Origin: an uncultured Burkholderiales bacterium
GTDB lineage: Bacteria > Pseudomonadota > Gammaproteobacteria > Burkholderiales > Burkholderiaceae_C
Reading direction: 5' to 3'
Assembly: GCA_937873395.1 (NCBI GenBank)
Contig: CALMYH010000107.1
Span: 18,117 to 82,116, forward strand
DNA length: 64,000 bases
Under the pieces are notes generated by a model, which had not been told where the DNA came from, did no database searches, and worked only from the letters and a program-made list of their open reading frames with translations. Position numbers and translations under genes: made by a program. Below, one piece after another: positions 1-64,000 of this stretch (within the stretch, counting starts at the first letter, position 1; each line of letters opens with the position of its first letter).

Positions 1-652
1 CTATCTCGGCCCGCAAGGCCTGCTCCGCCACGTCCATCTCGACGCGCTGTTCGCGCGGCAGGGCCCGGGCTTCATCGGCGGTCATGGCCTTGCCGTTGTC
101 GCCGATGAGCGTGAAGACCAGGTGACCGCCTTCGCGAAAGAGCCGGAACCGTCGCTGTTCGGCAAAGGCTTCAAGCTCGGTGAAGGCGCGCGACTCCTCG
201 CTTTTGTAGGAGGCCTCGATGCGTTCGCTTTCGCCCTTGAAGTCGTCGCCATCGAGCCGCAGGGGCACCTCGCGCTGGAGCGTTCGGCACAGCTGTTGCA
301 TCAGTTGCCGCAGTTCCCGGCCCTGTCCTGGCGGCATCCGCAGCGCGCGCGGGCGCTCCGGCACGTCGAAGTTGTACAGGTAGCACAGGTCGGGTGGCAC
401 CGGCCGGGTGGTGGCTTCCTCTCGCGCGAGCTGGGTCAGGAGCGAAGAGCGGCCGCTGCCCACCTCGCCGAGCACGAACAGGTGGTAGTCGGGCTGGTCC
501 ATGGTCAGGCCGAAACGGGCGGCCTGTTCGGCGCGCTGCTGGCCGATCCAGGGCACGGGCTGGCCCAACAGTTCGCTGGTGTCTGAGAACGGCAGCGTGG
601 AGGGATCGATGATCAGTCGCAGCTGTTCGGGCTTGGTCGGGTCGAGGGCCAT
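1..652 (-). CDS. Lon-related (LonB/YcbZ-type) ATP-binding protease, N-terminal part, truncated by window edge
   Basis: The reading frame starts at an ATG at 652 and stays open to base 1, so only about 217 N-terminal residues are present. The protein begins MALDPTKPEQLRL and carries a P-loop, GEVGSGRSSLL, near residue 65. This is followed by a YLYNFDVPERPRALRMPPGQ segment typical of the N-terminal ATPase domain of Lon-like proteases of the COG1067 class (E. coli YcbZ type). The proteolytic domain would lie outside the window. The gene follows hpnE on the same strand after about 120 bases without an obvious terminator. The family assignment rests on motif recall; the exact start is plausible but has no strong Shine-Dalgarno. 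Confidence 0.7.
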   Translation of the reverse strand, partial: MALDPTKPEQLRLIIDPSTLPFSDTSELLGQPVPWIGQQRAEQAARFGLTMDQPDYHLFVLGEVGSGRSSLLTQLAREEATTRPVPPDLCYLYNFDVPERPRALRMPPGQGRELRQLMQQLCRTLQREVPLRLDGDDFKGESERIEASYKSEESRAFTELEAFAEQRRFRLFREGGHLVFTLIGDNGKAMTADEARALPREQRVEMDVAEQALRAEI

Positions 653-770
653 GGAGGTGGGAGTCCGTGTCGTGTCAGGTGGGCGGGTGTGGCGGCGGGG
701 TTTCCCGCGCCCAAAGGCTCACGCTGCCATCATCACACAGGCGCGCGGCGCGTGCGAGCCCTGCCGCCGT

Positions 771-2156
771 TCAGTGCGCCGGCGGAGTCATCTCACGCAA
801 GCGGCGGACGGCCGCCAGGCCGGATCGCACGGCAGCCTCCAGGGTGGCCGGGTAGGGGCCTTCCACAAGGTCACCGGCCGCGCAAAGCCCGGGGGCGATG
901 TGCAGTCCGGGCCGCCGCAATTCCGGCAGGCAGGCGAAGGTCGCGCGTCTTTCCACCACGGTCTGCAGGGGCTGAAGGCCACCGAGGCCGAGTTGCTGTC
1001 GCGCCTGTCGCAAGACGGCCTGCTCGATACCGGAGCGGTCGCCTTCGCACGCGCTGACCACGAAGGCCAGCACACCTTGCATGAAGGGCTCGTGTGGCGC
1101 CAGCTGCCCACGATCGAACACGAACTGGGCGGGCGCACCGGCCGTGTCGCGCAAGGCCAGCATCGGCCGGGGAAGGCGCGCGCCCGGCGAGTGCGCGTAA
1201 ACGGTGGCGATGGCGGTGAAAGGCAAGGCGGCGCAGGTGCTGGCCCAGGCGCCGAGCGCCCGGGCAGGCTCGGTCGCGCCTGTCGCAGACGCGGTCTGGG
1301 CGGCTTGCTGCATGGTCCGGGCCGCCGTGCCCGCCGAGGTGGCCCACACGACCCGGTGGAAGACGCGGTCCAGGCCGGCGCCCCGGAGACGCCATCCTGC
1401 GGGGTCTGGCTGGATCGTGTCCACCCGGGTGCCCAGGCGCAGCTGGAAGGCCCCTCCCAGGTTGTCCCGCAGCCAGCTCGCGGCGGCGTTCGGAAACAGG
1501 GCACCCAGGTCGACGCGGGGCAGCAGCAGGGTCGAGGCCGGCCAGGGTCCGAAGCCTGGGCCCAGCAGGGCGTCGTGCATCACCCGAAGAAAGACCTGGC
1601 CACTGGCCTGGGCGGCGGGCAGGTTGAGCGCCGAGACGCAAAGTGGATCGATCAGGTCGGCCATGACCCGAGGCGTCAGGCCTTGGCAGACGTCCCGGGC
1701 GGTCTGACCGCCGGGGCAGTCGAAGCCCTGGCCGCGCCAGCGAGCACCCACCTTCAGCAGCGCCAGCCTATCCCGCCATGCCCAGCCGCGGGCGCTGCCG
1801 ATCGCCAGCAGCAGCGCGGGTGTGGCCGGCCAGCGGGCGGCCCAGTCTGCGGTCCGCAGGCCCGAACCGTCGGGGAAGGGCAAGCCCAGGGGCAGGGGCA
1901 GAAGCACCTCCGTCAGCGGGACGCCGACCCGCTGCATGCAGTTCAGGGTTTCGGTGTAGGCGCCGATCAGGATGTGCTGGCCGTTGTCCAGACGCAGGCG
2001 GTGGGTTTCCGTGAGGCCGACATCCAGCGCCCGGGCACGTCCGCCGAGTTCTCGAGCGGCCTCGAACACGGTCAGCTCGACATCCGGTGCGGCGGCCGCC
2101 ACGGCCGCCGCCATGCCGGCCCAGCCGCCGCCCACGATGGCCAGCTTCAGCGTCAC
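771..2156 (-). CDS. hpnE: Hydroxysqualene dehydroxylase HpnE (FAD-dependent, squalene-associated desaturase family)
   Basis: This 461-residue flavoprotein removes the hydroxyl of hydroxysqualene to give squalene, the last step of the bacterial HpnCDE route. The N-terminus has the dinucleotide-binding motif LAIVGGGWAGMAAA, then VFEAARELGGRARAL with the conserved GGRA turn. The C-terminus contains GLCAAGDLVEGPYPATLEAAVRSG, the FAD-contacting motif of amine oxidase/desaturase folds. A GTG start at 2156 is chosen because it overlaps the hpnD stop as GTGA, giving translational coupling; a longer open frame reaching 2372 would run through hpnD and is unlikely. No squalene-hopene cyclase gene lies in the window, so the final product (hopanoid or other C30 lipid) is not decided here. 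Confidence 0.88.
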   Translation of the reverse strand: MTLKLAIVGGGWAGMAAAVAAAAPDVELTVFEAARELGGRARALDVGLTETHRLRLDNGQHILIGAYTETLNCMQRVGVPLTEVLLPLPLGLPFPDGSGLRTADWAARWPATPALLLAIGSARGWAWRDRLALLKVGARWRGQGFDCPGGQTARDVCQGLTPRVMADLIDPLCVSALNLPAAQASGQVFLRVMHDALLGPGFGPWPASTLLLPRVDLGALFPNAAASWLRDNLGGAFQLRLGTRVDTIQPDPAGWRLRGAGLDRVFHRVVWATSAGTAARTMQQAAQTASATGATEPARALGAWASTCAALPFTAIATVYAHSPGARLPRPMLALRDTAGAPAQFVFDRGQLAPHEPFMQGVLAFVVSACEGDRSGIEQAVLRQARQQLGLGGLQPLQTVVERRATFACLPELRRPGLHIAPGLCAAGDLVEGPYPATLEAAVRSGLAAVRRLREMTPPAH

Positions 2157-3019
2157 AGCCGCCCCAGCGCCTGCACCTTCCAGGCCAGCCAGAACTTGCG
2201 CAAGGGCGTGAGGCTGACCCGGCGGGTGAGCACCAGCATGGGTTCGGCGGCGATCTCGTTCAGCAGGGTGCGATAGATGCTGGCCATCATCAGGCCAGGC
2301 TTCTGGGCCCGGCGATCGGCTGCCGGAAGCAGGGCCAGCGCCTCGCCATAGGTCTGCAGGGCGCGTTGGCACTGGAAATCCATCAGCGCCCGAAAGCGCC
2401 GTTCGAAGTCGGGACCGTCGCTCCCTGCTGCCGGGCCCCGCCTGAGCAGTTCATGGGCCTTGAGATCGAAGCGCTGCAGCTCGTTGACCGGCAGGTAGAT
2501 GCGCCCTCTTGCCGCGTCCTCACCCACGTCACGGATGATGTTGGTGAGCTGGAAGGCCAGGCCCAGGCGGTGGGCGTAGGCGGTCGTGGCCGGGTCTGTC
2601 TGGCCGAAGATGCGGGCCGCCACCTCGCCGACGATGCCCGCCACCAGATGACAGTACCGCTGAAGGCTCGCGAAGTCCAGGTAGCGACTCTGGTCCAGAT
2701 CCATCTGGCAGCCGTCGATCACGGCCAGCAGGTGCCGGGCTTCGATGTCATGGGTCGGGCAATGGGGCATCAGCGCCTGGGTCGCGGGATGGCTGGGCTG
2801 TCCCGCAAAGGCCTGCACGACCTCCTGCCGCCACCAGGCCAGCTTGGTCTGGGCCACGCCTGGATCCTGTACCTCGTCGACCACATCGTCCACTTCGCGG
2901 CAGAAGGCGTAGAAAGCGGTGATGGCGGCGCGCCGCTGTGGCGGCAGGAACAGGAAGGCGTAATAGAAGCTGCTGCCCGAGGCGGCGGCTTTCTGCTGGA
3001 CGTATTCTTGGGCGTTCAT
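2153..3019 (-). CDS. hpnD: Presqualene diphosphate synthase HpnD
   Basis: This 288-residue trans-prenyltransferase of the squalene/phytoene synthase family condenses two farnesyl diphosphates to presqualene diphosphate. Two Asp-rich magnesium-binding motifs are visible: DDVVDE at residues 44-49 and NIIRDVGED at 160-168. The length matches the family (about 280). It is co-directional with hpnE, with a 4-base overlap, and sits 33 bases downstream of an RND pump gene, so all five minus-strand genes from hpnC to hpnE could be one transcript. The assignment to HpnD rather than HpnC rests on its place next to hpnE and its single-function length. Confidence 0.9.
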   Translation of the reverse strand: MNAQEYVQQKAAASGSSFYYAFLFLPPQRRAAITAFYAFCREVDDVVDEVQDPGVAQTKLAWWRQEVVQAFAGQPSHPATQALMPHCPTHDIEARHLLAVIDGCQMDLDQSRYLDFASLQRYCHLVAGIVGEVAARIFGQTDPATTAYAHRLGLAFQLTNIIRDVGEDAARGRIYLPVNELQRFDLKAHELLRRGPAAGSDGPDFERRFRALMDFQCQRALQTYGEALALLPAADRRAQKPGLMMASIYRTLLNEIAAEPMLVLTRRVSLTPLRKFWLAWKVQALGRL

Positions 3020-3052
3020 GGCTCGGAAACTGCTCCGAGTGTAATCAGCGCC

Positions 3053-6000
3053 TCAACCGGGGTGGCCGACAGGTCTGTGCCTGCGCATGAATGTCTGGAA
3101 AAGCAGAGGAACCATGAACAGGGTCAGGACGGTCGAGAACGCCAGGCCCCACACAATGCTGGCGGCCACGGGACCCCACAGGAGGCTCTTGCCTCCCAGC
3201 CCGAAAGCCAGCGAGAAAAGCCCCCCGATGGTGGTGGTGGTGGTGATCAGGATCGGGACCACACGGCGCCGGCTGGCCTGGACTATCGCGTGGATGGTGC
3301 TCATGCCTTGGTCCAGTCGCTGGTTCGCAGCGTCGATCAGCACGATGGCCGAGTTGACCGCGATGCCGGTCAGTGCAATGACCCCGTAAAGCGTATAGAG
3401 GGAAAGCGGATTTCCCGAAATCGCCAGACCGAAAGCCACGCCAGTGAAGGCCAGGGGCACGGTCACCAGGATCATCATCGGCTGCCAGTAGCTGCGGAAC
3501 TGGGCCGCCAGGATCAGGTAGATCAGGCCCACGCCCAGCAGGAACAGGGTTTGCATGGCAGCCAGGCTTTCTTCGATGTCTTCGAGTTCACCCGAAAAAT
3601 CGAGATCGACACCCGGATGACCGGCCCTGATCTTTTCCCATTCGGCCTTGATGATGTCGTTGGCGACCTTGGTGTCGGTGACATCCTTGTCCAGGTTGGC
3701 CTCGACCGTCACCGTTCGCCGGAGGTTGTAATGCCGTATGAAGCCACGACCCGGCGCGGTTTCGGCCTGCAGCAGGCTGCCCAGCCGGGTGACCTGCCCG
3801 TTGGGCAGTGCGACCGGTTCATCCAGCAGGACCCCCGGATCGATGCGCAGATCGTCCGAGCCGCGCAGTGCCTGACCGGAACGCACGCGCAGGTCGATCT
3901 TGTCGCCTTCATCGCGGGTGAATGCCACCACCTCGCCGTCCACCGCCAGTCGCACCAGGCGGGCGACCTGGCCCGCTCCCAGGCCGGCCTCGCCCAGGGC
4001 ATGGTGATCCAGCCGCAACTGGAGCTGGGGGCGCCCGGGCAGGTTGTCGTCCTGGATATCCTTGGCACCAGGGATGGTCGCGACGATGCGTTTGAGATCC
4101 TCGGCGGCGTTCTGGATCTGATCGAAATCGTCGCCACGCACCTTGACACTGATGGCCTTGCCCGACGGCGGACCGCCCGAGAGAATGGTGAAACTTTTTC
4201 GCCCCGGGCCCGGCATCGATTCGATCTCGCTGCGCATGTCCTCCACCACCTGCTGCACCTCGCGGGCCCCGTTGGTGCGCGGGTTGAGCGACACGAACAC
4301 CTGTCCGTACAGGTCTCCGTACACAGGCTCGGTCTCGGTGAACTTCAGGCCGGCGGTGCTGGTGACTGCGCGCGCCTCGGCGCTGTCGCCCACCCCCAGC
4401 AGGCGCTGGCGAACGGCGGCCTCCACGCGCTGGGTCTCGGCCAGCGTGTCTTCCAGCGACGCATCCTCGGGCATGTCCACGTTCACGTAGAAGGCACGGA
4501 TCGGGTCAAAGGCAAAGAACTGCACCCTCACCACACCGGTGACGATCAGGGAAACCGCGATGGCCATCGATGCCAGGCCCAGCAGGGCAAAGCGGACCGG
4601 GCGCCTGAGCACATAGCCCAGCACCTGGCCGTAGCGCAGCCGGATGCCACGGGTGAAACGCTCCCGCCAGCGCTGGACACGGGAGGGCCGGTCGAAGCGT
4701 ACACCGATGACAGACACGTGGACCGGCATCATCCAGAAAGCCTCGATCAGGGAGATCATCAGGGCCAGCGTGACCACAAACGGGATCACGAACATGAACT
4801 TGCCGACGATCCCGGGCAGCAGCATCAATGGCAGGAACGCGGCCATGGTGGTGGCCACCGAGGCCAGCACCGGTTTCCACATCTCCCGTATCGCCCCCAG
4901 ACTGGCTTCCAGCACGGCCTGCCCGCGCGCCATGCGGTAATAGATGGCTTCCACCACCACCACCGCACAGTCGACCAGCATGCCGAGCGCGATCACGACC
5001 CCCAGCAGCACCGAGACGTTCACGGTGTAGTCCATGGCGTTGAGCAGGCCAAAGGTCCCCAGCAGGGAGAACGGAATGCCCAAGGCCACCAGCACGCCGA
5101 TGCGCCAGCCCAGGAACAGCCAGCAGACGGCCAGCACCATCGCAATGCCGTACAGAGCGTTGGTCTGCATGACGCCGATGGCCTCGCGGGTGGGCACGGT
5201 CTGGTCGTCGGTCAGCACCAGCCGCAGCCCGTCGCTGGACAGAACCCCGTTCTGGCGGTCGATGTAGGTCTTGAGCCGTTCGACCAGCTCCAGTGTGTTG
5301 GTGCCGGACTTCTTGGTGACCGCCAGCGACACCGCGCTTTGTCCGTCCATGCTGGCGTACTGCGCGGCGGGCGCCCGGGCACGCTCGACCCGCGCCACCT
5401 CACCGAGCCGGGCCGATGCCCCCGGACGGCTGGCCGATGTCACGGGCAGCAGCGCCAGCTGCTGCGGGTCGGTGTTCACACCCCTGAGGCTGACCGACCA
5501 GGAGCCGCCCTGTGTCTGCAGGGTTCCACCGCTGGTGTCTCGCCACCAGGCGGCCAGCGTGTCGGCCACGTCCGATGCGAGCAGGCCGCGGGCGGCCAGG
5601 GCCACGGCATCGGTGCTGACGAGGATCTCCGGATCGCGCAGGCCCGAGGCGTAGACCTGGTCGACCCCACCCAGGCGTTCCAGGTCCTCCTTGATGCGGC
5701 GCGCGTTCAGCCGCAGGCTTTCGTCGTCGGCCTGACCGACGAGCATCAAGGTGGCGGTCGGGAAACCGTTGCTGGTGGTGATCTCCAGGATCAGTGGATC
5801 CCGGGCCTCCCGGGGCAGCTCGCTGGAGGCCTTGTTCTGGATTTCGCGACGCAGGTCGGCCATGCGTTTGTCGAAGGTCCGGTCGTTGATCTCGCGAAAG
5901 CGGATCAGCATGCTCGAAATGTTCTCGCGCGAATTGGAAATCACGAAACGCACATCGGCCACGCCCTTGATGCCGTCTTCCAGCGGGTTGGTGACCAGCC

Positions 6001-6181
6001 GTTCGACTTCTTCCGCGCTGGCGCCCGGCAGCACGGTGGTCACGCTGACCCAGTTGAAGTTGATCTCCGGGTCCTGCTCGCGCGGCATGGACAGGTAGCC
6101 CAGCAGACCGATGAGCATCACCACCACGAAGGTGATGTTGGCCAGCGGATGGTTGGTCAGCAGGGATCGCATGAAACCCAT
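3053..6181 (-). CDS. RND-family inner-membrane efflux pump (AcrB/HAE-like), inserted between hpnC and hpnD
   Basis: This 1042-residue resistance-nodulation-division permease would drive proton-coupled export with the adaptor encoded just upstream. It has the family layout: an N-terminal membrane helix (FVVVMLIGLLGYL), a large periplasmic domain, a membrane block near residues 340-550, a second periplasmic domain and a second membrane block. In TM4 the usual Asp-Asp pair reads GMLVDCAVVVVE, so Asp404 is kept but the neighbour is Cys405. In TM10 the relay Lys is absent (GIAVNSAIVLID). It starts 15 bases after the adaptor stop. No outer-membrane factor is encoded nearby. The substrate is unknown; its place in the squalene cluster suggests, but does not prove, a lipid-related role. 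Confidence 0.88.
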   Translation of the reverse strand: MGFMRSLLTNHPLANITFVVVMLIGLLGYLSMPREQDPEINFNWVSVTTVLPGASAEEVERLVTNPLEDGIKGVADVRFVISNSRENISSMLIRFREINDRTFDKRMADLRREIQNKASSELPREARDPLILEITTSNGFPTATLMLVGQADDESLRLNARRIKEDLERLGGVDQVYASGLRDPEILVSTDAVALAARGLLASDVADTLAAWWRDTSGGTLQTQGGSWSVSLRGVNTDPQQLALLPVTSASRPGASARLGEVARVERARAPAAQYASMDGQSAVSLAVTKKSGTNTLELVERLKTYIDRQNGVLSSDGLRLVLTDDQTVPTREAIGVMQTNALYGIAMVLAVCWLFLGWRIGVLVALGIPFSLLGTFGLLNAMDYTVNVSVLLGVVIALGMLVDCAVVVVEAIYYRMARGQAVLEASLGAIREMWKPVLASVATTMAAFLPLMLLPGIVGKFMFVIPFVVTLALMISLIEAFWMMPVHVSVIGVRFDRPSRVQRWRERFTRGIRLRYGQVLGYVLRRPVRFALLGLASMAIAVSLIVTGVVRVQFFAFDPIRAFYVNVDMPEDASLEDTLAETQRVEAAVRQRLLGVGDSAEARAVTSTAGLKFTETEPVYGDLYGQVFVSLNPRTNGAREVQQVVEDMRSEIESMPGPGRKSFTILSGGPPSGKAISVKVRGDDFDQIQNAAEDLKRIVATIPGAKDIQDDNLPGRPQLQLRLDHHALGEAGLGAGQVARLVRLAVDGEVVAFTRDEGDKIDLRVRSGQALRGSDDLRIDPGVLLDEPVALPNGQVTRLGSLLQAETAPGRGFIRHYNLRRTVTVEANLDKDVTDTKVANDIIKAEWEKIRAGHPGVDLDFSGELEDIEESLAAMQTLFLLGVGLIYLILAAQFRSYWQPMMILVTVPLAFTGVAFGLAISGNPLSLYTLYGVIALTGIAVNSAIVLIDAANQRLDQGMSTIHAIVQASRRRVVPILITTTTTIGGLFSLAFGLGGKSLLWGPVAASIVWGLAFSTVLTLFMVPLLFQTFMRRHRPVGHPG

Positions 6182-6196
6182 GATGGAAACCCTGCC

Positions 6197-7312
6197 TCAG
6201 CGGCCTGCCGGCCGTGTCTCTACCGCCTGGCCGTCCTGGAGCGCGGCTTGGCCGCGGACGACCAGTTGCAGCGACGGATTCCAGCCGGCCGGGACCAAGG
6301 GTGCACGGCCTTCCTGGGCACCGGGCAGGGGCTGAAAGCGTGCCACCGTGGTGTTGCCCTGTGCAGCGATCACGAAGACACCCAGCTGGCCGTTGCGGCG
6401 CACCAGCAGTGAGGGCGGAAGATGAGGGCGTCCTTCCTGCCAGCGCAGCGTGCCGGCGGTGCCCGCGACCGGGGTCGCCTCAGCGTTGGCAAAGGCCAGG
6501 CGTGCGGTTCGCGTGCGCGCCGGTTCGCTCAGCGTGGAGCCGATGCGCAACAGGCGGACCGGATGGGACAGGCCCTCGGCCTCGAAATGCAGCCGGCGTG
6601 CCTGGGGCAGGGCGGAAGCGTCCTGCGGTGTCAGTGTGGCGTCCAGTTCGACCGCGGTCCGCTCGGCGAGCACATAAAGGAGGCTGCCGGGCGCCACCGA
6701 TTCGCCGGTCTGGGCGAGACGTTCGATGACCTCACCGTCAAAAGGCGCCCTGAGCACGGTTTTGTCGAGTTGTCGTTGCGTGGTGGCCATCTGGGCGCGG
6801 TTGGCCTCGGTTTCGGCCAGCAACAGGGCGACCTCGGTTTCCCGCTGGGCCAGCGCCGGGGGGAAGAAGAACCCCGGGGGGGTCAGTCCCGGGGCGCGCG
6901 GCAGCGGGGCGGGGGCCGGGCGCGCCCGGCCGGGGTGGGCCTGCCGGGCGGCACGGGCCCGCTGCACCGCCAGTTCCGGATCGCGCGGATCGATGCGCGC
7001 CAGCACCTGGCCACGGCGCACCTCGGCCCCGACATCGACGGTCCACTGCTGCAGGGTTCCGCCGACCTCGGCCGCCAGCCGGGAGACATTGCGGGCGCGA
7101 ACCCGTGCGGCGGCTTCCCGATCCGGAAACACCTGGCTGGTTTCCAGGCTGGCGGTCTGCACCGACGCCGCCAGGGTTGGCGCCGGTGCACCCGCGGGAG
7201 CTTCCTGCGCAGACACCGGAACCCAGGTCAGCAGGGTGCAGGTCAGCGCCAGGCACAGCATGGCCGGCGAGTGCGCGCGGTGTCGAAGGGCAGGTGAGGG
7301 CTTAGATTTCAT
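6197..7312 (-). CDS. RND efflux periplasmic adaptor subunit (membrane fusion protein) with an anomalous proline-rich segment
   Basis: This 371-residue adaptor has an N-terminal signal peptide (hydrophobic LCLALTCTLLTW, Ala-Gln cleavage area near 35), a lipoyl-like half motif (GGTLQQWTVDVGAEVRRGQVLARID) and the returning half FDGEVIERLAQTGESVAPGSLLYVL. It pairs with the RND pump 15 bases downstream and follows hpnC by 36 bases. Residues about 124-152 (bases 6857-6943), which should begin the alpha-helical hairpin, are almost only Pro, Ala, Arg and Gly, read from C-runs nearly without A. The frame resumes normally at ALAQRETEV. This stretch may be real or a consensus sequencing error. Confidence 0.82.
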   Translation of the reverse strand: MKSKPSPALRHRAHSPAMLCLALTCTLLTWVPVSAQEAPAGAPAPTLAASVQTASLETSQVFPDREAAARVRARNVSRLAAEVGGTLQQWTVDVGAEVRRGQVLARIDPRDPELAVQRARAARQAHPGRARPAPAPLPRAPGLTPPGFFFPPALAQRETEVALLLAETEANRAQMATTQRQLDKTVLRAPFDGEVIERLAQTGESVAPGSLLYVLAERTAVELDATLTPQDASALPQARRLHFEAEGLSHPVRLLRIGSTLSEPARTRTARLAFANAEATPVAGTAGTLRWQEGRPHLPPSLLVRRNGQLGVFVIAAQGNTTVARFQPLPGAQEGRAPLVPAGWNPSLQLVVRGQAALQDGQAVETRPAGR

Positions 7313-7348
7313 GGGTTGTAGACGGGTTCAGGGGCAGACGCGGGAAGC

Positions 7349-8251
7349 TCACATCCGCCACGAGCGCCAAAGAAGAAGCGGCAGGTCGGTGCGGCCGATG
7401 CGCACTTTCTGCTCCCAGCTGCGGTGACCGACCTGGCCGATCCGTTCGAGAACGCGCAGACCGCCTTGTACCACCAGACGCAGCTCCCAGCCCGCTCGCC
7501 CGGGAAGCCGGCGGGCCAGCGGCGCGCCTTCGAGCATCAGCTTGCGGGCGTGTTCGCACAAATGCGTTACGACGGCGGACCGTGATCGGTCCATGTCAGG
7601 ACGGGCACGGGCCGCCGCGGCCTCGAAATCGGCCGTGTCCAGCCCGTGCAGGGAGAGCAGATCGGCGGGCAGGTAATGGCGTTTCCGGGGCAAATCGACA
7701 CTCAGGTCCTGCCAGAAATTGATCAGCTGCAGTGCGCTGCAGATGCTGTCGCTCTGTTGAAGCGACAGCGGGTCATGCACCGCGTAGAGGTGCAGCAGCA
7801 GTCGACCGACCGGGTTGGCCGACAGGCGGCAATAGTCCAGCAGTTCACCGATGTCGGCGTAGCGGTGGCCGCTGTCGGTGTGGCGCACGTCCTGCTCGAA
7901 AGCGCTGAGCAGATCGTGCAACAGGGCGGTGGGCAGGGCGTGTTCGTGCAGCGCAAGGCGCAAGGGTCCGAACACCGGGGCCCAAGGCAGGTCGTTCGGC
8001 GCGTCCGGGCCGTTGATGCTGTCCAGGCACTGGCGATAGAGCGCCAGGGCTTGCAGCCGGTGTGAGGCGGGCAGATCGCCCTCGTCAGCCAGGTCGTCGG
8101 CCGTGCGTGCGAAGTGGTAGATGGCCGCCACCGGCGCGCGCAGCTGAGGAGGGCAAAGCCAGGACGCGACCGGAAAGTTCTCGTAATGCGCCACGCCGCC
8201 GGCCAGCCCCGCGGGACCGGTCTCGGGAAGGGGTTGGGGTGCTGCGGCCAT
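7349..8251 (-). CDS. hpnC: Hydroxysqualene synthase HpnC
   Basis: This 300-residue squalene/phytoene synthase family enzyme converts presqualene diphosphate to hydroxysqualene. The first Asp-rich motif appears as TADDLADEGD around residues 50-59 and the second as QLINFWQDLSVDLPRKR around 175-191, both typical for HpnC. It is the first gene of the minus-strand run hpnC, adaptor, RND pump, hpnD, hpnE. Its start faces a divergent RND operon across about 130 bases that hold a TetR-type palindrome. The ATG at 8251 has only a weak ribosome site. Keeping HpnC apart from HpnD by an efflux pair is unusual, as the three hpn genes are commonly adjacent. Confidence 0.88.
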   Translation of the reverse strand: MAAAPQPLPETGPAGLAGGVAHYENFPVASWLCPPQLRAPVAAIYHFARTADDLADEGDLPASHRLQALALYRQCLDSINGPDAPNDLPWAPVFGPLRLALHEHALPTALLHDLLSAFEQDVRHTDSGHRYADIGELLDYCRLSANPVGRLLLHLYAVHDPLSLQQSDSICSALQLINFWQDLSVDLPRKRHYLPADLLSLHGLDTADFEAAAARARPDMDRSRSAVVTHLCEHARKLMLEGAPLARRLPGRAGWELRLVVQGGLRVLERIGQVGHRSWEQKVRIGRTDLPLLLWRSWRM

Positions 8252-8279
8252 GGGGTGATTGTGCGTCCCTTACAATTTT

Positions 8280-8293
8280 ACTAACCGGTCAGT
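8280..8293. promoter_or_regulatory. TetR-type operator-like palindrome between hpnC and the divergent RND operon
   Basis: The 14-mer ACTAACCGGTCAGT matches its own reverse complement at 12 of 14 positions around a CCGG core, the form common to operators of TetR repressors that control RND pumps. A TACAAT hexamer at 8271-8276 could serve as a -10 box for the rightward genes. The site is within 30 bases of the hpnC start and about 90 bases before the adaptor ATG at 8382, so one repressor could act on both directions. No tetR gene is in the window. The assignment is inference from symmetry and location. Confidence 0.45.
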
Positions 8294-8381
8294 CATTAAT
8301 TTTCCGGGTCGTGGCGCGGGTTTTGCGCGGCCGCGCAAGGTCTGGCCCGTCCCGCCTCCACATTTGCCTACAGTTCCATTG

Positions 8382-9485
8382 ATGAAAGCTCCGCATTTTG
8401 TCCTCATCGTGACAGCGGTCGGCCTGTTGGCGGCCTGCAGCCAGCCCGAGCCCTCCCCAGAGCCGATTCGATCGGTCAAACTGATGACCGTGACCGCCTC
8501 GCCGCAGGGTGTTGCCAGCGAATATGCCGGCGAGATCCGGGCCCGGGTGGAGTCGCAGCCCGGATTCCGTGTGGCCGGCAAACTGGTCGAGCGCCTGGTC
8601 GAGCCGGGGCAACAGGTCCGGCAGGGTCAGTTGCTGGCGCGGCTTGATCCCCGGGACTTCGCGCTGGCGGAGCAGGCCCTTCAGGCCCAGGTGCTGGCCG
8701 CCACCACCCAGCGTGATCTGGCAGCGGCCGAGTTGCGCCGCTTCCAGGACCTGCGGCGCCAGGGTTTCATCAGCGACGCCGAGATCGAACGCCGCCGGGC
8801 GGCAGTCGACGCTGCCGAGGCGGCCCTGCGCCAGGCGCGTGCCCAGCTGGCGGTGCAGGGCAATCAGGCGAGCGACACCCGTCTGGTGGCCGATGCCGAC
8901 GGCCTGGTGACCTCGGTGATGGCCGAGGTGGGACAGGTCCTGGCCGCGGGTGCGCCAGTGTTGCGCCTGGCTCACGTTGGCGCACGCGAGGCCTGGATTT
9001 CCGTTCCCGAAGACCGTGTGCCTGAGCTCAGGACGGGCATGCCGGCCCAGGTCCGCCTGTGGGCCGGTGTTTCCGGTCCCTCCACCCGGCTCACGCCAGC
9101 CCGGGTGAGAGAGGTGGCCGGGAGTGCGGACCGTGTCACCCGCACCTTCCTGGTCAAGCTCAGTCTCGAAGGCGGTGAAGCGGTGCCACTGGGCGCCACA
9201 GCCTATGTGCGGATGGACCCTGTCGTGGCCGAAGCCGGTCGGGCGGCTGAAGGCGTGAAGCTGCCCACCAGCGCCTTGCGACGCAAGGGCGAAGACACGG
9301 CGGTCTGGCTGTTCGATGCCGGTTCCGGCACGGTTCAGACTCGCGTCGTGCAAGTGCTCACCGCCGACGGCAACGAGGTGTTGGTCGCGGGCCTCGAGCC
9401 TGGCCAGGAGGTCGTGACGGCGGGGGTGCATGTGCTCACCGAAGGTCAGACGGTGACGCGCTTCGCGACGCCGGCCACGCGTTGA
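8382..9485 (+). CDS. RND efflux periplasmic adaptor lipoprotein
   Basis: This 367-residue membrane fusion protein starts MKAPHFVLIVTAVGLLAACSQ. LLAAC is a clear lipobox, so the mature protein would be lipid-anchored through that Cys. The barrel-lipoyl-hairpin plan is intact: GFRVAGKLVERLVEPGQQVRQG, an unbroken helical hairpin (LAEQALQAQVLAATTQRDLAAAEL and on), then DADGLVTSVMAEVGQVLAAGAPV. It precedes the RND pump, whose TTG or ATG start lies at its stop codon. An upstream in-frame start at 8259 is rejected because it would bury the lipobox under 41 unrelated residues and cross the presumed promoter. Confidence 0.9.
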   Translation: MKAPHFVLIVTAVGLLAACSQPEPSPEPIRSVKLMTVTASPQGVASEYAGEIRARVESQPGFRVAGKLVERLVEPGQQVRQGQLLARLDPRDFALAEQALQAQVLAATTQRDLAAAELRRFQDLRRQGFISDAEIERRRAAVDAAEAALRQARAQLAVQGNQASDTRLVADADGLVTSVMAEVGQVLAAGAPVLRLAHVGAREAWISVPEDRVPELRTGMPAQVRLWAGVSGPSTRLTPARVREVAGSADRVTRTFLVKLSLEGGEAVPLGATAYVRMDPVVAEAGRAAEGVKLPTSALRRKGEDTAVWLFDAGSGTVQTRVVQVLTADGNEVLVAGLEPGQEVVTAGVHVLTEGQTVTRFATPATR

Positions 9486-9493
9486 GGCCAGGC

Positions 9494-12400
9494 ATGCAGA
9501 ACACGCCGATGCCGGTTTCGCCGGCCGATTCCTGGATCACGCGCTGGAACCTCTCTCGCTGGGCGCTGGAGCACCAGGCGCTCACGCGCTATCTCATGAT
9601 CGTGCTGATGCTGCTGGGCATCAGCGCCTATTTCCAGCTCGGCCAGGACGAAGACCCGCCCTTCACTTTCCGGGCCATGGTGGTGCAGGCCTACTGGCCC
9701 GGCGCCACCGCGCAGCAGGTGGCCGAGCAGGTCTCCGACCGCATCGAACGCACCCTGCAGGAGGTGCCCTACGCCGACGTCATCCGCAGCTACGCCAAGC
9801 CCGGCGAGGCGCTGATCATCTTCCAGCTGCGTGACAGCTCGCCCCCGGGTGAAGTGGCGCAGATCTGGACGACGGTGCGCAAGAAGATCGGGGACATGAG
9901 AGGCTCCCTGCCTCAGGGCGTGGCGGGGCCTTTCTTCAACGACGAGTTCGGTGATGTCTTCGGCGTCATCTACGCCCTGCAGGGCGAAGGTTTCACGCCG
10001 GCCGAAAAGAAGCAGGTGGCGGACGGCATCCGGCAGCGCTTGCTGGACGTCAAGGACGTCAGCAAGGTCGAGCTGTTTCGCGTGCAGGCCGAGAAGCTCT
10101 ACATCGAAGTGTCCCAGCGCCGCCTGGCCACACTCGGACTGGACCTGAACCAGGTGCTTGCCAGCCTGGGGCAGCAGAATGCGGTCGAGTCGGCCGGCAG
10201 CCTGCAGACGCCCCTGGATGTGCTCCATGTTCGTGTCGGCGGCGCCTTCGACTCGGTCGACGAGTTGCGCGCCATGCCGATCCGTTCGCCCGACGGCACG
10301 CAGATCCGCCTGGGCGACATCGCCGACGTGCACCTGGGCTATGCCGATCCGCCCCGTGTGTTGGTGCGACACGGCGGCGAGGACAGCATCGCCCTGGGCA
10401 TCTCCATGGCCAGCGGTGGCGACATCGTCGCTCTGGGACGCAACCTCCGATCGGCGGTGGCCGCCCTGGATGCCGGGCTGCCGGCAGGGATGCGGCTGGT
10501 CCAGGTGCAGGACCAGCCGCGCGCGGTGACCACCTCGGTCAACGAATTCATCAAGGTCCTGATCGAGGCGGTGGTGATCGTGCTGGCGGTCAGCTTTGTG
10601 GCCTTGGGCCTGCACCGCCGCGAGGGCGGCAAAGGTCTGCGTCGCTACACGCTGGACATGCGCCCCGGACTGGTGGTGCTGATCACCATTCCCCTGGTGC
10701 TGGCCGTGACCTTCCTGGTCATGCAGTACTGGGGCATCGGCCTGCACAAGATCTCGCTCGGATCGCTCATCATCGCCCTGGGTCTGCTGGTCGACGACGC
10801 CATCATCGCGGTCGAGATGATGGTGCGCAAACTGGAGGAAGGGCATTCGATGATGCGGGCCGCCACCTTCACCTGGGAGGTCACCGCCATGCCGATGCTG
10901 ACCGGCACCCTGATCACGGCCGCCGGCTTCCTGCCCATCGGCCTGGCCCGGTCGGCGGTGGGTGAATACACCTTCGCCATCTTCGGCGTCACCGCCGCGG
11001 CCCTGGTGATTTCCTGGTTCGTGGCGGTGATTTTTGTGCCCTACCTGGGTGTGAAGCTACTCAAGGTCAAGCCACACGTGGGCCAGATCCAGGAGGTGTT
11101 CGACGGACCTTTTTACGACCGTTTTCGTGCCACGGTCGACTGGTGTGTCGAACATCGATGGATCACCATCGGCGCCACGGCGTTGACGTTCGTGCTGGGA
11201 CTGGCCGGCATGGGCCAGGTGCAGCAGCAGTTTTTCCCCGATTCCAGCCGACCCGAGATTCTGGTTGACGTCTGGTTGCCGGAGGGCAGCAGCATCGCGG
11301 CCACCGATGAAGTGACAAGACGCATCGAGCAGCGGCTGGCGCAGGAGCCGGGCGTTCGATCGGTCACCACCTGGGTGGGAAGCGGCGTGCCGCGCTTCTA
11401 CCTGCCGCTGGACCAGATCTTCCCGCAGAGCAATGTCGCGCAGCTGATCGTGTTGCCCCGCGACCTGCGCGAGCGTGAGCGCCTGCGCCAGGCCTTGCCC
11501 GGTGTGCTGGCATCCGAATTTCCCGAGGTGCGTGGCCGCGTGAAGCTGCTGCCCAATGGGCCGCCCGTACCTTACCCGGTGCAATTCCGGGTCATCGGAG
11601 ACGATCCCGCGGTCTTGCGCGACCTGGCCGATGAAGTCAAGGAGGCCATGCGGCGCAACCCGAACGCGTTGGGTGTGAATGACAACTGGAACGAGTCGGT
11701 CAAGGTCATGCGGCTGGAGGTCGACCAGGTCAAGGCACGGACGCTGGGCCTGTCCAGCCAGTCGATCGCCCGAGCCTCGCACACCCTGTTGTCCGGCACC
11801 ACGGTGGGCCAGTACCGCGACGGCGACAAGCTGATCGACATTGTGCTGAGACAGCCTCTGGAGGAGCGCAGCACCATCACCGATCTGGCCCAGGTCTACC
11901 TGCCGACGGCGTCGGGCCAGAGTGTGCCCCTGCTGCAGGTGGCCCGGCCGGCATTCGACTGGGAGCCCGGGGTGATGTGGCGCGAGAACCGCAGCTATGC
12001 CATCACCGTGCAGAGTGACACCACCGAGGGGCTGCAAGGGGCCACGGTGACGGCCGAACTGCTGCCGGTGCTGCGCCAGATCGAAGTGGACTGGCGCCAG
12101 CGTGGCCTCAGCGGCTACCGCATCGAGGTGGCCGGCGCGGTGGAAGAAAGCAGCAAGGGCTCCTCGTCCATTGCCGCCGGCATTCCCCTGATGCTGTTCC
12201 TTGTCTTCACCCTGCTCATGCTGCAACTGCAGAGCTTCAGCCGGGCTCTGCTGGTGTTCATCACGGGACCGCTGGGCATGGCGGGGGTGGCGGCGGCCCT
12301 GCTGTTGCTCAACCGGCCGTTCGGTTTTGTGGCCTTGCTGGGAGTGATCGCGCTCATGGGCATGGTTCAGCGCAACTCGGTGATCCTGATCGACCAGATC

Positions 12401-12640
12401 GAACAGGACCGGGCGCGCGGTGTGCCCGCCTGGGATGCCATCGTCGATTCCACGGTCCGGCGGATGCGGCCCATCGTGCTGACCGCGGCCGCGGCGGTGC
12501 TGGCCATGATCCCGCTTTCGCGCAGCGTGTTCTGGGGACCGATGGCGGTGGCCATCATGGGTGGGCTGATCGTGGCCACGGTGCTGACCCTGCTGGCCCG
12601 GCCGGCCATGTATGCCGCCTGGTTCCGCATCCGCCGATGA
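9494..12640 (+). CDS. RND-family inner-membrane efflux pump (HAE-like)
   Basis: This 1048-residue pump has the complete RND plan. TM4 carries the full Asp-Asp pair (GLLVDDAIIAVEMM), and TM10 has an Arg in the relay position (VQRNSVILIDQIEQ). The periplasmic region contains the family segment VVQAYWPGATAQQVAEQVSDRI. The ATG at 9494 is chosen because GAGG lies six bases upstream; a TTG at 9482 overlaps the adaptor stop and is an alternative. With the adaptor lipoprotein it forms a two-gene export operon that needs an outer-membrane channel from elsewhere. Substrate unknown. It is divergent in sequence from the other RND pump in the window, so the two pairs are not recent duplicates. Confidence 0.9.
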   Translation: MQNTPMPVSPADSWITRWNLSRWALEHQALTRYLMIVLMLLGISAYFQLGQDEDPPFTFRAMVVQAYWPGATAQQVAEQVSDRIERTLQEVPYADVIRSYAKPGEALIIFQLRDSSPPGEVAQIWTTVRKKIGDMRGSLPQGVAGPFFNDEFGDVFGVIYALQGEGFTPAEKKQVADGIRQRLLDVKDVSKVELFRVQAEKLYIEVSQRRLATLGLDLNQVLASLGQQNAVESAGSLQTPLDVLHVRVGGAFDSVDELRAMPIRSPDGTQIRLGDIADVHLGYADPPRVLVRHGGEDSIALGISMASGGDIVALGRNLRSAVAALDAGLPAGMRLVQVQDQPRAVTTSVNEFIKVLIEAVVIVLAVSFVALGLHRREGGKGLRRYTLDMRPGLVVLITIPLVLAVTFLVMQYWGIGLHKISLGSLIIALGLLVDDAIIAVEMMVRKLEEGHSMMRAATFTWEVTAMPMLTGTLITAAGFLPIGLARSAVGEYTFAIFGVTAAALVISWFVAVIFVPYLGVKLLKVKPHVGQIQEVFDGPFYDRFRATVDWCVEHRWITIGATALTFVLGLAGMGQVQQQFFPDSSRPEILVDVWLPEGSSIAATDEVTRRIEQRLAQEPGVRSVTTWVGSGVPRFYLPLDQIFPQSNVAQLIVLPRDLRERERLRQALPGVLASEFPEVRGRVKLLPNGPPVPYPVQFRVIGDDPAVLRDLADEVKEAMRRNPNALGVNDNWNESVKVMRLEVDQVKARTLGLSSQSIARASHTLLSGTTVGQYRDGDKLIDIVLRQPLEERSTITDLAQVYLPTASGQSVPLLQVARPAFDWEPGVMWRENRSYAITVQSDTTEGLQGATVTAELLPVLRQIEVDWRQRGLSGYRIEVAGAVEESSKGSSSIAAGIPLMLFLVFTLLMLQLQSFSRALLVFITGPLGMAGVAAALLLLNRPFGFVALLGVIALMGMVQRNSVILIDQIEQDRARGVPAWDAIVDSTVRRMRPIVLTAAAAVLAMIPLSRSVFWGPMAVAIMGGLIVATVLTLLARPAMYAAWFRIRR

Positions 12641-12672
12641 ACCCCGTGGTCCCGGCCGATGGACAATAGGCC

Positions 12673-13596
12673 ATGCGCCTGCGTCATATCGAGGTCTTCA
12701 ACGCCGTCATGCTCACCGGCAGCGTGAGCGCGGCCGCGCGCATGATCAACGTCACCCAGCCGGCCGTCAGCCGGACCCTGCAGCATGCCGAGTTGCAGCT
12801 GGGTTTCCCCTTGTTCCAGCGCGTCGGTGGACGCCTGCGCCCGACCCTGGAGGCACAGACGCTTTACCCCCATGTCGAGCGCCTGTTCCAGCAGCTCGAC
12901 GAGGTGCAGCGCCTGTCGGCCAACCTGCGTGCTGGCCGCAGCCAGCACGAGCTGCAGGTGCTGACCGTGCTGGCCCTGAGCTACGAGGTGATGCCGCGGG
13001 CCATGCGCCTGTTCCGACAGAAACATCCCGGCGTCATCGTCCACCACCAGGCTTTGCACTCACCCCAGATCGTCTCGGCGCTGGCGCTGCAGGAGGCGGA
13101 CATCGGCTACGTCTTCAGTGTGCCGCCGCATCCATCCCTCACCTTGGAGGCCCTGGGCAGCCGCTCGGTCGTGTGTGTGGCGCCGCGCGGTCTTCTGCCC
13201 CCTCGGGTGGTGCGCTCGGGTGAAGTGGGGCCAGCCGATCTGGCCGGGCTGCCGATCGTGGCCCTCGATCCGCAGGACCCCTTGGGCGTGCTGCTGTCGC
13301 AGACGTTGCGCGACAGTGGCGCCCTGCTGGACGTGGTGGCCACCGTGCAGACCTACCATGTGGCCCTGGCTCTGGCCCAGCATGGCGTCGGGGTGGCCAT
13401 GGTCGAGTCCTGCACGGCGGCTTCGGCCGACCGGCGACGCGTCGACGTCCTTCGGTGGGTCCCGTCCATCGAGGTGCCGGTGCAGGCATTGCGGCCCGCC
13501 CAACGTCCCGGCTCCCAGACGCTGCGCTTCTTCACGCGCTGCATGCAGCAGGCGCTGGAAGACGTCGGGCCGCTGGGCCTGAAGCCGTCTCCCTGA
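12673..13596 (+). CDS. LysR-family transcriptional regulator
   Basis: This 307-residue regulator has the N-terminal winged helix-turn-helix of the family (MRLRHIEVFNAVMLTGSVSA, then NVTQPAVSRTLQHAE) and a periplasmic-binding-like effector domain from about residue 95. It starts 32 bases after the RND pump, on the same strand. Its 3' end overlaps the convergent D-amino-acid dehydrogenase gene by 65 bases. The regulator is therefore more likely tied to the amino-acid genes at 13.5-20.8 kb than to the pump. The effector is not known. Confidence 0.85.
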   Translation: MRLRHIEVFNAVMLTGSVSAAARMINVTQPAVSRTLQHAELQLGFPLFQRVGGRLRPTLEAQTLYPHVERLFQQLDEVQRLSANLRAGRSQHELQVLTVLALSYEVMPRAMRLFRQKHPGVIVHHQALHSPQIVSALALQEADIGYVFSVPPHPSLTLEALGSRSVVCVAPRGLLPPRVVRSGEVGPADLAGLPIVALDPQDPLGVLLSQTLRDSGALLDVVATVQTYHVALALAQHGVGVAMVESCTAASADRRRVDVLRWVPSIEVPVQALRPAQRPGSQTLRFFTRCMQQALEDVGPLGLKPSP

Positions 13597-14830
13597 GCAG
13601 ATCCCGGATCCGCACGGCACTGCCCATGGCCAGTGTGAGCCCGAGAGCCCCGTGGCCGGTGTTCAGCCACACCCTGTCGGGCATGCCCGGTCGGCGTCCG
13701 ATGATCGGCAGGCCGCGGGGCGTGGCCGGTCGCAGGCCGGCCCAGGGGTTGAGTGGCCCGTCCAGGGCAATCTCCGGAAAGACATGCCGCGTCGTGGCTT
13801 TGAGGGATTCGATCCGACGGGTGTCGATGCCACGGTCCTCGCCGACCACCTCGACCATGCCCGCCACGCGGATCCGTTCCCCGAGACGGGCAAACACGAC
13901 CTTGCGGGACAGATCGGTGATGCTGACGCGGGGTGCGGCGCTGTCACCGCCGGCCGCCGGCACCGGGACGGTGATGCTGTAGCCCTTGAGGGGATAGACC
14001 GGCAGGCGCATCCCCAGCTGTCGGGCCAGGCTCGCCGATCCGGTGCCCGCCGCCAGCACGAATGCATCGGCCTGAACCTCCTGACCTGCCACAGACACGG
14101 CGTACACCCGTCCTTCGCTCTGGCGCCACGCCTGAACCGGCTGCCCCAGCATGAAACGCACCCCCTGGTCAGCCAGGCGCTGCTGCAGGTCCTGACACAG
14201 GGCGGCGGCATCGACGGCACACTCGCTCGGAGTGAACACACCACCAGCGATGCGACGCGCATGGTGGGCCAGCGCCGGCTCGACACCCACACATTCGGAC
14301 GCGGTCAGAATGCGCTGGGACTCGCCACCCATCGCCTGCTGCAACTGCACCTGGCGCCTGGCGCTTTCCAGACCGGACGCATCCGGGTACAGCACCAGCT
14401 TGCCACTGCGGGAGAAGTCGCAGTCCAACCCCTCTTCCTGAAGCATCTGTTCGAACACCTGCCGGCTCCGGGCAGCCAGGGTCAGCAACTGGGCGGTGGT
14501 CTCGCGCGAGACCGAGCTGCGACAGGCCGCCATGAAGCGCAGCAGCCAGGACCACTGGGCCGGGTCGGCACGGAGCCGAAAGCGCAGGGGCGACTCCGGG
14601 GACAGCAGCAGCTTGGGCAGCTGCGTCCAGATGGCCGGATCGGCCAGGGGTTGCACATAGGAGTAGCTCAGCTGGGCACCGTTGCCCCCGCTGGCCCCCG
14701 CGCCCGGCTGATCGCGGTCGATCACCGTGACCTGCCAACCGTCCCGGGCCAGCGCCCAGGCGGTGCCCAGACCCACCACACCCGCGCCAATGACCACGGC
14801 GTGGCCGGGAGACAAGATTGTTTTTGACAT
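13532..14830 (-). CDS. FAD-dependent D-amino-acid dehydrogenase (DadA-like)
   Basis: This 432-residue flavoenzyme of the DAO family likely oxidises D-amino acids to 2-oxo acids and passes electrons to the respiratory chain. The FAD motif HAVVIGAGVVGLGTAWALA is followed by VTVIDRDQPGAGASGGNGAQ, and the C-terminus has GLRPATPRGLPIIGRRP and NTGHGALGLTLAMGSA, all usual for DadA-type enzymes. The ATG at 14830 is preferred over the frame-extending start at 14983, which would overlap the divergent aminotransferase. Its last 22 codons overlap the 3' end of the LysR gene. The 151-base divergent region to the aminotransferase is a natural place for LysR control. It could act on another amine, as DAO members vary. 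Confidence 0.8.
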   Translation of the reverse strand: MSKTILSPGHAVVIGAGVVGLGTAWALARDGWQVTVIDRDQPGAGASGGNGAQLSYSYVQPLADPAIWTQLPKLLLSPESPLRFRLRADPAQWSWLLRFMAACRSSVSRETTAQLLTLAARSRQVFEQMLQEEGLDCDFSRSGKLVLYPDASGLESARRQVQLQQAMGGESQRILTASECVGVEPALAHHARRIAGGVFTPSECAVDAAALCQDLQQRLADQGVRFMLGQPVQAWRQSEGRVYAVSVAGQEVQADAFVLAAGTGSASLARQLGMRLPVYPLKGYSITVPVPAAGGDSAAPRVSITDLSRKVVFARLGERIRVAGMVEVVGEDRGIDTRRIESLKATTRHVFPEIALDGPLNPWAGLRPATPRGLPIIGRRPGMPDRVWLNTGHGALGLTLAMGSAVRIRDLLRETASGPAARRLPAPAACSA

Positions 14831-14981
14831 GCTTCGGACTGTAGGGCCGTGGCTGCCGCCAGGGACATGCCGATCGGCTGCACGGGTATAAGCAGAACTC
14901 ATGGATAGCCACTGAATTGGCATTTCCGCTGTCGCGGGGCGGTGCCTAGACTGGCGGCTTCGAGCCTCAATCGACATCCTC

Positions 14982-16328
14982 ATGCACGACAGCCGCGTCT
15001 TCCATCGCCAACTCCAGAAACGCCCGCCCGTCGCGGTCGGCGGGGAAGGGGTTCACATCATCGACGCCGACGGTCGGCGCTACATCGACGCTTCCGGCGG
15101 AGCGGCTGTCTCCTGTCTGGGTCACGGGCATCCGGATGTCATGGCGGCAATGCACCGGCAGATCGACCGCCTGTCCTATGCGCACACCAGCTTTTTCACC
15201 ACCGAGGTGGCCGAACAGCTGGCCGATCTGCTCGTGGCGACCGCGCCCGAGGGCATGAGCCATGTCTACTTTGTCAGTGGCGGCTCCGAGGCGGTCGAGG
15301 CGGCGCTCAAGATGGCGCGCCAGTACTTCGTCGAGATCGGCCAGCCGCAGCGGCGCCATTTCATCGCGCGCCGCCAAAGCTATCACGGCAACACCCTGGG
15401 TGCTCTGGCGGTGGGCGGCAACGAGTGGCGGCGCGAGCAGTTCCGCCCGCTGCTGATCGACGTCACCCATGTCTCCCCATGCTACGAATACCGCGATCGG
15501 CGGGATCACGAAACCCCGGAGCAATATGGTCAGCGACTGGTGGCCGAGTTGTCCGAAACCATCGGTCGGCTGGGACCTGAGAACGTCATGGCCTTCGTGG
15601 CCGAGACGGTCGGGGGCGCAACGGCGGGTGTGCTGTCGCCGGTGCCCGGCTACTTCCGGGGCATCCGCGACTTGTGCGACCGCCATGGCATCCTGCTCAT
15701 CCTGGACGAGGTCATGTGCGGCATGGGCCGCACCGGGACCCTTCATGCGTGCGAACAGGAGGGTGTGGTGCCCGACCTGCTCACGATCGCCAAGGGACTG
15801 GGCGGTGGTTATCAGCCCATCGGCGCGGTACTCGCCCAGGGACGCCTGGTGGAGGCCATGAAGAAGGGCAGCGGCCTGTTCCAGCATGGACACACCTATC
15901 TCGGGCATGCCGTGGCCTGTGCGGCCGCGCTCGCGGTGCAGCAGGTGATCCGGCGCGACGATCTGCTGGCCCGTGTCCGAGGCGCCGGTCTGCACCTGCA
16001 CCGCCGCCTGCAGGAGCGCTTCGGTGCGCATCCCCATGTGGGCGACATCCGCGGTCGAGGACTGTTCTGGGGGCTTGAGTTTGTGCGGGACCGAGCAAGC
16101 CAGACCTGGTTCGACCCGGCCTTGCGGCTTCATGCCCGGCTCAAGGCGGCTGCCATGGCCCAGGGGCTGATGGTGTATCCGATGGGGGGAACGGTGGACG
16201 GCCGGTGCGGCGACCACGTGCTGCTGGCACCCCCGTTCATCGCCAGTGATGCCGAGCTCGACGCCATCGTTGATCGCCTCGCCCTTGCGCTGGAGCAAGT
16301 CCTGGCTGACATCAGCCTGGCGTCATAA
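14982..16328 (+). CDS. Class III PLP-dependent aminotransferase
   Basis: This 448-residue enzyme belongs to fold type I, subgroup II (omega-aminotransferases). Visible marks are [17 protein letters not shown], the Asp of [15 protein letters not shown] and the PLP Lys in [19 protein letters not shown]. It would move an amino group between an amine or amino acid and a 2-oxo acid. It is divergent from the D-amino-acid dehydrogenase and 152 bases upstream of the TRAP receptor. That context points to uptake and breakdown of an amino compound, but the substrate cannot be read from sequence. No strong Shine-Dalgarno precedes the ATG at 14982. Confidence 0.85.
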
Positions 16329-16480
16329 TAAATTTGCATGACTTCACAGGGAAAATCCGGAGGAGCAGAAGCCTCGCTGACGTGAACCTTGCATTACGAT
16401 TCCATCGCTTCGTGACCCTGTCCCAAAAGCTCGGCACGAATTCCATCAACCAAGCAGACCCCTGCAGGAGATCCCCAACC

Positions 16481-17458
16481 ATGAAGAAAATCACCGCTTT
16501 TCTGAGCGCTGTCGGCGCCGCCGTTGCCCTGATGGCGCCCGCCGCCCCCGCGCTGGCCCAGCAGAAGTTCATGACCATCGGCACCGGTGGCGTGACCGGT
16601 GTGTATTACCCGGTGGGCGGTGCCATCTGCCGTCTGGTCAACATGGGGCGTGCCCAGCATGGTTTCCGTTGCACCGTCGAATCCACGGGCGGCTCGGTGG
16701 CCAACATCAACACCATCCGAGCCGGCGACCTGGACTTCGGCGTCGCCCAGTCCGACTGGAACCACCACGGCCACAAGGGCACCAGCAGCTTCCAGCAGGC
16801 CGGCGCCTTCACCGACCTGCGGTCCGTGTTCTCTCTGCACCCGGAGCCCTTCACCGTGCTGGCCCGCGCCGACGCCAACATCAGGAGCTTCAACGACCTC
16901 AAGGGCAAACGCGTCAACGTGGGCAACCCGGGTTCGGGTACCCGCGCGTCCATGGAACAGCTGATGGCTGCCATGAACTGGAACATGTCCGATTTCCGGC
17001 TGGCCGCCGAATTGCGTGCCGATGAGCACGGCCCGGCCCTGTGTGACAACCGGATCGATGCCTTCTTCTACGGTGTCGGCCACCCCAGCGCCAACATCAT
17101 GGATCCGGTGACCACCTGCGGCGCCAAGCTGGTTCCGATCACCGGTCCTGCGGTCGACAAGCTGGTGGCCGACAACCCCTTCTATGCCAAGGCGAACATT
17201 CCCGGCGGCATGTACCGTGGCAACGACCAGCCCACCCCGACCTATGGTGTGGTGGCAACGCTGGTGACTTCTGCCAAGGTGCCTGACGAGCAGGTCTACA
17301 CCCTGGTCAAGGCGGTGTTCGACAATTTCGACCAGTTCAAGCGCCTGCACCCGGCGCTGGCCGAGCTGAATCCCGAGAACATGGTCAAGGACGGTCTGTC
17401 GGCACCGCTGCACCCCGGCGCTGCCAGGTTCTATCGCGAAAAAGGCTGGCTCAAGTGA
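16481..17458 (+). CDS. TAXI family TRAP transporter solute-binding protein
   Basis: This 325-residue periplasmic receptor opens with a classic signal peptide ([20 protein letters not shown], AlaLeuAla cleavage). The mature part begins with the TAXI marker [20 protein letters not shown]. The segment [20 protein letters not shown] is also typical. The ATG at 16481 follows CAGGAG at the right distance; longer in-frame starts would bury the signal. It supplies the fused TRAP permease at 17605, separated by two hairpins, one followed by a T-run, which could set a higher receptor level than permease. TAXI receptors often bind glutamate or other dicarboxylates; the ligand here is unknown. Confidence 0.92.
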
Positions 17459-17466
17459 TCTTTCTC

Positions 17467-17526
17467 TGACCAGGTTCGTCTGGTCATTATTCGGCCCCAT
17501 GTCGGCAGGTCTGGCATGGGGCTTTT
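17467..17526 (+). terminator. Tandem hairpins between TRAP receptor and permease, second one terminator-like
   Basis: A perfect 7-bp stem TGACCAG / CTGGTCA (17467-17486, 6-base loop) is followed by an 8-bp stem GCCCCATG / CATGGGGC (17494-17522) and TTTT. The second is a plausible partial intrinsic terminator or 3' stabiliser of the receptor mRNA. The permease start is 79 bases further on, on the same strand. Confidence 0.6.
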
Positions 17527-17604
17527 CGTTACAGCTCAACCCCCCTCCCCGAGACGGGTGTTCCCGGGAGTCCGGTCGAGGGGCATTCGATTAGGTGAGT
17601 GATC

Positions 17605-20199
17605 GTGAACTCTCCAACAAACAAGAACAACGACATTGACGTGAACCAGCTGGTTCAGGACAACGACACCGGCGGTCGTAACCCGGGTCCCCTGATGGCG
17701 CGGTTTCTGCTGGTGGTGGCCGTTTCCTGGTCCTTGTTTCAGCTCTGGATCGCGTCGCCACTGCCTTTCACCTTCGGGGTGCTGATGTTCAACAGCACCG
17801 AGAGCCGGGCCATCCACCTGGCCTTTGCGGTTTTCCTGGCATTCATGGCCTATCCGGCGACCAAGCGCTCGCCGCGCAGCTTCATCCCGCTGCAAGACTG
17901 GGTGCTGGCGCTGGCCGGCGCGTTTTGTGCCGGATACCTGTTCTGGTTCTACCGCGACATCGCCACGCGTCCCGGCATGCCCACCTCCATGGACGTCTGG
18001 TCTTTTGGCATCGGCGTGTTGCTCTTGCTCGAAGCCACGAGAAGGGTGCTCGGATTGCCCATGGTCATCGTGGCTGCGGTTTTTCTGACCTATACCTTTG
18101 CCGGCCCCTACATGCCCGACATGCTGGCGCATCGGGGTGCCTCCATTGATCGGGCGGCGTCGCACTTCTGGCTCACCACCGAGGGCGTGTTCGGCGTGGC
18201 TCTGGGCGTATCCAGCGGCTTCATCTTCCTGTTCGTGCTGTTCGGCTCGCTGCTGGACAAGGCCGGTGCCGGCAATTACTTCATCAAGAGCGCGTTTGCG
18301 CTGTTGGGGCACTTGCGGGGCGGTCCGGCCAAGGCGGCCGTGGTTTCGTCGGCCGCCACCGGCATCATCTCGGGCTCGTCGATCGCCAACGTCGTCACCA
18401 CCGGTACGTTCACCATCCCGCTGATGAAGCGCGTGGGTTACCGTGGCGACCAGGCCGGTGCGGTCGAAGTCTCGTCCTCGGTGAACGGGCAGATCATGCC
18501 GCCCGTGATGGGGGCGGCCGCCTTTCTCATGGTCGAATACGTCGGCATCTCCTACCTGGAGGTGATGAAGCACGCTTTTCTGCCGGCCATCATTTCCTAC
18601 GTCGCGCTGTTCTACATTGTCCACCTGGAAGCGCTCAAGGCCGGCATGCAAGGCCTGCCGCGGCGCAATCCGTCCACCGGCACCCAGCGCCTGCTGTCCT
18701 TCCTGCTGACCGTCAGCGGTTTTGTGGTGCTCGCGGGTGCCACCTATTTCGTCATCGGTTTCCTCAAGTCGGTGCTGGGTGAGGCGGCCATACCTGTCAT
18801 CGGCCTGGGCTTGCTGGCCACCTACCTGGGGCTGCTGTGGGTGGGCTCGCGGCAGCCCGTCCTGGTCATCGACGATCCGAACTCGCCGGTGTTCGAACTG
18901 CCCGATACCGGGCCCACCGTGAAGTCGGGCATGCACTACCTGCTGGCTGTGGTGGTGCTGGTCTGGTGCCTGATGGTCGAGCAGCTTTCGCCGGCGCTCT
19001 CGGCCTTCTGGGCCACCGTGTTCATGATGTTCATCATGCTCACCCAGAAGCCCCTGCTGGGCCTGATGCGGGGCGACCACCGGTTCATGGAACACTTCAA
19101 GGCCGGCGTGAGTGACCTGGTCGATGGCCTGGCCACCGGGGCCCGCAACATGATCGGCATCGGCGTGGCCACGGCGGCCGCCGGCATCATCGTCGGCACC
19201 GTCTCTCTCACCGGGGTCGGCCTGGTCATGACCGAACTGGTGGAGATCCTCTCCGGCGGCAACCTCATGCTGATGCTGGTGCTGGTGGCCCTGATCAGCC
19301 TCATCCTGGGCATGGGCCTGCCCACCACTGCCAACTACATCGTGGTGTCCACCCTGATGGCCCCGGTGGTCGTGGAGCTTGGCGCCCAGAGCGGCCTCAT
19401 CGTGCCGCTGATCGCGGTCCACCTGTTCGTGTTCTATTTCGGCCTCATGGCCGACGTGACGCCCCCGGTGGGCCTGGCCTCTTTTGCCGCCGCTGCCATT
19501 GCCCGGCATGACCCGATCAAGACCGGCCTGACCGCCTTCTACTACAGCATGCGAACGGCCATCCTGCCGTTCCTGTTCATCTTCAACACCCAGTTGCTGC
19601 TCATCGGGCTGAGCGGGCCGCTGCATCTGGCCATGACGGTCGGCTCCGCGCTGATCGCGATGCTCGTGTTCGCCGCCGCCACCCAGGGGTACTTCCTGAC
19701 GCGCACCCGCTGGTACGAAACCCTGGCCATGCTGCTGGTCTGCTTCACCCTGTTCCGGCCGGGCTTCTGGATGGACATGATCCATCCGCCCTTCGACCAG
19801 ATCAAGGGCGAGGGCATGGTACAGGCCATCGAGGAAGCGCCCGCCAACAGCGGCAAGCGCCTTTGGGTGGAAGGCATGAGCCTGGAAGGGCGCGACGTCC
19901 GCAAAGGCGTGCTGCTGTCCCTGGGACCCCAGGGAGATGCCCGCACGCGGCTGGCGCACTCCGGCCTGACCGTCATGAACGATGGAGACGGATTCATGGT
20001 CATGGCATCGGGCTTCGGCAGTGTGGCTGAAAAGCTGGGCGTCGAACAGGGTTTCCGCATCACCGCACTCGAGGTTCCGGCCCAGAGACCGGCCAAAGAG
20101 TGGTTCTTCATTCCGGCACTGGCTTTGCTGGCCCTGGTCATCTTTCTTCAGCGCCGCCGCATTCGGCGTGAACAGACGGTCGCAGGTGTGGCGGCATGA
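17605..20199 (+). CDS. TRAP transporter permease, fused small (4TM) and large (12TM) subunits, with C-terminal soluble domain
   Basis: This 864-residue protein joins the DctQ-like and DctM-like membrane parts, as is usual for TAXI-type TRAP systems, and would import its solute with sodium. Long hydrophobic helices run from residue 30 to about 720. The DctM signature region includes SSAATGIISGSSIANVVTTG and GLPTTANYIVVSTLMAPVVV. After the last large-unit helix, a soluble stretch (about 735-835) with a PDZ-like VAEKLGVEQGFRITALE resembles the DUF3394 tail known in such fusions, then a final helix. The GTG at 17605 has AGGTGA six bases upstream; GTG at 17599 is closer than usual. The stop overlaps the next gene as ATGA. 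Confidence 0.9.
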   Translation: MNSPTNKNNDIDVNQLVQDNDTGGRNPGPLMARFLLVVAVSWSLFQLWIASPLPFTFGVLMFNSTESRAIHLAFAVFLAFMAYPATKRSPRSFIPLQDWVLALAGAFCAGYLFWFYRDIATRPGMPTSMDVWSFGIGVLLLLEATRRVLGLPMVIVAAVFLTYTFAGPYMPDMLAHRGASIDRAASHFWLTTEGVFGVALGVSSGFIFLFVLFGSLLDKAGAGNYFIKSAFALLGHLRGGPAKAAVVSSAATGIISGSSIANVVTTGTFTIPLMKRVGYRGDQAGAVEVSSSVNGQIMPPVMGAAAFLMVEYVGISYLEVMKHAFLPAIISYVALFYIVHLEALKAGMQGLPRRNPSTGTQRLLSFLLTVSGFVVLAGATYFVIGFLKSVLGEAAIPVIGLGLLATYLGLLWVGSRQPVLVIDDPNSPVFELPDTGPTVKSGMHYLLAVVVLVWCLMVEQLSPALSAFWATVFMMFIMLTQKPLLGLMRGDHRFMEHFKAGVSDLVDGLATGARNMIGIGVATAAAGIIVGTVSLTGVGLVMTELVEILSGGNLMLMLVLVALISLILGMGLPTTANYIVVSTLMAPVVVELGAQSGLIVPLIAVHLFVFYFGLMADVTPPVGLASFAAAAIARHDPIKTGLTAFYYSMRTAILPFLFIFNTQLLLIGLSGPLHLAMTVGSALIAMLVFAAATQGYFLTRTRWYETLAMLLVCFTLFRPGFWMDMIHPPFDQIKGEGMVQAIEEAPANSGKRLWVEGMSLEGRDVRKGVLLSLGPQGDARTRLAHSGLTVMNDGDGFMVMASGFGSVAEKLGVEQGFRITALEVPAQRPAKEWFFIPALALLALVIFLQRRRIRREQTVAGVAA

Positions 20200-20846
20200 G
20201 CAGACCACGCATCGCCCTCGTTCATGCGCTGGCGCACTCGGTCGGGCCCATCAACGTCGAAATGGAGCGTGCCTGGCCCGACGCTGTCCGCATGAATCTG
20301 CTGGACGACAGCCTGTCGGCCGACCTGGCTCGTGAGGGCCGGGGGCTGGACGAGGCCATGCACCGGCGCTTCGAGGCACTCGCTGCCTATGCCGAATCCA
20401 CCGGTGCCCAGGCCATTCTGTTCACCTGCTCGGCCTTCGGGCCCTGTATCGAGGCGGTGGCCGCGCGCCGGCCCCATATGCCGGTGCTCAAGCCCAACGA
20501 AGCGATGGTGGCCGACGTGGCTGCGGTCGACGGACCGGTCGGTCTGATTGCCTCGTTTGCCCCCACCCTGGTTTCCATGCCGGCCGAGTTTCCGGGCACG
20601 GTGGCGCTGCGCACGGCGCTGGTCGAAGAGGCCATGCAGGCACTCGACCGGGGGGACGTCGCCACCCACGACGCGCGGGTGGTCCGGGCCGCGCGCGATC
20701 TGGCGTCCGGTGGCTGCCGGGCCATCGCCCTGGCCCAGTTCAGCATGGCCCGTGCCGCGCCCGCCGTGGCCGAGGCCACCGGATTGCCGGTCTTCACCAC
20801 CCCCGGCAGCGCCGTGGCGAGCTTGCGGCGGCAGCTCGGCGCCTGA
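20196..20846 (+). CDS. Aspartate/glutamate racemase superfamily protein, second catalytic Cys not evident
   Basis: This 216-residue protein is coupled to the TRAP permease by a 4-base ATGA overlap, so it probably acts on the imported compound. The first catalytic-type site ILFTCSAFGPCIE holds Cys78 and Cys84. The matching second site, usually a Cys in a GC(T/A)-like turn, reads IALAQFSMARAAP and has no Cys. Two-base racemases need both Cys, so it may be a single-Cys family member (arylmalonate decarboxylase or maleate isomerase type) or a divergent racemase. Superfamily membership is inferred from the motif, length and TTPGSAVASLR C-terminus. Confidence 0.75.
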   Translation: MSRPRIALVHALAHSVGPINVEMERAWPDAVRMNLLDDSLSADLAREGRGLDEAMHRRFEALAAYAESTGAQAILFTCSAFGPCIEAVAARRPHMPVLKPNEAMVADVAAVDGPVGLIASFAPTLVSMPAEFPGTVALRTALVEEAMQALDRGDVATHDARVVRAARDLASGGCRAIALAQFSMARAAPAVAEATGLPVFTTPGSAVASLRRQLGA

Positions 20847-20943
20847 TCCGGCAGCAGATACAATAGAAGGTTGCCGTCAAACGGTGCCATGGACGCGGTG
20901 GTCCGATCCGGAGCTGCTCGCACAAGCGGTCCGGGCAACCGGC

Positions 20944-21031
20944 GCGCGGGTGGCGAAATTGGTAGACGCACCAGGTTTAGGTCCTGACGCCAGCAATGGT
21001 GTGGGGGTTCGAGTCCCCCCCCGCGCACCAC
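20944..21031 (+). tRNA. tRNA-Leu (anticodon TAG)
   Basis: An 88-base class II tRNA with acceptor arms GCGCGGG / CCCGCGC, an encoded CCA end, a long variable arm and the T-loop GGTTCGAGTCC. The anticodon loop TTTAGGT gives TAG. It lies 70 bases before the tig start, an arrangement common in Burkholderiales. Confidence 0.96.
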
Positions 21032-21101
21032 GGTACCGTGGAACAGATCCTCACCGGTCGGCCAGAGTCCCTGGCAGGCCGCCTTCCTTTTGGAGAATGA
21101 C

Positions 21102-22412
21102 ATGACCGTCACCGTTGAAACCCTGGAAAAGCTCGAGCGCAAGATCACGCTGACGCTGCCTGCCGACGTGATCAGGAACGAGGTCGAGAACCGCCTCAAG
21201 CGCCTGGCCCGCCAGGTCAAGATGGACGGCTTCCGCCCTGGCAAGGTGCCGATGAACGTCGTGGCCCAGCGCTACGGCTACTCGGTGCACTACGAGGTCA
21301 TGAACGACAAGGTCGGTGAAGCCTTCGCACAGGCCGCCAACGAAGCCAAATTGCGCGTGGCCGGCCAGCCCCAGATCACCGAGAAAGAAGGCGCCCCTGA
21401 GGGCCAACTGGCCTTCGATGCGGTGTTCGAGGTCTACCCCGAAGTCAAGATCGGTGACCTGACTGCGGCAGAAGTCGAGCGCTTCACCGCCGAGGTCAGC
21501 GACGCTGCCATCGACCGCACGCTCGACATCCTGCGCAAGCAGCGCCGCACCTTCGGCCAGCGCGCCAAGGACGAAGCCGCCCAGGACGGCGATCGCGTCA
21601 CCATCGACTTCGCCGGCAAGATCGATGGTGAAGCCTTTGAAGGCGGCAAGGCCGAGGGCTTCCAGTTCATCGTTGGCGACGGCCAGATGCTCAAGGAATT
21701 CGAAGACGCCGTGCGTGGCATGAAGACCGGCGAGTCCAAGACCTTCCCGCTGGCCTTTCCCGAGGATTACCACGGCAAGGATGTGGCCGGCAAGACCGCC
21801 GATTTCCTGGTGACCCTGCACAAGGTCGAGGCCGCCCACCTGCCCGAGGTCAACGAAGAGCTGGCCAAGTCCCTGGGCATCGCCGAAGGCACCGTCGAGG
21901 CCCTGCGCGCCGACATCAAGAAAAACCTGGAGCGTGAAGTCAAATTCCGCCTGCAGGCGCGCAACAAGCAGGCCGCCATGGACGCCCTGTCGGCCCAGGC
22001 CGAACTCGACCTGCCCAAGTCGGTGGTCCAGGCCGAGCTCGACCGCCTGATCGAGGGTGCGCGCGCCGACCTCAAGCAGCGGGGCATGAAGGACGCCGAG
22101 AAGGCGCCCATTCCCGAAGACCTGTTCCGTCCGCAGGCCGAGCGCCGCGTGCGCCTCGGTCTGGTGGTCGCGGAACTGGTGCGTGCCAACGAACTGCAGG
22201 CCCGGCCGGAGCAGATCCAGGCCCACATCGAGGAGCTGGCCTCTTCCTACGAGAAGCCGGCCGACGTCGTGCGCTGGTACCAGAGCGACAACCGCCGCAT
22301 GGCCGAAGTGGAGGCCGTCGTCATCGAGAACAACGTCACCGAATTCGTGCTCTCCAAGGCCAAGGTGACCGACAAGGACATCGGTTTCGACGAGCTGATG
22401 GGCCAGGCCTGA
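21102..22412 (+). CDS. tig: Trigger factor (ribosome-associated chaperone and prolyl isomerase)
   Basis: This 436-residue chaperone binds the ribosome exit tunnel through the conserved signature near residue 45 (GFRPGKVPMNVVAQRYG), has an FKBP-type isomerase domain around 160-245 (GDRVTIDFAGKIDGEAFEGG) and an alpha-helical C-terminal cradle. Length matches the family. The ATG at 21102 follows GGAGA five bases upstream. It leads the tig-clpP-clpX-lon run but is followed by its own strong terminator at 22441, so clpP must have a separate promoter or depend on readthrough. Confidence 0.97.
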   Translation: MTVTVETLEKLERKITLTLPADVIRNEVENRLKRLARQVKMDGFRPGKVPMNVVAQRYGYSVHYEVMNDKVGEAFAQAANEAKLRVAGQPQITEKEGAPEGQLAFDAVFEVYPEVKIGDLTAAEVERFTAEVSDAAIDRTLDILRKQRRTFGQRAKDEAAQDGDRVTIDFAGKIDGEAFEGGKAEGFQFIVGDGQMLKEFEDAVRGMKTGESKTFPLAFPEDYHGKDVAGKTADFLVTLHKVEAAHLPEVNEELAKSLGIAEGTVEALRADIKKNLEREVKFRLQARNKQAAMDALSAQAELDLPKSVVQAELDRLIEGARADLKQRGMKDAEKAPIPEDLFRPQAERRVRLGLVVAELVRANELQARPEQIQAHIEELASSYEKPADVVRWYQSDNRRMAEVEAVVIENNVTEFVLSKAKVTDKDIGFDELMGQA

Positions 22413-22440
22413 CGGACCGGCCGCGGCCGATCCCTGAAGA

Positions 22441-22464
22441 GGGCGGGGCATCCCGCCCTTTTTT
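22441..22464 (+). terminator. Intrinsic terminator after tig
   Basis: A 7-bp GC stem GGGCGGG / CCCGCCC with loop GCAT is followed directly by six T. It lies 28 bases after the tig stop and well before clpP. Confidence 0.9.
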
Positions 22465-22592
22465 CATGGGGGTCGTCGCACAGGGGGCCTGGTGGCCATC
22501 CTCGAGGGCCGGGATTTTGGGGGCGGGCAGGGGCGCTGCGCCAGGTTGGTTACAGTAGCGTCATGGCAATGCCGCAACACATGGAGAAACGC

Positions 22593-23210
22593 ATGAGCGC
22601 AATGGACATTCAGGGACTGGGCATGGTGCCCATGGTGATCGAACAGTCGGGCCGCGGCGAGCGCGCCTACGACATCTACTCGCGCCTGCTCAAGGAGCGC
22701 GTGATCTTCCTCGTCGGGCCGGTGAACGACCAGTCGGCCAACCTGGTGGTGGCCCAGCTGCTGTTCCTGGAAAGCGAGAATCCCGACAAGGACATCTCCT
22801 TCTACATCAACTCGCCGGGCGGGTCGGTGAGCGCCGGCATGGCCATCTTCGACACCATGAACTTCATCAAGCCCGACGTGTCGACCCTGTGCATCGGCAT
22901 GGCCGCCAGCATGGGTGCCTTCCTGCTGGCCGCCGGGACCAAGGGCAAGCGCTTTGCCTTGCCCAATTCCAAGGTCATGATCCATCAGCCGCTGGGCGGC
23001 ACACAGGGCCAGGCCACCGAAATCGAGATCCACGCCCGCGAGATCCTCAAGACGCGCGAGCAGCTCAACCGCATCCTGGCCGATCGCACCGGCCAGCCGC
23101 TGGAGAAGATCGAGCGAGATACCGAGCGCGACTATTACCTCAGCGCCGCCGAATCGGTCGAGTACGGCCTGATCGACAAGGTCATCGACCGGAGGCCCGG
23201 CGCCAACTGA
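22593..23210 (+). CDS. clpP: ATP-dependent Clp protease proteolytic subunit
   Basis: This 205-residue serine peptidase forms the tetradecameric proteolytic chamber that works with ClpX. The triad is visible: Ser in [13 protein letters not shown], His in [12 protein letters not shown] and Asp in [13 protein letters not shown]. The ATG at 22593 is chosen because GGAG lies six bases upstream and the length then fits the family; an upstream in-frame ATG at 22563 would add ten residues. clpX follows after 151 bases. Confidence 0.97.
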
Positions 23211-23291
23211 TCCGGCGAGGTTATCGTTCATGCGTTAAAAAGTTCTCATGTCGACAGCCGGCAGACCCGGGATCCCGCGCTTTTCCGGCGT

Positions 23292-23319
23292 TTGGTCCCA
23301 CAGTCCCTTGCTCTATCAT
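23292..23319 (+). promoter_or_regulatory. Candidate sigma70 promoter of clpX
   Basis: TTGGTC and TATCAT are separated by 16 bases and end 42 bases before the clpX ATG. The match is moderate; clpX may also be read through from clpP, as no terminator is seen between them. Confidence 0.4.
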
Positions 23320-23361
23320 TGAAGCATTCCGAATTCCCTCACACGGCAGACAAGCACACCC

Positions 23362-24627
23362 ATGGCCGACAAGAAAGCCGCCTCCGGCGAAAAGGCGCTC
23401 TACTGCTCCTTCTGCGGCAAAAGCCAGCACGAGGTCAAGAAGCTGATCGCCGGTCCCTCGGTGTTCATCTGCGACGAGTGCATCGATCTGTGCAACGACA
23501 TCATCCGTGACGAGTTGCCCGGTCTCGAGTCGGTCAAGCCGCCAGGCGACGAGTTGCCGACCCCGGCCGAGCTCAAGTCCAACCTGGACCAGTACGTGAT
23601 CGGTCAGGAGACCGCCAAGCGCGCCCTGGCCGTCGCGGTCTACAACCATTACAAGCGCCTGCGCCACAAGCAGGCTTCGCGCAAGGACGATGTCGAGCTG
23701 ACCAAGAGCAACATCCTGCTCATCGGTCCGACCGGTTCGGGCAAGACCCTGCTGGCCCAGACCATGGCGCGCATGCTCAACGTGCCCTTCGTCATGGCCG
23801 ACGCCACCACACTGACCGAGGCCGGTTATGTCGGCGAGGATGTCGAGAACATCGTCGCCAAGCTGCTGCAGAGCTGCAACTACGACGTCGAACGGGCCCA
23901 GCAGGGCATCGTCTATATCGACGAAATCGACAAGATCACCCGCAAGTCGGACAACCCGTCCATCACCCGGGATGTGTCGGGCGAGGGGGTGCAGCAGGCA
24001 CTGCTCAAGCTGATCGAAGGCACCATGGCCAGCGTGCCCCCGCAGGGCGGCCGCAAGCACCCCAACCAGGATTTCCTGCAGGTCGACACCACCAATATCC
24101 TGTTCATCTGCGGCGGCGCCTTTGCGGGCCTGGAAAAAATCATCGAAAGCCGAACCGAAGAGTCGGGCATGGGCTTCGGTGCCATGGTGCGCAGCAAGAA
24201 GCAGCGCAGCCTGAGCGAGTCGTTCAAGGACATCGAGCCCGAGGACCTGATCAAGTTCGGACTGATCCCGGAGCTGGTCGGTCGTCTGCCGGTGATTGCC
24301 AGCCTGGCCGAACTCAGCGAGGACGCGCTGGTCGAGATCCTGACCGCGCCCAAGAACGCGGTCGTCAAGCAGTACGCCAAGCTGCTGGCCATGGAAGGGG
24401 CCGAACTCGAGGTCCGGCCGGCCGCGCTCAAATCGATCGCCCGCAAGGCCCTGGCCCGCAAGACCGGCGCGCGCGGCCTTCGCTCCATTCTGGAAAACGC
24501 CCTGATCGACACCATGTTCGAACTGCCGGGCATGAGCAATGTCGAAAAGGTGGTGGTCGACGAGTCCACCATCGAAGAAAACAAGCCACCGCTGCTGGTG
24601 TACCGCGAGGCGGCCAAGCAGGCCTGA
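23362..24627 (+). CDS. clpX: ATP-dependent Clp protease ATP-binding subunit ClpX
   Basis: This 421-residue AAA+ unfoldase feeds substrates to ClpP. The N-terminal zinc-binding domain shows four Cys (CSFCGK and CDECIDLC). The Walker A motif is [10 protein letters not shown] near residue 120 and the Walker B is [10 protein letters not shown]. The sensor and pore regions, and the IGF-like ClpP-binding loop ([13 protein letters not shown]), are also recognisable. Full length for the family. It sits between clpP and lon, all on the plus strand. Confidence 0.98.
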
Positions 24628-24680
24628 AGCCAGGCTTGCGAGGCGCTTGTCCATGATTGAACGGATTCCGTCGCCTCCTG

Positions 24681-24706
24681 TTGAAATCACCGGCGGCGGA
24701 CCCAAC
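24681..24706 (+). promoter_or_regulatory. Candidate sigma32 (heat-shock) promoter of lon
   Basis: TTGAAA at 24681-24686 and CCCAAC at 24701-24706 are 14 bases apart, near the heat-shock sigma factor pattern of a TTGAA -35 and a C-rich CCCCAT -10. It ends 25 bases before the lon ATG. E. coli lon is heat-shock controlled by a similar element; the -10 here is imperfect, so this is inference. Confidence 0.4.
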
Positions 24707-24730
24707 TGTCCACTTTGTCGAGGTTGAACC

Positions 24731-27160
24731 ATGTCCGGTCACACCCCCCTGCCCAGCACCCTGGTGGAACTGCCGCTGCTGCCCCTGCGCGATGTGGTGG
24801 TGTTCCCCCACATGGTGATTCCGCTCTTCGTCGGGCGACCCAAGAGCATCAAGGCGCTGGAGGCGGCCATGGAGGCCGAGCGCCGCATCATGCTGGTGGC
24901 CCAGAAGGCCGCAGCCAAGGACGAACCGTCCACGCAGGACATGTTCGAGATGGGGTGTGTGGCGACCATCCTGCAGATGCTCAAGCTGCCGGACGGCACC
25001 GTGAAGGTGCTGGTCGAAGGTCTGCAACGCGCCAAAGTGCTGGATATCCGCGAAGGCGAGACCCATTTTGTGGCCAGCGTCACGCCTTCGGATCCGGCGG
25101 CCGAGCGTGCCGGCAGCCAGTCCAACGAGCTTGAAGCCCTGCGCCGGGCAGTGATGCAGCAGTTTGACCAGTACGTCAAACTGAACAAGAAGATTCCCGC
25201 CGAAATCCTGACGTCCATCTCCAGCATCGACGATGCCGGCCGCCTGGCCGACACCATTGCCGCGCATCTGCCGCTCAAGCTGGAGTCCAAGCAGGTGGTG
25301 CTGGACCTCGACCCGGTCAACAAGCGTCTGGAAAACCTGTTCGAGCAGCTCGAGCGCGAGGTCGACATCCTCAACGTGGACAAGCGCATCCGTGGCCGCG
25401 TCAAGCGCCAGATGGAGAAGAACCAGCGCGACTTCTACCTCAACGAGCAGGTCAAGGCCATCCAGAAGGAGCTCGGCGAGGGCGAAGAGGGCGCCGACAT
25501 CGAAGAGATCGAGAAGAAGATCAAGGCCGCCAAAATGCCTGCGGAGGCCCGCAAGAAGGCCGAGGCCGAGTTCAAGAAGCTCAAGCTCATGTCGCCCATG
25601 TCGGCCGAAGCCACCGTGGTGCGCAACTACATCGACGCCCTGGTGGGCCTGCCCTGGAGCAAGAAGACCAAGATCAAGCACGACCTCGCCCATGCCGAGG
25701 ACGTGCTCAACGAGGACCATTACGGCCTGGAAAAGGTCAAGGACCGCATCCTCGAATACCTCGCGGTGCAGCAGCGCGTCGACAAGGTCAAGGCACCCAT
25801 CCTGTGCCTGGTGGGTCCGCCGGGTGTCGGCAAGACCTCGCTCGGCCAGTCGATCGCCAAGGCCACTGGTCGCAAGTACGTGCGCATGGCCCTGGGCGGC
25901 ATGCGCGACGAGGCCGAAATCCGCGGCCACCGCCGCACCTACATCGGCGCCATGCCGGGCAAGGTGCTGCAAAGCCTGAACAAGGTCGGCACCCGCAACC
26001 CGCTGTTCCTGCTCGACGAGATCGACAAGCTGGGCACCGATTTCCGGGGCGACCCCTCTTCGGCCCTGCTGGAGGTGCTGGATCCCGAGCAGAACCACAC
26101 CTTTGCCGACCACTACGTCGAGGTCGACTTCGACCTGTCCGACGTCATGTTCGTGGCCACGTCCAACTCGATGAACATCCCGCCGGCCCTGCTGGACCGG
26201 ATGGAGGTCATCCGTCTCTCGGGTTACACCGAAGACGAGAAGACCAACATCGCCGTGCGTTACCTGCTGCCCAAGCAGCTCAAGAACAACGGCATCAAGG
26301 ACGGCGAGCTGAACGTGACCGAAGCGGCGGTTCGCGACATCGTGCGCTACTACACCCGCGAGGCGGGCGTGCGTTCGCTCGAGCGAGAACTCTCCAAGAT
26401 CTGCCGCAAGGTGGTCAAGGGCCTGCTGCTCAAGAAATACGAGCCCACCGTGGTCGTCACTGCCGACAACCTGCCGGACTTCCTGGGGGTGCGCAAGTAC
26501 ACCTACGGTCGTGCCGAAGCCCAGAACCAGGTCGGCCAGGTGGTCGGGCTGGCCTGGACCGAGGTGGGGGGCGACCTGCTGACCATCGAAGTGGCCATCA
26601 TGCCGGGCAAGGGCAACATCACCCGGACCGGTTCGCTCGGCGACGTGATGAAGGAGTCGGTCGAGGCCGCGCGCACCGTGGTCCGCAGCCGAGCCCGTGT
26701 GCTGGGCATCAAGGACGAGATGTTCGACAAGCGCGATATCCACATCCACGTGCCCGATGGCGCCACACCCAAGGACGGTCCGAGTGCGGGCATCGCCATG
26801 ACCACGGCGCTGGTGTCCTCACTGACGGGCATTCCGGTGCGGGCCGATGTGGCCATGACCGGCGAGATCACCCTGCGTGGCGAGGTGACGGCCATCGGTG
26901 GTCTGAAGGAGAAGCTGCTGGCGGCGCTGCGCGGCGGCATCAAGACGGTGGTCATTCCCGAAGAGAACGTCAAGGATCTCGCCGAGATCCCGGACAACGT
27001 CAAGCAGGGTCTCGAAATCAAGCCGGTCAAGTGGATCGACAAGGTGCTGGAGATCGCCCTGGAGCGCAAACCCGTGCCATTGACCGACGAAGAGGTGGCG
27101 GCCCAGGTGGCCGCCTCGGTGGCACCGGCGGCGCAGGGCAGCGATGCCGTCAAGCATTGA
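24731..27160 (+). CDS. lon: ATP-dependent protease Lon (LonA)
   Basis: This 809-residue cytoplasmic protease degrades misfolded and regulatory proteins. It has the N-terminal LON domain (LPLLPLRDVVVFPHMVIPLF), a helical linker, an AAA+ domain with Walker A GPPGVGKTSLGQ near residue 360, and a C-terminal S16 peptidase domain with the catalytic Ser in PKDGPSAGIAM and the Lys in LKEKLLAALRGG. AGGTT lies five bases before the ATG. It ends the tig-clp-lon block; a candidate sigma32 promoter lies directly upstream. Confidence 0.98.
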   Translation: MSGHTPLPSTLVELPLLPLRDVVVFPHMVIPLFVGRPKSIKALEAAMEAERRIMLVAQKAAAKDEPSTQDMFEMGCVATILQMLKLPDGTVKVLVEGLQRAKVLDIREGETHFVASVTPSDPAAERAGSQSNELEALRRAVMQQFDQYVKLNKKIPAEILTSISSIDDAGRLADTIAAHLPLKLESKQVVLDLDPVNKRLENLFEQLEREVDILNVDKRIRGRVKRQMEKNQRDFYLNEQVKAIQKELGEGEEGADIEEIEKKIKAAKMPAEARKKAEAEFKKLKLMSPMSAEATVVRNYIDALVGLPWSKKTKIKHDLAHAEDVLNEDHYGLEKVKDRILEYLAVQQRVDKVKAPILCLVGPPGVGKTSLGQSIAKATGRKYVRMALGGMRDEAEIRGHRRTYIGAMPGKVLQSLNKVGTRNPLFLLDEIDKLGTDFRGDPSSALLEVLDPEQNHTFADHYVEVDFDLSDVMFVATSNSMNIPPALLDRMEVIRLSGYTEDEKTNIAVRYLLPKQLKNNGIKDGELNVTEAAVRDIVRYYTREAGVRSLERELSKICRKVVKGLLLKKYEPTVVVTADNLPDFLGVRKYTYGRAEAQNQVGQVVGLAWTEVGGDLLTIEVAIMPGKGNITRTGSLGDVMKESVEAARTVVRSRARVLGIKDEMFDKRDIHIHVPDGATPKDGPSAGIAMTTALVSSLTGIPVRADVAMTGEITLRGEVTAIGGLKEKLLAALRGGIKTVVIPEENVKDLAEIPDNVKQGLEIKPVKWIDKVLEIALERKPVPLTDEEVAAQVAASVAPAAQGSDAVKH

Positions 27161-27201
27161 GATCTGCGGACACTCCCCGGTGCGAAAATTTTTCGAAGGT
27201 C

Positions 27202-27231
27202 TTGATCGAGGCATCAAAAAACAGCTATAAT
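27202..27231 (+). promoter_or_regulatory. Promoter of the tRNA-Gly/tRNA-Cys unit
   Basis: TTGATC and a consensus TATAAT are separated by 18 bases, ending 38 bases before the tRNA-Gly 5' end. This is the best sigma70 match noticed in the window and suits strong tRNA transcription. Confidence 0.75.
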
Positions 27232-27269
27232 TTCAGCTTCTGACAAACACGACGTGTCTGCAGAAAAAC

Positions 27270-27345
27270 GCGGGAATAGCTCAGTTGGTAGAGCGCAACC
27301 TTGCCAAGGTTGAGGTCGCGAGTTCGAACCTCGTTTCCCGCTCCA
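27270..27345 (+). tRNA. tRNA-Gly (anticodon GCC)
   Basis: A 76-base tRNA with acceptor GCGGGAA / TTCCCGC, D-loop AGCTCAGTTGGTAGAGC, anticodon loop with GCC, T-loop AGTTCGAACCT and an encoded CCA. It is followed by a hairpin with a T-run at 27352. Confidence 0.97.
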
Positions 27346-27351
27346 GATTTG

Positions 27352-27379
27352 AAAAAGGGAAGCTCAGCTTCCCTTTTTT
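27352..27379 (+). terminator. Intrinsic terminator between tRNA-Gly and tRNA-Cys
   Basis: The stem AAAAAGGGAAGC / GCTTCCCTTTTT closes a 3-base loop and runs into T bases. It may reduce, rather than block, transcription into tRNA-Cys 30 bases on, as no separate tRNA-Cys promoter is evident. Confidence 0.8.
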
Positions 27380-27408
27380 GTCGGTGACCGCTCAGGCAGC
27401 GGTTCCGT

Positions 27409-27482
27409 GGCGCGATAGCAAAGCGGTTATGCAACGGATTGCAAATCCGTCTAGCCCGGTTCGACTCCGGGTCGCGCCTCCA
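27409..27482 (+). tRNA. tRNA-Cys (anticodon GCA)
   Basis: A 74-base tRNA with acceptor GGCGCGA / TCGCGCC, anticodon stem CGGAT / ATCCG around a loop containing GCA, T-loop GGTTCGACTCC and an encoded CCA. Confidence 0.97.
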
Positions 27483-27489
27483 TCGTCCG

Positions 27490-27525
27490 AACCCCGCCAG
27501 CGTGATGCGCTGGCGGGGTTTTTTT
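27490..27525 (+). terminator. Intrinsic terminator after tRNA-Cys
   Basis: A 12-bp stem AACCCCGCCAGC / GCTGGCGGGGTT with a 7-base loop is followed by a run of T, eight bases after the tRNA-Cys end. Confidence 0.9.
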
Positions 27526-27680
27526 CTCGGTGCGAAGATCAGGGCATTCTCAGCTGTTGGGCGGCCGTGGCATGGCTCGATTGCCCGGGAACGACGCAGC
27601 CGCATCGGGAGGAGACGAGTCTGTCCAAGCCTGTCCTGGGTTATGGTTCGAAAATGACTGTGACATTGAAAGGCTTGGTG

Positions 27681-28676
27681 ATGGATTCCGTCAAGGCAGA
27701 TGGTGACGACCGTTCTGGCCGTTTGCTGGCCGACGTGGGCGGCACCCACGCCCGGTTTGCCTGGCAGGCTGCAGCCGGCGCTCCGTTGCAGCATGCCCAG
27801 GTGATGCCCGTGGCGGACCATGCAGGGCTGGAGGACGCGGTGTGGTCTTACCTGGCTGGCCTGAAGCGGCCGGTGACCGAGGCCGCGATGGCCATCGCCA
27901 CCCCCGTGCTGGGTGATGTCGTCAGCATGACCAACCACCCCTGGTCTTTTTCCCAGCAGGCGCTGCGGCAACGTTTTGGCTGGTCACGATTGCTGGTGAT
28001 CAATGACTTCACGGCGCTCGCACTCGCCTTGCCGCTGCTGGGAGAAGCAGACCTGCGACCGGTGGGCGGCGCGGTGGCGGCGCCGGGGGCGCCGCTGGCC
28101 CTGCTGGGTCCGGGCACGGGCCTGGGCGTGTCCGGTCTGGTCCCGGACGGGAGAGGGGGCTGGCTTGCACTGGCGGGTGAAGGCGGGCACGCGACATGGG
28201 CCGCCTTGACCCCGCGCGAGTTGCGGGTTCGGGAGGGCCTTTCACAGCGATACGGCCACGTGTCGGTGGAGCGCGTGGCCAGCGGTCAGGGGCTGGTGGA
28301 TGTGCATGCGATCCTTTGCGCGGCCGATGGCCTGACCCCCGCTGGCAACCTCCAGCCCCGCGATGTCACCGCGGCGGCCCTGGTGCATGGACAGCCCCAG
28401 GCACTGGAAACGCTGAACCTGTTCGCCGCGGTCCTGGGCACCGTTGCGGGCGATCTGGCGCTGACACTGGGCGCACGGGGCGGGGTGTATCTCGGGGGAG
28501 GTATCCTGCCCCGCCTGGGCGACTGGTTCGTGCTTCATTCGCCATTCCGCGAACGCTTTGAGGCCAAGGGACGTTACGCCGGGTACCTGAGGGACATCCC
28601 GGCCTGGGTCATCACGGCGGACCCGTCACCAGCGCTGCTGGGGGCCAGCCATGCGCTGGATGCCGAGCCTGCCTGA
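27681..28676 (+). CDS. glk: Glucokinase (ROK-independent, Glk family)
   Basis: This protein of about 331 residues phosphorylates glucose with ATP. The N-terminal phosphate motif LLADVGGTHARFAW, the catalytic region VINDFTALALALPLLG and the glycine-rich GPGTGLGVSGLVP and GEGGHATWA segments match bacterial Glk (Pfam glucokinase). The start is uncertain: ATG at 27681 follows AAAGG by eight bases, while ATG at 27654 would add nine residues. It lies alone between tRNA-Cys and the opposing tRNA-Leu. Confidence 0.9.
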   Translation: MDSVKADGDDRSGRLLADVGGTHARFAWQAAAGAPLQHAQVMPVADHAGLEDAVWSYLAGLKRPVTEAAMAIATPVLGDVVSMTNHPWSFSQQALRQRFGWSRLLVINDFTALALALPLLGEADLRPVGGAVAAPGAPLALLGPGTGLGVSGLVPDGRGGWLALAGEGGHATWAALTPRELRVREGLSQRYGHVSVERVASGQGLVDVHAILCAADGLTPAGNLQPRDVTAAALVHGQPQALETLNLFAAVLGTVAGDLALTLGARGGVYLGGGILPRLGDWFVLHSPFRERFEAKGRYAGYLRDIPAWVITADPSPALLGASHALDAEPA

Positions 28677-28724
28677 GCCCCGCGCAGGTGCTCAACCGCA
28701 GGTCTCTCGCGTTTCCTGCCGACA

Positions 28725-28813
28725 TGGTGCCCGGAGCCGGAATCGAACCGGCACGACCTTTTCAGGCCTGCGGGTTTTAAGCCCGCTGCGTCTACCTATT
28801 TCGCCATCCGGGC
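28725..28813 (-). tRNA. tRNA-Leu (anticodon TAA)
   Basis: On the minus strand an 89-base class II tRNA reads from acceptor GCCCGGA to TCCGGGC plus ACCA. The anticodon loop CTTAAAA gives TAA, the variable arm is long and the T-loop is GGTTCGATTCC. It ends 48 bases from the convergent glk stop. Confidence 0.96.
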
Positions 28814-29002
28814 CTTGAATCTGCCTGCCAGCCACCGCAAGTCGCCCACGTGCGCCACCCCGCCGACCGACAACGAAAGCAGTCGATAATACCCGTCCTT
28901 GAGTGCGAGCCGGTGGCCCGGCCGGCCTCCTTGCGGCGAGGTCCGTTTTCGGGCCTGCGCGCTGCTGGATATTTTTGCCGTTCGTCGGTACAGTGACCTG
29001 CC

Positions 29003-29626
29003 ATGACACGATACAACGCCCCTTTCGAAATCCATGTGCATGGCGATGTGCCGCTGCGCGAGGATGTCGGCTACGAGCAGATCCAGGAGGCGCTGCGTCC
29101 GCTCTGGCAATATGCCGGAGCACGATCCCTCGCCGCCGCCGCCGAGAGTGCCTACGAGGATGAACCCGGCATCCGTTTCGATGCGCCCTCGCGCCAGCTG
29201 CAGATCTGCTGGACGGTGCCCGGAGGCGAGGAATTTCGCCAGGTCATGGAAGAAACCTGCATGGCGCTCAATGACATTGCCGCTGCCGGCGCGCCGCTGG
29301 AAGTCTCTTTCTACGACACGGAATTCGACGAAGAAGACGAGTCGGCGGAGGCAGAGGCCCGGGACGATTTCATGATGTGCTTCGTCGGCCCCACGCCCGC
29401 GGCCATCATGCAGGTGCAGCGCGACCTGCTGGTCCAGGATGTGGTTCAGCTGATGGAGCGCCACTTCGACGGTTCGGAGTTGGGCGAGGTCGTGACGGCC
29501 ATCGACAAGCTGTTCAGCCAGCGCTTCGATGCGCTGGTCAATTCGATGCAACTGGGCAAGCCGCCCCGGGGGCATGGCGGCTCTTCCGGTCACGGCGGAC
29601 CTCGCAAGCCACGCCACCTGCATTGA
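29003..29626 (+). CDS. Conserved hypothetical protein with acidic middle and Gly/His-rich tail
   Basis: This 207-residue soluble protein has no signal peptide or membrane helix. It begins MTRYNAPFEIHVHGDVPL, has an acidic stretch DTEFDEEDESAEAEARDD around residues 112-130, and ends with a basic Gly/His-rich tail (GHGGSSGHGGPRKPRHLH). I do not recognise a characterised family, though similar sequences seem familiar from Burkholderiales genomes. The gene stands alone after the tRNA-Leu region. The His-rich tail might bind metal, but nothing else supports that. Confidence 0.75.
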   Translation: MTRYNAPFEIHVHGDVPLREDVGYEQIQEALRPLWQYAGARSLAAAAESAYEDEPGIRFDAPSRQLQICWTVPGGEEFRQVMEETCMALNDIAAAGAPLEVSFYDTEFDEEDESAEAEARDDFMMCFVGPTPAAIMQVQRDLLVQDVVQLMERHFDGSELGEVVTAIDKLFSQRFDALVNSMQLGKPPRGHGGSSGHGGPRKPRHLH

Positions 29627-29671
29627 ACACCCTGCCGGCCGGATCGAACCGGCAAGGCGTTGCCCGGGCGG

Positions 29672-30082
29672 TCAGTAGCTCAGCATGCGTGGCAGCTGCT
29701 TGGCTTCAGCCACCCACTTGACCACCTCGGCTTCCGTCGGTGTGCGGCGTACCAGCTTGCGTTGGGTGTTGATGTCGGTCATGGCCCGGGCCAGGTTGTC
29801 GGCGCGCCGCCGGGCGAGCTCGGGAACCGTGTCCACACCGGCGGCCTCCAGCAATTCGGCGTACTCGGACCCGACGCCATTGATGCGGTACAGGTCGACC
29901 ATGTTGGCGAACTTGAGCACCTGTTTGTAGGTCAGTCCGCTGTCCTTGGCCAGAGCCTTGCGCTGGGCCGGTGTCTTCGTGCGAGCCAGCAGGGCATCGG
30001 TGTCCTTGATGCCGGCTGCGCGCAGCTTGTCTCCGATCACGGGACCAATGCCCTCCACGTCCTCGATTTTTTTGTTGGCCAT
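29672..30082 (-). CDS. DUF4332-like helix-hairpin-helix protein
   Basis: This 136-residue protein begins MANKKIEDVEGIGPVIGDKL. GIGPVIGDKLRAAGI is a helix-hairpin-helix element, repeated in form as NGVGSEYAELLEAAGVDTV about 70 residues on, as in DUF4332 proteins. The pattern suggests DNA or nucleic acid contact, but the family has no firm function. The ATG at 30082 follows a good AAGGAAA site; the open frame continues upstream without support. It stands alone, 187 bases from the murI stop. Confidence 0.75.
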   Translation of the reverse strand: MANKKIEDVEGIGPVIGDKLRAAGIKDTDALLARTKTPAQRKALAKDSGLTYKQVLKFANMVDLYRINGVGSEYAELLEAAGVDTVPELARRRADNLARAMTDINTQRKLVRRTPTEAEVVKWVAEAKQLPRMLSY

Positions 30083-30269
30083 GCTGGTTTCCTTTCTTGG
30101 GTGATGACAGGTTGCCGAAGCTCGATCGCCTTCAATGTACTGAAAAGGAATTGTTTTGGCCACAGGCAGACGCGCGTTTGTGCAGCCTGTCACAGCAGCG
30201 CGCACGATTGTCGGCTGGATGCGTCAGGAAGCGGCGATTGGCCCGCGCACGGACGTCTCCAGCGGGTGG

Positions 30270-31082
30270 TCAGACCGGAAACACCTGCACATCGGCTCGT
30301 GGGTCGATCCATCGCCGGGCCGCACGGGCGAGCGCATGGGTGTTGCCTGTGTCCAGCCATTCGACCGGCGGGTTCGGCACGCGTGTGGAAACTGTGGTCG
30401 CCGGCAAGTCCAGCACCCGGCGTGTCTGGCGGGCCACGGCATCGGCCGGGTCGATCAGACTGACCTGCAAACCACAGAGCCGTTCCAGCTCGGCGCGGGC
30501 GAACGGGTAGTGGGTGCAACCCAGCACCAGCTGGTCGATCGGCGCCCGCAGGGGGCTCTGTGCCTGCAGGCCGTCCCAGGCCGCCTGGCACAGCCGGCGC
30601 ACGCCTGCACCATCCCCCTGCTCGATGGCATCGGCCAGGCCTTCACACGCCTGGCTGCTGAAGTGCACCTTCGGGTAGGCCGCTTCGATGCGTGCCACCA
30701 GGTCGGCGTAGCGGCGGCTGGCCAGGGTTCCACGGGTGGCGAGCACACCCACATGGCCGCTCTGGCTGGCCTGGGCTGCCGGCCTGAGGGCCGGCTCCAC
30801 CCCCACCACCGGCAGGCTGACATGACGGGCGCGCAGCGCGTCGATGGCCCCTGCGGTGGCCGTGTTGCAGGCGACCACCAGGGCGTCCAGCGGCGCCCGG
30901 TCCAGCAAGGCCTGCGTGATGTTCAACGCCCGCTCGGTGATCACGTCGGCGCTGCGACCCCCGTAGGGCGCCCAGGCGCTGTCGGCGACATAGACAAAAC
31001 GGACTTCTGGCACCTCGGCCAGCAAGGCGCGCAGCACGCTCAGCCCGCCGACACCGCTGTCCCAGACGCCGACGGTCTTCAA
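30270..31082 (-). CDS. murI: Glutamate racemase
   Basis: This 270-residue cytoplasmic enzyme makes D-glutamate for peptidoglycan. The opening GVWDSGVGGLSVLRAL and both catalytic Cys sites, VVACNTATAG and LGCTHYPFA, are present, unlike in the racemase-like protein at 20196. The start is a TTG at 31082, whose last two bases are shared with the fumarase TGA stop (TTGA). The frame is open upstream but that part overlaps fumarase. Expression is thus likely coupled to fumarase and the sodium channel gene. Confidence 0.93.
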   Translation of the reverse strand: MKTVGVWDSGVGGLSVLRALLAEVPEVRFVYVADSAWAPYGGRSADVITERALNITQALLDRAPLDALVVACNTATAGAIDALRARHVSLPVVGVEPALRPAAQASQSGHVGVLATRGTLASRRYADLVARIEAAYPKVHFSSQACEGLADAIEQGDGAGVRRLCQAAWDGLQAQSPLRAPIDQLVLGCTHYPFARAELERLCGLQVSLIDPADAVARQTRRVLDLPATTVSTRVPNPPVEWLDTGNTHALARAARRWIDPRADVQVFPV

Positions 31083-32629
31083 GCGCTGGTCACCGCGATA
31101 CCCTTGAATTCGCCCGAGGCGATGCGCTTTTCCCACTCGGCCGGGCCGGTGATGTGCGCGCTGGTGCCCCCCGAGTCCACCGCCACGGTCACCGGCATGT
31201 CGACCACATCGAACTCGTAGATGGCTTCCATGCCCAGGTCCTCGAAGCCCACCACCTGGGCCCCCTTGATGGCCTTGGACACCAGGTAGGCGGCGCCACC
31301 CACGGCCATCAGGTAGGCAGACTTGTGGTTCTTGATGGACTCGATGGCCACCGGCCCACGCTCGGCCTTGCCGATCATGGCGATCAGGCCGGTTTTTTCC
31401 AGCATCATGTCGGTGAACTTGTCCATGCGGGTGGCCGTGGTCGGGCCGGCCGGTCCCACCACCTCGTCGCGCACCGGGTCGACCGGACCCACGTAGTAGA
31501 TGACCCGGTTGGTGAAGTCGACCGGCAACTGCTCGCCCTTGGCCAGCATGTCCTGGATGCGCTTGTGGGCGGCGTCGCGGCCGGTGAGCATCTTGCCGTT
31601 GAGCAGCAGGGTCTGGCCCGGTTTCCAGCTGGCGACCTGTTCCTTGGTCAGGGTGTTCAGGTCCACGCGCTGGCTTTTCTCGGTGTCCGGTGTCCAGTTG
31701 ACGTTGGGCCACAGGTCCAGGCTGGGGGCTTCCAGGTAGACCGGGCCGGAGCCGTCCATGACGAAGTGGGCATGGCGGGTGGCGGCGCAGTTGGGGATCA
31801 TGGCCACCGGCTTGGACGCCGCGTGCGTCGGGTACATCTTGATCTTGACGTCCAGCACCGTGGTCAGGCCGCCCAGGCCCTGCGCCCCGATGCCCAGCGC
31901 GTTGACCTTCTCGTACAGCTCCAGGCGCAACTCCTCGACCTGGTCGAGCTTCTCACCCTTGGCAGCCTTGGCCTGCAGTTCGTACATGTTCAGGTCGTCC
32001 ATCAGGCTTTCCTTGGCCAGCAGGACGGCCTTCTCTGCAGTGCCGCCGATGCCGATGCCCAGCATGCCCGGCGGGCACCAGCCGGCGCCCATGGTCGGCA
32101 CCGTCTTGAGCACCCAGTCGACCAGCGAGTCGCTGGGGTTCATCATGATCATCTTGGACTTGTTCTCGGAGCCGCCACCCTTGGCCGCCACGGTCACGTC
32201 CACCGTGTCGCCGGGTACGATTTCGGTGAAGATCACTGCCGGCGTGTTGTCCTTCGTGTTCTTGCGCGCGAAGTGCGGATCGGCCACCACGCTGGCGCGC
32301 AGTTGGTTGTCCGGGTGCTGGTAGCCGCGGCGCACGCCCTCGTTGACGGCGTCTTCCAGGCTGCCGGTGAAGCCCTCCCAGCGTACGTTCATGCCGACCT
32401 TGAGGAAGACGTTGACGATGCCGGTGTCCTGGCAGATCGGCCGGTGACCGTAGGCGCTCATCTTGGAGTTGGTCAGGATCTGGGCGATCGCATCCTTGGC
32501 GGCGGCGCTCTGCTCGCGCTCGTAGGCGCGGGCCAGGTGCTGGATGTAGTCGGCCGGGTGGTAGTAGCTGATGTACTGCAGCGCGGCGGCGATCGATTCG
32601 ATCAGGTCTTCCTGGCGGATGGTGCTCAT
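31079..32629 (-). CDS. fumA: Class I (iron-sulfur) fumarate hydratase
   Basis: This 516-residue enzyme hydrates fumarate to malate in the citric acid cycle using an oxygen-sensitive 4Fe-4S cluster. The three cluster Cys candidates are in RPICQDTGIV, AGWCPPGMLGIGIGG and PNCAATRHAHF. The alpha and beta domains are fused, as in E. coli FumA/FumB. It overlaps the upstream channel gene by ATGA and the downstream murI by TTGA, giving a tightly coupled three-gene operon. An oxygen-stable class II fumarase is not in the window. Confidence 0.95.
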   Translation of the reverse strand: MSTIRQEDLIESIAAALQYISYYHPADYIQHLARAYEREQSAAAKDAIAQILTNSKMSAYGHRPICQDTGIVNVFLKVGMNVRWEGFTGSLEDAVNEGVRRGYQHPDNQLRASVVADPHFARKNTKDNTPAVIFTEIVPGDTVDVTVAAKGGGSENKSKMIMMNPSDSLVDWVLKTVPTMGAGWCPPGMLGIGIGGTAEKAVLLAKESLMDDLNMYELQAKAAKGEKLDQVEELRLELYEKVNALGIGAQGLGGLTTVLDVKIKMYPTHAASKPVAMIPNCAATRHAHFVMDGSGPVYLEAPSLDLWPNVNWTPDTEKSQRVDLNTLTKEQVASWKPGQTLLLNGKMLTGRDAAHKRIQDMLAKGEQLPVDFTNRVIYYVGPVDPVRDEVVGPAGPTTATRMDKFTDMMLEKTGLIAMIGKAERGPVAIESIKNHKSAYLMAVGGAAYLVSKAIKGAQVVGFEDLGMEAIYEFDVVDMPVTVAVDSGGTSAHITGPAEWEKRIASGEFKGIAVTSA

Positions 32630-33513
32630 GTATGGCTTTCGTGGGGGGTGGACAGGGGAGGGCGGGGCGCGGCCAGCCCGGCTTCGCGCAGCAGCGCCTT
32701 GAGTTCGCCAAGCTCCTGGCGCAGGGACTGCACCTCGGCGTGGATCTCGTGCTCAATGGATTGGCCGACCTGTTCGACCGCTTCCACCGTCGACTGGTGC
32801 TCGCCTTCACTGAAGGTCTGCATCGCGTTGACGATGATCGCGATGAACAGGTTGAGCATGGTGAAGGTGGCGAACAGAATGAAGACGATGAAGAAGGCCC
32901 AGGCGTACGGGACCTGCTCCATGACAGGGCGCGAGATGCCCATGGACCAGCTCTCCAGCGTCATGACCTGAAACAGGGTGTAGAGCGATCGACCCAGGTG
33001 GCCGAACCACTCCGGAAAGGCCTGGCCGAACAGATGGGTGGCGATGACGCCGAACACGTAGAAGACCAGCAGCAGGACCAGCGCAATCGACGACAGGCCC
33101 GGGATGGCCGAGAGCAGGGCACCGACCACGCGGCGCATGGACGGCACGAGGGTCAGCACCCGCAGCACCCGCAGCACCCGCAGGGCACGAAGCACCGCAA
33201 AGGGGCCACTGGCTGGGACCAGGGCGATGCCGACGACGATCAGGTCGAACACGCTCCAGGGGTCGCGGAAGAACGCGGCGCGGTGGGCATACAGGCGCAG
33301 CAGCAGCTCGACCACGAACACCGACAGCAGCACCCGGTCGATGGCGCGGAGGGTGTCTCCCACCTGGGCCATCGCAGCGGGCGAAGTCTCCAGCCCGAGC
33401 AGCACCGCATTGATGACGATCAACGCCAGGATCAGGTGCTGAAAGCGGTTGTCGGCGACAAAATGGCCGATGCGCTGCCGCAGGGAACGGGTTTCGGAGG
33501 GGGCGTCGGGCAT
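32626..33513 (-). CDS. NaChBac-type voltage-gated sodium channel
   Basis: This 295-residue protein is a single six-helix channel subunit that should form a tetramer in the inner membrane. S4 carries evenly spaced arginines (R109, R112, R115, R118 in LRALRVLRVLRVL). The pore loop TLESWSM (residues 185-191) is identical to the known bacterial sodium-channel filter of NavAb. S6 (AFFIVFILFATFTMLNLFIA) follows. The C-terminus from about 243 to 276 is a heptad-like coiled coil (VEAVEQVGQSIEHEIHAEVQ), as in NaChBac. The ATG at 33513 is preferred over a TTG nine codons upstream. Its stop overlaps the fumarase start. Confidence 0.92.
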   Translation of the reverse strand: MPDAPSETRSLRQRIGHFVADNRFQHLILALIVINAVLLGLETSPAAMAQVGDTLRAIDRVLLSVFVVELLLRLYAHRAAFFRDPWSVFDLIVVGIALVPASGPFAVLRALRVLRVLRVLTLVPSMRRVVGALLSAIPGLSSIALVLLLVFYVFGVIATHLFGQAFPEWFGHLGRSLYTLFQVMTLESWSMGISRPVMEQVPYAWAFFIVFILFATFTMLNLFIAIIVNAMQTFSEGEHQSTVEAVEQVGQSIEHEIHAEVQSLRQELGELKALLREAGLAAPRPPLSTPHESHT

Positions 33514-33659
33514 GGCGGGCTCAGAAGGCCTGGTGAGCAAAATCCCTTATTTTAGGGAGCTGGCGGCGCCTTTGCCGGTCGCCCATGTAAGTGGCTCGTA
33601 AGAGCCTTTGCGCACATTCCGGTGGTTGATTCTTACCCATCCCCAGAGGAGACTTGTCC

Positions 33660-35654
33660 ATGACCGCACCGTCGAACGCCATCCAGTCGACCCTTGTCGA
33701 GAACCGCGTTTTCGAACCCTCCGAAGCCATCCGTCAGGCAGCCCGCATCTCCGGCATGGACGCCTACAACGCCCTGTGCGCCGAGGCCGAAAGCGACTTC
33801 GAGGGGTTCTGGGCGAAGCGCGCCAGGGAAGTCCTGACCTGGCACAAGCCGTTCACCCGTGTCCTCGACGAGTCGAACAAGCCCTTCTACAAGTGGTTCG
33901 ACGACGGTGAACTCAACGCGTCCTACAACTGCCTGGACCGGCACATGGGCACGCCGGTCGAAAACAAGACCGCCATCATTTTCGAAGCCGACGGCGGTGA
34001 GGTCACCAAGGTCACTTACCGTGAGTTGCTCAACAAGGTGTCGCAGTTTGCGAACGCCTTGAAGGCCCGTGGCGTCAAGAAGGGTGACCGTGTCGTCATC
34101 TACATGCCCATGACCATCGAAGGCGTGGTGGCCATGCAGGCCTGCGCCCGCATCGGCGCGACCCACAGCGTGGTGTTCGGAGGCTTCTCGGCCAAGGCGC
34201 TGCAAGAGCGGATCCAGGACGCTGGCGCCGTGGCCGTGATCACCGCCAACTATCAGTTGCGCGGCGGCAAGGAGCTGCCGCTGAAGTCCATCGTGGACGA
34301 AGGCATCGCCATGGGAGGGTGCGAGACCATCAAGGACGTGATCGTGTTCCAGCGCACGCCCACCGCCTGCAACATGGTGGCCGGTCGCGACAGCTACATG
34401 CACGACGTGATGGCCGGCCAGTCCACCGACTGCCCCGCCGAGATGGTCGGCGCCGAACACCCGCTGTTCGTGCTCTACACCTCCGGCTCCACCGGCAAGC
34501 CCAAGGGTGTGCAGCACAGCACGGGCGGCTACCTGTTGTGGGCCAACCTGACCATGAACTGGACCTTCGACCTGAAGGACAACGACATCTTCTGGTGCAC
34601 CGCCGATATCGGCTGGATCACGGGCCATACCTACGTGGCCTACGGTCCGCTGGCAGCCGGCGCCACCCAGATCGTGTTTGAGGGCGTGCCCACCTACCCC
34701 AACGCGGGTCGCTTCTGGCAGATGATCGAGAAGCACAAGTGCACGATCTTCTACACGGCCCCGACGGCCATCCGTTCGCTGATCAAAGCCGCCGAAGCGG
34801 ACGAGAAGGTGCATCCGGCGCGCTCCGACCTGAGCAGCCTGCGCATTCTGGGCTCGGTCGGCGAGCCGATCAACCCCGAAGCCTGGATGTGGTACTACAA
34901 GCATGTGGGTGGTGAGCGTTGCCCCATCGTCGACACCTTCTGGCAGACCGAAACCGGCGGCCACATGATCACCCCGCTGCCGGGTGCGACGCCCCTGGTG
35001 CCGGGTTCCTGCACGCTGCCGCTGCCGGGCATCACCACCGCCATCGTGGACGAGACCGGCAACGACGTGCCCAACGGTTCGGGCGGCATCCTGGTGGTCA
35101 AGAAGCCTTGGCCCTCCATGATCCGCACCATCTGGGGCGATCCGGAGCGCTTCAAGAAGAGCTACTTCCCCGAAGAACTCAAGGGCTACTACCTGGCCGG
35201 CGACGGTGCCGTGCGCAGTGCCGACCGTGGCTACTTCCGCATCACGGGCCGCATCGACGACGTGCTCAACGTTTCCGGTCACCGCATGGGCACGATGGAA
35301 ATCGAATCGGCGCTGGTCGGCAAGACCGATCTGGTGGCCGAGGCCGCCGTGGTGGGCCGCCCCGACGACCTGACCGGCGAGGCCATCGTGGCCTTTGTGG
35401 TGCTCAAGCGGCCGCGCCCGACCGGCGACGAGGCCAAAGCCATCGCCAAGGAGCTGCGCGAGTGGGTCGGCAAGGAGATCGGGCCGATCGCCAAGCCCAA
35501 GGACATCCGCTTCGGCGACAACCTGCCCAAGACCCGTTCGGGCAAGATCATGCGCCGCCTGCTGCGTTCGATCGCCAAAGGCGAAGCCATCACCCAGGAC
35601 ACCTCGACGCTAGAAAACCCGGCCATCCTGGATCAACTGTCTGAGAACAACTGA
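33660..35654 (+). CDS. acs: Acetyl-CoA synthetase (AMP-forming)
   Basis: This 664-residue ligase activates acetate to acetyl-CoA through acetyl-AMP. The ATP-binding P-loop is [19 protein letters not shown], the hinge and adenylate region includes [19 protein letters not shown], and the C-terminal Lys that is commonly regulated by acetylation lies in [22 protein letters not shown] sits seven bases before the ATG at 33660. It is divergent from the channel operon, with 146 bases between, and ends in a bidirectional terminator. With aceA elsewhere in the window it supports growth on acetate. Confidence 0.97.
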
Positions 35655-35702
35655 GCAGGGGCCCGCGCAAGCGGGCTGCGATGCCACGGGCAGGCAACAA
35701 AA

Positions 35703-35730
35703 AACCCGCTGCAAACCAGCGGGTTTTTTT
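35703..35730. terminator. Bidirectional intrinsic terminator between acs and cytochrome c
   Basis: The stem AACCCGCTG / CAGCGGGTT with loop CAAAC is flanked by A-run and T-run on opposite sides, so it can end transcription of acs (plus) and of the cytochrome gene (minus). Confidence 0.9.
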
Positions 35731-35749
35731 GTTTGTGAAGTGGCCGGGT

Positions 35750-36055
35750 TTACTTCATGCCCATGACCCACTGGGCCAGTTTCTTGGCATCGGCATCGTT
35801 GACCTGAGGGTTGGCCGGCATGGGGATCGGACCCCATACACCGGAGCCGCCCTTCTGGATCTTGCCGGCGAGCATCTCGACCGCCTTGGCGTCGGCAGCG
35901 TACTTCTTGGCGATGTCCTTGTAGGACGGGCCCACCAGCTTCCTGTCGACAGCGTGGCAGGCCATGCAGTTCTTGCTCTTGGCCAGTGCCTCGTCGGCCA
36001 GCGCCGGGGCAGACAGGGCGGCCAGAGTGGCCATAATGAGAAGGGTGTGTTTCAT
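35750..36055 (-). CDS. Small periplasmic class I cytochrome c (c551/c552-like)
   Basis: This 101-residue protein has a signal peptide (MKHTLLIMATLAALSAPALA) and one heme site KNCMACHAVD. The axial Met is probably the one in WGPIPMPANPQ. The mature size of about 81 residues fits soluble electron carriers such as cytochrome c551, which could donate electrons to oxidases, including the cbb3 type encoded downstream. It is a single gene on the minus strand with a terminator at its 3' side. Confidence 0.92.
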   Translation of the reverse strand: MKHTLLIMATLAALSAPALADEALAKSKNCMACHAVDRKLVGPSYKDIAKKYAADAKAVEMLAGKIQKGGSGVWGPIPMPANPQVNDADAKKLAQWVMGMK

Positions 36056-36177
36056 CTTTGTTGCCTCGTGGGTGAAAGGGAAAAATCCACGAACCGGATT
36101 CTAGCCATGTGGCCGGGACGGGTACGCTTTGTTACAGTCTCTTGCCGCACTTTATCTCCCCTTTACCGGAGTCTGTG

Positions 36178-36423
36178 ATGTATTTCCTGATGGCGGGCAT
36201 TGCCCTGACCCTGCTCAAGTACTTCGAGATCGGGTTCGTGGCCGATCTGTCGTGGTGGTGGGTGTTGTCGCCCTATGCCATGGCCGTGGCCTGGTGGGCC
36301 TGGGCGGATACCACCGGCTACACCAAGCGCAAGGCGATGGAGGCGATGGACAAGAAGAAGCAGGAACGTGTCGAGCGACAGCGGGAATCGCTGGGCGTCG
36401 GCAGACGCAACCGCCGCAGCTGA
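36178..36423 (+). CDS. Small Trp-rich membrane protein (TIGR04438-like)
   Basis: This 81-residue protein begins MYFLMAGIALTLLKYFEIG, has two short membrane segments with a Trp cluster (ADLSWWWVLSPYAMAVAWWAW), and a basic, charged tail (KRKAMEAMDKKKQERVERQR). This pattern matches the small Trp-rich family seen in Burkholderiales, of unknown function. The ATG at 36178 follows GGAG; the longer open frame upstream lacks support. It lies between a cytochrome gene and ilvD. Confidence 0.8.
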   Translation: MYFLMAGIALTLLKYFEIGFVADLSWWWVLSPYAMAVAWWAWADTTGYTKRKAMEAMDKKKQERVERQRESLGVGRRNRRS

Positions 36424-36544
36424 GTCCCCACGCCCGCTCCGGCAAGACCACACCGTGCCACGGTCATGTCGATTGTGACGACGGCCTGTGGGCGATAATT
36501 TGAGATTGCCCCTGCTCCACGACTGAACAACCCGATTTCCTGCC

Positions 36545-38458
36545 ATGCCCGCCTACCGCTCCAAGACTTCCACCGCCGGTCGCAACATGGCCGGTGCCCG
36601 CGCGCTCTGGCGCGCCACCGGCATGAAGGACGACGACTTCAGCAAACCCATCATCGCCATTGCCAACTCCTTCACCCAGTTCGTGCCTGGTCATGTGCAC
36701 CTGAAGGACCTCGGGCAGCTGGTGGCGCGCGAAATCGAAGCTGCCGGTGGCGTGGCCAAGGAGTTCAACACCATCGCGGTGGACGACGGCATCGCCATGG
36801 GCCATGACGGCATGCTGTATTCGCTGCCCAGCCGCGAACTCATCGCCGACTCGGTCGAGTACATGGTCAACGCCCACTGCGCCGATGCGCTGGTGTGCAT
36901 ATCCAACTGCGACAAGATCACCCCCGGCATGCTGATGGCCGCCATGCGGCTGAACATCCCGGTGGTGTTCGTCTCTGGCGGCCCCATGGAAGCCGGCAAG
37001 GTCAAGCTGGCGGTGCCGGGCACCCAGACCATCCAGATCAAGAAACTCGACCTGGTGGACGCCATGGTCATGGCGGCCGACGACAAGGTGAGCGACGCCG
37101 AAGTGGCCGAGGTCGAGCGTTCGGCCTGCCCCACCTGCGGGTCCTGCTCGGGCATGTTCACCGCCAATTCCATGAACTGCCTGGCGGAGGCTCTGGGGCT
37201 GGCCTTGCCGGGCAACGGCACGGTGGTGGCCACTCACGCCGACCGCGAGCAGCTGTTCAAGCGGGCCGGGCGTCTGGCGGTGGAGCTTTGCCGACGCTAC
37301 TACGAGCAGGACGACGCGTCCGTGCTGCCCCGCTCCATCGCCACCTTCGAGGCGTTCGAGAACGTGGTGTCGCTGGACATCGCCATGGGCGGGTCCACCA
37401 ACACCGTGCTGCACCTGCTGGCCACCGCGCGCGAGGCCGAGGTGAACTTCACCATGGCGGACATCGACCGGCTCTCGCGCCGCGTGCCCACGCTGTGCAA
37501 GGTGGCACCCAACACCAACAAATACCACATCGAGGATGTGCACCGCGCCGGCGGCGTGATGGCCATTCTGGGTGAGCTGGACCGCGGGGGACTGCTGCAC
37601 ACCCATGTGCCCACCGTGCACAGCCCGACCCTGAAGGACGCGCTGGACCAGTGGGACGTGGCTCGCCAGCCCGCTGAAGCGGTGAAGACCTTCTACCAGG
37701 CCGGCCCGGCCGGTATCCCGACCCAGGTGGCATTCAGCCAGAACACGCGCTGGCCTTCGCTCGACCTGGACCGCCAGAGCGGCTGCATCCGAAGCGTCGA
37801 GCACGCCTACTCCCGCGACGGTGGTCTGGCGGTGCTGTACGGCAACCTGGCGATCGACGGTTGCATCGTCAAGACGGCGGGCATCGACGAGAGCATGTTT
37901 GCGGTTGAGGAGTTGCGTTACACCACCAGTGTGCCCACCTCCACCCTGCGTGTGTTCGAAGGCCCGGCACGGGTGTTCGAGAGCCAGGACGCGGCGGTGG
38001 AAGCCATCCTGGCCGACCGTATCCAGGCCGGCGATGTGGTGGTGATCCGCTACGAGGGTCCGCGCGGCGGTCCGGGCATGCAGGAGATGCTCTACCCGAC
38101 CTCCTATCTCAAGTCCAAGGGCCTGGGCAAGCACTGTGCCCTGTTGACCGATGGCCGCTTCTCGGGCGGCACCTCGGGCCTGTCCATCGGTCACGTCTCT
38201 CCGGAGGCGGCGGCCGGCGGCACCATCGGCCTGGTGCACGAGGGGGACCGCATCCGCATCGATGTCACCCAGCGGTCCATCGAACTGGTGGTCGACGCGC
38301 AGGAGTTGCAGCGCCGGCGTGTCGAACAGGACGCCAAAGGCTGGCGCCCGGCGCAGCCGCGTGTGCGCAAGGTATCCGGTGCGCTCAAAGCCTATGCCAA
38401 GCTGGCCATGAGTGCGGACAAGGGAGCGGTGCGCGACCTGTCGCTGCTGGACGACTGA
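36545..38458 (+). CDS. ilvD: Dihydroxy-acid dehydratase
   Basis: This 637-residue iron-sulfur enzyme makes 2-oxo acids for valine and isoleucine synthesis. Cluster-type Cys lie in [12 protein letters not shown] and [20 protein letters not shown]. The C-terminal [21 protein letters not shown] motif is also conserved. It is of the longer, about 610-640 residue, form. lgt begins 10 bases after its stop, so the two are likely co-transcribed. No branched-chain leader peptide is seen in the 121 bases before it. Confidence 0.97.
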
Positions 38459-38468
38459 ACGCCTGTTC

Positions 38469-39272
38469 ATGCTGCAGCACCCGCAAATCGACCCGGTGGC
38501 CTTGCAACTGGGTCCTCTGGCCATACACTGGTATGGCCTGACCTATCTGGTGGCCTTCGGCCTGTTCTTCTGGCTGGGCACGAGGCGCCTGCGCCACGAG
38601 CCCTTTGCGTCCATCACCCGGCCGGCGCCCTGGAGCCGGCGCGACATCGAGGACATCCTGTTCCTGGGCGTGATGGGCGTGGTGGTCGGCGGACGTCTCG
38701 GCTACTGTCTCTTCTACAAGCCGGCCTATTACCTGGCCAACCCGCTGGAGATTTTTGCGGTCTGGGAAGGCGGCATGAGTTTTCATGGCGGCCTGGTGGG
38801 GGTCTTGCTGGCCATGGTGTGGTTTGCACGGTCGCGCCAGCGCCCCTGGCTGCAGGTCATGGACCTGATCGCACCCTGTGTGCCGACCGGGCTGGCTGCA
38901 GGGCGGATTGGCAACTTCATCAACGGTGAACTCTGGGGCCGTGTGGCCGACCCGTCCCTGCCCTGGGGCATGGTCTTTCGCGGAGCCGGTGATCTGCCGC
39001 GGCATCCATCCCAGCTCTACCAGTTTCTGCTCGAGGGCCTGTTGCTGTTCGTGCTGCTCTGGTTGTATGCCCGTCGACCGCGCGCCACCGGGCAGGTCAG
39101 TGCGGCCTTTCTTGTCGGCTACGGTGTGCTGAGGTTCATCGCCGAGTTCTTCCGGGAGCCCGACGCCCACTTGGGCCTGCTGAGCCTGGGCATGAGCATG
39201 GGCCAGTGGCTGTGTGTGCCCATGGTGCTGGCCGGTGCCACCCTGTGGTGGTGGTCCGGTCGCCGTCGCTGA
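38469..39272 (+). CDS. lgt: Phosphatidylglycerol-prolipoprotein diacylglyceryl transferase
   Basis: This 267-residue inner-membrane enzyme adds diacylglyceryl to the lipobox Cys of prolipoproteins. Seven or so membrane helices are visible. The signature [16 protein letters not shown] and the upstream YHGGLVG-type segment ([16 protein letters not shown]) with the essential His are present. The ATG at 38469 is the first one after the ilvD stop and fits the usual start [11 protein letters not shown]. It follows ilvD by 10 bases. Confidence 0.96.
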
Positions 39273-39370
39273 GGCAGTCCTTTCTGTCCGGCGGGTGCGG
39301 CCCGCTCTCCGCACTTCTGGTTAACCCCGAGAAAACAGTCCTGCCCGACCGTGCTCAGATGTCTGTAATT

Positions 39371-39390
39371 ATGGAAAATTACGGAAAATT
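39371..39390. repeat. Tandem 10-bp AT-rich repeat upstream of the malonate operon
   Basis: TGGAAAATTA and CGGAAAATTA stand head to tail and are preceded by TAATTA, in a region otherwise about 65% GC. The 10-bp spacing puts both copies on one helix face. It lies 69 bases before the GntR start and may be the operator or promoter of the operon. Confidence 0.5.
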
Positions 39391-39458
39391 ATGAGCATCC
39401 GGTCGGTCCAGGCGGGTTTGTCCCGGGCAGGGCCGGTGCCTTCACAGCGAGTGTCTGC

Positions 39459-40124
39459 TTGAGACTGATCCACAACTCCCTGCACGACGAGGTGGCCACC
39501 ACCCTGCGCGAGCGCATTTTTGCTGGTGTGTTGTCACCGGGGGCCTTTCTCGACGAGCCGGCCCTGTGCCAGGAGCTGCAGATCTCACGAACACCCCTGC
39601 GAGAAGCCCTCAAGGTTCTGGCCGCCGAGGGGCTGGTGCGGTACGAACCGCGGCGCGGCTGTTTTGTCAGCGAAGTGACCGAACAGGATGTCGAGGAAAT
39701 TTTTCCGGTCATCGCCTTGCTGGAGGGACGATGTGCCCACGAGGCGGCCTTGCGCGCCACCGATGCCGATCTGCACGCTTTGCAGGCGCTGCACGACCGA
39801 CTGCAGCGTCATGCGGACGCGCGCCGCATCAACGATTACTACCAGGTCAACTTTGCCATCCACGAGGCCATCATCACGCTGGCCGCCAACCGCTGGCTGG
39901 CCCAGACCATCACCGATCTGCGGCGCATCCTCAAGCTCGCCCGCCTGCAGCAGCTGCACACCCCGGGACGCCTTGAACAAAGCCTGAGCGAGCACCTGGC
40001 CGTGTTTGCCGCCCTCAAGGCCCGCGATGCCGAGGGTGCCGAGGCAGCCATGCGCACACACCTGACGCGCCAGCAACTGGCCTGGCGGGAGTGGGCGCGC
40101 ACCGGTAGGTCGAGGTTGGCGTGA
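39459..40124 (+). CDS. GntR-family regulator (FadR/FCD subfamily), probable malonate operon regulator
   Basis: This 221-residue regulator has an N-terminal winged helix with QISRTPLREALKVLAAEGLV and a C-terminal all-helical FCD ligand domain with candidate metal His residues (NFAIHEAI, LSEHLAVF). It is coupled to the malonyl-CoA decarboxylase gene by a 4-base GTGA overlap, which suggests a MatR-like role, sensing malonate or malonyl-CoA. The start is a TTG at 39459; no ATG or GTG in frame offers a better option. Confidence 0.85.
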   Translation: MRLIHNSLHDEVATTLRERIFAGVLSPGAFLDEPALCQELQISRTPLREALKVLAAEGLVRYEPRRGCFVSEVTEQDVEEIFPVIALLEGRCAHEAALRATDADLHALQALHDRLQRHADARRINDYYQVNFAIHEAIITLAANRWLAQTITDLRRILKLARLQQLHTPGRLEQSLSEHLAVFAALKARDAEGAEAAMRTHLTRQQLAWREWARTGRSRLA

Positions 40125-41545
40125 AAGCGTCCGAATGGCTCCAGCGCAGTGTGGCCCTGTTTCGGGCCAGGGCCGACGCGCCTGAGGCACCGGTGGCGCC
40201 GCTGCTGCCCGAGGCCCCCGAGCCCCCCGGGCGATCCACCGATGACCGGCTCCAGGCCGGTTTGCGTCGAGCAGGCGAGGCGCTGTCGCCCCGCGAACTG
40301 CGACAGCTGCTGGCCGATCTACAAGGCGTCATCGATACGCGCGTGAGTGAGGTGGAAGGCGGACGCCGCGCCGGGCGCCTGATGCAGTGGTACCGATCGG
40401 CAGACGAGGGCGCGCGGCTCGATTTCTGGCTGTTGATGAGTGAGCAGTTCGTGGCCGACCCTGGCAAAGTGCGGCAGGCGCAGGACCGGTTCGCTGCAGC
40501 GGTCGGCACGCCGGAACAGGCGGCTGCCGAGGTGATTTTCCGGCGTTCGACGGTTTCGCCACGGCGCCGTGTCTTGCAGCGCTTCAGCGCCCATCCCGAC
40601 GGCATCCGTTTCCTGGTTGACCTGCGGGCCCAGATGCAGCCGCAGCTCAAGCGCGACAAGCGCCTGCTCGCGCTGGATGTCGAGATGGAGTACATGTTCT
40701 CGACCTGGTTCGACATTGGTTTTCTGGAGTTGCGGCGCATCAGCTGGGACTCGCCGGCTTCGCTGATCGAGAAGCTGATCCGCTACGAGGCGGTGCACGA
40801 CGTGCGCAGCTGGGAGGACATGAAGAACCGCCTGGCACCGGACCGGCGTTGCTACGGCTTTTTTCACCCACGTCTGCCGCAAGAGCCCCTGATTTTTGTC
40901 GAGGTGGCCCTGGTCAACAGCATTTCCGAGAGCATCACGCCATTGCTGGACGAACTGGCCGAGGAGCTGGATGTGTCCCGCGCCAGCCATGCCATCTTCT
41001 ATTCCATCAGCAACACCCAGGTGGGGCTGCGTGGCGTCAGTTTCGGGGACTCGCTGATCAAGCGCGTGGTCGAGTCGCTCAGGCAGGAGTTCCCCCGGCT
41101 CAAGACCTTTGCCACGCTTTCGCCCATCCCGGGATTGCGCCACTGGCTGTCACGGCACGCACCACCCGAGACGCTGCAGGAATGGGAGTCGGTGGGCAGC
41201 CTGCCTGCCACCGCCGCGCGGGCCCGCGCCCTGTTGGGCTGGACGGCGCGCTACCTGGGCGGGCTGTCGGATGCCGGTCAGCCACTGGACCCGGTGGCAC
41301 GGTTTCACCTGGGCAACGGTGCCCGGGTGGAGCGTCTGAACTGGGCCGGCGATCCGTCACCCAAGGGTTTCAGGCAGTCTTACGGCATCATGGTCAACTA
41401 CCTGTACGACCTGCGCCGTCTCGACCGGCACCGTGCCGAGCTGGCCAGGGGCCATGTGCCGGTCTCGGCAGCGGTGGCCGGACTCATCAAGGCCGCCCCG
41501 GCCGTACCCCAGCTTTCCCCCACCACGACGACAAAGGAGACATGA
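40121..41545 (+). CDS. matA: Malonyl-CoA decarboxylase
   Basis: This 474-residue enzyme turns malonyl-CoA into acetyl-CoA and CO2. The catalytic region shows RRCYGFFHPRLPQEPLIFVE, ASHAIFYSISNTQVGLRGVS and LKTFATLSPIPGLRHWL, all characteristic of the MCD family. The start is GTG, overlapping the GntR stop. With the malonyl-CoA synthetase at 43355 it completes the route malonate to malonyl-CoA to acetyl-CoA. No targeting sequence; it acts in the cytoplasm. Confidence 0.93.
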   Translation: MKASEWLQRSVALFRARADAPEAPVAPLLPEAPEPPGRSTDDRLQAGLRRAGEALSPRELRQLLADLQGVIDTRVSEVEGGRRAGRLMQWYRSADEGARLDFWLLMSEQFVADPGKVRQAQDRFAAAVGTPEQAAAEVIFRRSTVSPRRRVLQRFSAHPDGIRFLVDLRAQMQPQLKRDKRLLALDVEMEYMFSTWFDIGFLELRRISWDSPASLIEKLIRYEAVHDVRSWEDMKNRLAPDRRCYGFFHPRLPQEPLIFVEVALVNSISESITPLLDELAEELDVSRASHAIFYSISNTQVGLRGVSFGDSLIKRVVESLRQEFPRLKTFATLSPIPGLRHWLSRHAPPETLQEWESVGSLPATAARARALLGWTARYLGGLSDAGQPLDPVARFHLGNGARVERLNWAGDPSPKGFRQSYGIMVNYLYDLRRLDRHRAELARGHVPVSAAVAGLIKAAPAVPQLSPTTTTKET

Positions 41546-41546
41546 C

Positions 41547-42533
41547 ATGAACCCCCAATTTTCGCGACGGCAGATCCTGGGTGCGGCCCTGGCCGGCAGC
41601 GCGGCCGCCACCGTGCCATCCTGGGCCCAGACCGGCTGGCCGACCCGCCCGGTCAACCTGGTGGTTCCGTTTCCTGCAGGCGGCGGTACCGACGCGTTTG
41701 CGCGTCCCATCGCAGCCCAGTTCCAGCGTCTGACCGGGCGCACCCTGGTGATCGACAACAAGGGGGGCGCCGGTGGCACCCTGGGCGCCGGTGTGGCCGC
41801 CAAGGCGGCACCGGATGGCTACAACTTCTTCATGGGCGCGGTGCACCACACCATCGCACCGAGCATGTACCCGAGGCTGGATTACGACCTCGAGCGCGAC
41901 CTGGTTCCGTTGATCCTGGTGGCCAGCGTGCCCCAGGTGGTGGTGGTCAATCCGCGCAAGATCGCGGCCACCCGGTTCCAGGACTTCCTGGCCGAGCTGC
42001 GCGCCCGACCGGGCAAGTTCAACTACGGGTCGGCCGGCAGCGGTACGTCCCACCACCTGGCCGGTGAACTGTTCAAACAGCAGACGCGGACCTTCATCAC
42101 CCACATTCCCTACCGTGGCGCGGGTCCGGCCCTGCAAGGCCTGATCGCGGGCGACGTGGACATGATGTTCGATGGACTCGGTTCATCGGCAGCCCACATC
42201 CAGGGCGGACGTATCCGGGCCCTGATGGTCTCGGGCAAGGAGCGCAACCCGGCCCTGCCCGATGTGCCTTCGGCGGGTGAACTCGGACTGCCGGACTACA
42301 ACGTGACCACCTGGTATGGTGTCTGGGCCCCGCGCGGGACGCCGGCAGAGGCCCAGGCTGCCGCCATTGAGGCCATCCGCCAGTCGGTCCGGGCCGACGA
42401 GGCGCGAGCCGTCTGGGCGCGCCAGGGTGCCTCGTTTCCCGACCTGACGGGCGACCAGTTCGCTGCCTTCATCCGGGGCGAGATTCGCCAGTGGAGCGAG
42501 GTGGTCAAGGCCTCGGGTGCCAAGCTGGACTGA
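41547..42533 (+). CDS. Bug-family (TTT) tripartite tricarboxylate transporter receptor
   Basis: This 328-residue periplasmic binding protein has a Tat-like N-terminus (FSRRQILGAALAGSAAA) and the family segments WPTRPVNLVVPFPAGGGTDA, VIDNKGGAGGTLGA and HIPYRGAGPALQGLIAG. It starts one base after the decarboxylase stop, with AAGGAGA upstream, and its stop shares a base with the next start. In this operon malonate is a reasonable ligand. No TctA/TctB membrane genes are nearby, so it is an orphan receptor, as is common in Burkholderiales. Confidence 0.92.
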   Translation: MNPQFSRRQILGAALAGSAAATVPSWAQTGWPTRPVNLVVPFPAGGGTDAFARPIAAQFQRLTGRTLVIDNKGGAGGTLGAGVAAKAAPDGYNFFMGAVHHTIAPSMYPRLDYDLERDLVPLILVASVPQVVVVNPRKIAATRFQDFLAELRARPGKFNYGSAGSGTSHHLAGELFKQQTRTFITHIPYRGAGPALQGLIAGDVDMMFDGLGSSAAHIQGGRIRALMVSGKERNPALPDVPSAGELGLPDYNVTTWYGVWAPRGTPAEAQAAAIEAIRQSVRADEARAVWARQGASFPDLTGDQFAAFIRGEIRQWSEVVKASGAKLD

Positions 42534-43321
42534 TGGTGTCCGAGGCCGAGGTCCTGTGTGAGCGCCTGGGGGCGGTGGCGCATGTGCGCCTGTCGCACCC
42601 GGGCCGTCTCAACGCCATGTCACGTGCCATGTGGCGCCAGCTGCGGGAGGTGTTCCGCGAACTGCAGGATGACCACGCACTGCGCTGTGTGGTGGTCCGT
42701 GGCGCGGACGGGCATTTCTGTGCCGGCGGCGACATCGCCGAGTACCCCGCCTTCCGTTTCGATGAAGCCGCCCTGCGCGATTTCCACGAGAACGACGTCT
42801 GGGGAGGCCTGTCGGCCATGCTCGCCTGCGACCTGCCTGTGATCGCCTGTATCGAAGGCAACTGCATGGGGGCCGGGGTGGAGATCGCCAGTTGCTGCGA
42901 CATTCGCCTGGCTGCAGGAGATGCCCGCTTCGGGGCACCCATTGCGCGCCTGGGCTTTCCCATGGCGCCCCGAGAGGCCCGACTGGTGGTGCGAACCGTG
43001 GGCGAGCTCACGGCCCGGGAAATGCTTCTGGGGGCCACCGTGTTCGACGCCACCGAGATGAAAGTCCGGGGTTTCCTCAGTAGTGTCTGCCCGGCGAGCC
43101 AGCTGCAGGACCGTCTGGAGTCGCTGGTGCAGCGCGTCGTGGCGCTTGCGCCGCAAGCGGCCCGCCTGAACAAGCAGACCTTGCGGGCCTTCTCCGGAGA
43201 GTCCGCGATCCCGACCGAGCGCCTGATGGACCAGGCCTACGCCTACGCGACGTCGGCCGAGCACCGGGAAGGCATCACGGCTTTTCTCGACAAACGCCAG
43301 CCGCGCTTCGGCAGCGCCTGA
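42533..43321 (+). CDS. Enoyl-CoA hydratase/isomerase family protein
   Basis: This 262-residue crotonase-fold protein starts at an ATG overlapping the receptor stop by one base (TGATG). The oxyanion-hole motif GADGHFCAGGDIAEYP and IEGNCMGAGVEIASCCDIRLA are clear. The second site, in place of the usual catalytic Glu pair of true hydratases, reads IARLGFPMAPREARLV, so its reaction is not settled. Its place between the malonate receptor and the malonyl-CoA synthetase suggests a CoA-thioester of a malonate-like acid as substrate. Confidence 0.87.
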   Translation: MVSEAEVLCERLGAVAHVRLSHPGRLNAMSRAMWRQLREVFRELQDDHALRCVVVRGADGHFCAGGDIAEYPAFRFDEAALRDFHENDVWGGLSAMLACDLPVIACIEGNCMGAGVEIASCCDIRLAAGDARFGAPIARLGFPMAPREARLVVRTVGELTAREMLLGATVFDATEMKVRGFLSSVCPASQLQDRLESLVQRVVALAPQAARLNKQTLRAFSGESAIPTERLMDQAYAYATSAEHREGITAFLDKRQPRFGSA

Positions 43322-43354
43322 GCACCTACCCACGCCCCTTCCTGTTTTCCGACC

Positions 43355-44908
43355 ATGAGCAATCACAACCTGTTCGTCGCCCTGCGCCAGGCCTTCCCGA
43401 GCATGATCGACGCCACCGCGGTCGAAACTGTGGGAGGCGAGGGTGGTGGCCTGCGCTACTCCTGGCGCGACCTGGACCGGGCCAGCGCCATGATGGCCAA
43501 CCTGCTGGATTCGCTGGACCTTCCCCCGCGCTCCCGCATTGCGGTCCAGGTGGAGAAATCGGTCGAATCGCTGATCCTCTATCTGGCCACCTTGCGCGCC
43601 GGGCACGTCTACCTGCCGCTGAACACCGCCTACCAGAGCGCGGAAATCGGCTACTTCATCGACAACGCCGAGCCGGCCGTGGTGGTGTGCAGTCCGAAGA
43701 ACCATGGCTGGGTGTCCAAGATTGCCTTTTCCGGCAAGGCCCGCCATGTGTTCACCCTGGGCGACGACCGCACCGGCAGCCTGCTGGAGCGCGCCGCCCA
43801 CCACAGCGACCGGCACGAGCCCGCGGTCTGCCAGGCCGATGACCTGGCGGTGATCATCTACACCAGCGGCACCACCGGGCGCAGCAAGGGCGCCATGCTC
43901 AGCCATGGCAACATGCTGAGCAACGCCCAGGTGCTGCGGTCCTACTGGGACTGGCGGCCCGACGACGTGCTCATCCACGCCCTGCCCATTTTCCATGTGC
44001 ATGGTCTGTTCGTGGCCATCCACGGGGCGCTCATCAACGGCAGCCCCATGCTCTGGCTCAACCGCTTCGATCCGGCCACGGTGGTGTCGCTGTTGCCCCG
44101 CGCCAGCGTGTTCATGGGGGTGCCCACGCTGTACGTTCGCATGCTGGAAGACCCGCGCCTGACGCGCGAACAGGCGGCCCGGATGCGCCTGTTCATTTCC
44201 GGCTCGGCGCCGCTGCTGATCGAGACCTTCCGCGACTGGCAGCAACGCACCGGCCACACCATTCTGGAGCGCTACGGCATGAGCGAGACAGTGATGCTCA
44301 CCTCCAACCCCTGCCTGCCCGACGAACGCCATGGCGGTGCGTCCGAGCGCCGCGGCGGCACCGTGGGGTTTCCGCTGCCGGGGGTTGAGCTGCGGGTGGT
44401 CGACGACCAGGGGCAACCGGTGCCGGCCGGGGAGATCGGCGGCATTCAGGTGCGGGGGCCGAACGTGTTCCAGGGCTACTGGCGCATGCCCGAAAAGACC
44501 ACCGAGGAATTCACCGCCGACGGGTTCTTCCGAACCGGTGACGTCGGCCACATCGACGCGCAGGGTTACGTGACGATTGTCGGTCGGAGCAAGGACCTGA
44601 TCATCAGCGGCGGCTACAACGTCTATCCGGCCGAGATCGAGGGTTTCATCAACGACCTGCCCGGCGTTGCCGAGAGCGCCGTGGTGGGCGTGCCGCACCC
44701 GGACTTCGGCGAGGTCGGGGTGGCGGTGGTGATCGCGCGGCCGGGGGCCCGGCTCGACCCGGACCGGATCATTGCGGAACTCAAGGCCCGGCTGGCCAAC
44801 TTCAAGATTCCCAAACGCTGCTTCGTGGTGAGCGAGCTTCCCCGAAACACCATGGGCAAGGTCCAGAAGAACCTGCTGCGCGAGCAGCACAAGGGCCTGT
44901 TTGTCTAG
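43355..44908 (+). CDS. matB: Malonyl-CoA synthetase (MatB-like acyl-CoA ligase)
   Basis: This 517-residue AMP-forming ligase joins malonate and CoA. The ATP motif is VIIYTSGTTGRSKGAMLSHG, adenylate contacts include ERYGMSETVMLTSNP, and the C-terminal catalytic Lys is in RNTMGKVQKNLLR. The segment VLIHALPIFHVHGLFVAIHG is typical of malonyl-CoA synthetases. It is the last gene of the operon. Its stop codon overlaps by four bases the end of the convergent CBS-domain gene, and no terminator lies between them. Confidence 0.92.
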   Translation: MSNHNLFVALRQAFPSMIDATAVETVGGEGGGLRYSWRDLDRASAMMANLLDSLDLPPRSRIAVQVEKSVESLILYLATLRAGHVYLPLNTAYQSAEIGYFIDNAEPAVVVCSPKNHGWVSKIAFSGKARHVFTLGDDRTGSLLERAAHHSDRHEPAVCQADDLAVIIYTSGTTGRSKGAMLSHGNMLSNAQVLRSYWDWRPDDVLIHALPIFHVHGLFVAIHGALINGSPMLWLNRFDPATVVSLLPRASVFMGVPTLYVRMLEDPRLTREQAARMRLFISGSAPLLIETFRDWQQRTGHTILERYGMSETVMLTSNPCLPDERHGGASERRGGTVGFPLPGVELRVVDDQGQPVPAGEIGGIQVRGPNVFQGYWRMPEKTTEEFTADGFFRTGDVGHIDAQGYVTIVGRSKDLIISGGYNVYPAEIEGFINDLPGVAESAVVGVPHPDFGEVGVAVVIARPGARLDPDRIIAELKARLANFKIPKRCFVVSELPRNTMGKVQKNLLREQHKGLFV

Positions 44909-45306
44909 CCCTGGTAGGCAATGACCACACGCAGCAACTGGCGGCAGGTGATCTGACCGACCAGCTTGCGGTCTTCCACCACCGGTCGCCGGCGTTGGCC
45001 TTTTCTGAGCATGTCGCTGGCGACGTCGACCACATGATCCTCGGGCCCACAGGTCTGCACTTCCGTGGTCATGTGGTCCCGCACCTTGGCCCGGGCTCCG
45101 CTGTCGTGGTACGTGGCCGCCACGATGGCCTTCAGGCAATCCATCTCCGACAGGACGCCGACCAGGTGGTCCTCCTGGTCCACCACACACAGGCCCGAGA
45201 CCCGGTGTTGAACGATCAGGCGAATGGCCTGTGACAAGTCGTCCTCGGCCCTCACCCTCACCGGGTCCGGAAGCATGTAGTCTTTCAGCGTCATGGAGTT
45301 CAGCAT
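44905..45306 (-). CDS. Tandem CBS-domain protein
   Basis: This 133-residue protein consists of two CBS motifs only (about 10-65 and 75-130), a regulatory module that binds adenine nucleotides. It starts at an ATG at 45306 with GGAG six bases upstream. It lies 164 bases downstream of the universal stress protein gene on the same strand, and both may answer the FNR-type site at 46019. Its partner is unknown. Confidence 0.85.
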   Translation of the reverse strand: MLNSMTLKDYMLPDPVRVRAEDDLSQAIRLIVQHRVSGLCVVDQEDHLVGVLSEMDCLKAIVAATYHDSGARAKVRDHMTTEVQTCGPEDHVVDVASDMLRKGQRRRPVVEDRKLVGQITCRQLLRVVIAYQG

Positions 45307-45470
45307 GAGGTGCTCCTTCTGTTCTTGTCGGAGGATGTCCAGGACGGGCTCCAGGGAACCCGTCACCTTGCGCCATCGATGTCGCCGTCGGACATCTTCG
45401 CCGCCGTCATGGGGAACCCTGCACGAGCACGCTGCTGCGGCGGGGCATGGAACGACGGGCCGGCCGGTGC

Positions 45471-45914
45471 TCAGCGCAGGACCAGCACCGGGGTGTGGGA
45501 ATGGGTGAGCACCTGCTGGGTTTCGCTGCCCAGCAGCAGACGCTTGAGGCCCTTGCGGCCGTGTGAGGCCATCACGATCAGGTCGCATTTGTTGCGTTTG
45601 GCGGCCGCGATGATGGCTTCGGCAATCAGGTCCGACTTGACCGTCACCGGCTTGACCTTGACCTCGCGCACCTGGCCGGCCGACTTGACCGCGTTGACGG
45701 CTTCCATGGCCTCTTCCTGCCACTGCTTCTCGATCCGGGCCACCTCGGCCGCGGCCAGCGCCACGCCGCCTTCGAAGTAGGTCTGCGGATAGCGGGGAAC
45801 CACTTTCAGGGCCACCACCTCGGCACCGGTCAGGTCGGCCAGGTTGATGGCGTGGTCCACCGCCATTTTCGAGAGTTTGGAGCCATCAGTGGCCACCAGG
45901 ATGCGCTTGTACAT
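45471..45914 (-). CDS. Universal stress protein (UspA family)
   Basis: This 147-residue protein begins MYKRILVATDGSKLSKMAVD and carries the ATP-binding motif near the C-terminus (MASHGRKGLKRLLLGSETQQ), so it is of the nucleotide-binding Usp class. GGAGAAACC precedes the ATG. It is divergent from ccoI across a region holding a perfect FNR-type palindrome, which fits a role in low-oxygen survival. Confidence 0.93.
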   Translation of the reverse strand: MYKRILVATDGSKLSKMAVDHAINLADLTGAEVVALKVVPRYPQTYFEGGVALAAAEVARIEKQWQEEAMEAVNAVKSAGQVREVKVKPVTVKSDLIAEAIIAAAKRNKCDLIVMASHGRKGLKRLLLGSETQQVLTHSHTPVLVLR

Positions 45915-46018
45915 GGTTTCTCCTTGTTCCAGGTGTATGTCGGGGACAATCACGCCAGCATATCGCGAAAGCCGCATGGAATGAACAGGCAGCCTAGCGG
46001 TTGTCTGGCACAAGCCGG

Positions 46019-46032
46019 TTGACATATGTCAA
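46019..46032. promoter_or_regulatory. FNR/ANR box between usp and ccoI
   Basis: TTGACATATGTCAA is a perfect palindrome of the FNR class (TTGAN-N4-NTCAA). It lies between the divergent usp and ccoI genes. If it acts at -41.5 for ccoI, transcription would start near 46067; for usp, near 45984. Confidence 0.85.
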
Positions 46033-46066
46033 GCGCATGAAGTCCAAGCTCGATTACCCTCGCCGC

Positions 46067-48469
46067 ATGAACGAGGCCGCCACCGCGCCCCTGGTGGGGC
46101 CATCCCCATCGAACAGCCAGACCCAGGGCAGACCCGCCGACGACGGGATTTGGGTGACGGGGCTGGGGCAGCATCGGGGGCCGCTGACGGTGACCGACAG
46201 CTTCGCCGTGCTTGATGACCCGGTGGAGCAGCGCCAGTTCACCGAGGTCGAGGAGCTGGACGGACAGAGCTGCGCTCGCTCTGTGCTGATGGTGCAGGGC
46301 ATGTACTGCGCGGCCTGTGCCGACACCGTGGAGGCCGCTCTGGAGGGCGTGCCCGGGGTCCGGTCGGCGCAGGTGCATGCCGCCACGCGGCGCTTGACGC
46401 TCCAGTGGGATCCCGCTGCAACCCGCATGTCGGAACTGGCCCAGCGGGTCGGACGCACCGGCTACCGCCTGCTGCCCATGCAGGAAGCGCTTTCCATCAG
46501 CCAACGGATGGCCGAGACGAGACAGGCGCTCTGGAGGCTGTTCGTGGCGGGTTTCTGCATGATGCAGGTCATGATGTATGCATGGCCCGAGTACGTCACC
46601 GAACCCGGTGACATCCCGGCCGACATCCTGCAGTTGCTGCGCTGGGCCAGCTGGGTGATCAGCCTGCCGGTGGTCTTTTTCTCCAGTGGTCCCTTCTTCA
46701 GCAATGCCTGGCGCGACCTCAAGCTGCGGCGGATCGGCATGGACACGCCGGTGTCCGTGGGCATTCTGGTGACCTTTCTGGTCAGCTCGGCTGCCACCTT
46801 CGACCCCTCCGGTCCCTGGGGCGAAGAGGTCTGGTTCGACTCGCTGACCATGTTCGTATTCTTTTTGCTGGGTGGCCGCTACCTGGAATTCAAGGCGCGC
46901 GACCGCACCGCCGGGGCACTGGACAGCCTGATGAACCGCCTGCCCGAAGTCTGCGACCGGCGCAAGGACGATGGCAGCTTCGAGCCGGTGTCGGTGCGTC
47001 GCCTGGTGGTTGGGGACACGGTGCGCATGCAGGCGGGCCAGGCCTTCCCCGGCGACGGCGAGGTGCTCAGCGAGTCGGCCACGGTCGATGAAGCCTTGCT
47101 GACCGGCGAGTCCCATCCGGTGCTGCGCGAGCGTGGCCAGACCGTGGTGGCGGGCAGCTTCAACCTGGCCGGGCCGGTGCAGGTGAAGCTGCAGCGCCTG
47201 GGCAAGGACACCCGTTTTGCCCAGATCGTGTCGCTCATGGAGCAGGCGTCGACCGAAAAGCCGCGTCTGGCCATTCTGGCCGACCGCATCGCCTCGCCCT
47301 TCCTGGTGCTGGTCATGCTCTCGGCCGCATTTGCCTTCTGGTACTGGTGGCAGATCGACCACACCAAGGCCTTTGCGGTGGCCGTGGCGGTGCTCATCGT
47401 GACCTGTCCGTGTGCGCTGGCGCTGGCCACGCCGGCGGGCATGCTGGCTTCGGCCGGGTCCCTGGCCCGGCGCGGCATCCTGGTGCGGCGCCTGCAGGCT
47501 TTTGAAACCCTGGCCGGTGTGCAGGCCGTCATATTCGACAAGACCGGTACGCTGACGCACGACCGGCTGGAGTTGCGCAGCGTGCAGACCCGTGACGGCT
47601 GTGACCGCTCTCAGGTCCTGGCCTTGGCCCGTGCCCTGGCCGAAGGATCGCTGCACCCGGTCTCCCGGGCTCTGGTGCAGGCCGGCGAGGCTGCTACCTG
47701 GCCCACCGGGGTGGCGGGCCTGGTCACCGACAGCCTGCGAGAACTGCCCGGGCAGGGCATGCAGGCCCGGCTGCAGGACGGCGGCCTGCTCAAGCTCGGG
47801 TCGGCGGCTTTCTGCGGCCTGGCCGTGCCGGAAGAAGCCATGGCGGAAGGTGCACCACGCGTCTGGCTGGCCGACGACCGTGGCTGGCTCGCCACGTTCG
47901 AGTTGAAGGAAGGGCTGCGAGAAGACGCCCGGGCGACGGTGCAGGCACTGCAGGCCATGGGCTTGCAGACCTGGCTGCTGTCCGGGGACCGCGAAGCCGC
48001 CGCGCAGGTGGTCGGGCAGGAGCTGGGTATGGATGCGGTCATCGCCGGGGCCAGCCCCGAGCACAAACTGGCCGAGGTCATGCGACTGCAGGGGCAGGGC
48101 CAACGGATCGCCATGGTGGGCGATGGTCTCAACGACGGCCCTGTGCTGGCACGGGCCGACACCTCGTTTGCCCTCGGGCATGCAGCGGCACTGGCCCAGG
48201 CGCAGTCCGACTACGTCATCCAGGGTGGGCGCCTCATGGATGTGGTCAGCACCCTGCGACAGGCGCGCCAGACCATGCGCATCGTGCGACAGAACCTCAT
48301 CTGGGCCGCCAGCTACAACGCCATCAGCGTGCCCATGGCCCTGGTGGGCTGGATGCCGCCCTGGGCCGCTGGCCTGGGCATGGCCTTGAGCTCGTTTCTG
48401 GTGATCGGTAACGCCTTGCGCCTGTCGTCGAAGGACACCATCAGCCCCACGCCCCAGCCGGCCGCCTGA
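46067..48469 (+). CDS. ccoI: Copper-transporting P1B-type ATPase CcoI (FixI), cbb3 oxidase assembly
   Basis: This pump of about 800 residues exports copper for assembly of the CuB site of cbb3 oxidase. It has an N-terminal heavy-metal domain ([14 protein letters not shown]), the membrane CPC motif ([13 protein letters not shown]), the phosphorylation site [10 protein letters not shown], and [12 protein letters not shown]. The start is uncertain: ATG at 46067 is taken because an upstream ATG at 46037 lies before the transcription start predicted from the FNR box. The N-terminal 65 residues before the metal domain lack a recognisable motif. ccoS follows after 33 bases. Confidence 0.93.
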
Positions 48470-48502
48470 GCGGTGGCCTCGGAATTCCCACGGAGATACC
48501 CC

Positions 48503-48640
48503 ATGGAAATCGTCTACCTTCTCATTCCCCTGTCCGTGGTGCTGGTGTTTGCCATCATTGGCCTGTTCTGGTGGGCTCTGCAAGCGGGGCAGTTCGACAA
48601 CATCGAACGCGAGGGCGAGCGCATTCTCAAGGGCGATTGA
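48503..48640 (+). CDS. ccoS: cbb3-type cytochrome oxidase assembly protein CcoS
   Basis: This is a 45-residue single-helix protein, [20 protein letters not shown] then [20 protein letters not shown] and a short charged end. Family members are about 45-60 residues and are needed for cofactor insertion into cbb3 oxidase. CGGAGA lies six bases before the ATG. It sits between ccoI and ccoN, as usual. Its stop codon is part of the FNR box at 48637. Confidence 0.93.
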
Positions 48641-48650
48641 CTTAAGTCAA
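48637..48650. promoter_or_regulatory. FNR/ANR box of the ccoNOQP operon, overlapping the ccoS stop codon
   Basis: TTGACTTAAGTCAA is a perfect palindrome. Its second to fourth bases are the TGA stop of ccoS. Its centre is 64 bases before the ccoN ATG, so an FNR-activated start at +41.5 would leave a leader of about 22 bases. Confidence 0.88.
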
Positions 48651-48707
48651 GGCGGCCGGAAGCCGCCGAACAGACACTCGCCCAGTGACATTCACGAGGA
48701 GTTCTTT

Positions 48708-50153
<1,446 letters not shown>

Positions 50154-50166
50154 GGAGAAGAACAAC

Positions 50167-50787
50167 ATGGCTAGCAATCAGAAACCGACCGGACACGCCC
50201 GGATCGAGACCAGCAACTTCCTGATGATCGTCCTCATCACCCTGGTGGTGGCGGTGGGCGGTCTGGTGGAAATCGTGCCCCTCTTCTTCCAGAAGTCGAC
50301 GACCCAGCCGATCGAAGGCCTCAAGCCCTACAGTGCCCTGCAATTGGCCGGTCGCGATGTCTACGTCAAAGAAGGCTGCTACAACTGCCATTCGCAGATG
50401 ATCCGCCCCTTCCATGCCGAGACCCTGCGCTACGGTCCTTACTCGGTGGCCGGTGAATTCGTGTATGACCGGCCCTTCCAGTGGGGTTCCAAGCGCACGG
50501 GTCCTGACCTGCACAGGGTGGGCGGACGTTACAGCGACGAATGGCATCGCATCCACCTGATCAACCCGCGCGATCTGGTGCCCGAGTCCAACATGCCGGC
50601 CTACCCGTGGCTGGAGAAGAAACAGGTGAATGCCGAGGGCATGCCCAAACGCATGCAGGTGCTGCGCACCCTGGGTGCTCCCTACACGGACGAAGAAATC
50701 GCCGCTTCGGTGGACGAGGTCAGGGGCAAGACCGAAATGGATGCGCTGATTGCCTACCTCCAGGTGCTGGGCACCGCCCGTCGGTAA
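50167..50787 (+). CDS. ccoO: cbb3-type cytochrome c oxidase subunit II (monoheme cytochrome c)
   Basis: This 206-residue subunit has one N-terminal membrane helix ([20 protein letters not shown]) and one heme c site, [13 protein letters not shown], with a distal Met ligand probably in [10 protein letters not shown]. It passes electrons from CcoP to CcoN. GAGGAGAAG precedes the ATG; 13 bases separate it from ccoN. Confidence 0.98.
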
Positions 50788-50802
50788 GCCGCAGGAGGAC
50801 CC

Positions 50803-50940
50803 ATGGACATCAACGATCTGCGCGCCATCGTGACGACGGTCAGCCTGCTGGTCTTCGTCGGCATCGTGGTCTGGGCCTGGTCGAAGAAGAACCAGGCCGA
50901 CTTTGACGAGGCGGCCCGGCTGCCTTTCAAGGACGACTAA
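50803..50940 (+). CDS. ccoQ: cbb3-type oxidase subunit CcoQ
   Basis: This is a 45-residue membrane protein, beginning MDINDLRAIVTTVSLLVFVG with one helix, then WAWSKKNQADFDEAARLPF. This matches CcoQ/FixQ, which stabilises the oxidase complex. GCAGGAGG lies upstream of the ATG, and the gene fills the gap between ccoO and ccoP. Confidence 0.94.
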   Translation: MDINDLRAIVTTVSLLVFVGIVVWAWSKKNQADFDEAARLPFKDD

Positions 50941-50967
50941 CCCGCGGCACGAACCAAGAGAACCATC

Positions 50968-51876
50968 ATGAGCGATTTCACCAGCGACTTCTGGCACCTG
51001 TTCGTGGCAGGCGTCACCCTGATCAGCATCATCGCCTGTGTGGTGCTGCTGTGGATCAGCGGCACCACCAAGGCGTCCACACACGCCGACAACACCACCG
51101 GTCACGTCTGGGACGAAGACCTGAAGGAGATGAACAACCCGCTGCCCAAGTGGTGGGTCTATCTGTTCATCATCACCGTGGTCTTCGGACTCATCTACGG
51201 CGCGCTCTACCCCATGTTCGGCAAATACCAGGGCCTGCTGGGCTGGTCGTCCCACGGTCAGCACGCTGCCGAGGTGCAGAAGATGGAAGAGGCGATTGCT
51301 CCCATCTACGCGCGTTTCAACGACATGACCCCCGAACAGCTGGCCGGCGATGCCCAGGCCAAGGCGATCGGTGAGCGCCTGTTCATGAACTTCTGCGCCC
51401 AGTGCCACGGTTCCGATGCCCGGGGTGCCAAGGGCTTCCCCAACCTGGTCGACGGCGATTGGGCCTGGGGACACAATCCCGAGTCCATCAAGACCACCAT
51501 CACCGAAGGCCGCATGGGCGTGATGCCCCCGATGGCGGCGGCGGTCGGCTCGGCGGAAGACGTGCGCAATCTGGCCCACTTCGTCCTGAGCATGTCCGGC
51601 AGCCCGCATGACAGCGTGCGCGCCACCCTGGGCCGCGACAAATGGGGTGCGTGTGCCGCCTGCCATGGCATGGACGGCACCGGCAACAGTGCCCTGGGTG
51701 CTCCGAACCTGACCAACAATGTCTGGCTGCATGGCTGGGGCGAAGAAGCGATTGTCCGTGCCATCAACAACGGCATCACCAACCAGATGCCCGCCCAGTC
51801 GACCCTGCTCAACGAGTCCCAGATTCATGTCCTGACCGGCTATGTCTGGGGCCTGTCGAACCGGTCCGGTAACTGA
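50968..51876 (+). CDS. ccoP: cbb3-type cytochrome c oxidase subunit III (diheme cytochrome c)
   Basis: This 302-residue subunit takes electrons from soluble cytochromes. It has two N-terminal membrane helices (about 8-30 and 62-84) and two heme c sites, NFCAQCHGSDARG and GACAACHGMDGTG. The two-helix, two-heme form is usual in betaproteobacteria. It ends the ccoNOQP set; ccoG follows 76 bases on. Confidence 0.98.
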   Translation: MSDFTSDFWHLFVAGVTLISIIACVVLLWISGTTKASTHADNTTGHVWDEDLKEMNNPLPKWWVYLFIITVVFGLIYGALYPMFGKYQGLLGWSSHGQHAAEVQKMEEAIAPIYARFNDMTPEQLAGDAQAKAIGERLFMNFCAQCHGSDARGAKGFPNLVDGDWAWGHNPESIKTTITEGRMGVMPPMAAAVGSAEDVRNLAHFVLSMSGSPHDSVRATLGRDKWGACAACHGMDGTGNSALGAPNLTNNVWLHGWGEEAIVRAINNGITNQMPAQSTLLNESQIHVLTGYVWGLSNRSGN

Positions 51877-51952
51877 AACCTTAGGGTCAGCGATCTGAGG
51901 ACGTGGCTGCCCTGAACGGGCGGCCACCGCCTTTTTCCGCCACCCATTGAAC

Positions 51953-53428
51953 ATGCCTGTGAACACCCCCGCCCCCGAGAATCCCTCCAAAGCTTCGCCA
52001 GGGTCGGCGCGTGCCACCGAGCCGCCGGCAGCCCCCCCGGGTGATGACGAGGTGCTGATTTCCCTCTACGCGTCGCGGCAGAAGATCTATCCGCGCTCGG
52101 TCTCCGGCCTGTTTTCCCAGTGGCGCTGGATCACCGTCTGGATCACGCAGCTGGTGTTCTATGGTCTGCCGTGGCTTGAGTGGAACGCGCGTCAGGCTGT
52201 GCTGTTCGATCTTGAGGCCAGGCGGTTCTACATCTTCGGCCTGGTCCTGTATCCGCAGGACTTCATCTACCTGACGGGACTGCTGGTCATTTCTGCCTTG
52301 GCCCTGTTCCTTTTCACGGCGGTGGCCGGGCGCCTGTGGTGCGGGTACGCCTGCCCGCAAACCGTCTACACCGAGATTTTCCTCTGGATCGAGAAGCAGG
52401 TTGAAGGTGACCGTGCGGCCCGCATGCGCCTGGACAAGGCGGCCCTGTCGACCGGCAAAGTCGGCAAGAAATGGCTCAAACACGCCCTGTGGGTGTTGTT
52501 TGCCCTCTGGACCGGCTTCACCTTTGTCGGTTATTTCACCCCCATTCGTGAACTCGGCGCGCTGACGCTGGCCGGTGCGCTGGGCCCCTGGCAGACCTTC
52601 TGGATCCTCTTCTACGGATTTGCCACCTACGGCAACGCCGGTTTCATGCGCGAGCAGGTGTGCAAGTACATGTGTCCCTATGCGCGCTTCCAGAGTGCGA
52701 TGTTCGACAGGGACACCATGATCGTCACCTACGACGAAGAACGGGGTGAGCCCCGGGGTGCCCGCTCGAAGAAGGCCGATCCGGCCGCACTCAATCTTGG
52801 TCACTGCATCGACTGCACCCTGTGTGTGCAGGTGTGCCCGACCGGCATCGACATCCGCAAGGGCTTGCAGTACGAATGCATCGGCTGCGGCGCCTGCGCC
52901 GACGTCTGTGACGAGGTGATGGACAAGGTCGGATATCCGCGCGGGCTCGTGAAGTATTCGACACAGAACGGCATGAAGCAGGGCTGGAGCCGGGCCCAGA
53001 TGATTCGCCGCGCCTTGCGTCCCCGTGTGCTGGTCTATTCCGGCATCCTGCTGGCCATCACGATCGCAGTCTTCACCAGTCTGTTCCTGCGCGTGCCACT
53101 CAAGGTCGATGTCATCCGGGACCGGGGTGCACTGGCGCGCATGGTCGATCAGGGACGGATCGAAAACGTGTTCCGGCTCCAGATCATGAACGCCACCGAA
53201 GAGACCCAGCGCTACGCGATCTCCGTCTCAGGCTTGCCAGGCATCACGCTCGCATCGGACAATGTCATTGAGGTTTTGCCGACGGAAGTCCGTGCGGCGG
53301 CCGTTCGCGTGCAGATTCCCCCGGATGCTGCCCAGCCCGGCTCGCACTCTATCGTGTTCGAAATCCGGTCCACCGGCGAGCGTGTCCACCAGGTGTCCGA
53401 GAAGGCCGCTTTCCTCGTGCCGCGCTGA
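51953..53428 (+). CDS. ccoG: Cytochrome c oxidase accessory protein CcoG (FixG)
   Basis: This 491-residue membrane iron-sulfur protein is linked to copper reduction in cbb3 assembly. It shows several helices, a polyferredoxin region with CIDCTLCVQVCP and CIGCGACADVCD, additional Cys pairs (WCGYACPQ, CKYMCPY), and a C-terminal Ig-like domain (FRLQIMNATEETQRYAISV). ATG 51953 is taken as start; a TTG two codons upstream is possible. No strong ribosome site is seen. Confidence 0.95.
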   Translation: MPVNTPAPENPSKASPGSARATEPPAAPPGDDEVLISLYASRQKIYPRSVSGLFSQWRWITVWITQLVFYGLPWLEWNARQAVLFDLEARRFYIFGLVLYPQDFIYLTGLLVISALALFLFTAVAGRLWCGYACPQTVYTEIFLWIEKQVEGDRAARMRLDKAALSTGKVGKKWLKHALWVLFALWTGFTFVGYFTPIRELGALTLAGALGPWQTFWILFYGFATYGNAGFMREQVCKYMCPYARFQSAMFDRDTMIVTYDEERGEPRGARSKKADPAALNLGHCIDCTLCVQVCPTGIDIRKGLQYECIGCGACADVCDEVMDKVGYPRGLVKYSTQNGMKQGWSRAQMIRRALRPRVLVYSGILLAITIAVFTSLFLRVPLKVDVIRDRGALARMVDQGRIENVFRLQIMNATEETQRYAISVSGLPGITLASDNVIEVLPTEVRAAAVRVQIPPDAAQPGSHSIVFEIRSTGERVHQVSEKAAFLVPR

Positions 53429-53461
53429 CCGGTCCCCATCAATGTCCCTCAAGGAGAAGCC

Positions 53462-53767
53462 ATGAACACCGCCACTCTCGACTCTTCAGCCCCGCAGGTG
53501 CCCGTTCCCTGGTGGCGGGTGCCCCACATGTGGCTGGTGCTCGGCCTGCTCTTGTCGGCCGTCATCGGCAGCACGACCGCAGCCGTCATCGCCGTGAAGG
53601 TCATGGGCAACGACCCCGTTCTGGACAAGGCTGCCTACGAGCGCGACCTCAAGAGCATTCCGGACCACCTGCAGGGCGAGGAACGCATGGAAGCCCTGAT
53701 CAAGCTCCAGCCGGCCCGTCAGGCGCGCAACAATGCGGCTTCGCCGGTCATCCTCAAGGCCGACTGA
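53462..53767 (+). CDS. ccoH: CcoH/FixH-like cbb3 assembly protein (short form)
   Basis: This 101-residue protein has one membrane helix (MWLVLGLLLSAVIGSTTAAV) followed by a periplasmic part with DPVLDKAAYERDL, resembling the start of FixH domains. FixH proteins are often 150-170 residues, so this is a short form. It begins 33 bases after ccoG, with AAGGAGAAG before its ATG, which supports the assignment. Confidence 0.72.
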   Translation: MNTATLDSSAPQVPVPWWRVPHMWLVLGLLLSAVIGSTTAAVIAVKVMGNDPVLDKAAYERDLKSIPDHLQGEERMEALIKLQPARQARNNAASPVILKAD

Positions 53768-53795
53768 TTCCTCTGGCATTCAAGGAGACGGGCCC

Positions 53796-54089
53796 ATGTG
53801 GACCCAGCGATTGATGTGGATAGCCTGGCCAGCCTTTCTGGTGGCCGCGGTGCTTGAGATGCTGGTGTTTGCGCTGGTCGACCCGAGCGACCTTCATTGG
53901 GCCGGTGCTCCGCTCGACTGGTCAAGGCAGGCGGTCTACACCGTCGCCTTCTTCGTGTTCTGGTTTCTCGCCATGGCATCGAGCGCGCTCACCACACTCC
54001 TGTCCATGTCGCCCTTCGAGGTGAACCGGTGTCCGGTGCCGCCCGAAGAGCGACCTGCCGGCTGTGCGCGCGAGGGCAACTGCCGCTGA
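53796..54089 (+). CDS. Uncharacterised two-helix membrane protein with Cys-containing tail, cco cluster
   Basis: This 97-residue protein has two membrane helices (about 5-25 and 45-68). Its short tail reads NRCPVPPEERPAGCAREGNC, with three Cys in about 20 residues. It follows ccoH by 28 bases with AAGGAGA before the ATG, so it is part of the cco operon. I do not recognise a named family. The Cys tail and position suggest a role in copper or redox steps of oxidase assembly, but this is inference. It ends 12 bases from the convergent fnr stop. Confidence 0.8.
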   Translation: MWTQRLMWIAWPAFLVAAVLEMLVFALVDPSDLHWAGAPLDWSRQAVYTVAFFVFWFLAMASSALTTLLSMSPFEVNRCPVPPEERPAGCAREGNCR

Positions 54090-54101
54090 ACGTGCGCTTC
54101 C

Positions 54102-54821
54102 TCAGCGGCAGGTTTGCGGATTGACGATCTGCTTGAGGCTGTCGGTGTCCTTGATGTGGACGTACCGCTGCTTGACCTCGATGATGCCTTCCTCGACAAA
54201 CTTGGAGAAAGTCCGGCTGACCGTCTCCAGTTTCATGCCCAGGTAGCTGCCGATCTCCTCGCGCGTCATCCGCAGGATGAGCTCCGATTGAGAGAACCCG
54301 CGCGCGTGCAGTCGCTGCACCAGGTTCAACAGAAAGGCCGCCAGCCGTTCCTCGGCGCGCATGGAGCCCAGCAGCAGCATCACCGAATGGTCACGCACGA
54401 TCTCGCGGCTCATGATCTTGTGCACATGGTGCTGCAAGGTGGTGAACTCGCGCGACAGCTGCTCCACCTGATCGAATGGCATCACGCACACCTCGGCATC
54501 CTCCAGGGCGATCGCATCGCAGGAGTGGTGGTCGCTCACGATGCCGTCCAGACCGATGATTTCTCCGGTCATCTGGAAGCCCGTGACCTGGTCGCGGCCA
54601 TCCGCGGTGGTCACACAGGTCTTGAAGAATCCCGATCGGACGGCGTAAAGAGAAGTGAACTTGTCTCCGGTGCTGAACAGGGCGGTACCGCGCTTGATCC
54701 GTCGGCGCGAGGAAATCACGCTGTCGAGCTTGTGCATTTCGTCCGGATTGAGGCCCATGGGAAGGCAGAGCTCCCGCAGGTTGCAACTCGAACAGGCGAC
54801 CTTGATGCTGTGAACGTCCAT
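54102..54821 (-). CDS. fnr: FNR-type oxygen-sensing transcriptional regulator
   Basis: This 239-residue CRP-family regulator has the N-terminal cluster Cys at 10, 13 and 19 (VACSSCNLRELCLP) and a fourth at 101 (HHSCDAIALED), the arrangement that holds an oxygen-labile 4Fe-4S cluster. The recognition helix contains LETVSRTFSKF, with the Glu and Ser-Arg that read TTGA half sites. It can therefore bind the three palindromes noted here. It is convergent with the cco operon and divergent from hemN. Confidence 0.96.
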   Translation of the reverse strand: MDVHSIKVACSSCNLRELCLPMGLNPDEMHKLDSVISSRRRIKRGTALFSTGDKFTSLYAVRSGFFKTCVTTADGRDQVTGFQMTGEIIGLDGIVSDHHSCDAIALEDAEVCVMPFDQVEQLSREFTTLQHHVHKIMSREIVRDHSVMLLLGSMRAEERLAAFLLNLVQRLHARGFSQSELILRMTREEIGSYLGMKLETVSRTFSKFVEEGIIEVKQRYVHIKDTDSLKQIVNPQTCR

Positions 54822-54921
54822 AAAAACACCGGAAAAACCGTGGCTAGCTTAACCGATGGCAGCCCCCTGTGTCGAGAAAGCCCGGAGCGGCACCGTTTTC
54901 CCGGGCCGGGCGATCCTGCCC

Positions 54922-54935
54922 TTGACAAAGATCAA
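54922..54935. promoter_or_regulatory. FNR/ANR box upstream of hemN
   Basis: TTGACAAAGATCAA fits TTGAN-N4-NTCAA. Its centre lies 60 bases before the hemN GTG and about 107 bases from the fnr start, so it most likely activates hemN and might also affect fnr. Confidence 0.8.
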
Positions 54936-54988
54936 AGGCCGTCTCCAGCCCCTGGTGCACATTTGGCTGTCCGATTGGAGATGCATCA

Positions 54989-56368
54989 GTGAGTCACGTC
55001 ATTCCGAGCGAACTGCTCAAGCGCTACGACATTCCGGGTCCCAGGTACACGTCCTACCCCACGGCTGACCGGTTCGTCGAAGCCTTCACCGACCAGGACT
55101 ATGTGCAGGCGCTGGAGCAGCGTCGGGCCGGATCGATGGCCCTGCCGCTGTCCCTGTACGTGCACATCCCGTTCTGCGAGTCGGTCTGCTATTACTGCGC
55201 CTGCAACAAGGTCATCACCAAACACCACGAACGCGCCGCCGAGTACCTGCGCTACCTCTCGCGCGAAGTCGAGCTGCAGGTACAGCATTTCGGGCAAGGG
55301 CACAACGTCTCCCAGTTGCATCTGGGAGGGGGAACTCCCACCTTTCTGTCCGACACCGAACTCGAAGACCTGATGAGCATGATCCGCCGGCACTTCACCC
55401 TGGTGCCGGGAGGGGAATATTCGATCGAGGTCGACCCCAGGACGGTGACCGACCAGCGCCTGCAGACACTGGCCCGGCTGGGCTTCAACCGGCTGAGCTT
55501 CGGCGTCCAGGACTTCGACCCGGCCGTCCAGAAAGCCGTGCACCGCATCCAGCCGGCCGAACAGGTGTTCGCGCTGGTCGAGACGGCGCGCAAGATCGGT
55601 TTCGAGTCGGTCAACGTCGACCTGATCTACGGGCTTCCGCTGCAGACCCCGGAATCCTTTGCCCGCACATTGGCGCAGGTCAACCAGTTGCGTCCCGACC
55701 GCATCGCCTTGTACGCGTATGCGCACCTGCCGTCCCGTTTCAAGCCGCAGAGGCGCATCGTGGCGGCCGAGTTGCCCAGCGGCGGGGACAAGCTGGCCAT
55801 GCTGGCCGCTTCTCTGGACGCGTTGATCGAGGCCGGCTACGTCTATGTGGGCATGGACCATTTTGCGCTGCCCGACGATGCGCTGGCGGTGGCCAAGCGC
55901 CAGGGGCGCCTGCACCGCAATTTCCAGGGTTACAGCACGCAGCCTGACTGCGACCTGATTGCCCTGGGGGTCTCTGCCATCGGTCGCATCGGCGCCACCT
56001 ACAGCCAGAATGCCAAGACCCTCGATGAATACTACGATGCCCTGGACCAGGGGCGCTTGCCCATCGTGCGCGGTCTGGCACTGACCCGTGACGACCTGCT
56101 GCGCCGCTCGGTCATCATGGCCATCATGTGCCAGGGTCAACTGCAGTACGAATCGATCGAGTTGGGGCACCTGATCGATTTCCGGACCTACTTCGCCCGC
56201 GAGCTGGATGTCCTGGCTGGCATGGCCGAGCAGGGGCTGGTGCGGTTGACCGACTCCGGTATCGAGGTCACGGCCACGGGCTGGTACCTGGTGCGTGCGA
56301 TAGCCATGGTGTTCGACAAGAACCTGCAGGTCGACCTGGACCGGGCACGGTTCTCCAAGATCATCTGA
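54989..56368 (+). CDS. hemN: Oxygen-independent coproporphyrinogen III oxidase
   Basis: This 459-residue radical SAM enzyme makes protoporphyrinogen IX without oxygen. The cluster motif is PFCESVCYYCACNK, Cys63, 67 and 70 with the extra Cys72 of true HemN. LHLGGGTPTFL and YGLPLQTPESF also fit. The start is GTG at 54989 with GGAG eight bases upstream. An FNR box precedes it. It supplies heme for cbb3 oxidase when oxygen is low. Confidence 0.97.
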   Translation: MSHVIPSELLKRYDIPGPRYTSYPTADRFVEAFTDQDYVQALEQRRAGSMALPLSLYVHIPFCESVCYYCACNKVITKHHERAAEYLRYLSREVELQVQHFGQGHNVSQLHLGGGTPTFLSDTELEDLMSMIRRHFTLVPGGEYSIEVDPRTVTDQRLQTLARLGFNRLSFGVQDFDPAVQKAVHRIQPAEQVFALVETARKIGFESVNVDLIYGLPLQTPESFARTLAQVNQLRPDRIALYAYAHLPSRFKPQRRIVAAELPSGGDKLAMLAASLDALIEAGYVYVGMDHFALPDDALAVAKRQGRLHRNFQGYSTQPDCDLIALGVSAIGRIGATYSQNAKTLDEYYDALDQGRLPIVRGLALTRDDLLRRSVIMAIMCQGQLQYESIELGHLIDFRTYFARELDVLAGMAEQGLVRLTDSGIEVTATGWYLVRAIAMVFDKNLQVDLDRARFSKII

Positions 56369-56424
56369 TTCTGTCCGAGATGTTCTTTCCGGCCCCGTTC
56401 CCGACCGGCTGCTAGAGTCGCGAC

Positions 56425-57096
56425 ATGCAGAACTCGATGGCGGTGGCGGCCCTTGTGATGGGCCTGGTGGGCGGCCCCCACTGCGTGGCCATGTGCGGTG
56501 CTGCTTGCGCCGGCATCAGCCGGGCGGCCGGCCAGCGCAGCGGACTGGCCCTGCTGAGCTTCCAGGCCAGCCGCATGCTCGGTTATGCGCTCTTCGGTGC
56601 TTTTGCTGCCGGGTCTGTGCAAGGCCTGGCCTGGCTGGGCACCAACACCTCGGTGATACGTCCCCTGTGGACCATGGTGCATGTCGCCGCCCTGCTGCTG
56701 GGCCTGGCCCTGATCTGGTACGCCAGGCAGCCGGCCTGGATCGAGACCCTGGGCCAGGGCATCTGGCGCAAGGCGCGACCTGCGCTCACCCGCATGGGCA
56801 GCCGCGCACCGGTTTTCCTCGGCATGGCCTGGGCACTGATGCCTTGCGGCCTGCTGTACTCGGCGCTGCTGGTGGCGTCGCTGTCGGCCGATGCCCTTGA
56901 TGGCGCCATCATCATGGCCCTGTTCTCGCTGGGCACCTCGGTTTCCCTGACGGCCGGGCCGTGGCTGCTGTTGCGCCTGAATCAGGCCCGCTCGGGAGGC
57001 TGGGGCATCCGCCTGGGCGGCCTGGCCCTGGCGCTCACTTCCGGGTGGGCCCTGTGGATGGGCATCACCAACCCGACCGGTCTCTGGTGCGCCTGA
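56425..57096 (+). CDS. Sulfite exporter TauE/SafE-like membrane protein (cco-linked)
   Basis: This 223-residue protein has about six membrane helices. It begins with LVMGLVGGPHCVAMCGAACA, a His and Cys motif, and has WALMPCGLLYSALLVASLS, a form of the family often found near cbb3 oxidase genes and distantly like DsbD membrane parts. It starts 56 bases after hemN and is probably in the same transcript. A role in copper or reductant handling is possible; sulfite export is not implied by the context. Confidence 0.82.
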   Translation: MQNSMAVAALVMGLVGGPHCVAMCGAACAGISRAAGQRSGLALLSFQASRMLGYALFGAFAAGSVQGLAWLGTNTSVIRPLWTMVHVAALLLGLALIWYARQPAWIETLGQGIWRKARPALTRMGSRAPVFLGMAWALMPCGLLYSALLVASLSADALDGAIIMALFSLGTSVSLTAGPWLLLRLNQARSGGWGIRLGGLALALTSGWALWMGITNPTGLWCA

Positions 57097-58014
57097 TCAC
57101 ATTCCTCGACCCTGCCGGGCGGGCAGGGTGGCCAGCACCAGTCCCGTCAGCGCGATGCCGAAGGCCCCGATTTGCAGGGGACTCAGGCGTTCTCCGAGGA
57201 ACAGCACACCTACCAGGGCCGCGCTGACCGGCAGCATCACGGTGAACACACCCGCGCGCGATGCGGGCACGCTTCTGAGGCCGGTCATCCAGAGCCAGAC
57301 CGTCCAGACACTGGCTGCCAGACCATAGAACAGCAGCAACAACCAGCTGTTCCAGGTGACGTCGCCGAAGTCGAAACGCAAGGCCCACCACAGCCCCATC
57401 GGGGTCACCAGTGCGAAGCCCCAAAGGTTGATCAGGGCCGCAATGCGCCGGGGACCCAGCCCGCCGGTCAGGTGTTTTCCGATCACCACATAGGCGGCCT
57501 CACACACCACCGCGGCGAACACCAGCAGATTGCCCAGCCACATCCGCGAGGCGTCCACGCCCGCAGCGGCCGGGTTCTTGTCCATCGAAAACAGACCAAT
57601 GCCCAGGGCCGCACAGAGGATGGCTGCCTGGATCCGCCGACCGACCCGTTCGCGCAGAAACAGCCAGCTCAGCACGGCCACCACCGCCGGGATCGAGGAC
57701 ATGACCACGCCGGCTGCCACCGCCGTGGTCATGCTCACGCCATACAGCATGCAGATCGAGAACAGGAAGTTGCCGAGGAACGATTCCAGAAACAGGAGCC
57801 AGCGGGTGCGAGGGGTCAGTGGCGGTTCGCTGTCAGGCTTTCGCAGCCAGAATGCCATCGCGAGTGCTCCGATGCCGAAACGCAGCCAGGCCAGCAGGAA
57901 CACCGGAAAGAGCAGCACCAGAGGCTTGGAAAGGGCCACGTAGCTGCCCACAAGCGACATGCTCAGTGCCAGCGCCGTGTAGGCCATCCAGAGGGGAGGG
58001 GGGTGCGAGGTCAT
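57097..58014 (-). CDS. EamA-family (DMT) transporter
   Basis: This 305-residue permease of the drug/metabolite superfamily has ten helices in two EamA repeats (about 12-140 and 160-295). The repeat ends VVAVLSWLFLRERVGRRIQA and SAALVGVLFLGERLSPLQIG are typical. The start at 58014 is chosen near the first helix; the frame is open up to 58335 across the AT-rich aceA control region and is not likely coding there. Its stop abuts that of the preceding convergent gene. The substrate is unknown. Confidence 0.85.
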   Translation of the reverse strand: MTSHPPPLWMAYTALALSMSLVGSYVALSKPLVLLFPVFLLAWLRFGIGALAMAFWLRKPDSEPPLTPRTRWLLFLESFLGNFLFSICMLYGVSMTTAVAAGVVMSSIPAVVAVLSWLFLRERVGRRIQAAILCAALGIGLFSMDKNPAAAGVDASRMWLGNLLVFAAVVCEAAYVVIGKHLTGGLGPRRIAALINLWGFALVTPMGLWWALRFDFGDVTWNSWLLLLFYGLAASVWTVWLWMTGLRSVPASRAGVFTVMLPVSAALVGVLFLGERLSPLQIGAFGIALTGLVLATLPARQGRGM

Positions 58015-58376
58015 GATGTGGGGCGCGGTCCGCATCATGCCTGAATAACGGGCATGATGCCCTGAGAGCACTCCGATGGTGCGCCTGAGTCTTTCATGGG
58101 ATGTGTCGCGGCGGTGGGGCGTCTTGTCGGAAGAAATGGATTTGCGTATTACGAAAAATGAGCTTGCTGCGCTGCGGCAGTTTTTCTTGATATGAGAGAA
58201 AAAATCCCATATCGTGATATGAAGACAGGAATCCTTTGATTTAAAACAAGAAAATAAATGTCTTATATAAGACATAAGAGACAAAATAAGTCTTGTATAA
58301 GACCTAAAATACCGGCATGGGCATCGGGCTTGCATGTCTGGTGACCACCCCCTTTTCTCAACCCCTGGAGAGTGTC
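58015..58376. other. AT-rich divergent control region between the EamA gene and aceA
   Basis: These 362 bases hold no supported gene. The right half (about 58140-58310) is markedly AT-rich compared with the window. It contains the palindromes CATATCGTGATATG-type (58208-58221), ATGTCTTATATAAGACAT (58258-58275) and GTCTTGTATAAGAC (58290-58303), most likely operators of aceA. Confidence 0.7.
58258..58303. promoter_or_regulatory. Paired palindromic operators upstream of aceA
   Basis: A perfect 18-bp palindrome ATGTCTTATATAAGACAT and a near-copy GTCTTGTATAAGAC have centres 30 bases apart, about three helix turns. The second ends 73 bases before the aceA ATG. The shared core is TCTTRTATAAGA. Such sites suggest a dimeric regulator, possibly of the GntR or similar type, bound twice on the same face. 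The regulator is not in the window as far as can be told. Confidence 0.65.
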
Positions 58377-59708
58377 ATGCCTCAATCCCTCAACGAGCAA
58401 CTGAGCCGCCAACAGCAGATCGAAGCCCTGGAAAAGGACTGGGCCAGCAACCCGCGCTGGAAGGGCGTCAAGCGCGGCTACACCGCAGCCGACGTCGTGC
58501 GTCTGCGCGGCAGCGTCCAGCCCGAGTACACCTTCGCCCAGCGCGGTGCCGAGAAGCTGTGGGCCAAGGTCAACGGCGGTGCCAAGAAGGGCTATGTGAA
58601 CGCTTTCGGTGCCATCACCGCTGGCCAGGCCATGCAACAGGCCAAGGCGGGCCTGGAAGCGGTGTACCTGTCGGGTTGGCAGGTGGCCGCTGACGGCAAC
58701 ACCAGCGAAACCATGTACCCCGACCAGTCGCTGTACGCCTACGACTCGGTGCCGACCATGGTGCGCCGCATCAACAACACCTTCAAGCGCGCCGACGAGA
58801 TCCAGTGGAGCCGTGGCATCGAGCCGGGCAGCCCTGAATTCATCGACTACTTCCTGCCCATCGTGGCCGATGCCGAAGCCGGTTTCGGTGGTGTGCTGAA
58901 CGCCTTCGAACTGATGAAGAACATGATCGCTGCCGGTGCGGCTGGCGTTCACTTTGAAGACCAGTTGGCCGCCGTCAAGAAGTGCGGCCACATGGGTGGC
59001 AAGGTGCTGGTGCCGACCCAGGAAGCCTGCGAAAAGCTGATCGCTGCCCGTTTCGCTGCCGACACCATGGGCGTCCCGACCCTGATCCTGGCCCGCACCG
59101 ACGCCGAAGCCGCCAACCTGATCACCAGCGACCACGACGCCAACGACAAGCCCTTCCTGACCGGCGAGCGCACCCAGGAAGGTTTCTACCGCGTCAAGAA
59201 CGGTCTGGAGCAGGCCATCAGCCGCGGCGTGGCCTACGCCCCCTACGCCGACCTGGTGTGGTGTGAGACCGGCACGCCCGACCTCGGCTTTGCCCGCGAG
59301 TTCGCCCAGGCCGTGCACGCCGCCTGCCCGGGCAAGCTGCTGTCCTACAACTGCTCGCCCTCGTTCAACTGGAAGAAGAACCTGGACGATGCCACCATCG
59401 CCAAGTTCCAGGACGAGCTGTCGGCGCTGGGTTACAAGTACCAGTTCATCACGCTGGCCGGCATCCACATCAACTGGTTCAACACCTTCCAGTTTGCCCA
59501 CGCCTACGCCCGCGGCGAAGGCATGAAGCACTACACCGAGATGGTGCAGGAGCCCGAGTTCAAGGCGCGCGAGAAGGGCTACACCTTCGTGTCGCACCAG
59601 CAGGAAGTCGGCGCCGGCTACTTCGATGACGTGACCACCGTGATCCAGGGCGGTTCTTCCAGTGTGAAGGCCCTGACCGGCTCGACCGAAGAAGAGCAGT
59701 TCCACTGA
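58377..59708 (+). CDS. aceA: Isocitrate lyase
   Basis: This 443-residue enzyme of the glyoxylate shunt splits isocitrate to glyoxylate and succinate. The catalytic Cys lies in the signature [19 protein letters not shown] and [12 protein letters not shown] are also conserved. The ATG at 58377 follows TGGAGAG. It is a single gene with its own terminator at 59751 and a palindrome-rich upstream region. With acs at 33660 it enables net carbon gain from acetate. Confidence 0.97.
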
Positions 59709-59750
59709 TCTGCCCGGAATCCGCCGTCTGCAGACGGCTGAGGAGACAGC

Positions 59751-59776
59751 AAGCCCGGGCCAGCCCGGGCTTTTTT
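59751..59776 (+). terminator. Intrinsic terminator after aceA
   Basis: A 10-bp GC-rich inverted repeat, AAGCCCGGGC / GCCCGGGCTT around a very short CA loop, so that the innermost pairs must open, is followed by T bases. It separates aceA from the thrS leader. Confidence 0.88.
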
Positions 59777-59828
59777 GTGGGAAAATCGGGGTTTAGCGAC
59801 CGACAAGAGCGAGAAAGGCATCCTGGTT

Positions 59829-59870
59829 ATGACACCGCGAACTCCTTTGGAGACCCTCACGGCCCTTTGA
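59829..59870 (+). CDS. Candidate threonine-rich leader peptide of thrS
   Basis: A 14-codon ORF encodes MTPRTPLETLTAL, with Thr at positions 2, 5, 9 and 11, using ACA, ACT, ACC and ACG once each. AAAGG lies about ten bases before the ATG. It ends 88 bases before the thrS start and upstream of a terminator hairpin at 59915. Four Thr codons in 13 sense codons fits a control codon run read by the ribosome, with charged tRNA-Thr as the signal. Coding status is inferred from this arrangement, not from homology. Confidence 0.6.
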   Translation: MTPRTPLETLTAL

Positions 59871-59884
59871 GGCCTGCAGTTCGC
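59837..59884 (+). promoter_or_regulatory. Inverted repeat linking leader peptide codons to a downstream arm (attenuator segments 1 and 2)
   Basis: GCGAACT (59837-59843), inside the leader ORF over its Arg-Thr codons, is the exact complement of AGTTCGC (59878-59884), ten bases after the leader stop. CGCGC at 59882-59886 can instead pair with GCGCG at 59916-59920, the 5' arm of the terminator. This gives the two exclusive folds expected of ribosome-mediated attenuation. Confidence 0.5.
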
Positions 59885-59914
59885 GCCTGCCTGATCTTCT
59901 CATCTCGTCCCATC

Positions 59915-59943
59915 AGCGCGGCATCGACCGCGCTTTTTGTTTT
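59915..59943 (+). terminator. Intrinsic terminator (attenuator) just upstream of thrS
   Basis: The 7-bp stem AGCGCGG / CCGCGCT with loop CATCGA is followed by TTTTGTTTT. It stands only 15 bases before the thrS ATG and after the aceA terminator, so its likely role is to stop thrS leader transcripts. Confidence 0.75.
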
Positions 59944-59957
59944 CCGGACCCGACACC

Positions 59958-61865
59958 ATGCTCAACATCACGCTCCCCGACGGATCACAACGCCAGTTCC
60001 CCGGCCCGGTCACTGTGGCTGAAGTCGCCGCTTCCATCGGCGCTGGCCTGGCCAAGGCCGCGCTGGGAGGCAAGGTCAACGGCAAGCTGGTCAACACCAG
60101 TTTTCAGATCACCGAGGACGCGCCGCTGGCCATCGTGACCGCCAAGGACGCCGATGGCCTGGAGATGATCCGCCACTCCACCGCCCACCTGCTGGCCTAC
60201 GCCGTCAAGGAGCTGTTTCCCGAGGCGCAGGTGACCATCGGACCGGTGATCGACAACGGCTTCTATTACGACTTCTCGTACAAGCGGCCTTTCACGCCCG
60301 AGGATCTGGTCGCCATCGAGAAGAAGATGGCCGAACTGGCGGCCAAGGACGAGCCGGTGGTGCGCCGCGTGTTGCCGCGCGACGAGGCGGTGGCGTATTT
60401 CAAAGGGCTGGGCGAACACTACAAGGCCGAGATCATTGCCAGCATTCCGAGCAATGAAGATGTGTCCCTGTACCGCGAAGGTGCGTTTGAAGACCTGTGC
60501 CGGGGCCCGCACGTGCCCAGTACCGGCAAGCTCAAGCACTTCAAGCTCATGAAGGTGGCCGGGGCCTACTGGCGTGGCGACCACCGCAACGAGATGCTGC
60601 AGCGCGTCTACGGCACGGCCTGGGCCAGCAAAGAGGATCTGCAGCAGTACCTGACCCTGCTGGAGGAGGCCGAGAAGCGGGACCACCGCAAACTCGGCAA
60701 GGAACTGGACCTGTTCCACATCGATGACCACGCGCCGGGCCTGGTGTTCTGGCACCCCAAAGGCTGGACGGTCTGGCAGCAGGTCGAGCAGTACATGCGC
60801 CAGGTCTACCGGGACAACGGCTACCAGGAGGTCAAGGGCCCACAGATTCTGGACCAGACGCTGTGGGAGAAAACCGGTCACTGGGACAAGTACCGCGACA
60901 ACATGTTCGTGACCGAGTCGGAAAAGCGCGATTACGCGCTCAAGCCGATGAACTGCCCGGGCCACATCCTGATCTTCAAACAGGGCATCAAGAGCTACCG
61001 CGACCTGCCGCTGCGCTATGGTGAGTTCGGGCAATGCCACCGCAACGAGCCTTCGGGTGGCCTGCACGGCATCATGCGTGTGCGTGGCTTCACGCAGGAC
61101 GATGGTCACATCTTCTGTACCGAAGACCAGATTCTGGCCGAGTGCGACACCTTCACCCAGGTGCTCAGGAAGGTGTATGCCGATTTCGGCTTCACCAACA
61201 TCCTCTACAAGGTGTCCACGCGGCCGGCCGCGCGCATCGGCTCGGATGAGTTGTGGGACAAGGCCGAACAGGCGCTGATGGCCAGCCTGCGCCATTCGGG
61301 CTGCGAATTTGTCATCTCCGAAGGTGACGGGGCCTTCTACGGCCCGAAAGTCGAGTACACGCTCAAGGACGCGCTGGGCCGGGAGTGGCAGTGCGGCACC
61401 ATCCAGGTGGACTTCAACCTGTCGGAGCGTCTGGATGCCGAGTACGTGGCCGAGGATGGCAGCCGCCAGCGCCCGGTGATCCTTCACCGGGCCATCGTCG
61501 GCAGCCTGGAGCGATTCATCGGCATCCTGATCGAGCAGCACGCCGGCGCGCTGCCGGTCTGGCTGGCACCGGTGCAGGTGGTGGTGGCCGGAATCACCGA
61601 TGCCCAGGCCGATTACGTCCAGGAAGTGGCGAAAACGCTGCAAAAACAAGGGCTTAGGGTGGCAACCGACCTGCGCAACGAGAAAATTACGTATAAAATA
61701 CGAGAGCACGCGTTGCAAAAGCTGCCTTACATCCTGGTCGTGGGCGACAAGGAGAAGGTTTCTGGCGCTGTCGCCGTGCGGGCCCGAGGCAACAAAGACC
61801 TCGGTGTCATGCCGCTGGAGCAGTTCTCCGAACTCGTCGCGGCAGACGTTTCATCCCGGGTTTGA
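59958..61865 (+). CDS. thrS: Threonyl-tRNA synthetase
   Basis: This 635-residue class II synthetase has an N-terminal TGS domain (about 1-62), the editing domain with the [16 protein letters not shown] signature, a catalytic core with motif 2 ([21 protein letters not shown]) ending in motif 3, and a C-terminal anticodon-binding domain. Zinc ligands include the Cys of [12 protein letters not shown]. The ATG at 59958 is used rather than a start at 59937, which would overlap the terminator. It leads the operon with infC, rpmI, rplT and pheS and appears to be controlled by the leader described at 59829-59943. Confidence 0.98.
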
Positions 61866-61951
61866 GTTCAAACGCATCGGTGAAGCCCGCGCAGGCACTG
61901 GCGCTTCTTGCATGCGTGTTTTGTTGAATCTGCCCACACGAAGGACACACC

Positions 61952-62554
61952 ATAGCTACCAACTTTCGCGACCGCCGCCAGCGTGAAGAGCGTGCACACC
62001 GACTGAACCGTGAAATCATGGCCCCCGAGGTTCGCCTCAACGGGCCGGAAAACGAGCCTCTGGGCATCGTCAGTCTGCAGGAAGCGCTGCGCATGGCAGG
62101 GGAACTGGACGTTGACCTGGTCGAGATCGCGGCCACGGCCAGCCCACCGGTGTGTCGCCTGATGGACTACGGCAAGTTCAAGTACCAGGAGCAGAAGAAG
62201 GCGGCGGAAGCCAAGGCGAAGCAAAAGGTCATCGAGGTCAAGGAAATCAAGTTCCGTCCCGGCACCGACGACGGCGACTACAACATCAAGATGCGCAACA
62301 TTCGGCGCTTTCTCGATGACGGTGACAAGTGCAAGGTCACGCTGCGTTTTCGCGGTCGCGAGATCACGCACCAGGAGCTGGGCCTGGCCTTGCTCAACCG
62401 GATTCGTGATGAGCTGGGGGACAGCATCGTGGTCGAGCAGTTTCCCAAGCTCGAAGGCCGGCAGATGATCATGATGATCGCGCCGGGCCGCAAGAAGGCG
62501 GCAGGCGCCGTCGCCAAGGCCGGCTCCGAGGGAGCGGTCCAGGCGGCGGCCTGA
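61952..62554 (+). CDS. infC: Translation initiation factor IF-3, with AUA start codon
   Basis: This 200-residue factor keeps ribosomal subunits apart and checks the start codon. The N-terminal [19 protein letters not shown] and the signature [24 protein letters not shown]-type linker (positions about 80-105) are typical, with an alanine-rich C-terminal extension. The start is taken as ATA at 61952: AAGGA lies six bases upstream, an in-frame TGA at 61925 excludes any upstream start, and the first ATG (62018) would remove 22 conserved residues. A rare start codon for infC is the known basis of IF-3 autoregulation in E. coli, which uses AUU. Confidence 0.93.
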
Positions 62555-62741
62555 AGCAGAGACAGAATCGCTCCGGCGGGTTGGTCCCCGTCGGAACGTG
62601 TGACAGGCGGCTGGTCGAGAGACCGGCCGTTTGCCACTCCAGGGGAGCCGACAGGCACCCCGGTCAAAAGTGGCTCGGGGCCAACAAGACCGCGGAAGGT
62701 TCGCGGCGCCTCACGAGCACAAATGAAGAAGGAGCATGGAC

Positions 62742-62945
62742 ATGCCCAAAATGAAGACCAAGAGCAGCGCGAAGAAGCGTTTTCGCGTTCGTCCGGGTGG
62801 GACCGTCAAGCGCGGTCAGGCCTTCAAGCGTCACATCCTGACCAAGAAGACCACCAAGAACAAGCGCCACCTGCGGGGTGCGGTGAATGTGCATGAGACC
62901 AATATGGGTCACATGGCACAGATGCTGCCCTTTGCCGGGCTGTGA
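62742..62945 (+). CDS. rpmI: 50S ribosomal protein L35
   Basis: This 67-residue basic protein starts [20 protein letters not shown] and fits L35 over its whole length. GGAG lies seven bases before the ATG at 62742. It follows infC after 187 bases, a gap that could hold the leader through which L20 represses rpmI-rplT in other bacteria; only small stems are seen there. Confidence 0.97.
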
Positions 62946-62983
62946 TGGCTGGCCTCTGATCAACGACGAACAAGGAGAACTCT

Positions 62984-63343
62984 ATGCCTCGCGTCAAACG
63001 TGGTGTCACGGCTCGCGCCCGTCACAAAAAAGTCCTGGCTCTGGCCAAAGGTTTCCGCGGCCGCCGCGGCAACGTCTTCCGCGTCGCCAAGCAGGCGGTG
63101 ATGAAGGCCGGTCAGTACGCCTACCGCGACCGCCGTACCAAGAAGCGTGTGTTCCGCCAGCTGTGGATCGCCCGTATCAATGCGGCAGCCCGTGCTTGTG
63201 GCCTGACCTACAGCCAGTTTGCCAACGGCCTGAAGAAGGCTCAGATCGAAATCGACCGCAAGGTCCTGGCCGATCTGGCCGTGAACGACCAGGCTGCCTT
63301 CGGCAGCATCGTGGAGCAAGTCAAAGCCAAGCTGGCCGCTTGA
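62984..63343 (+). CDS. rplT: 50S ribosomal protein L20
   Basis: This 119-residue rRNA-binding protein begins [20 protein letters not shown] and has the conserved [17 protein letters not shown] and [28 protein letters not shown] precedes the ATG. It acts early in large-subunit assembly and, in E. coli, represses its own operon. It is followed by hairpins and a T-run before pheS. Confidence 0.98.
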
Positions 63344-63402
63344 TTCACGGGTCGCCCCTGAGTGTTCGGTGTCCGCACCGCGCACTCCCGGGCGGGCACT
63401 CG

Positions 63403-63439
63403 AAGGGGTTGGGGCTTGCAAAGGTTCCGCCCCTTTTTT
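63403..63439 (+). terminator. Terminator-like hairpin between rplT and pheS
   Basis: GGGGC (63411-63415) pairs with GCCCC (63429-63433) just before six T; AAGGGG at 63403-63408 can compete for CCCCTT. A separate hairpin, GAGTG / CACTC enclosing CGGTG / CACCG, lies at 63360-63387. It stands 21 bases before pheS, so it may reduce readthrough into pheS. No Phe-rich leader ORF was found. Confidence 0.6.
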
Positions 63440-63460
63440 GTTTACTTCCAGAGTCACACA

Positions 63461-64000
63461 TGAACGAGTTGGACGCACTGGTCGCCAGCGCCCGCGACGA
63501 ATTTGCCCGGGCCGCCACCCCGGCCGAGTTGGAGAACGCCAAAGCCCGCTTTCTGGGCAAGTCGGGCCGCATCACCGAGCTGATGAAAGGCATGGCCGCC
63601 TTGTCGGTGGACGAAAAGAAATCCCGTGGTGCCGCCATCAACCTGGCCAAACAGGCCATCGAGACCGCCCTCAACGAGCGGCGTTCCGCTCTGGCTGAGG
63701 CCGAGCTGGAGCGACAGCTGCGGGCCGAGGCGTTGGACGTCACCCTGCCGGGTCGGCAACGCGGCCAGGGGGGACTGCACCCGGTCAGCCTGACGCTGGA
63801 GCGCATCGAAGCCATCTTTGGCTCGATGGGTTTCGACGTCGCCGAGGGCCCCGAGATCGAGTCCGACTGGTTCAACTTCACCGCGCTGAACACGCCGGAG
63901 GACCATCCGGCGCGCTCCATGCACGACACCTTCTATGTGGAAGGTGGCAGTGCCAAGGCGCCGAACCTGCTGCGCACCCACACCAGCCCGATGCAGATCC
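63461..64000 (+). CDS. pheS: Phenylalanyl-tRNA synthetase alpha subunit, 5' part, truncated by window edge
   Basis: The first 180 residues are present. They show the N-terminal coiled-coil domain ([20 protein letters not shown] to about residue 90) and the start of the class II core, [19 protein letters not shown] then [21 protein letters not shown], standard for PheS. The ATG at 63461 has only a weak AGAG site. The beta subunit gene pheT would be expected beyond the window. Confidence 0.96.

Follow-up and report, generated by a model that had tools for sequence, protein, structure and literature searches.

The window, by which we mean the whole stretch of 64,000 nucleotides that was analysed, contains a forward-strand gene that we take, from its translated product, to be thrS. 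Its upstream neighbor is presumably aceA, judging from the product, and the genes that follow encode products that we take to be those of infC, rpmI, and rplT; pheS lies beyond them. A short ORF containing Thr codons and an intrinsic terminator lie between aceA and thrS (Table 1).

Table 1. Elements of the putative thrS leader and the genes downstream of it (window positions)
Feature	Positions	Strand	Details	Basis
-10-like hexamer GAAAAT, TGTGG before it	59781–59786	+	43–48 nt upstream of leader ATG	Sequence and relatives
GAAAGG, likely Shine-Dalgarno of leader ORF	59813–59818	+	Inside conserved stretch ACAAGRGCGAGAAAGGCA	
Leader ORF MTPRTPLETLTAL, including stop codon	59829–59870	+	Thr codons are codons 2, 5, 9, and 11	Sequence read directly; conservation
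Arm 1, CGCGAACT	59836–59843	+	Codons Pro-Arg-Thr; region 1 of proposed protector helix	
Arm 2, AGTTCGCG	59878–59885	+	Region 2	
Predicted antiterminator, 59885–59895 (GCCTGCCTGAT) with 59912–59922 (ATCAGCGCGGC)	59885–59922	+		Minimum free energy (MFE) structure of RNA before terminator 3' arm
Intrinsic terminator	59915–59943	+	7-bp stem, 6-nt loop, U-rich tail	Terminator scan; sequence
thrS, threonyl-tRNA synthetase	59958–61865	+	Putative regulated gene	ORF list (listed there from upstream TTG, 59937)
infC (probable ATA start 61952), rpmI, rplT	61952–63343	+		ORF list; terminator scan

Read directly, the leader ORF (ATG ACA CCG CGA ACT CCT TTG GAG ACC CTC ACG GCC CTT TGA) uses ACA, ACT, ACC, and ACG once each, and GAAAGG lies 10 nt upstream of its ATG. 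An earlier note on this DNA had described such a short ORF, with four Thr codons of different kinds behind an AAAGG site, and re-reading of the sequence bears this out. The same note had reported an exact 7-base inverted repeat; the repeat is present and is one base pair longer, as arm 1 and arm 2 are complementary over 8 bp. Seven bases (59871–59877), rather than the ten given earlier, separate the stop codon from arm 2, which starts 8 bases after the stop; apart from this small slip in distance, direct reading agreed with the sequence facts in the note. The terminator hairpin AGCGCGG-CATCGA-CCGCGCT occupies 59915–59934 and its U-rich tail reaches 59943, confirming the placement of a terminator just before thrS, with 14 bases between the U-tract and the ATG at 59958. 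Two terminator-like sites were detected in the 901 bases scanned, against 0.8 ± 0.9 in shuffles; the other one (59751–59772) comes after aceA. An alternative pairing of CGCGC with GCGCG in the terminator 5' arm, proposed earlier as the antiterminator, is not the most stable in the window, where the MFE structure pairs the two segments listed in Table 1. A small hairpin, GGT-TATGAC-ACC (59820–59840), surrounds the leader start codon and is nearly invariant in the aligned sets; together with ACAAGRGCGAGAAAGGCA upstream, it looks more conserved than coding would need.

In 70 of 89 family leaders, the sequence TANAAT was present 25–100 nt before the leader ATG, compared with 0 of 88 background windows, and 53 of the 70 matches were positioned at -46 to -54. 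These matches make it plausible that a transcript begins upstream of the leader, and transcription would start about 40 nt before it. The hexamer of the window itself, GAAAAT at -48, does not match TANAAT, and a simple scan of this region of the window found no sigma-70 promoter.

Downstream of thrS, the probable start of infC is a non-canonical ATA codon (61952–61954) that shares its frame with the ORF listed at 62018; E. coli infC has an AUU start codon. A scan of the + strand found no terminator-like site between 61800 and the end of rplT, making it likely that infC, rpmI, and rplT are co-regulated with thrS; the four genes are probably co-transcribed. A terminator-like site (63410–63429) precedes pheS, whose co-regulation with thrS is uncertain. 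The interval between rplT and pheS (63410–63460) contains a terminator-like hairpin with a U-run, as well as a TTG-started frame rich in Phe codons. This frame does not resemble a pheM leader, because its Phe codons are mostly located within or beyond the U-run.

Conservation of the leader and its threonine codons

To analyze the conservation of the leader, we used thrS upstream DNA from 50 of 67 genomes of the genus, from 110 other genomes of the family (108 of 115 non-genus genomes with a thrS match, plus two more), from 86 of the 144 genomes with a thrS match that belong to other families of the order, and from 49 of 68 genomes of other orders with a thrS match. The matches omitted were mostly partial or N-terminally cut, and the order and class genomes were chosen to spread over families. 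A search of the source genome gave one full-length match and 36 others that were short. We also used 80 named loci, three of which (L308, L310, and L319) had no usable thrS start, and 38 extra named loci (L335–L372), which were examined for motif position alone. Removal of duplicate leaders reduced 243 leaders to 226 for the Thr-codon count, and 241 to 232 for the duplex-energy test. Controls were mononucleotide shuffles for the Thr-codon count, the terminator test, the survey of tRNAs and Thr-rich ORFs, and the operator test, and dinucleotide-preserving shuffles for the duplex-energy test, both switch models, and the per-family switch test.

A script that looked for a leader with an in-frame CGA-ACN core detected one in 48 of the 50 loci from the genus, in 90 of the 110 from the family, and in 28 of the 86 from other families of the order (three of these leaders, L094, L187, and L227, look accidental), as well as in all 77 usable named loci. 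Inspection by eye added four further family loci (L119, L136, L141, and L142) with an MTPRT leader and a CGG core. The order of elements seen in the window recurs in the first 30 genus loci that were read; among the genus loci, L030 has a variant leader (MTLRT) with altered arms, and arm 2 contains a mismatch in both L022 and L023. The block GGTTATGACACCGCGAACT, scanned for in one genome per species, was present in at least 118 stretches. It lies just upstream of thrS in 116 of the 118 listed (78/80 and 38/38), and in the remaining two (L308 and L310) the sequence stops 351 and 47 bases past the start of the block. Variovorax, Massilia, Cupriavidus, Janthinobacterium, Acidovorax, and Rhodoferax, as well as others, are among the matches listed.

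A terminator, comprising a hairpin and a U-tract, was present between the leader stop codon and thrS in 241 of 243 loci (median -15.1 kcal/mol); among 60 shuffled control regions, 2 had a T-tailed hairpin at least as stable as -8 kcal/mol. By eye, 16 of the 110 family loci are leaderless, and 11 of these (L042, L045, L064, L099, L100, L104, L108, L116, L129, L159, and L174) retain a strong terminator-like hairpin near thrS, which in L042 and L099 would start almost at the expected transcript start. The hairpins kept in leaderless loci are outside what an attenuator model explains.

We then consider the coding content of the leader. In the seven codons after the core of 226 distinct leaders, Thr codons made up 413 of 1582 in frame, compared with 18 and 50 in the shifted frames and with 122 ± 10 expected from mononucleotide shuffles, although loci of one clade share ancestry and these counts are thus not independent. 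The codon directly after the core was Thr in 130 of 178 non-genus leaders (ACG 52, ACC 33, ACA 30, and ACT 15). A stop codon ends the frame after a median of 8 codons (interquartile range 7–9): TGA in 97, TAG in 91, and TAA in 38. Judged from the sequences, RNA structure by itself can hardly account for this in-frame enrichment combined with varied stop codons at a near-fixed distance. Outside the family, leader peptides differ and are still rich in Thr (MFRTSTTTQS, MQLNRTTTTS, MFKRTTTTRISR, and MLKTDTTTLMISG). At least three Thr in six codons were present in 25 of 86 order loci, compared with 2% of shuffled sequences and 6% on the reverse strand; after three loci (L070, L094, and L233) had been dropped by eye, the 22 that were left were spread over 13 of 50 families. 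The earlier note had raised the question of whether the Thr codons or the repeat are lost in relatives; the Thr codons are kept in frame, and no refutation resulted. By contrast, its suggestion that four different Thr codons are used did not carry over to relatives: within the genus, where Thr content is lower and often only two, the number of Thr per leader was two in 16 of 48, three in 19, four in 8, and five in 5. The data thus do not support the maintenance of one codon of each kind.

Folding tests and the proposed mechanism

Folding of the window RNA gave a stability that was not unusual relative to shuffles (z -0.46), indicating that single-sequence folding of the window is not above chance. 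Plain duplex energies, a weak and permissive test, reached p ≤ 0.05 for the pairing of region 1 with region 2 (1:2) in 1–15% of sequences by group, and for the pairing of region 2 with the terminator 5' arm (2:3) in 0–26% by group, with 0% in the genus. With RNAalifold, the 1:2 helix was predicted as only four pairs in set A (84 sequences), was missing from set B (23 sequences), and was long in set C (6 sequences); covariation was not countable in set A, because the arm columns are invariant.

We modeled the switch on the RNA before the terminator 3' arm, calculating the probability that the terminator 5' arm is held by region 2. Over 241 leaders, this probability was 0.24 in free RNA, rose to 0.59 when a ribosome was stalled at the Thr codon that follows CGA, and was 0.21 when the ribosome stood at the stop codon; when region 2 was shuffled, the respective values were 0.40, 0.45, and 0.37. 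For the window, the values were 0.53, 0.86, and 0.66, compared with 0.46, 0.70, and 0.49 after shuffling, an unremarkable switch when this sequence is taken by itself. The ribosome footprint at the stop codon was set to -15 to +12, and the low value of 0.21 depends on this footprint, because arm 1 must be free behind the ribosome. In a first model, in which all RNA up to the stop codon was masked, stalling and stop positions showed no consistent difference, and the antiterminator probability at the stop codon was 0.43–0.75 by group. Outside the family, 13 of 18 families shifted more than their own shuffles (sign p 0.048, Wilcoxon p 0.007), including two families in which the shift itself was 0.00, and five had no switch. 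In several other families, arms of differing sequence still pair in the switch model. In the full-length window RNA, the terminator probability fell from 0.97 to 0.70 upon stalling. The mean for full-length stalled RNA at equilibrium was 0.85, still in favor of the terminator; accordingly, the switch would have to be kinetic.

The sequence allows a helix of the leader Thr codons with RNA just past the leader stop codon (1:2), an alternative pairing of RNA at and beyond arm 2 with the terminator 5' arm (2:3), and the terminator directly before thrS (3:4). In the proposed mechanism, with ample Thr-tRNA, or with no ribosome on the leader, the 1:2 helix would form and polymerase would terminate near 59943. 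When Thr-tRNA is scarce, a ribosome stalled on codons 2–5 would mask region 1, allowing 2:3 to form ahead of the terminator 3' arm, and transcription would continue into thrS.

Several features of an attenuator were sought in these data. An ORF rich in codons of the cognate amino acid (413/1582 in frame) and an intrinsic terminator between leader and gene (241/243) were found at the sequence level, and mutually exclusive 1:2 and 2:3 pairings set by the position of the ribosome were obtained at the level of the model. The Thr-sensing attenuation of thrS proposed in the earlier note thus gains support from the in-frame Thr codons, the terminators, and a modeled switch above that of shuffles. Taken together, the sequence and modeling results suggest that the element is very probably a ribosome-mediated (leader-peptide) transcription attenuator, through which thrS, and probably infC-rpmI-rplT, would respond to charged tRNA-Thr. 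The conservation among relatives suggests that threonine shortage is read here, with the result that more of an essential enzyme is made. If this is true, much of a large order controls thrS by an unrelated circuit that is read via the same charged tRNA, and it becomes directly testable how one regulator of a gene comes to replace another. It would also explain a small ORF found in well over a hundred genomes, and add a taxonomically broad RNA element that is absent from Rfam.

Alternative explanations

Autorepression of thrS in E. coli is a textbook case. According to the available part of the cited report, E. coli thrS is repressed by threonyl-tRNA synthetase (ThrRS) bound to a tRNA-like operator (PMC7373986). 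Under regulation of the E. coli type, ThrRS would bind an operator resembling tRNA-Thr in the leader of its own mRNA, and both terminator and ORF would be secondary. We searched the 120 nt before thrS for a hairpin with the 7-nt loop [CT]TNGT[AG]N. The pattern was detected 35 nt before E. coli thrS (L423, positive control). Other orders had it in 22 of their 49 loci (17 with CGT and 5 with GGT; shuffled 0.5%), 20 of the 22 being located at 28–39 nt. These matches indicate that thrS can be regulated in this way. Within the order, however, none of the 246 loci had it (50 from the genus, 110 from the family, and 86 from other families), although a diverged operator could escape the pattern. Moreover, the U-tract of the window ends just 14 bases short of the thrS ATG, and an operator leaves the selection for Thr codons in the short ORF unexplained. 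We therefore rejected a ThrRS operator for this leader, given that the pattern was absent from all 246 loci, and consider it very improbable. Near-miss variants of the operator were noticed by eye in other orders (L374–L421; for example, L387, L398, L405, L406, and L413). The script found a Thr-rich ORF in three of the 49 loci of other orders (L386, L401, and L407); the one in L386 overlaps the operator hairpin, and the one in L401 overlaps a tRNA. Judged from sequence, leader and operator are split by order in this sample, with many loci on either side carrying neither.

A real leader could also act without codon-specific stalling, sensing general translation by ribosome occupancy or by arrest on the MTPRT nascent peptide. 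Among the family leaders listed, the MTPRT start hardly varies, many genus leaders have only two Thr codons, and the start codon sits in the nearly invariant GGT-TATGAC-ACC hairpin. On the other hand, Thr codons recur behind the core and vary synonymously; outside the family, the start often differs, yet Thr runs stay (MFRTSTTTQS, MFKRTTTTRISR, and MLKTDTTTLMISG); and the gene regulated is thrS itself. This possibility is decidedly unlikely. Another explanation is that the ORF is a conserved small protein gene and that the hairpin does no more than terminate upstream transcription, whether spurious or from a tRNA-Val unit. In its favor, 62 of the 86 loci from other families carry a tRNA-Val gene ahead of thrS, 22 of the 41 tRNA-Val loci without a CGA-ACN leader have a strong terminator-like hairpin before thrS, and leaderless family members often retain the hairpin. 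Within the 450 nt examined, however, a tRNA lies upstream in only 2 of 110 family loci; this, together with the -10-like site in 70 of 89 leaders, places the terminator inside the thrS transcript. The tail of the leader peptide is mostly variable except in Thr content and length. We rejected this explanation, which is exceedingly improbable, because upstream tRNAs are few in the family and a -10-like site precedes the leader. We also rejected a T-box riboswitch, because the sole Rfam match in 59000–64000 at E up to 1 was RF02278, a weak antisense match (59687–59748, E 0.056, 25.4 bits against a gathering threshold of 50) that covers the end of aceA. No Rfam family, including the one whose name we take to be Thr_leader, matched over the leader itself in that interval at E up to 1, and six leader loci (L278, L263, L284, L134, L178, and L197) searched at gathering thresholds gave tRNA matches only.

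Evolution and comparison with known systems

Given the attenuator favored above, its history may be read as follows. Burkholderiales would have lost the ThrRS operator of other Gammaproteobacteria (sensu GTDB) and replaced it by the threonine leader attenuator, which several families would have built on the terminator of a tRNA-Val unit (tRNA-Val, leader, terminator, thrS). Control would thereby have shifted from translational repression to transcriptional sensing of charged tRNA, now including infC-rpmI-rplT. We put the chances of this scenario at about even. A CGA-ACN leader is present in 21 of the 62 tRNA-Val loci of other families, and these numbers suggest that the attenuator was perhaps built onto a tRNA terminator. 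Loci with tRNA-Val upstream of thrS include ones with and ones without a leader before the terminator (for example, L177, L178, L197, L198, and L207).

Precedents exist for leader-peptide attenuation, for threonine leaders, and for leaders in front of synthetase genes. In a literature search, we recognised no report of a betaproteobacterial thrS leader; the likeliest earlier source, if there is one, is Lopatovskaya et al. 2010 (doi 10.1134/S0026893310010164). The E. coli pheST leader pheM (annotated in NC_000913) likewise provides leader-peptide attenuation before an aminoacyl-tRNA synthetase gene in proteobacteria, for another amino acid and in another taxon. The same holds, as far as the available part of that report goes, for the cysS candidate uORFC-8-2 of Rhodobacterales (PMC8632094). 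The E. coli thrABC attenuator (thrL), in the portion of its description at hand (PMC4132733), shares the Thr-codon leader ORF, the protector and antiterminator segments, and the terminator before the structural genes, but it controls biosynthesis genes and not thrS. In Streptomyces lividans TK24, a short Thr-containing ORF upstream of thrS, also termed thrL, has been proposed as an attenuator; it differs in being actinobacterial and in its leaderless transcript and its peptide MKRVRPFLETTPGFVPAR with two Thr, and the report of it gives no clear terminator (PMC8079986). Finally, the E. coli thrS operator, a mimic of the anticodon arm, regulates the same gene in response to the demand for Thr-tRNA charging, as described in the available part of its report (PMC7373986). 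There, regulation is by translational repression through protein binding, with an operator pattern that no locus of the order showed (0/246), whereas the leader described here would read the same charged tRNA by transcription attenuation.
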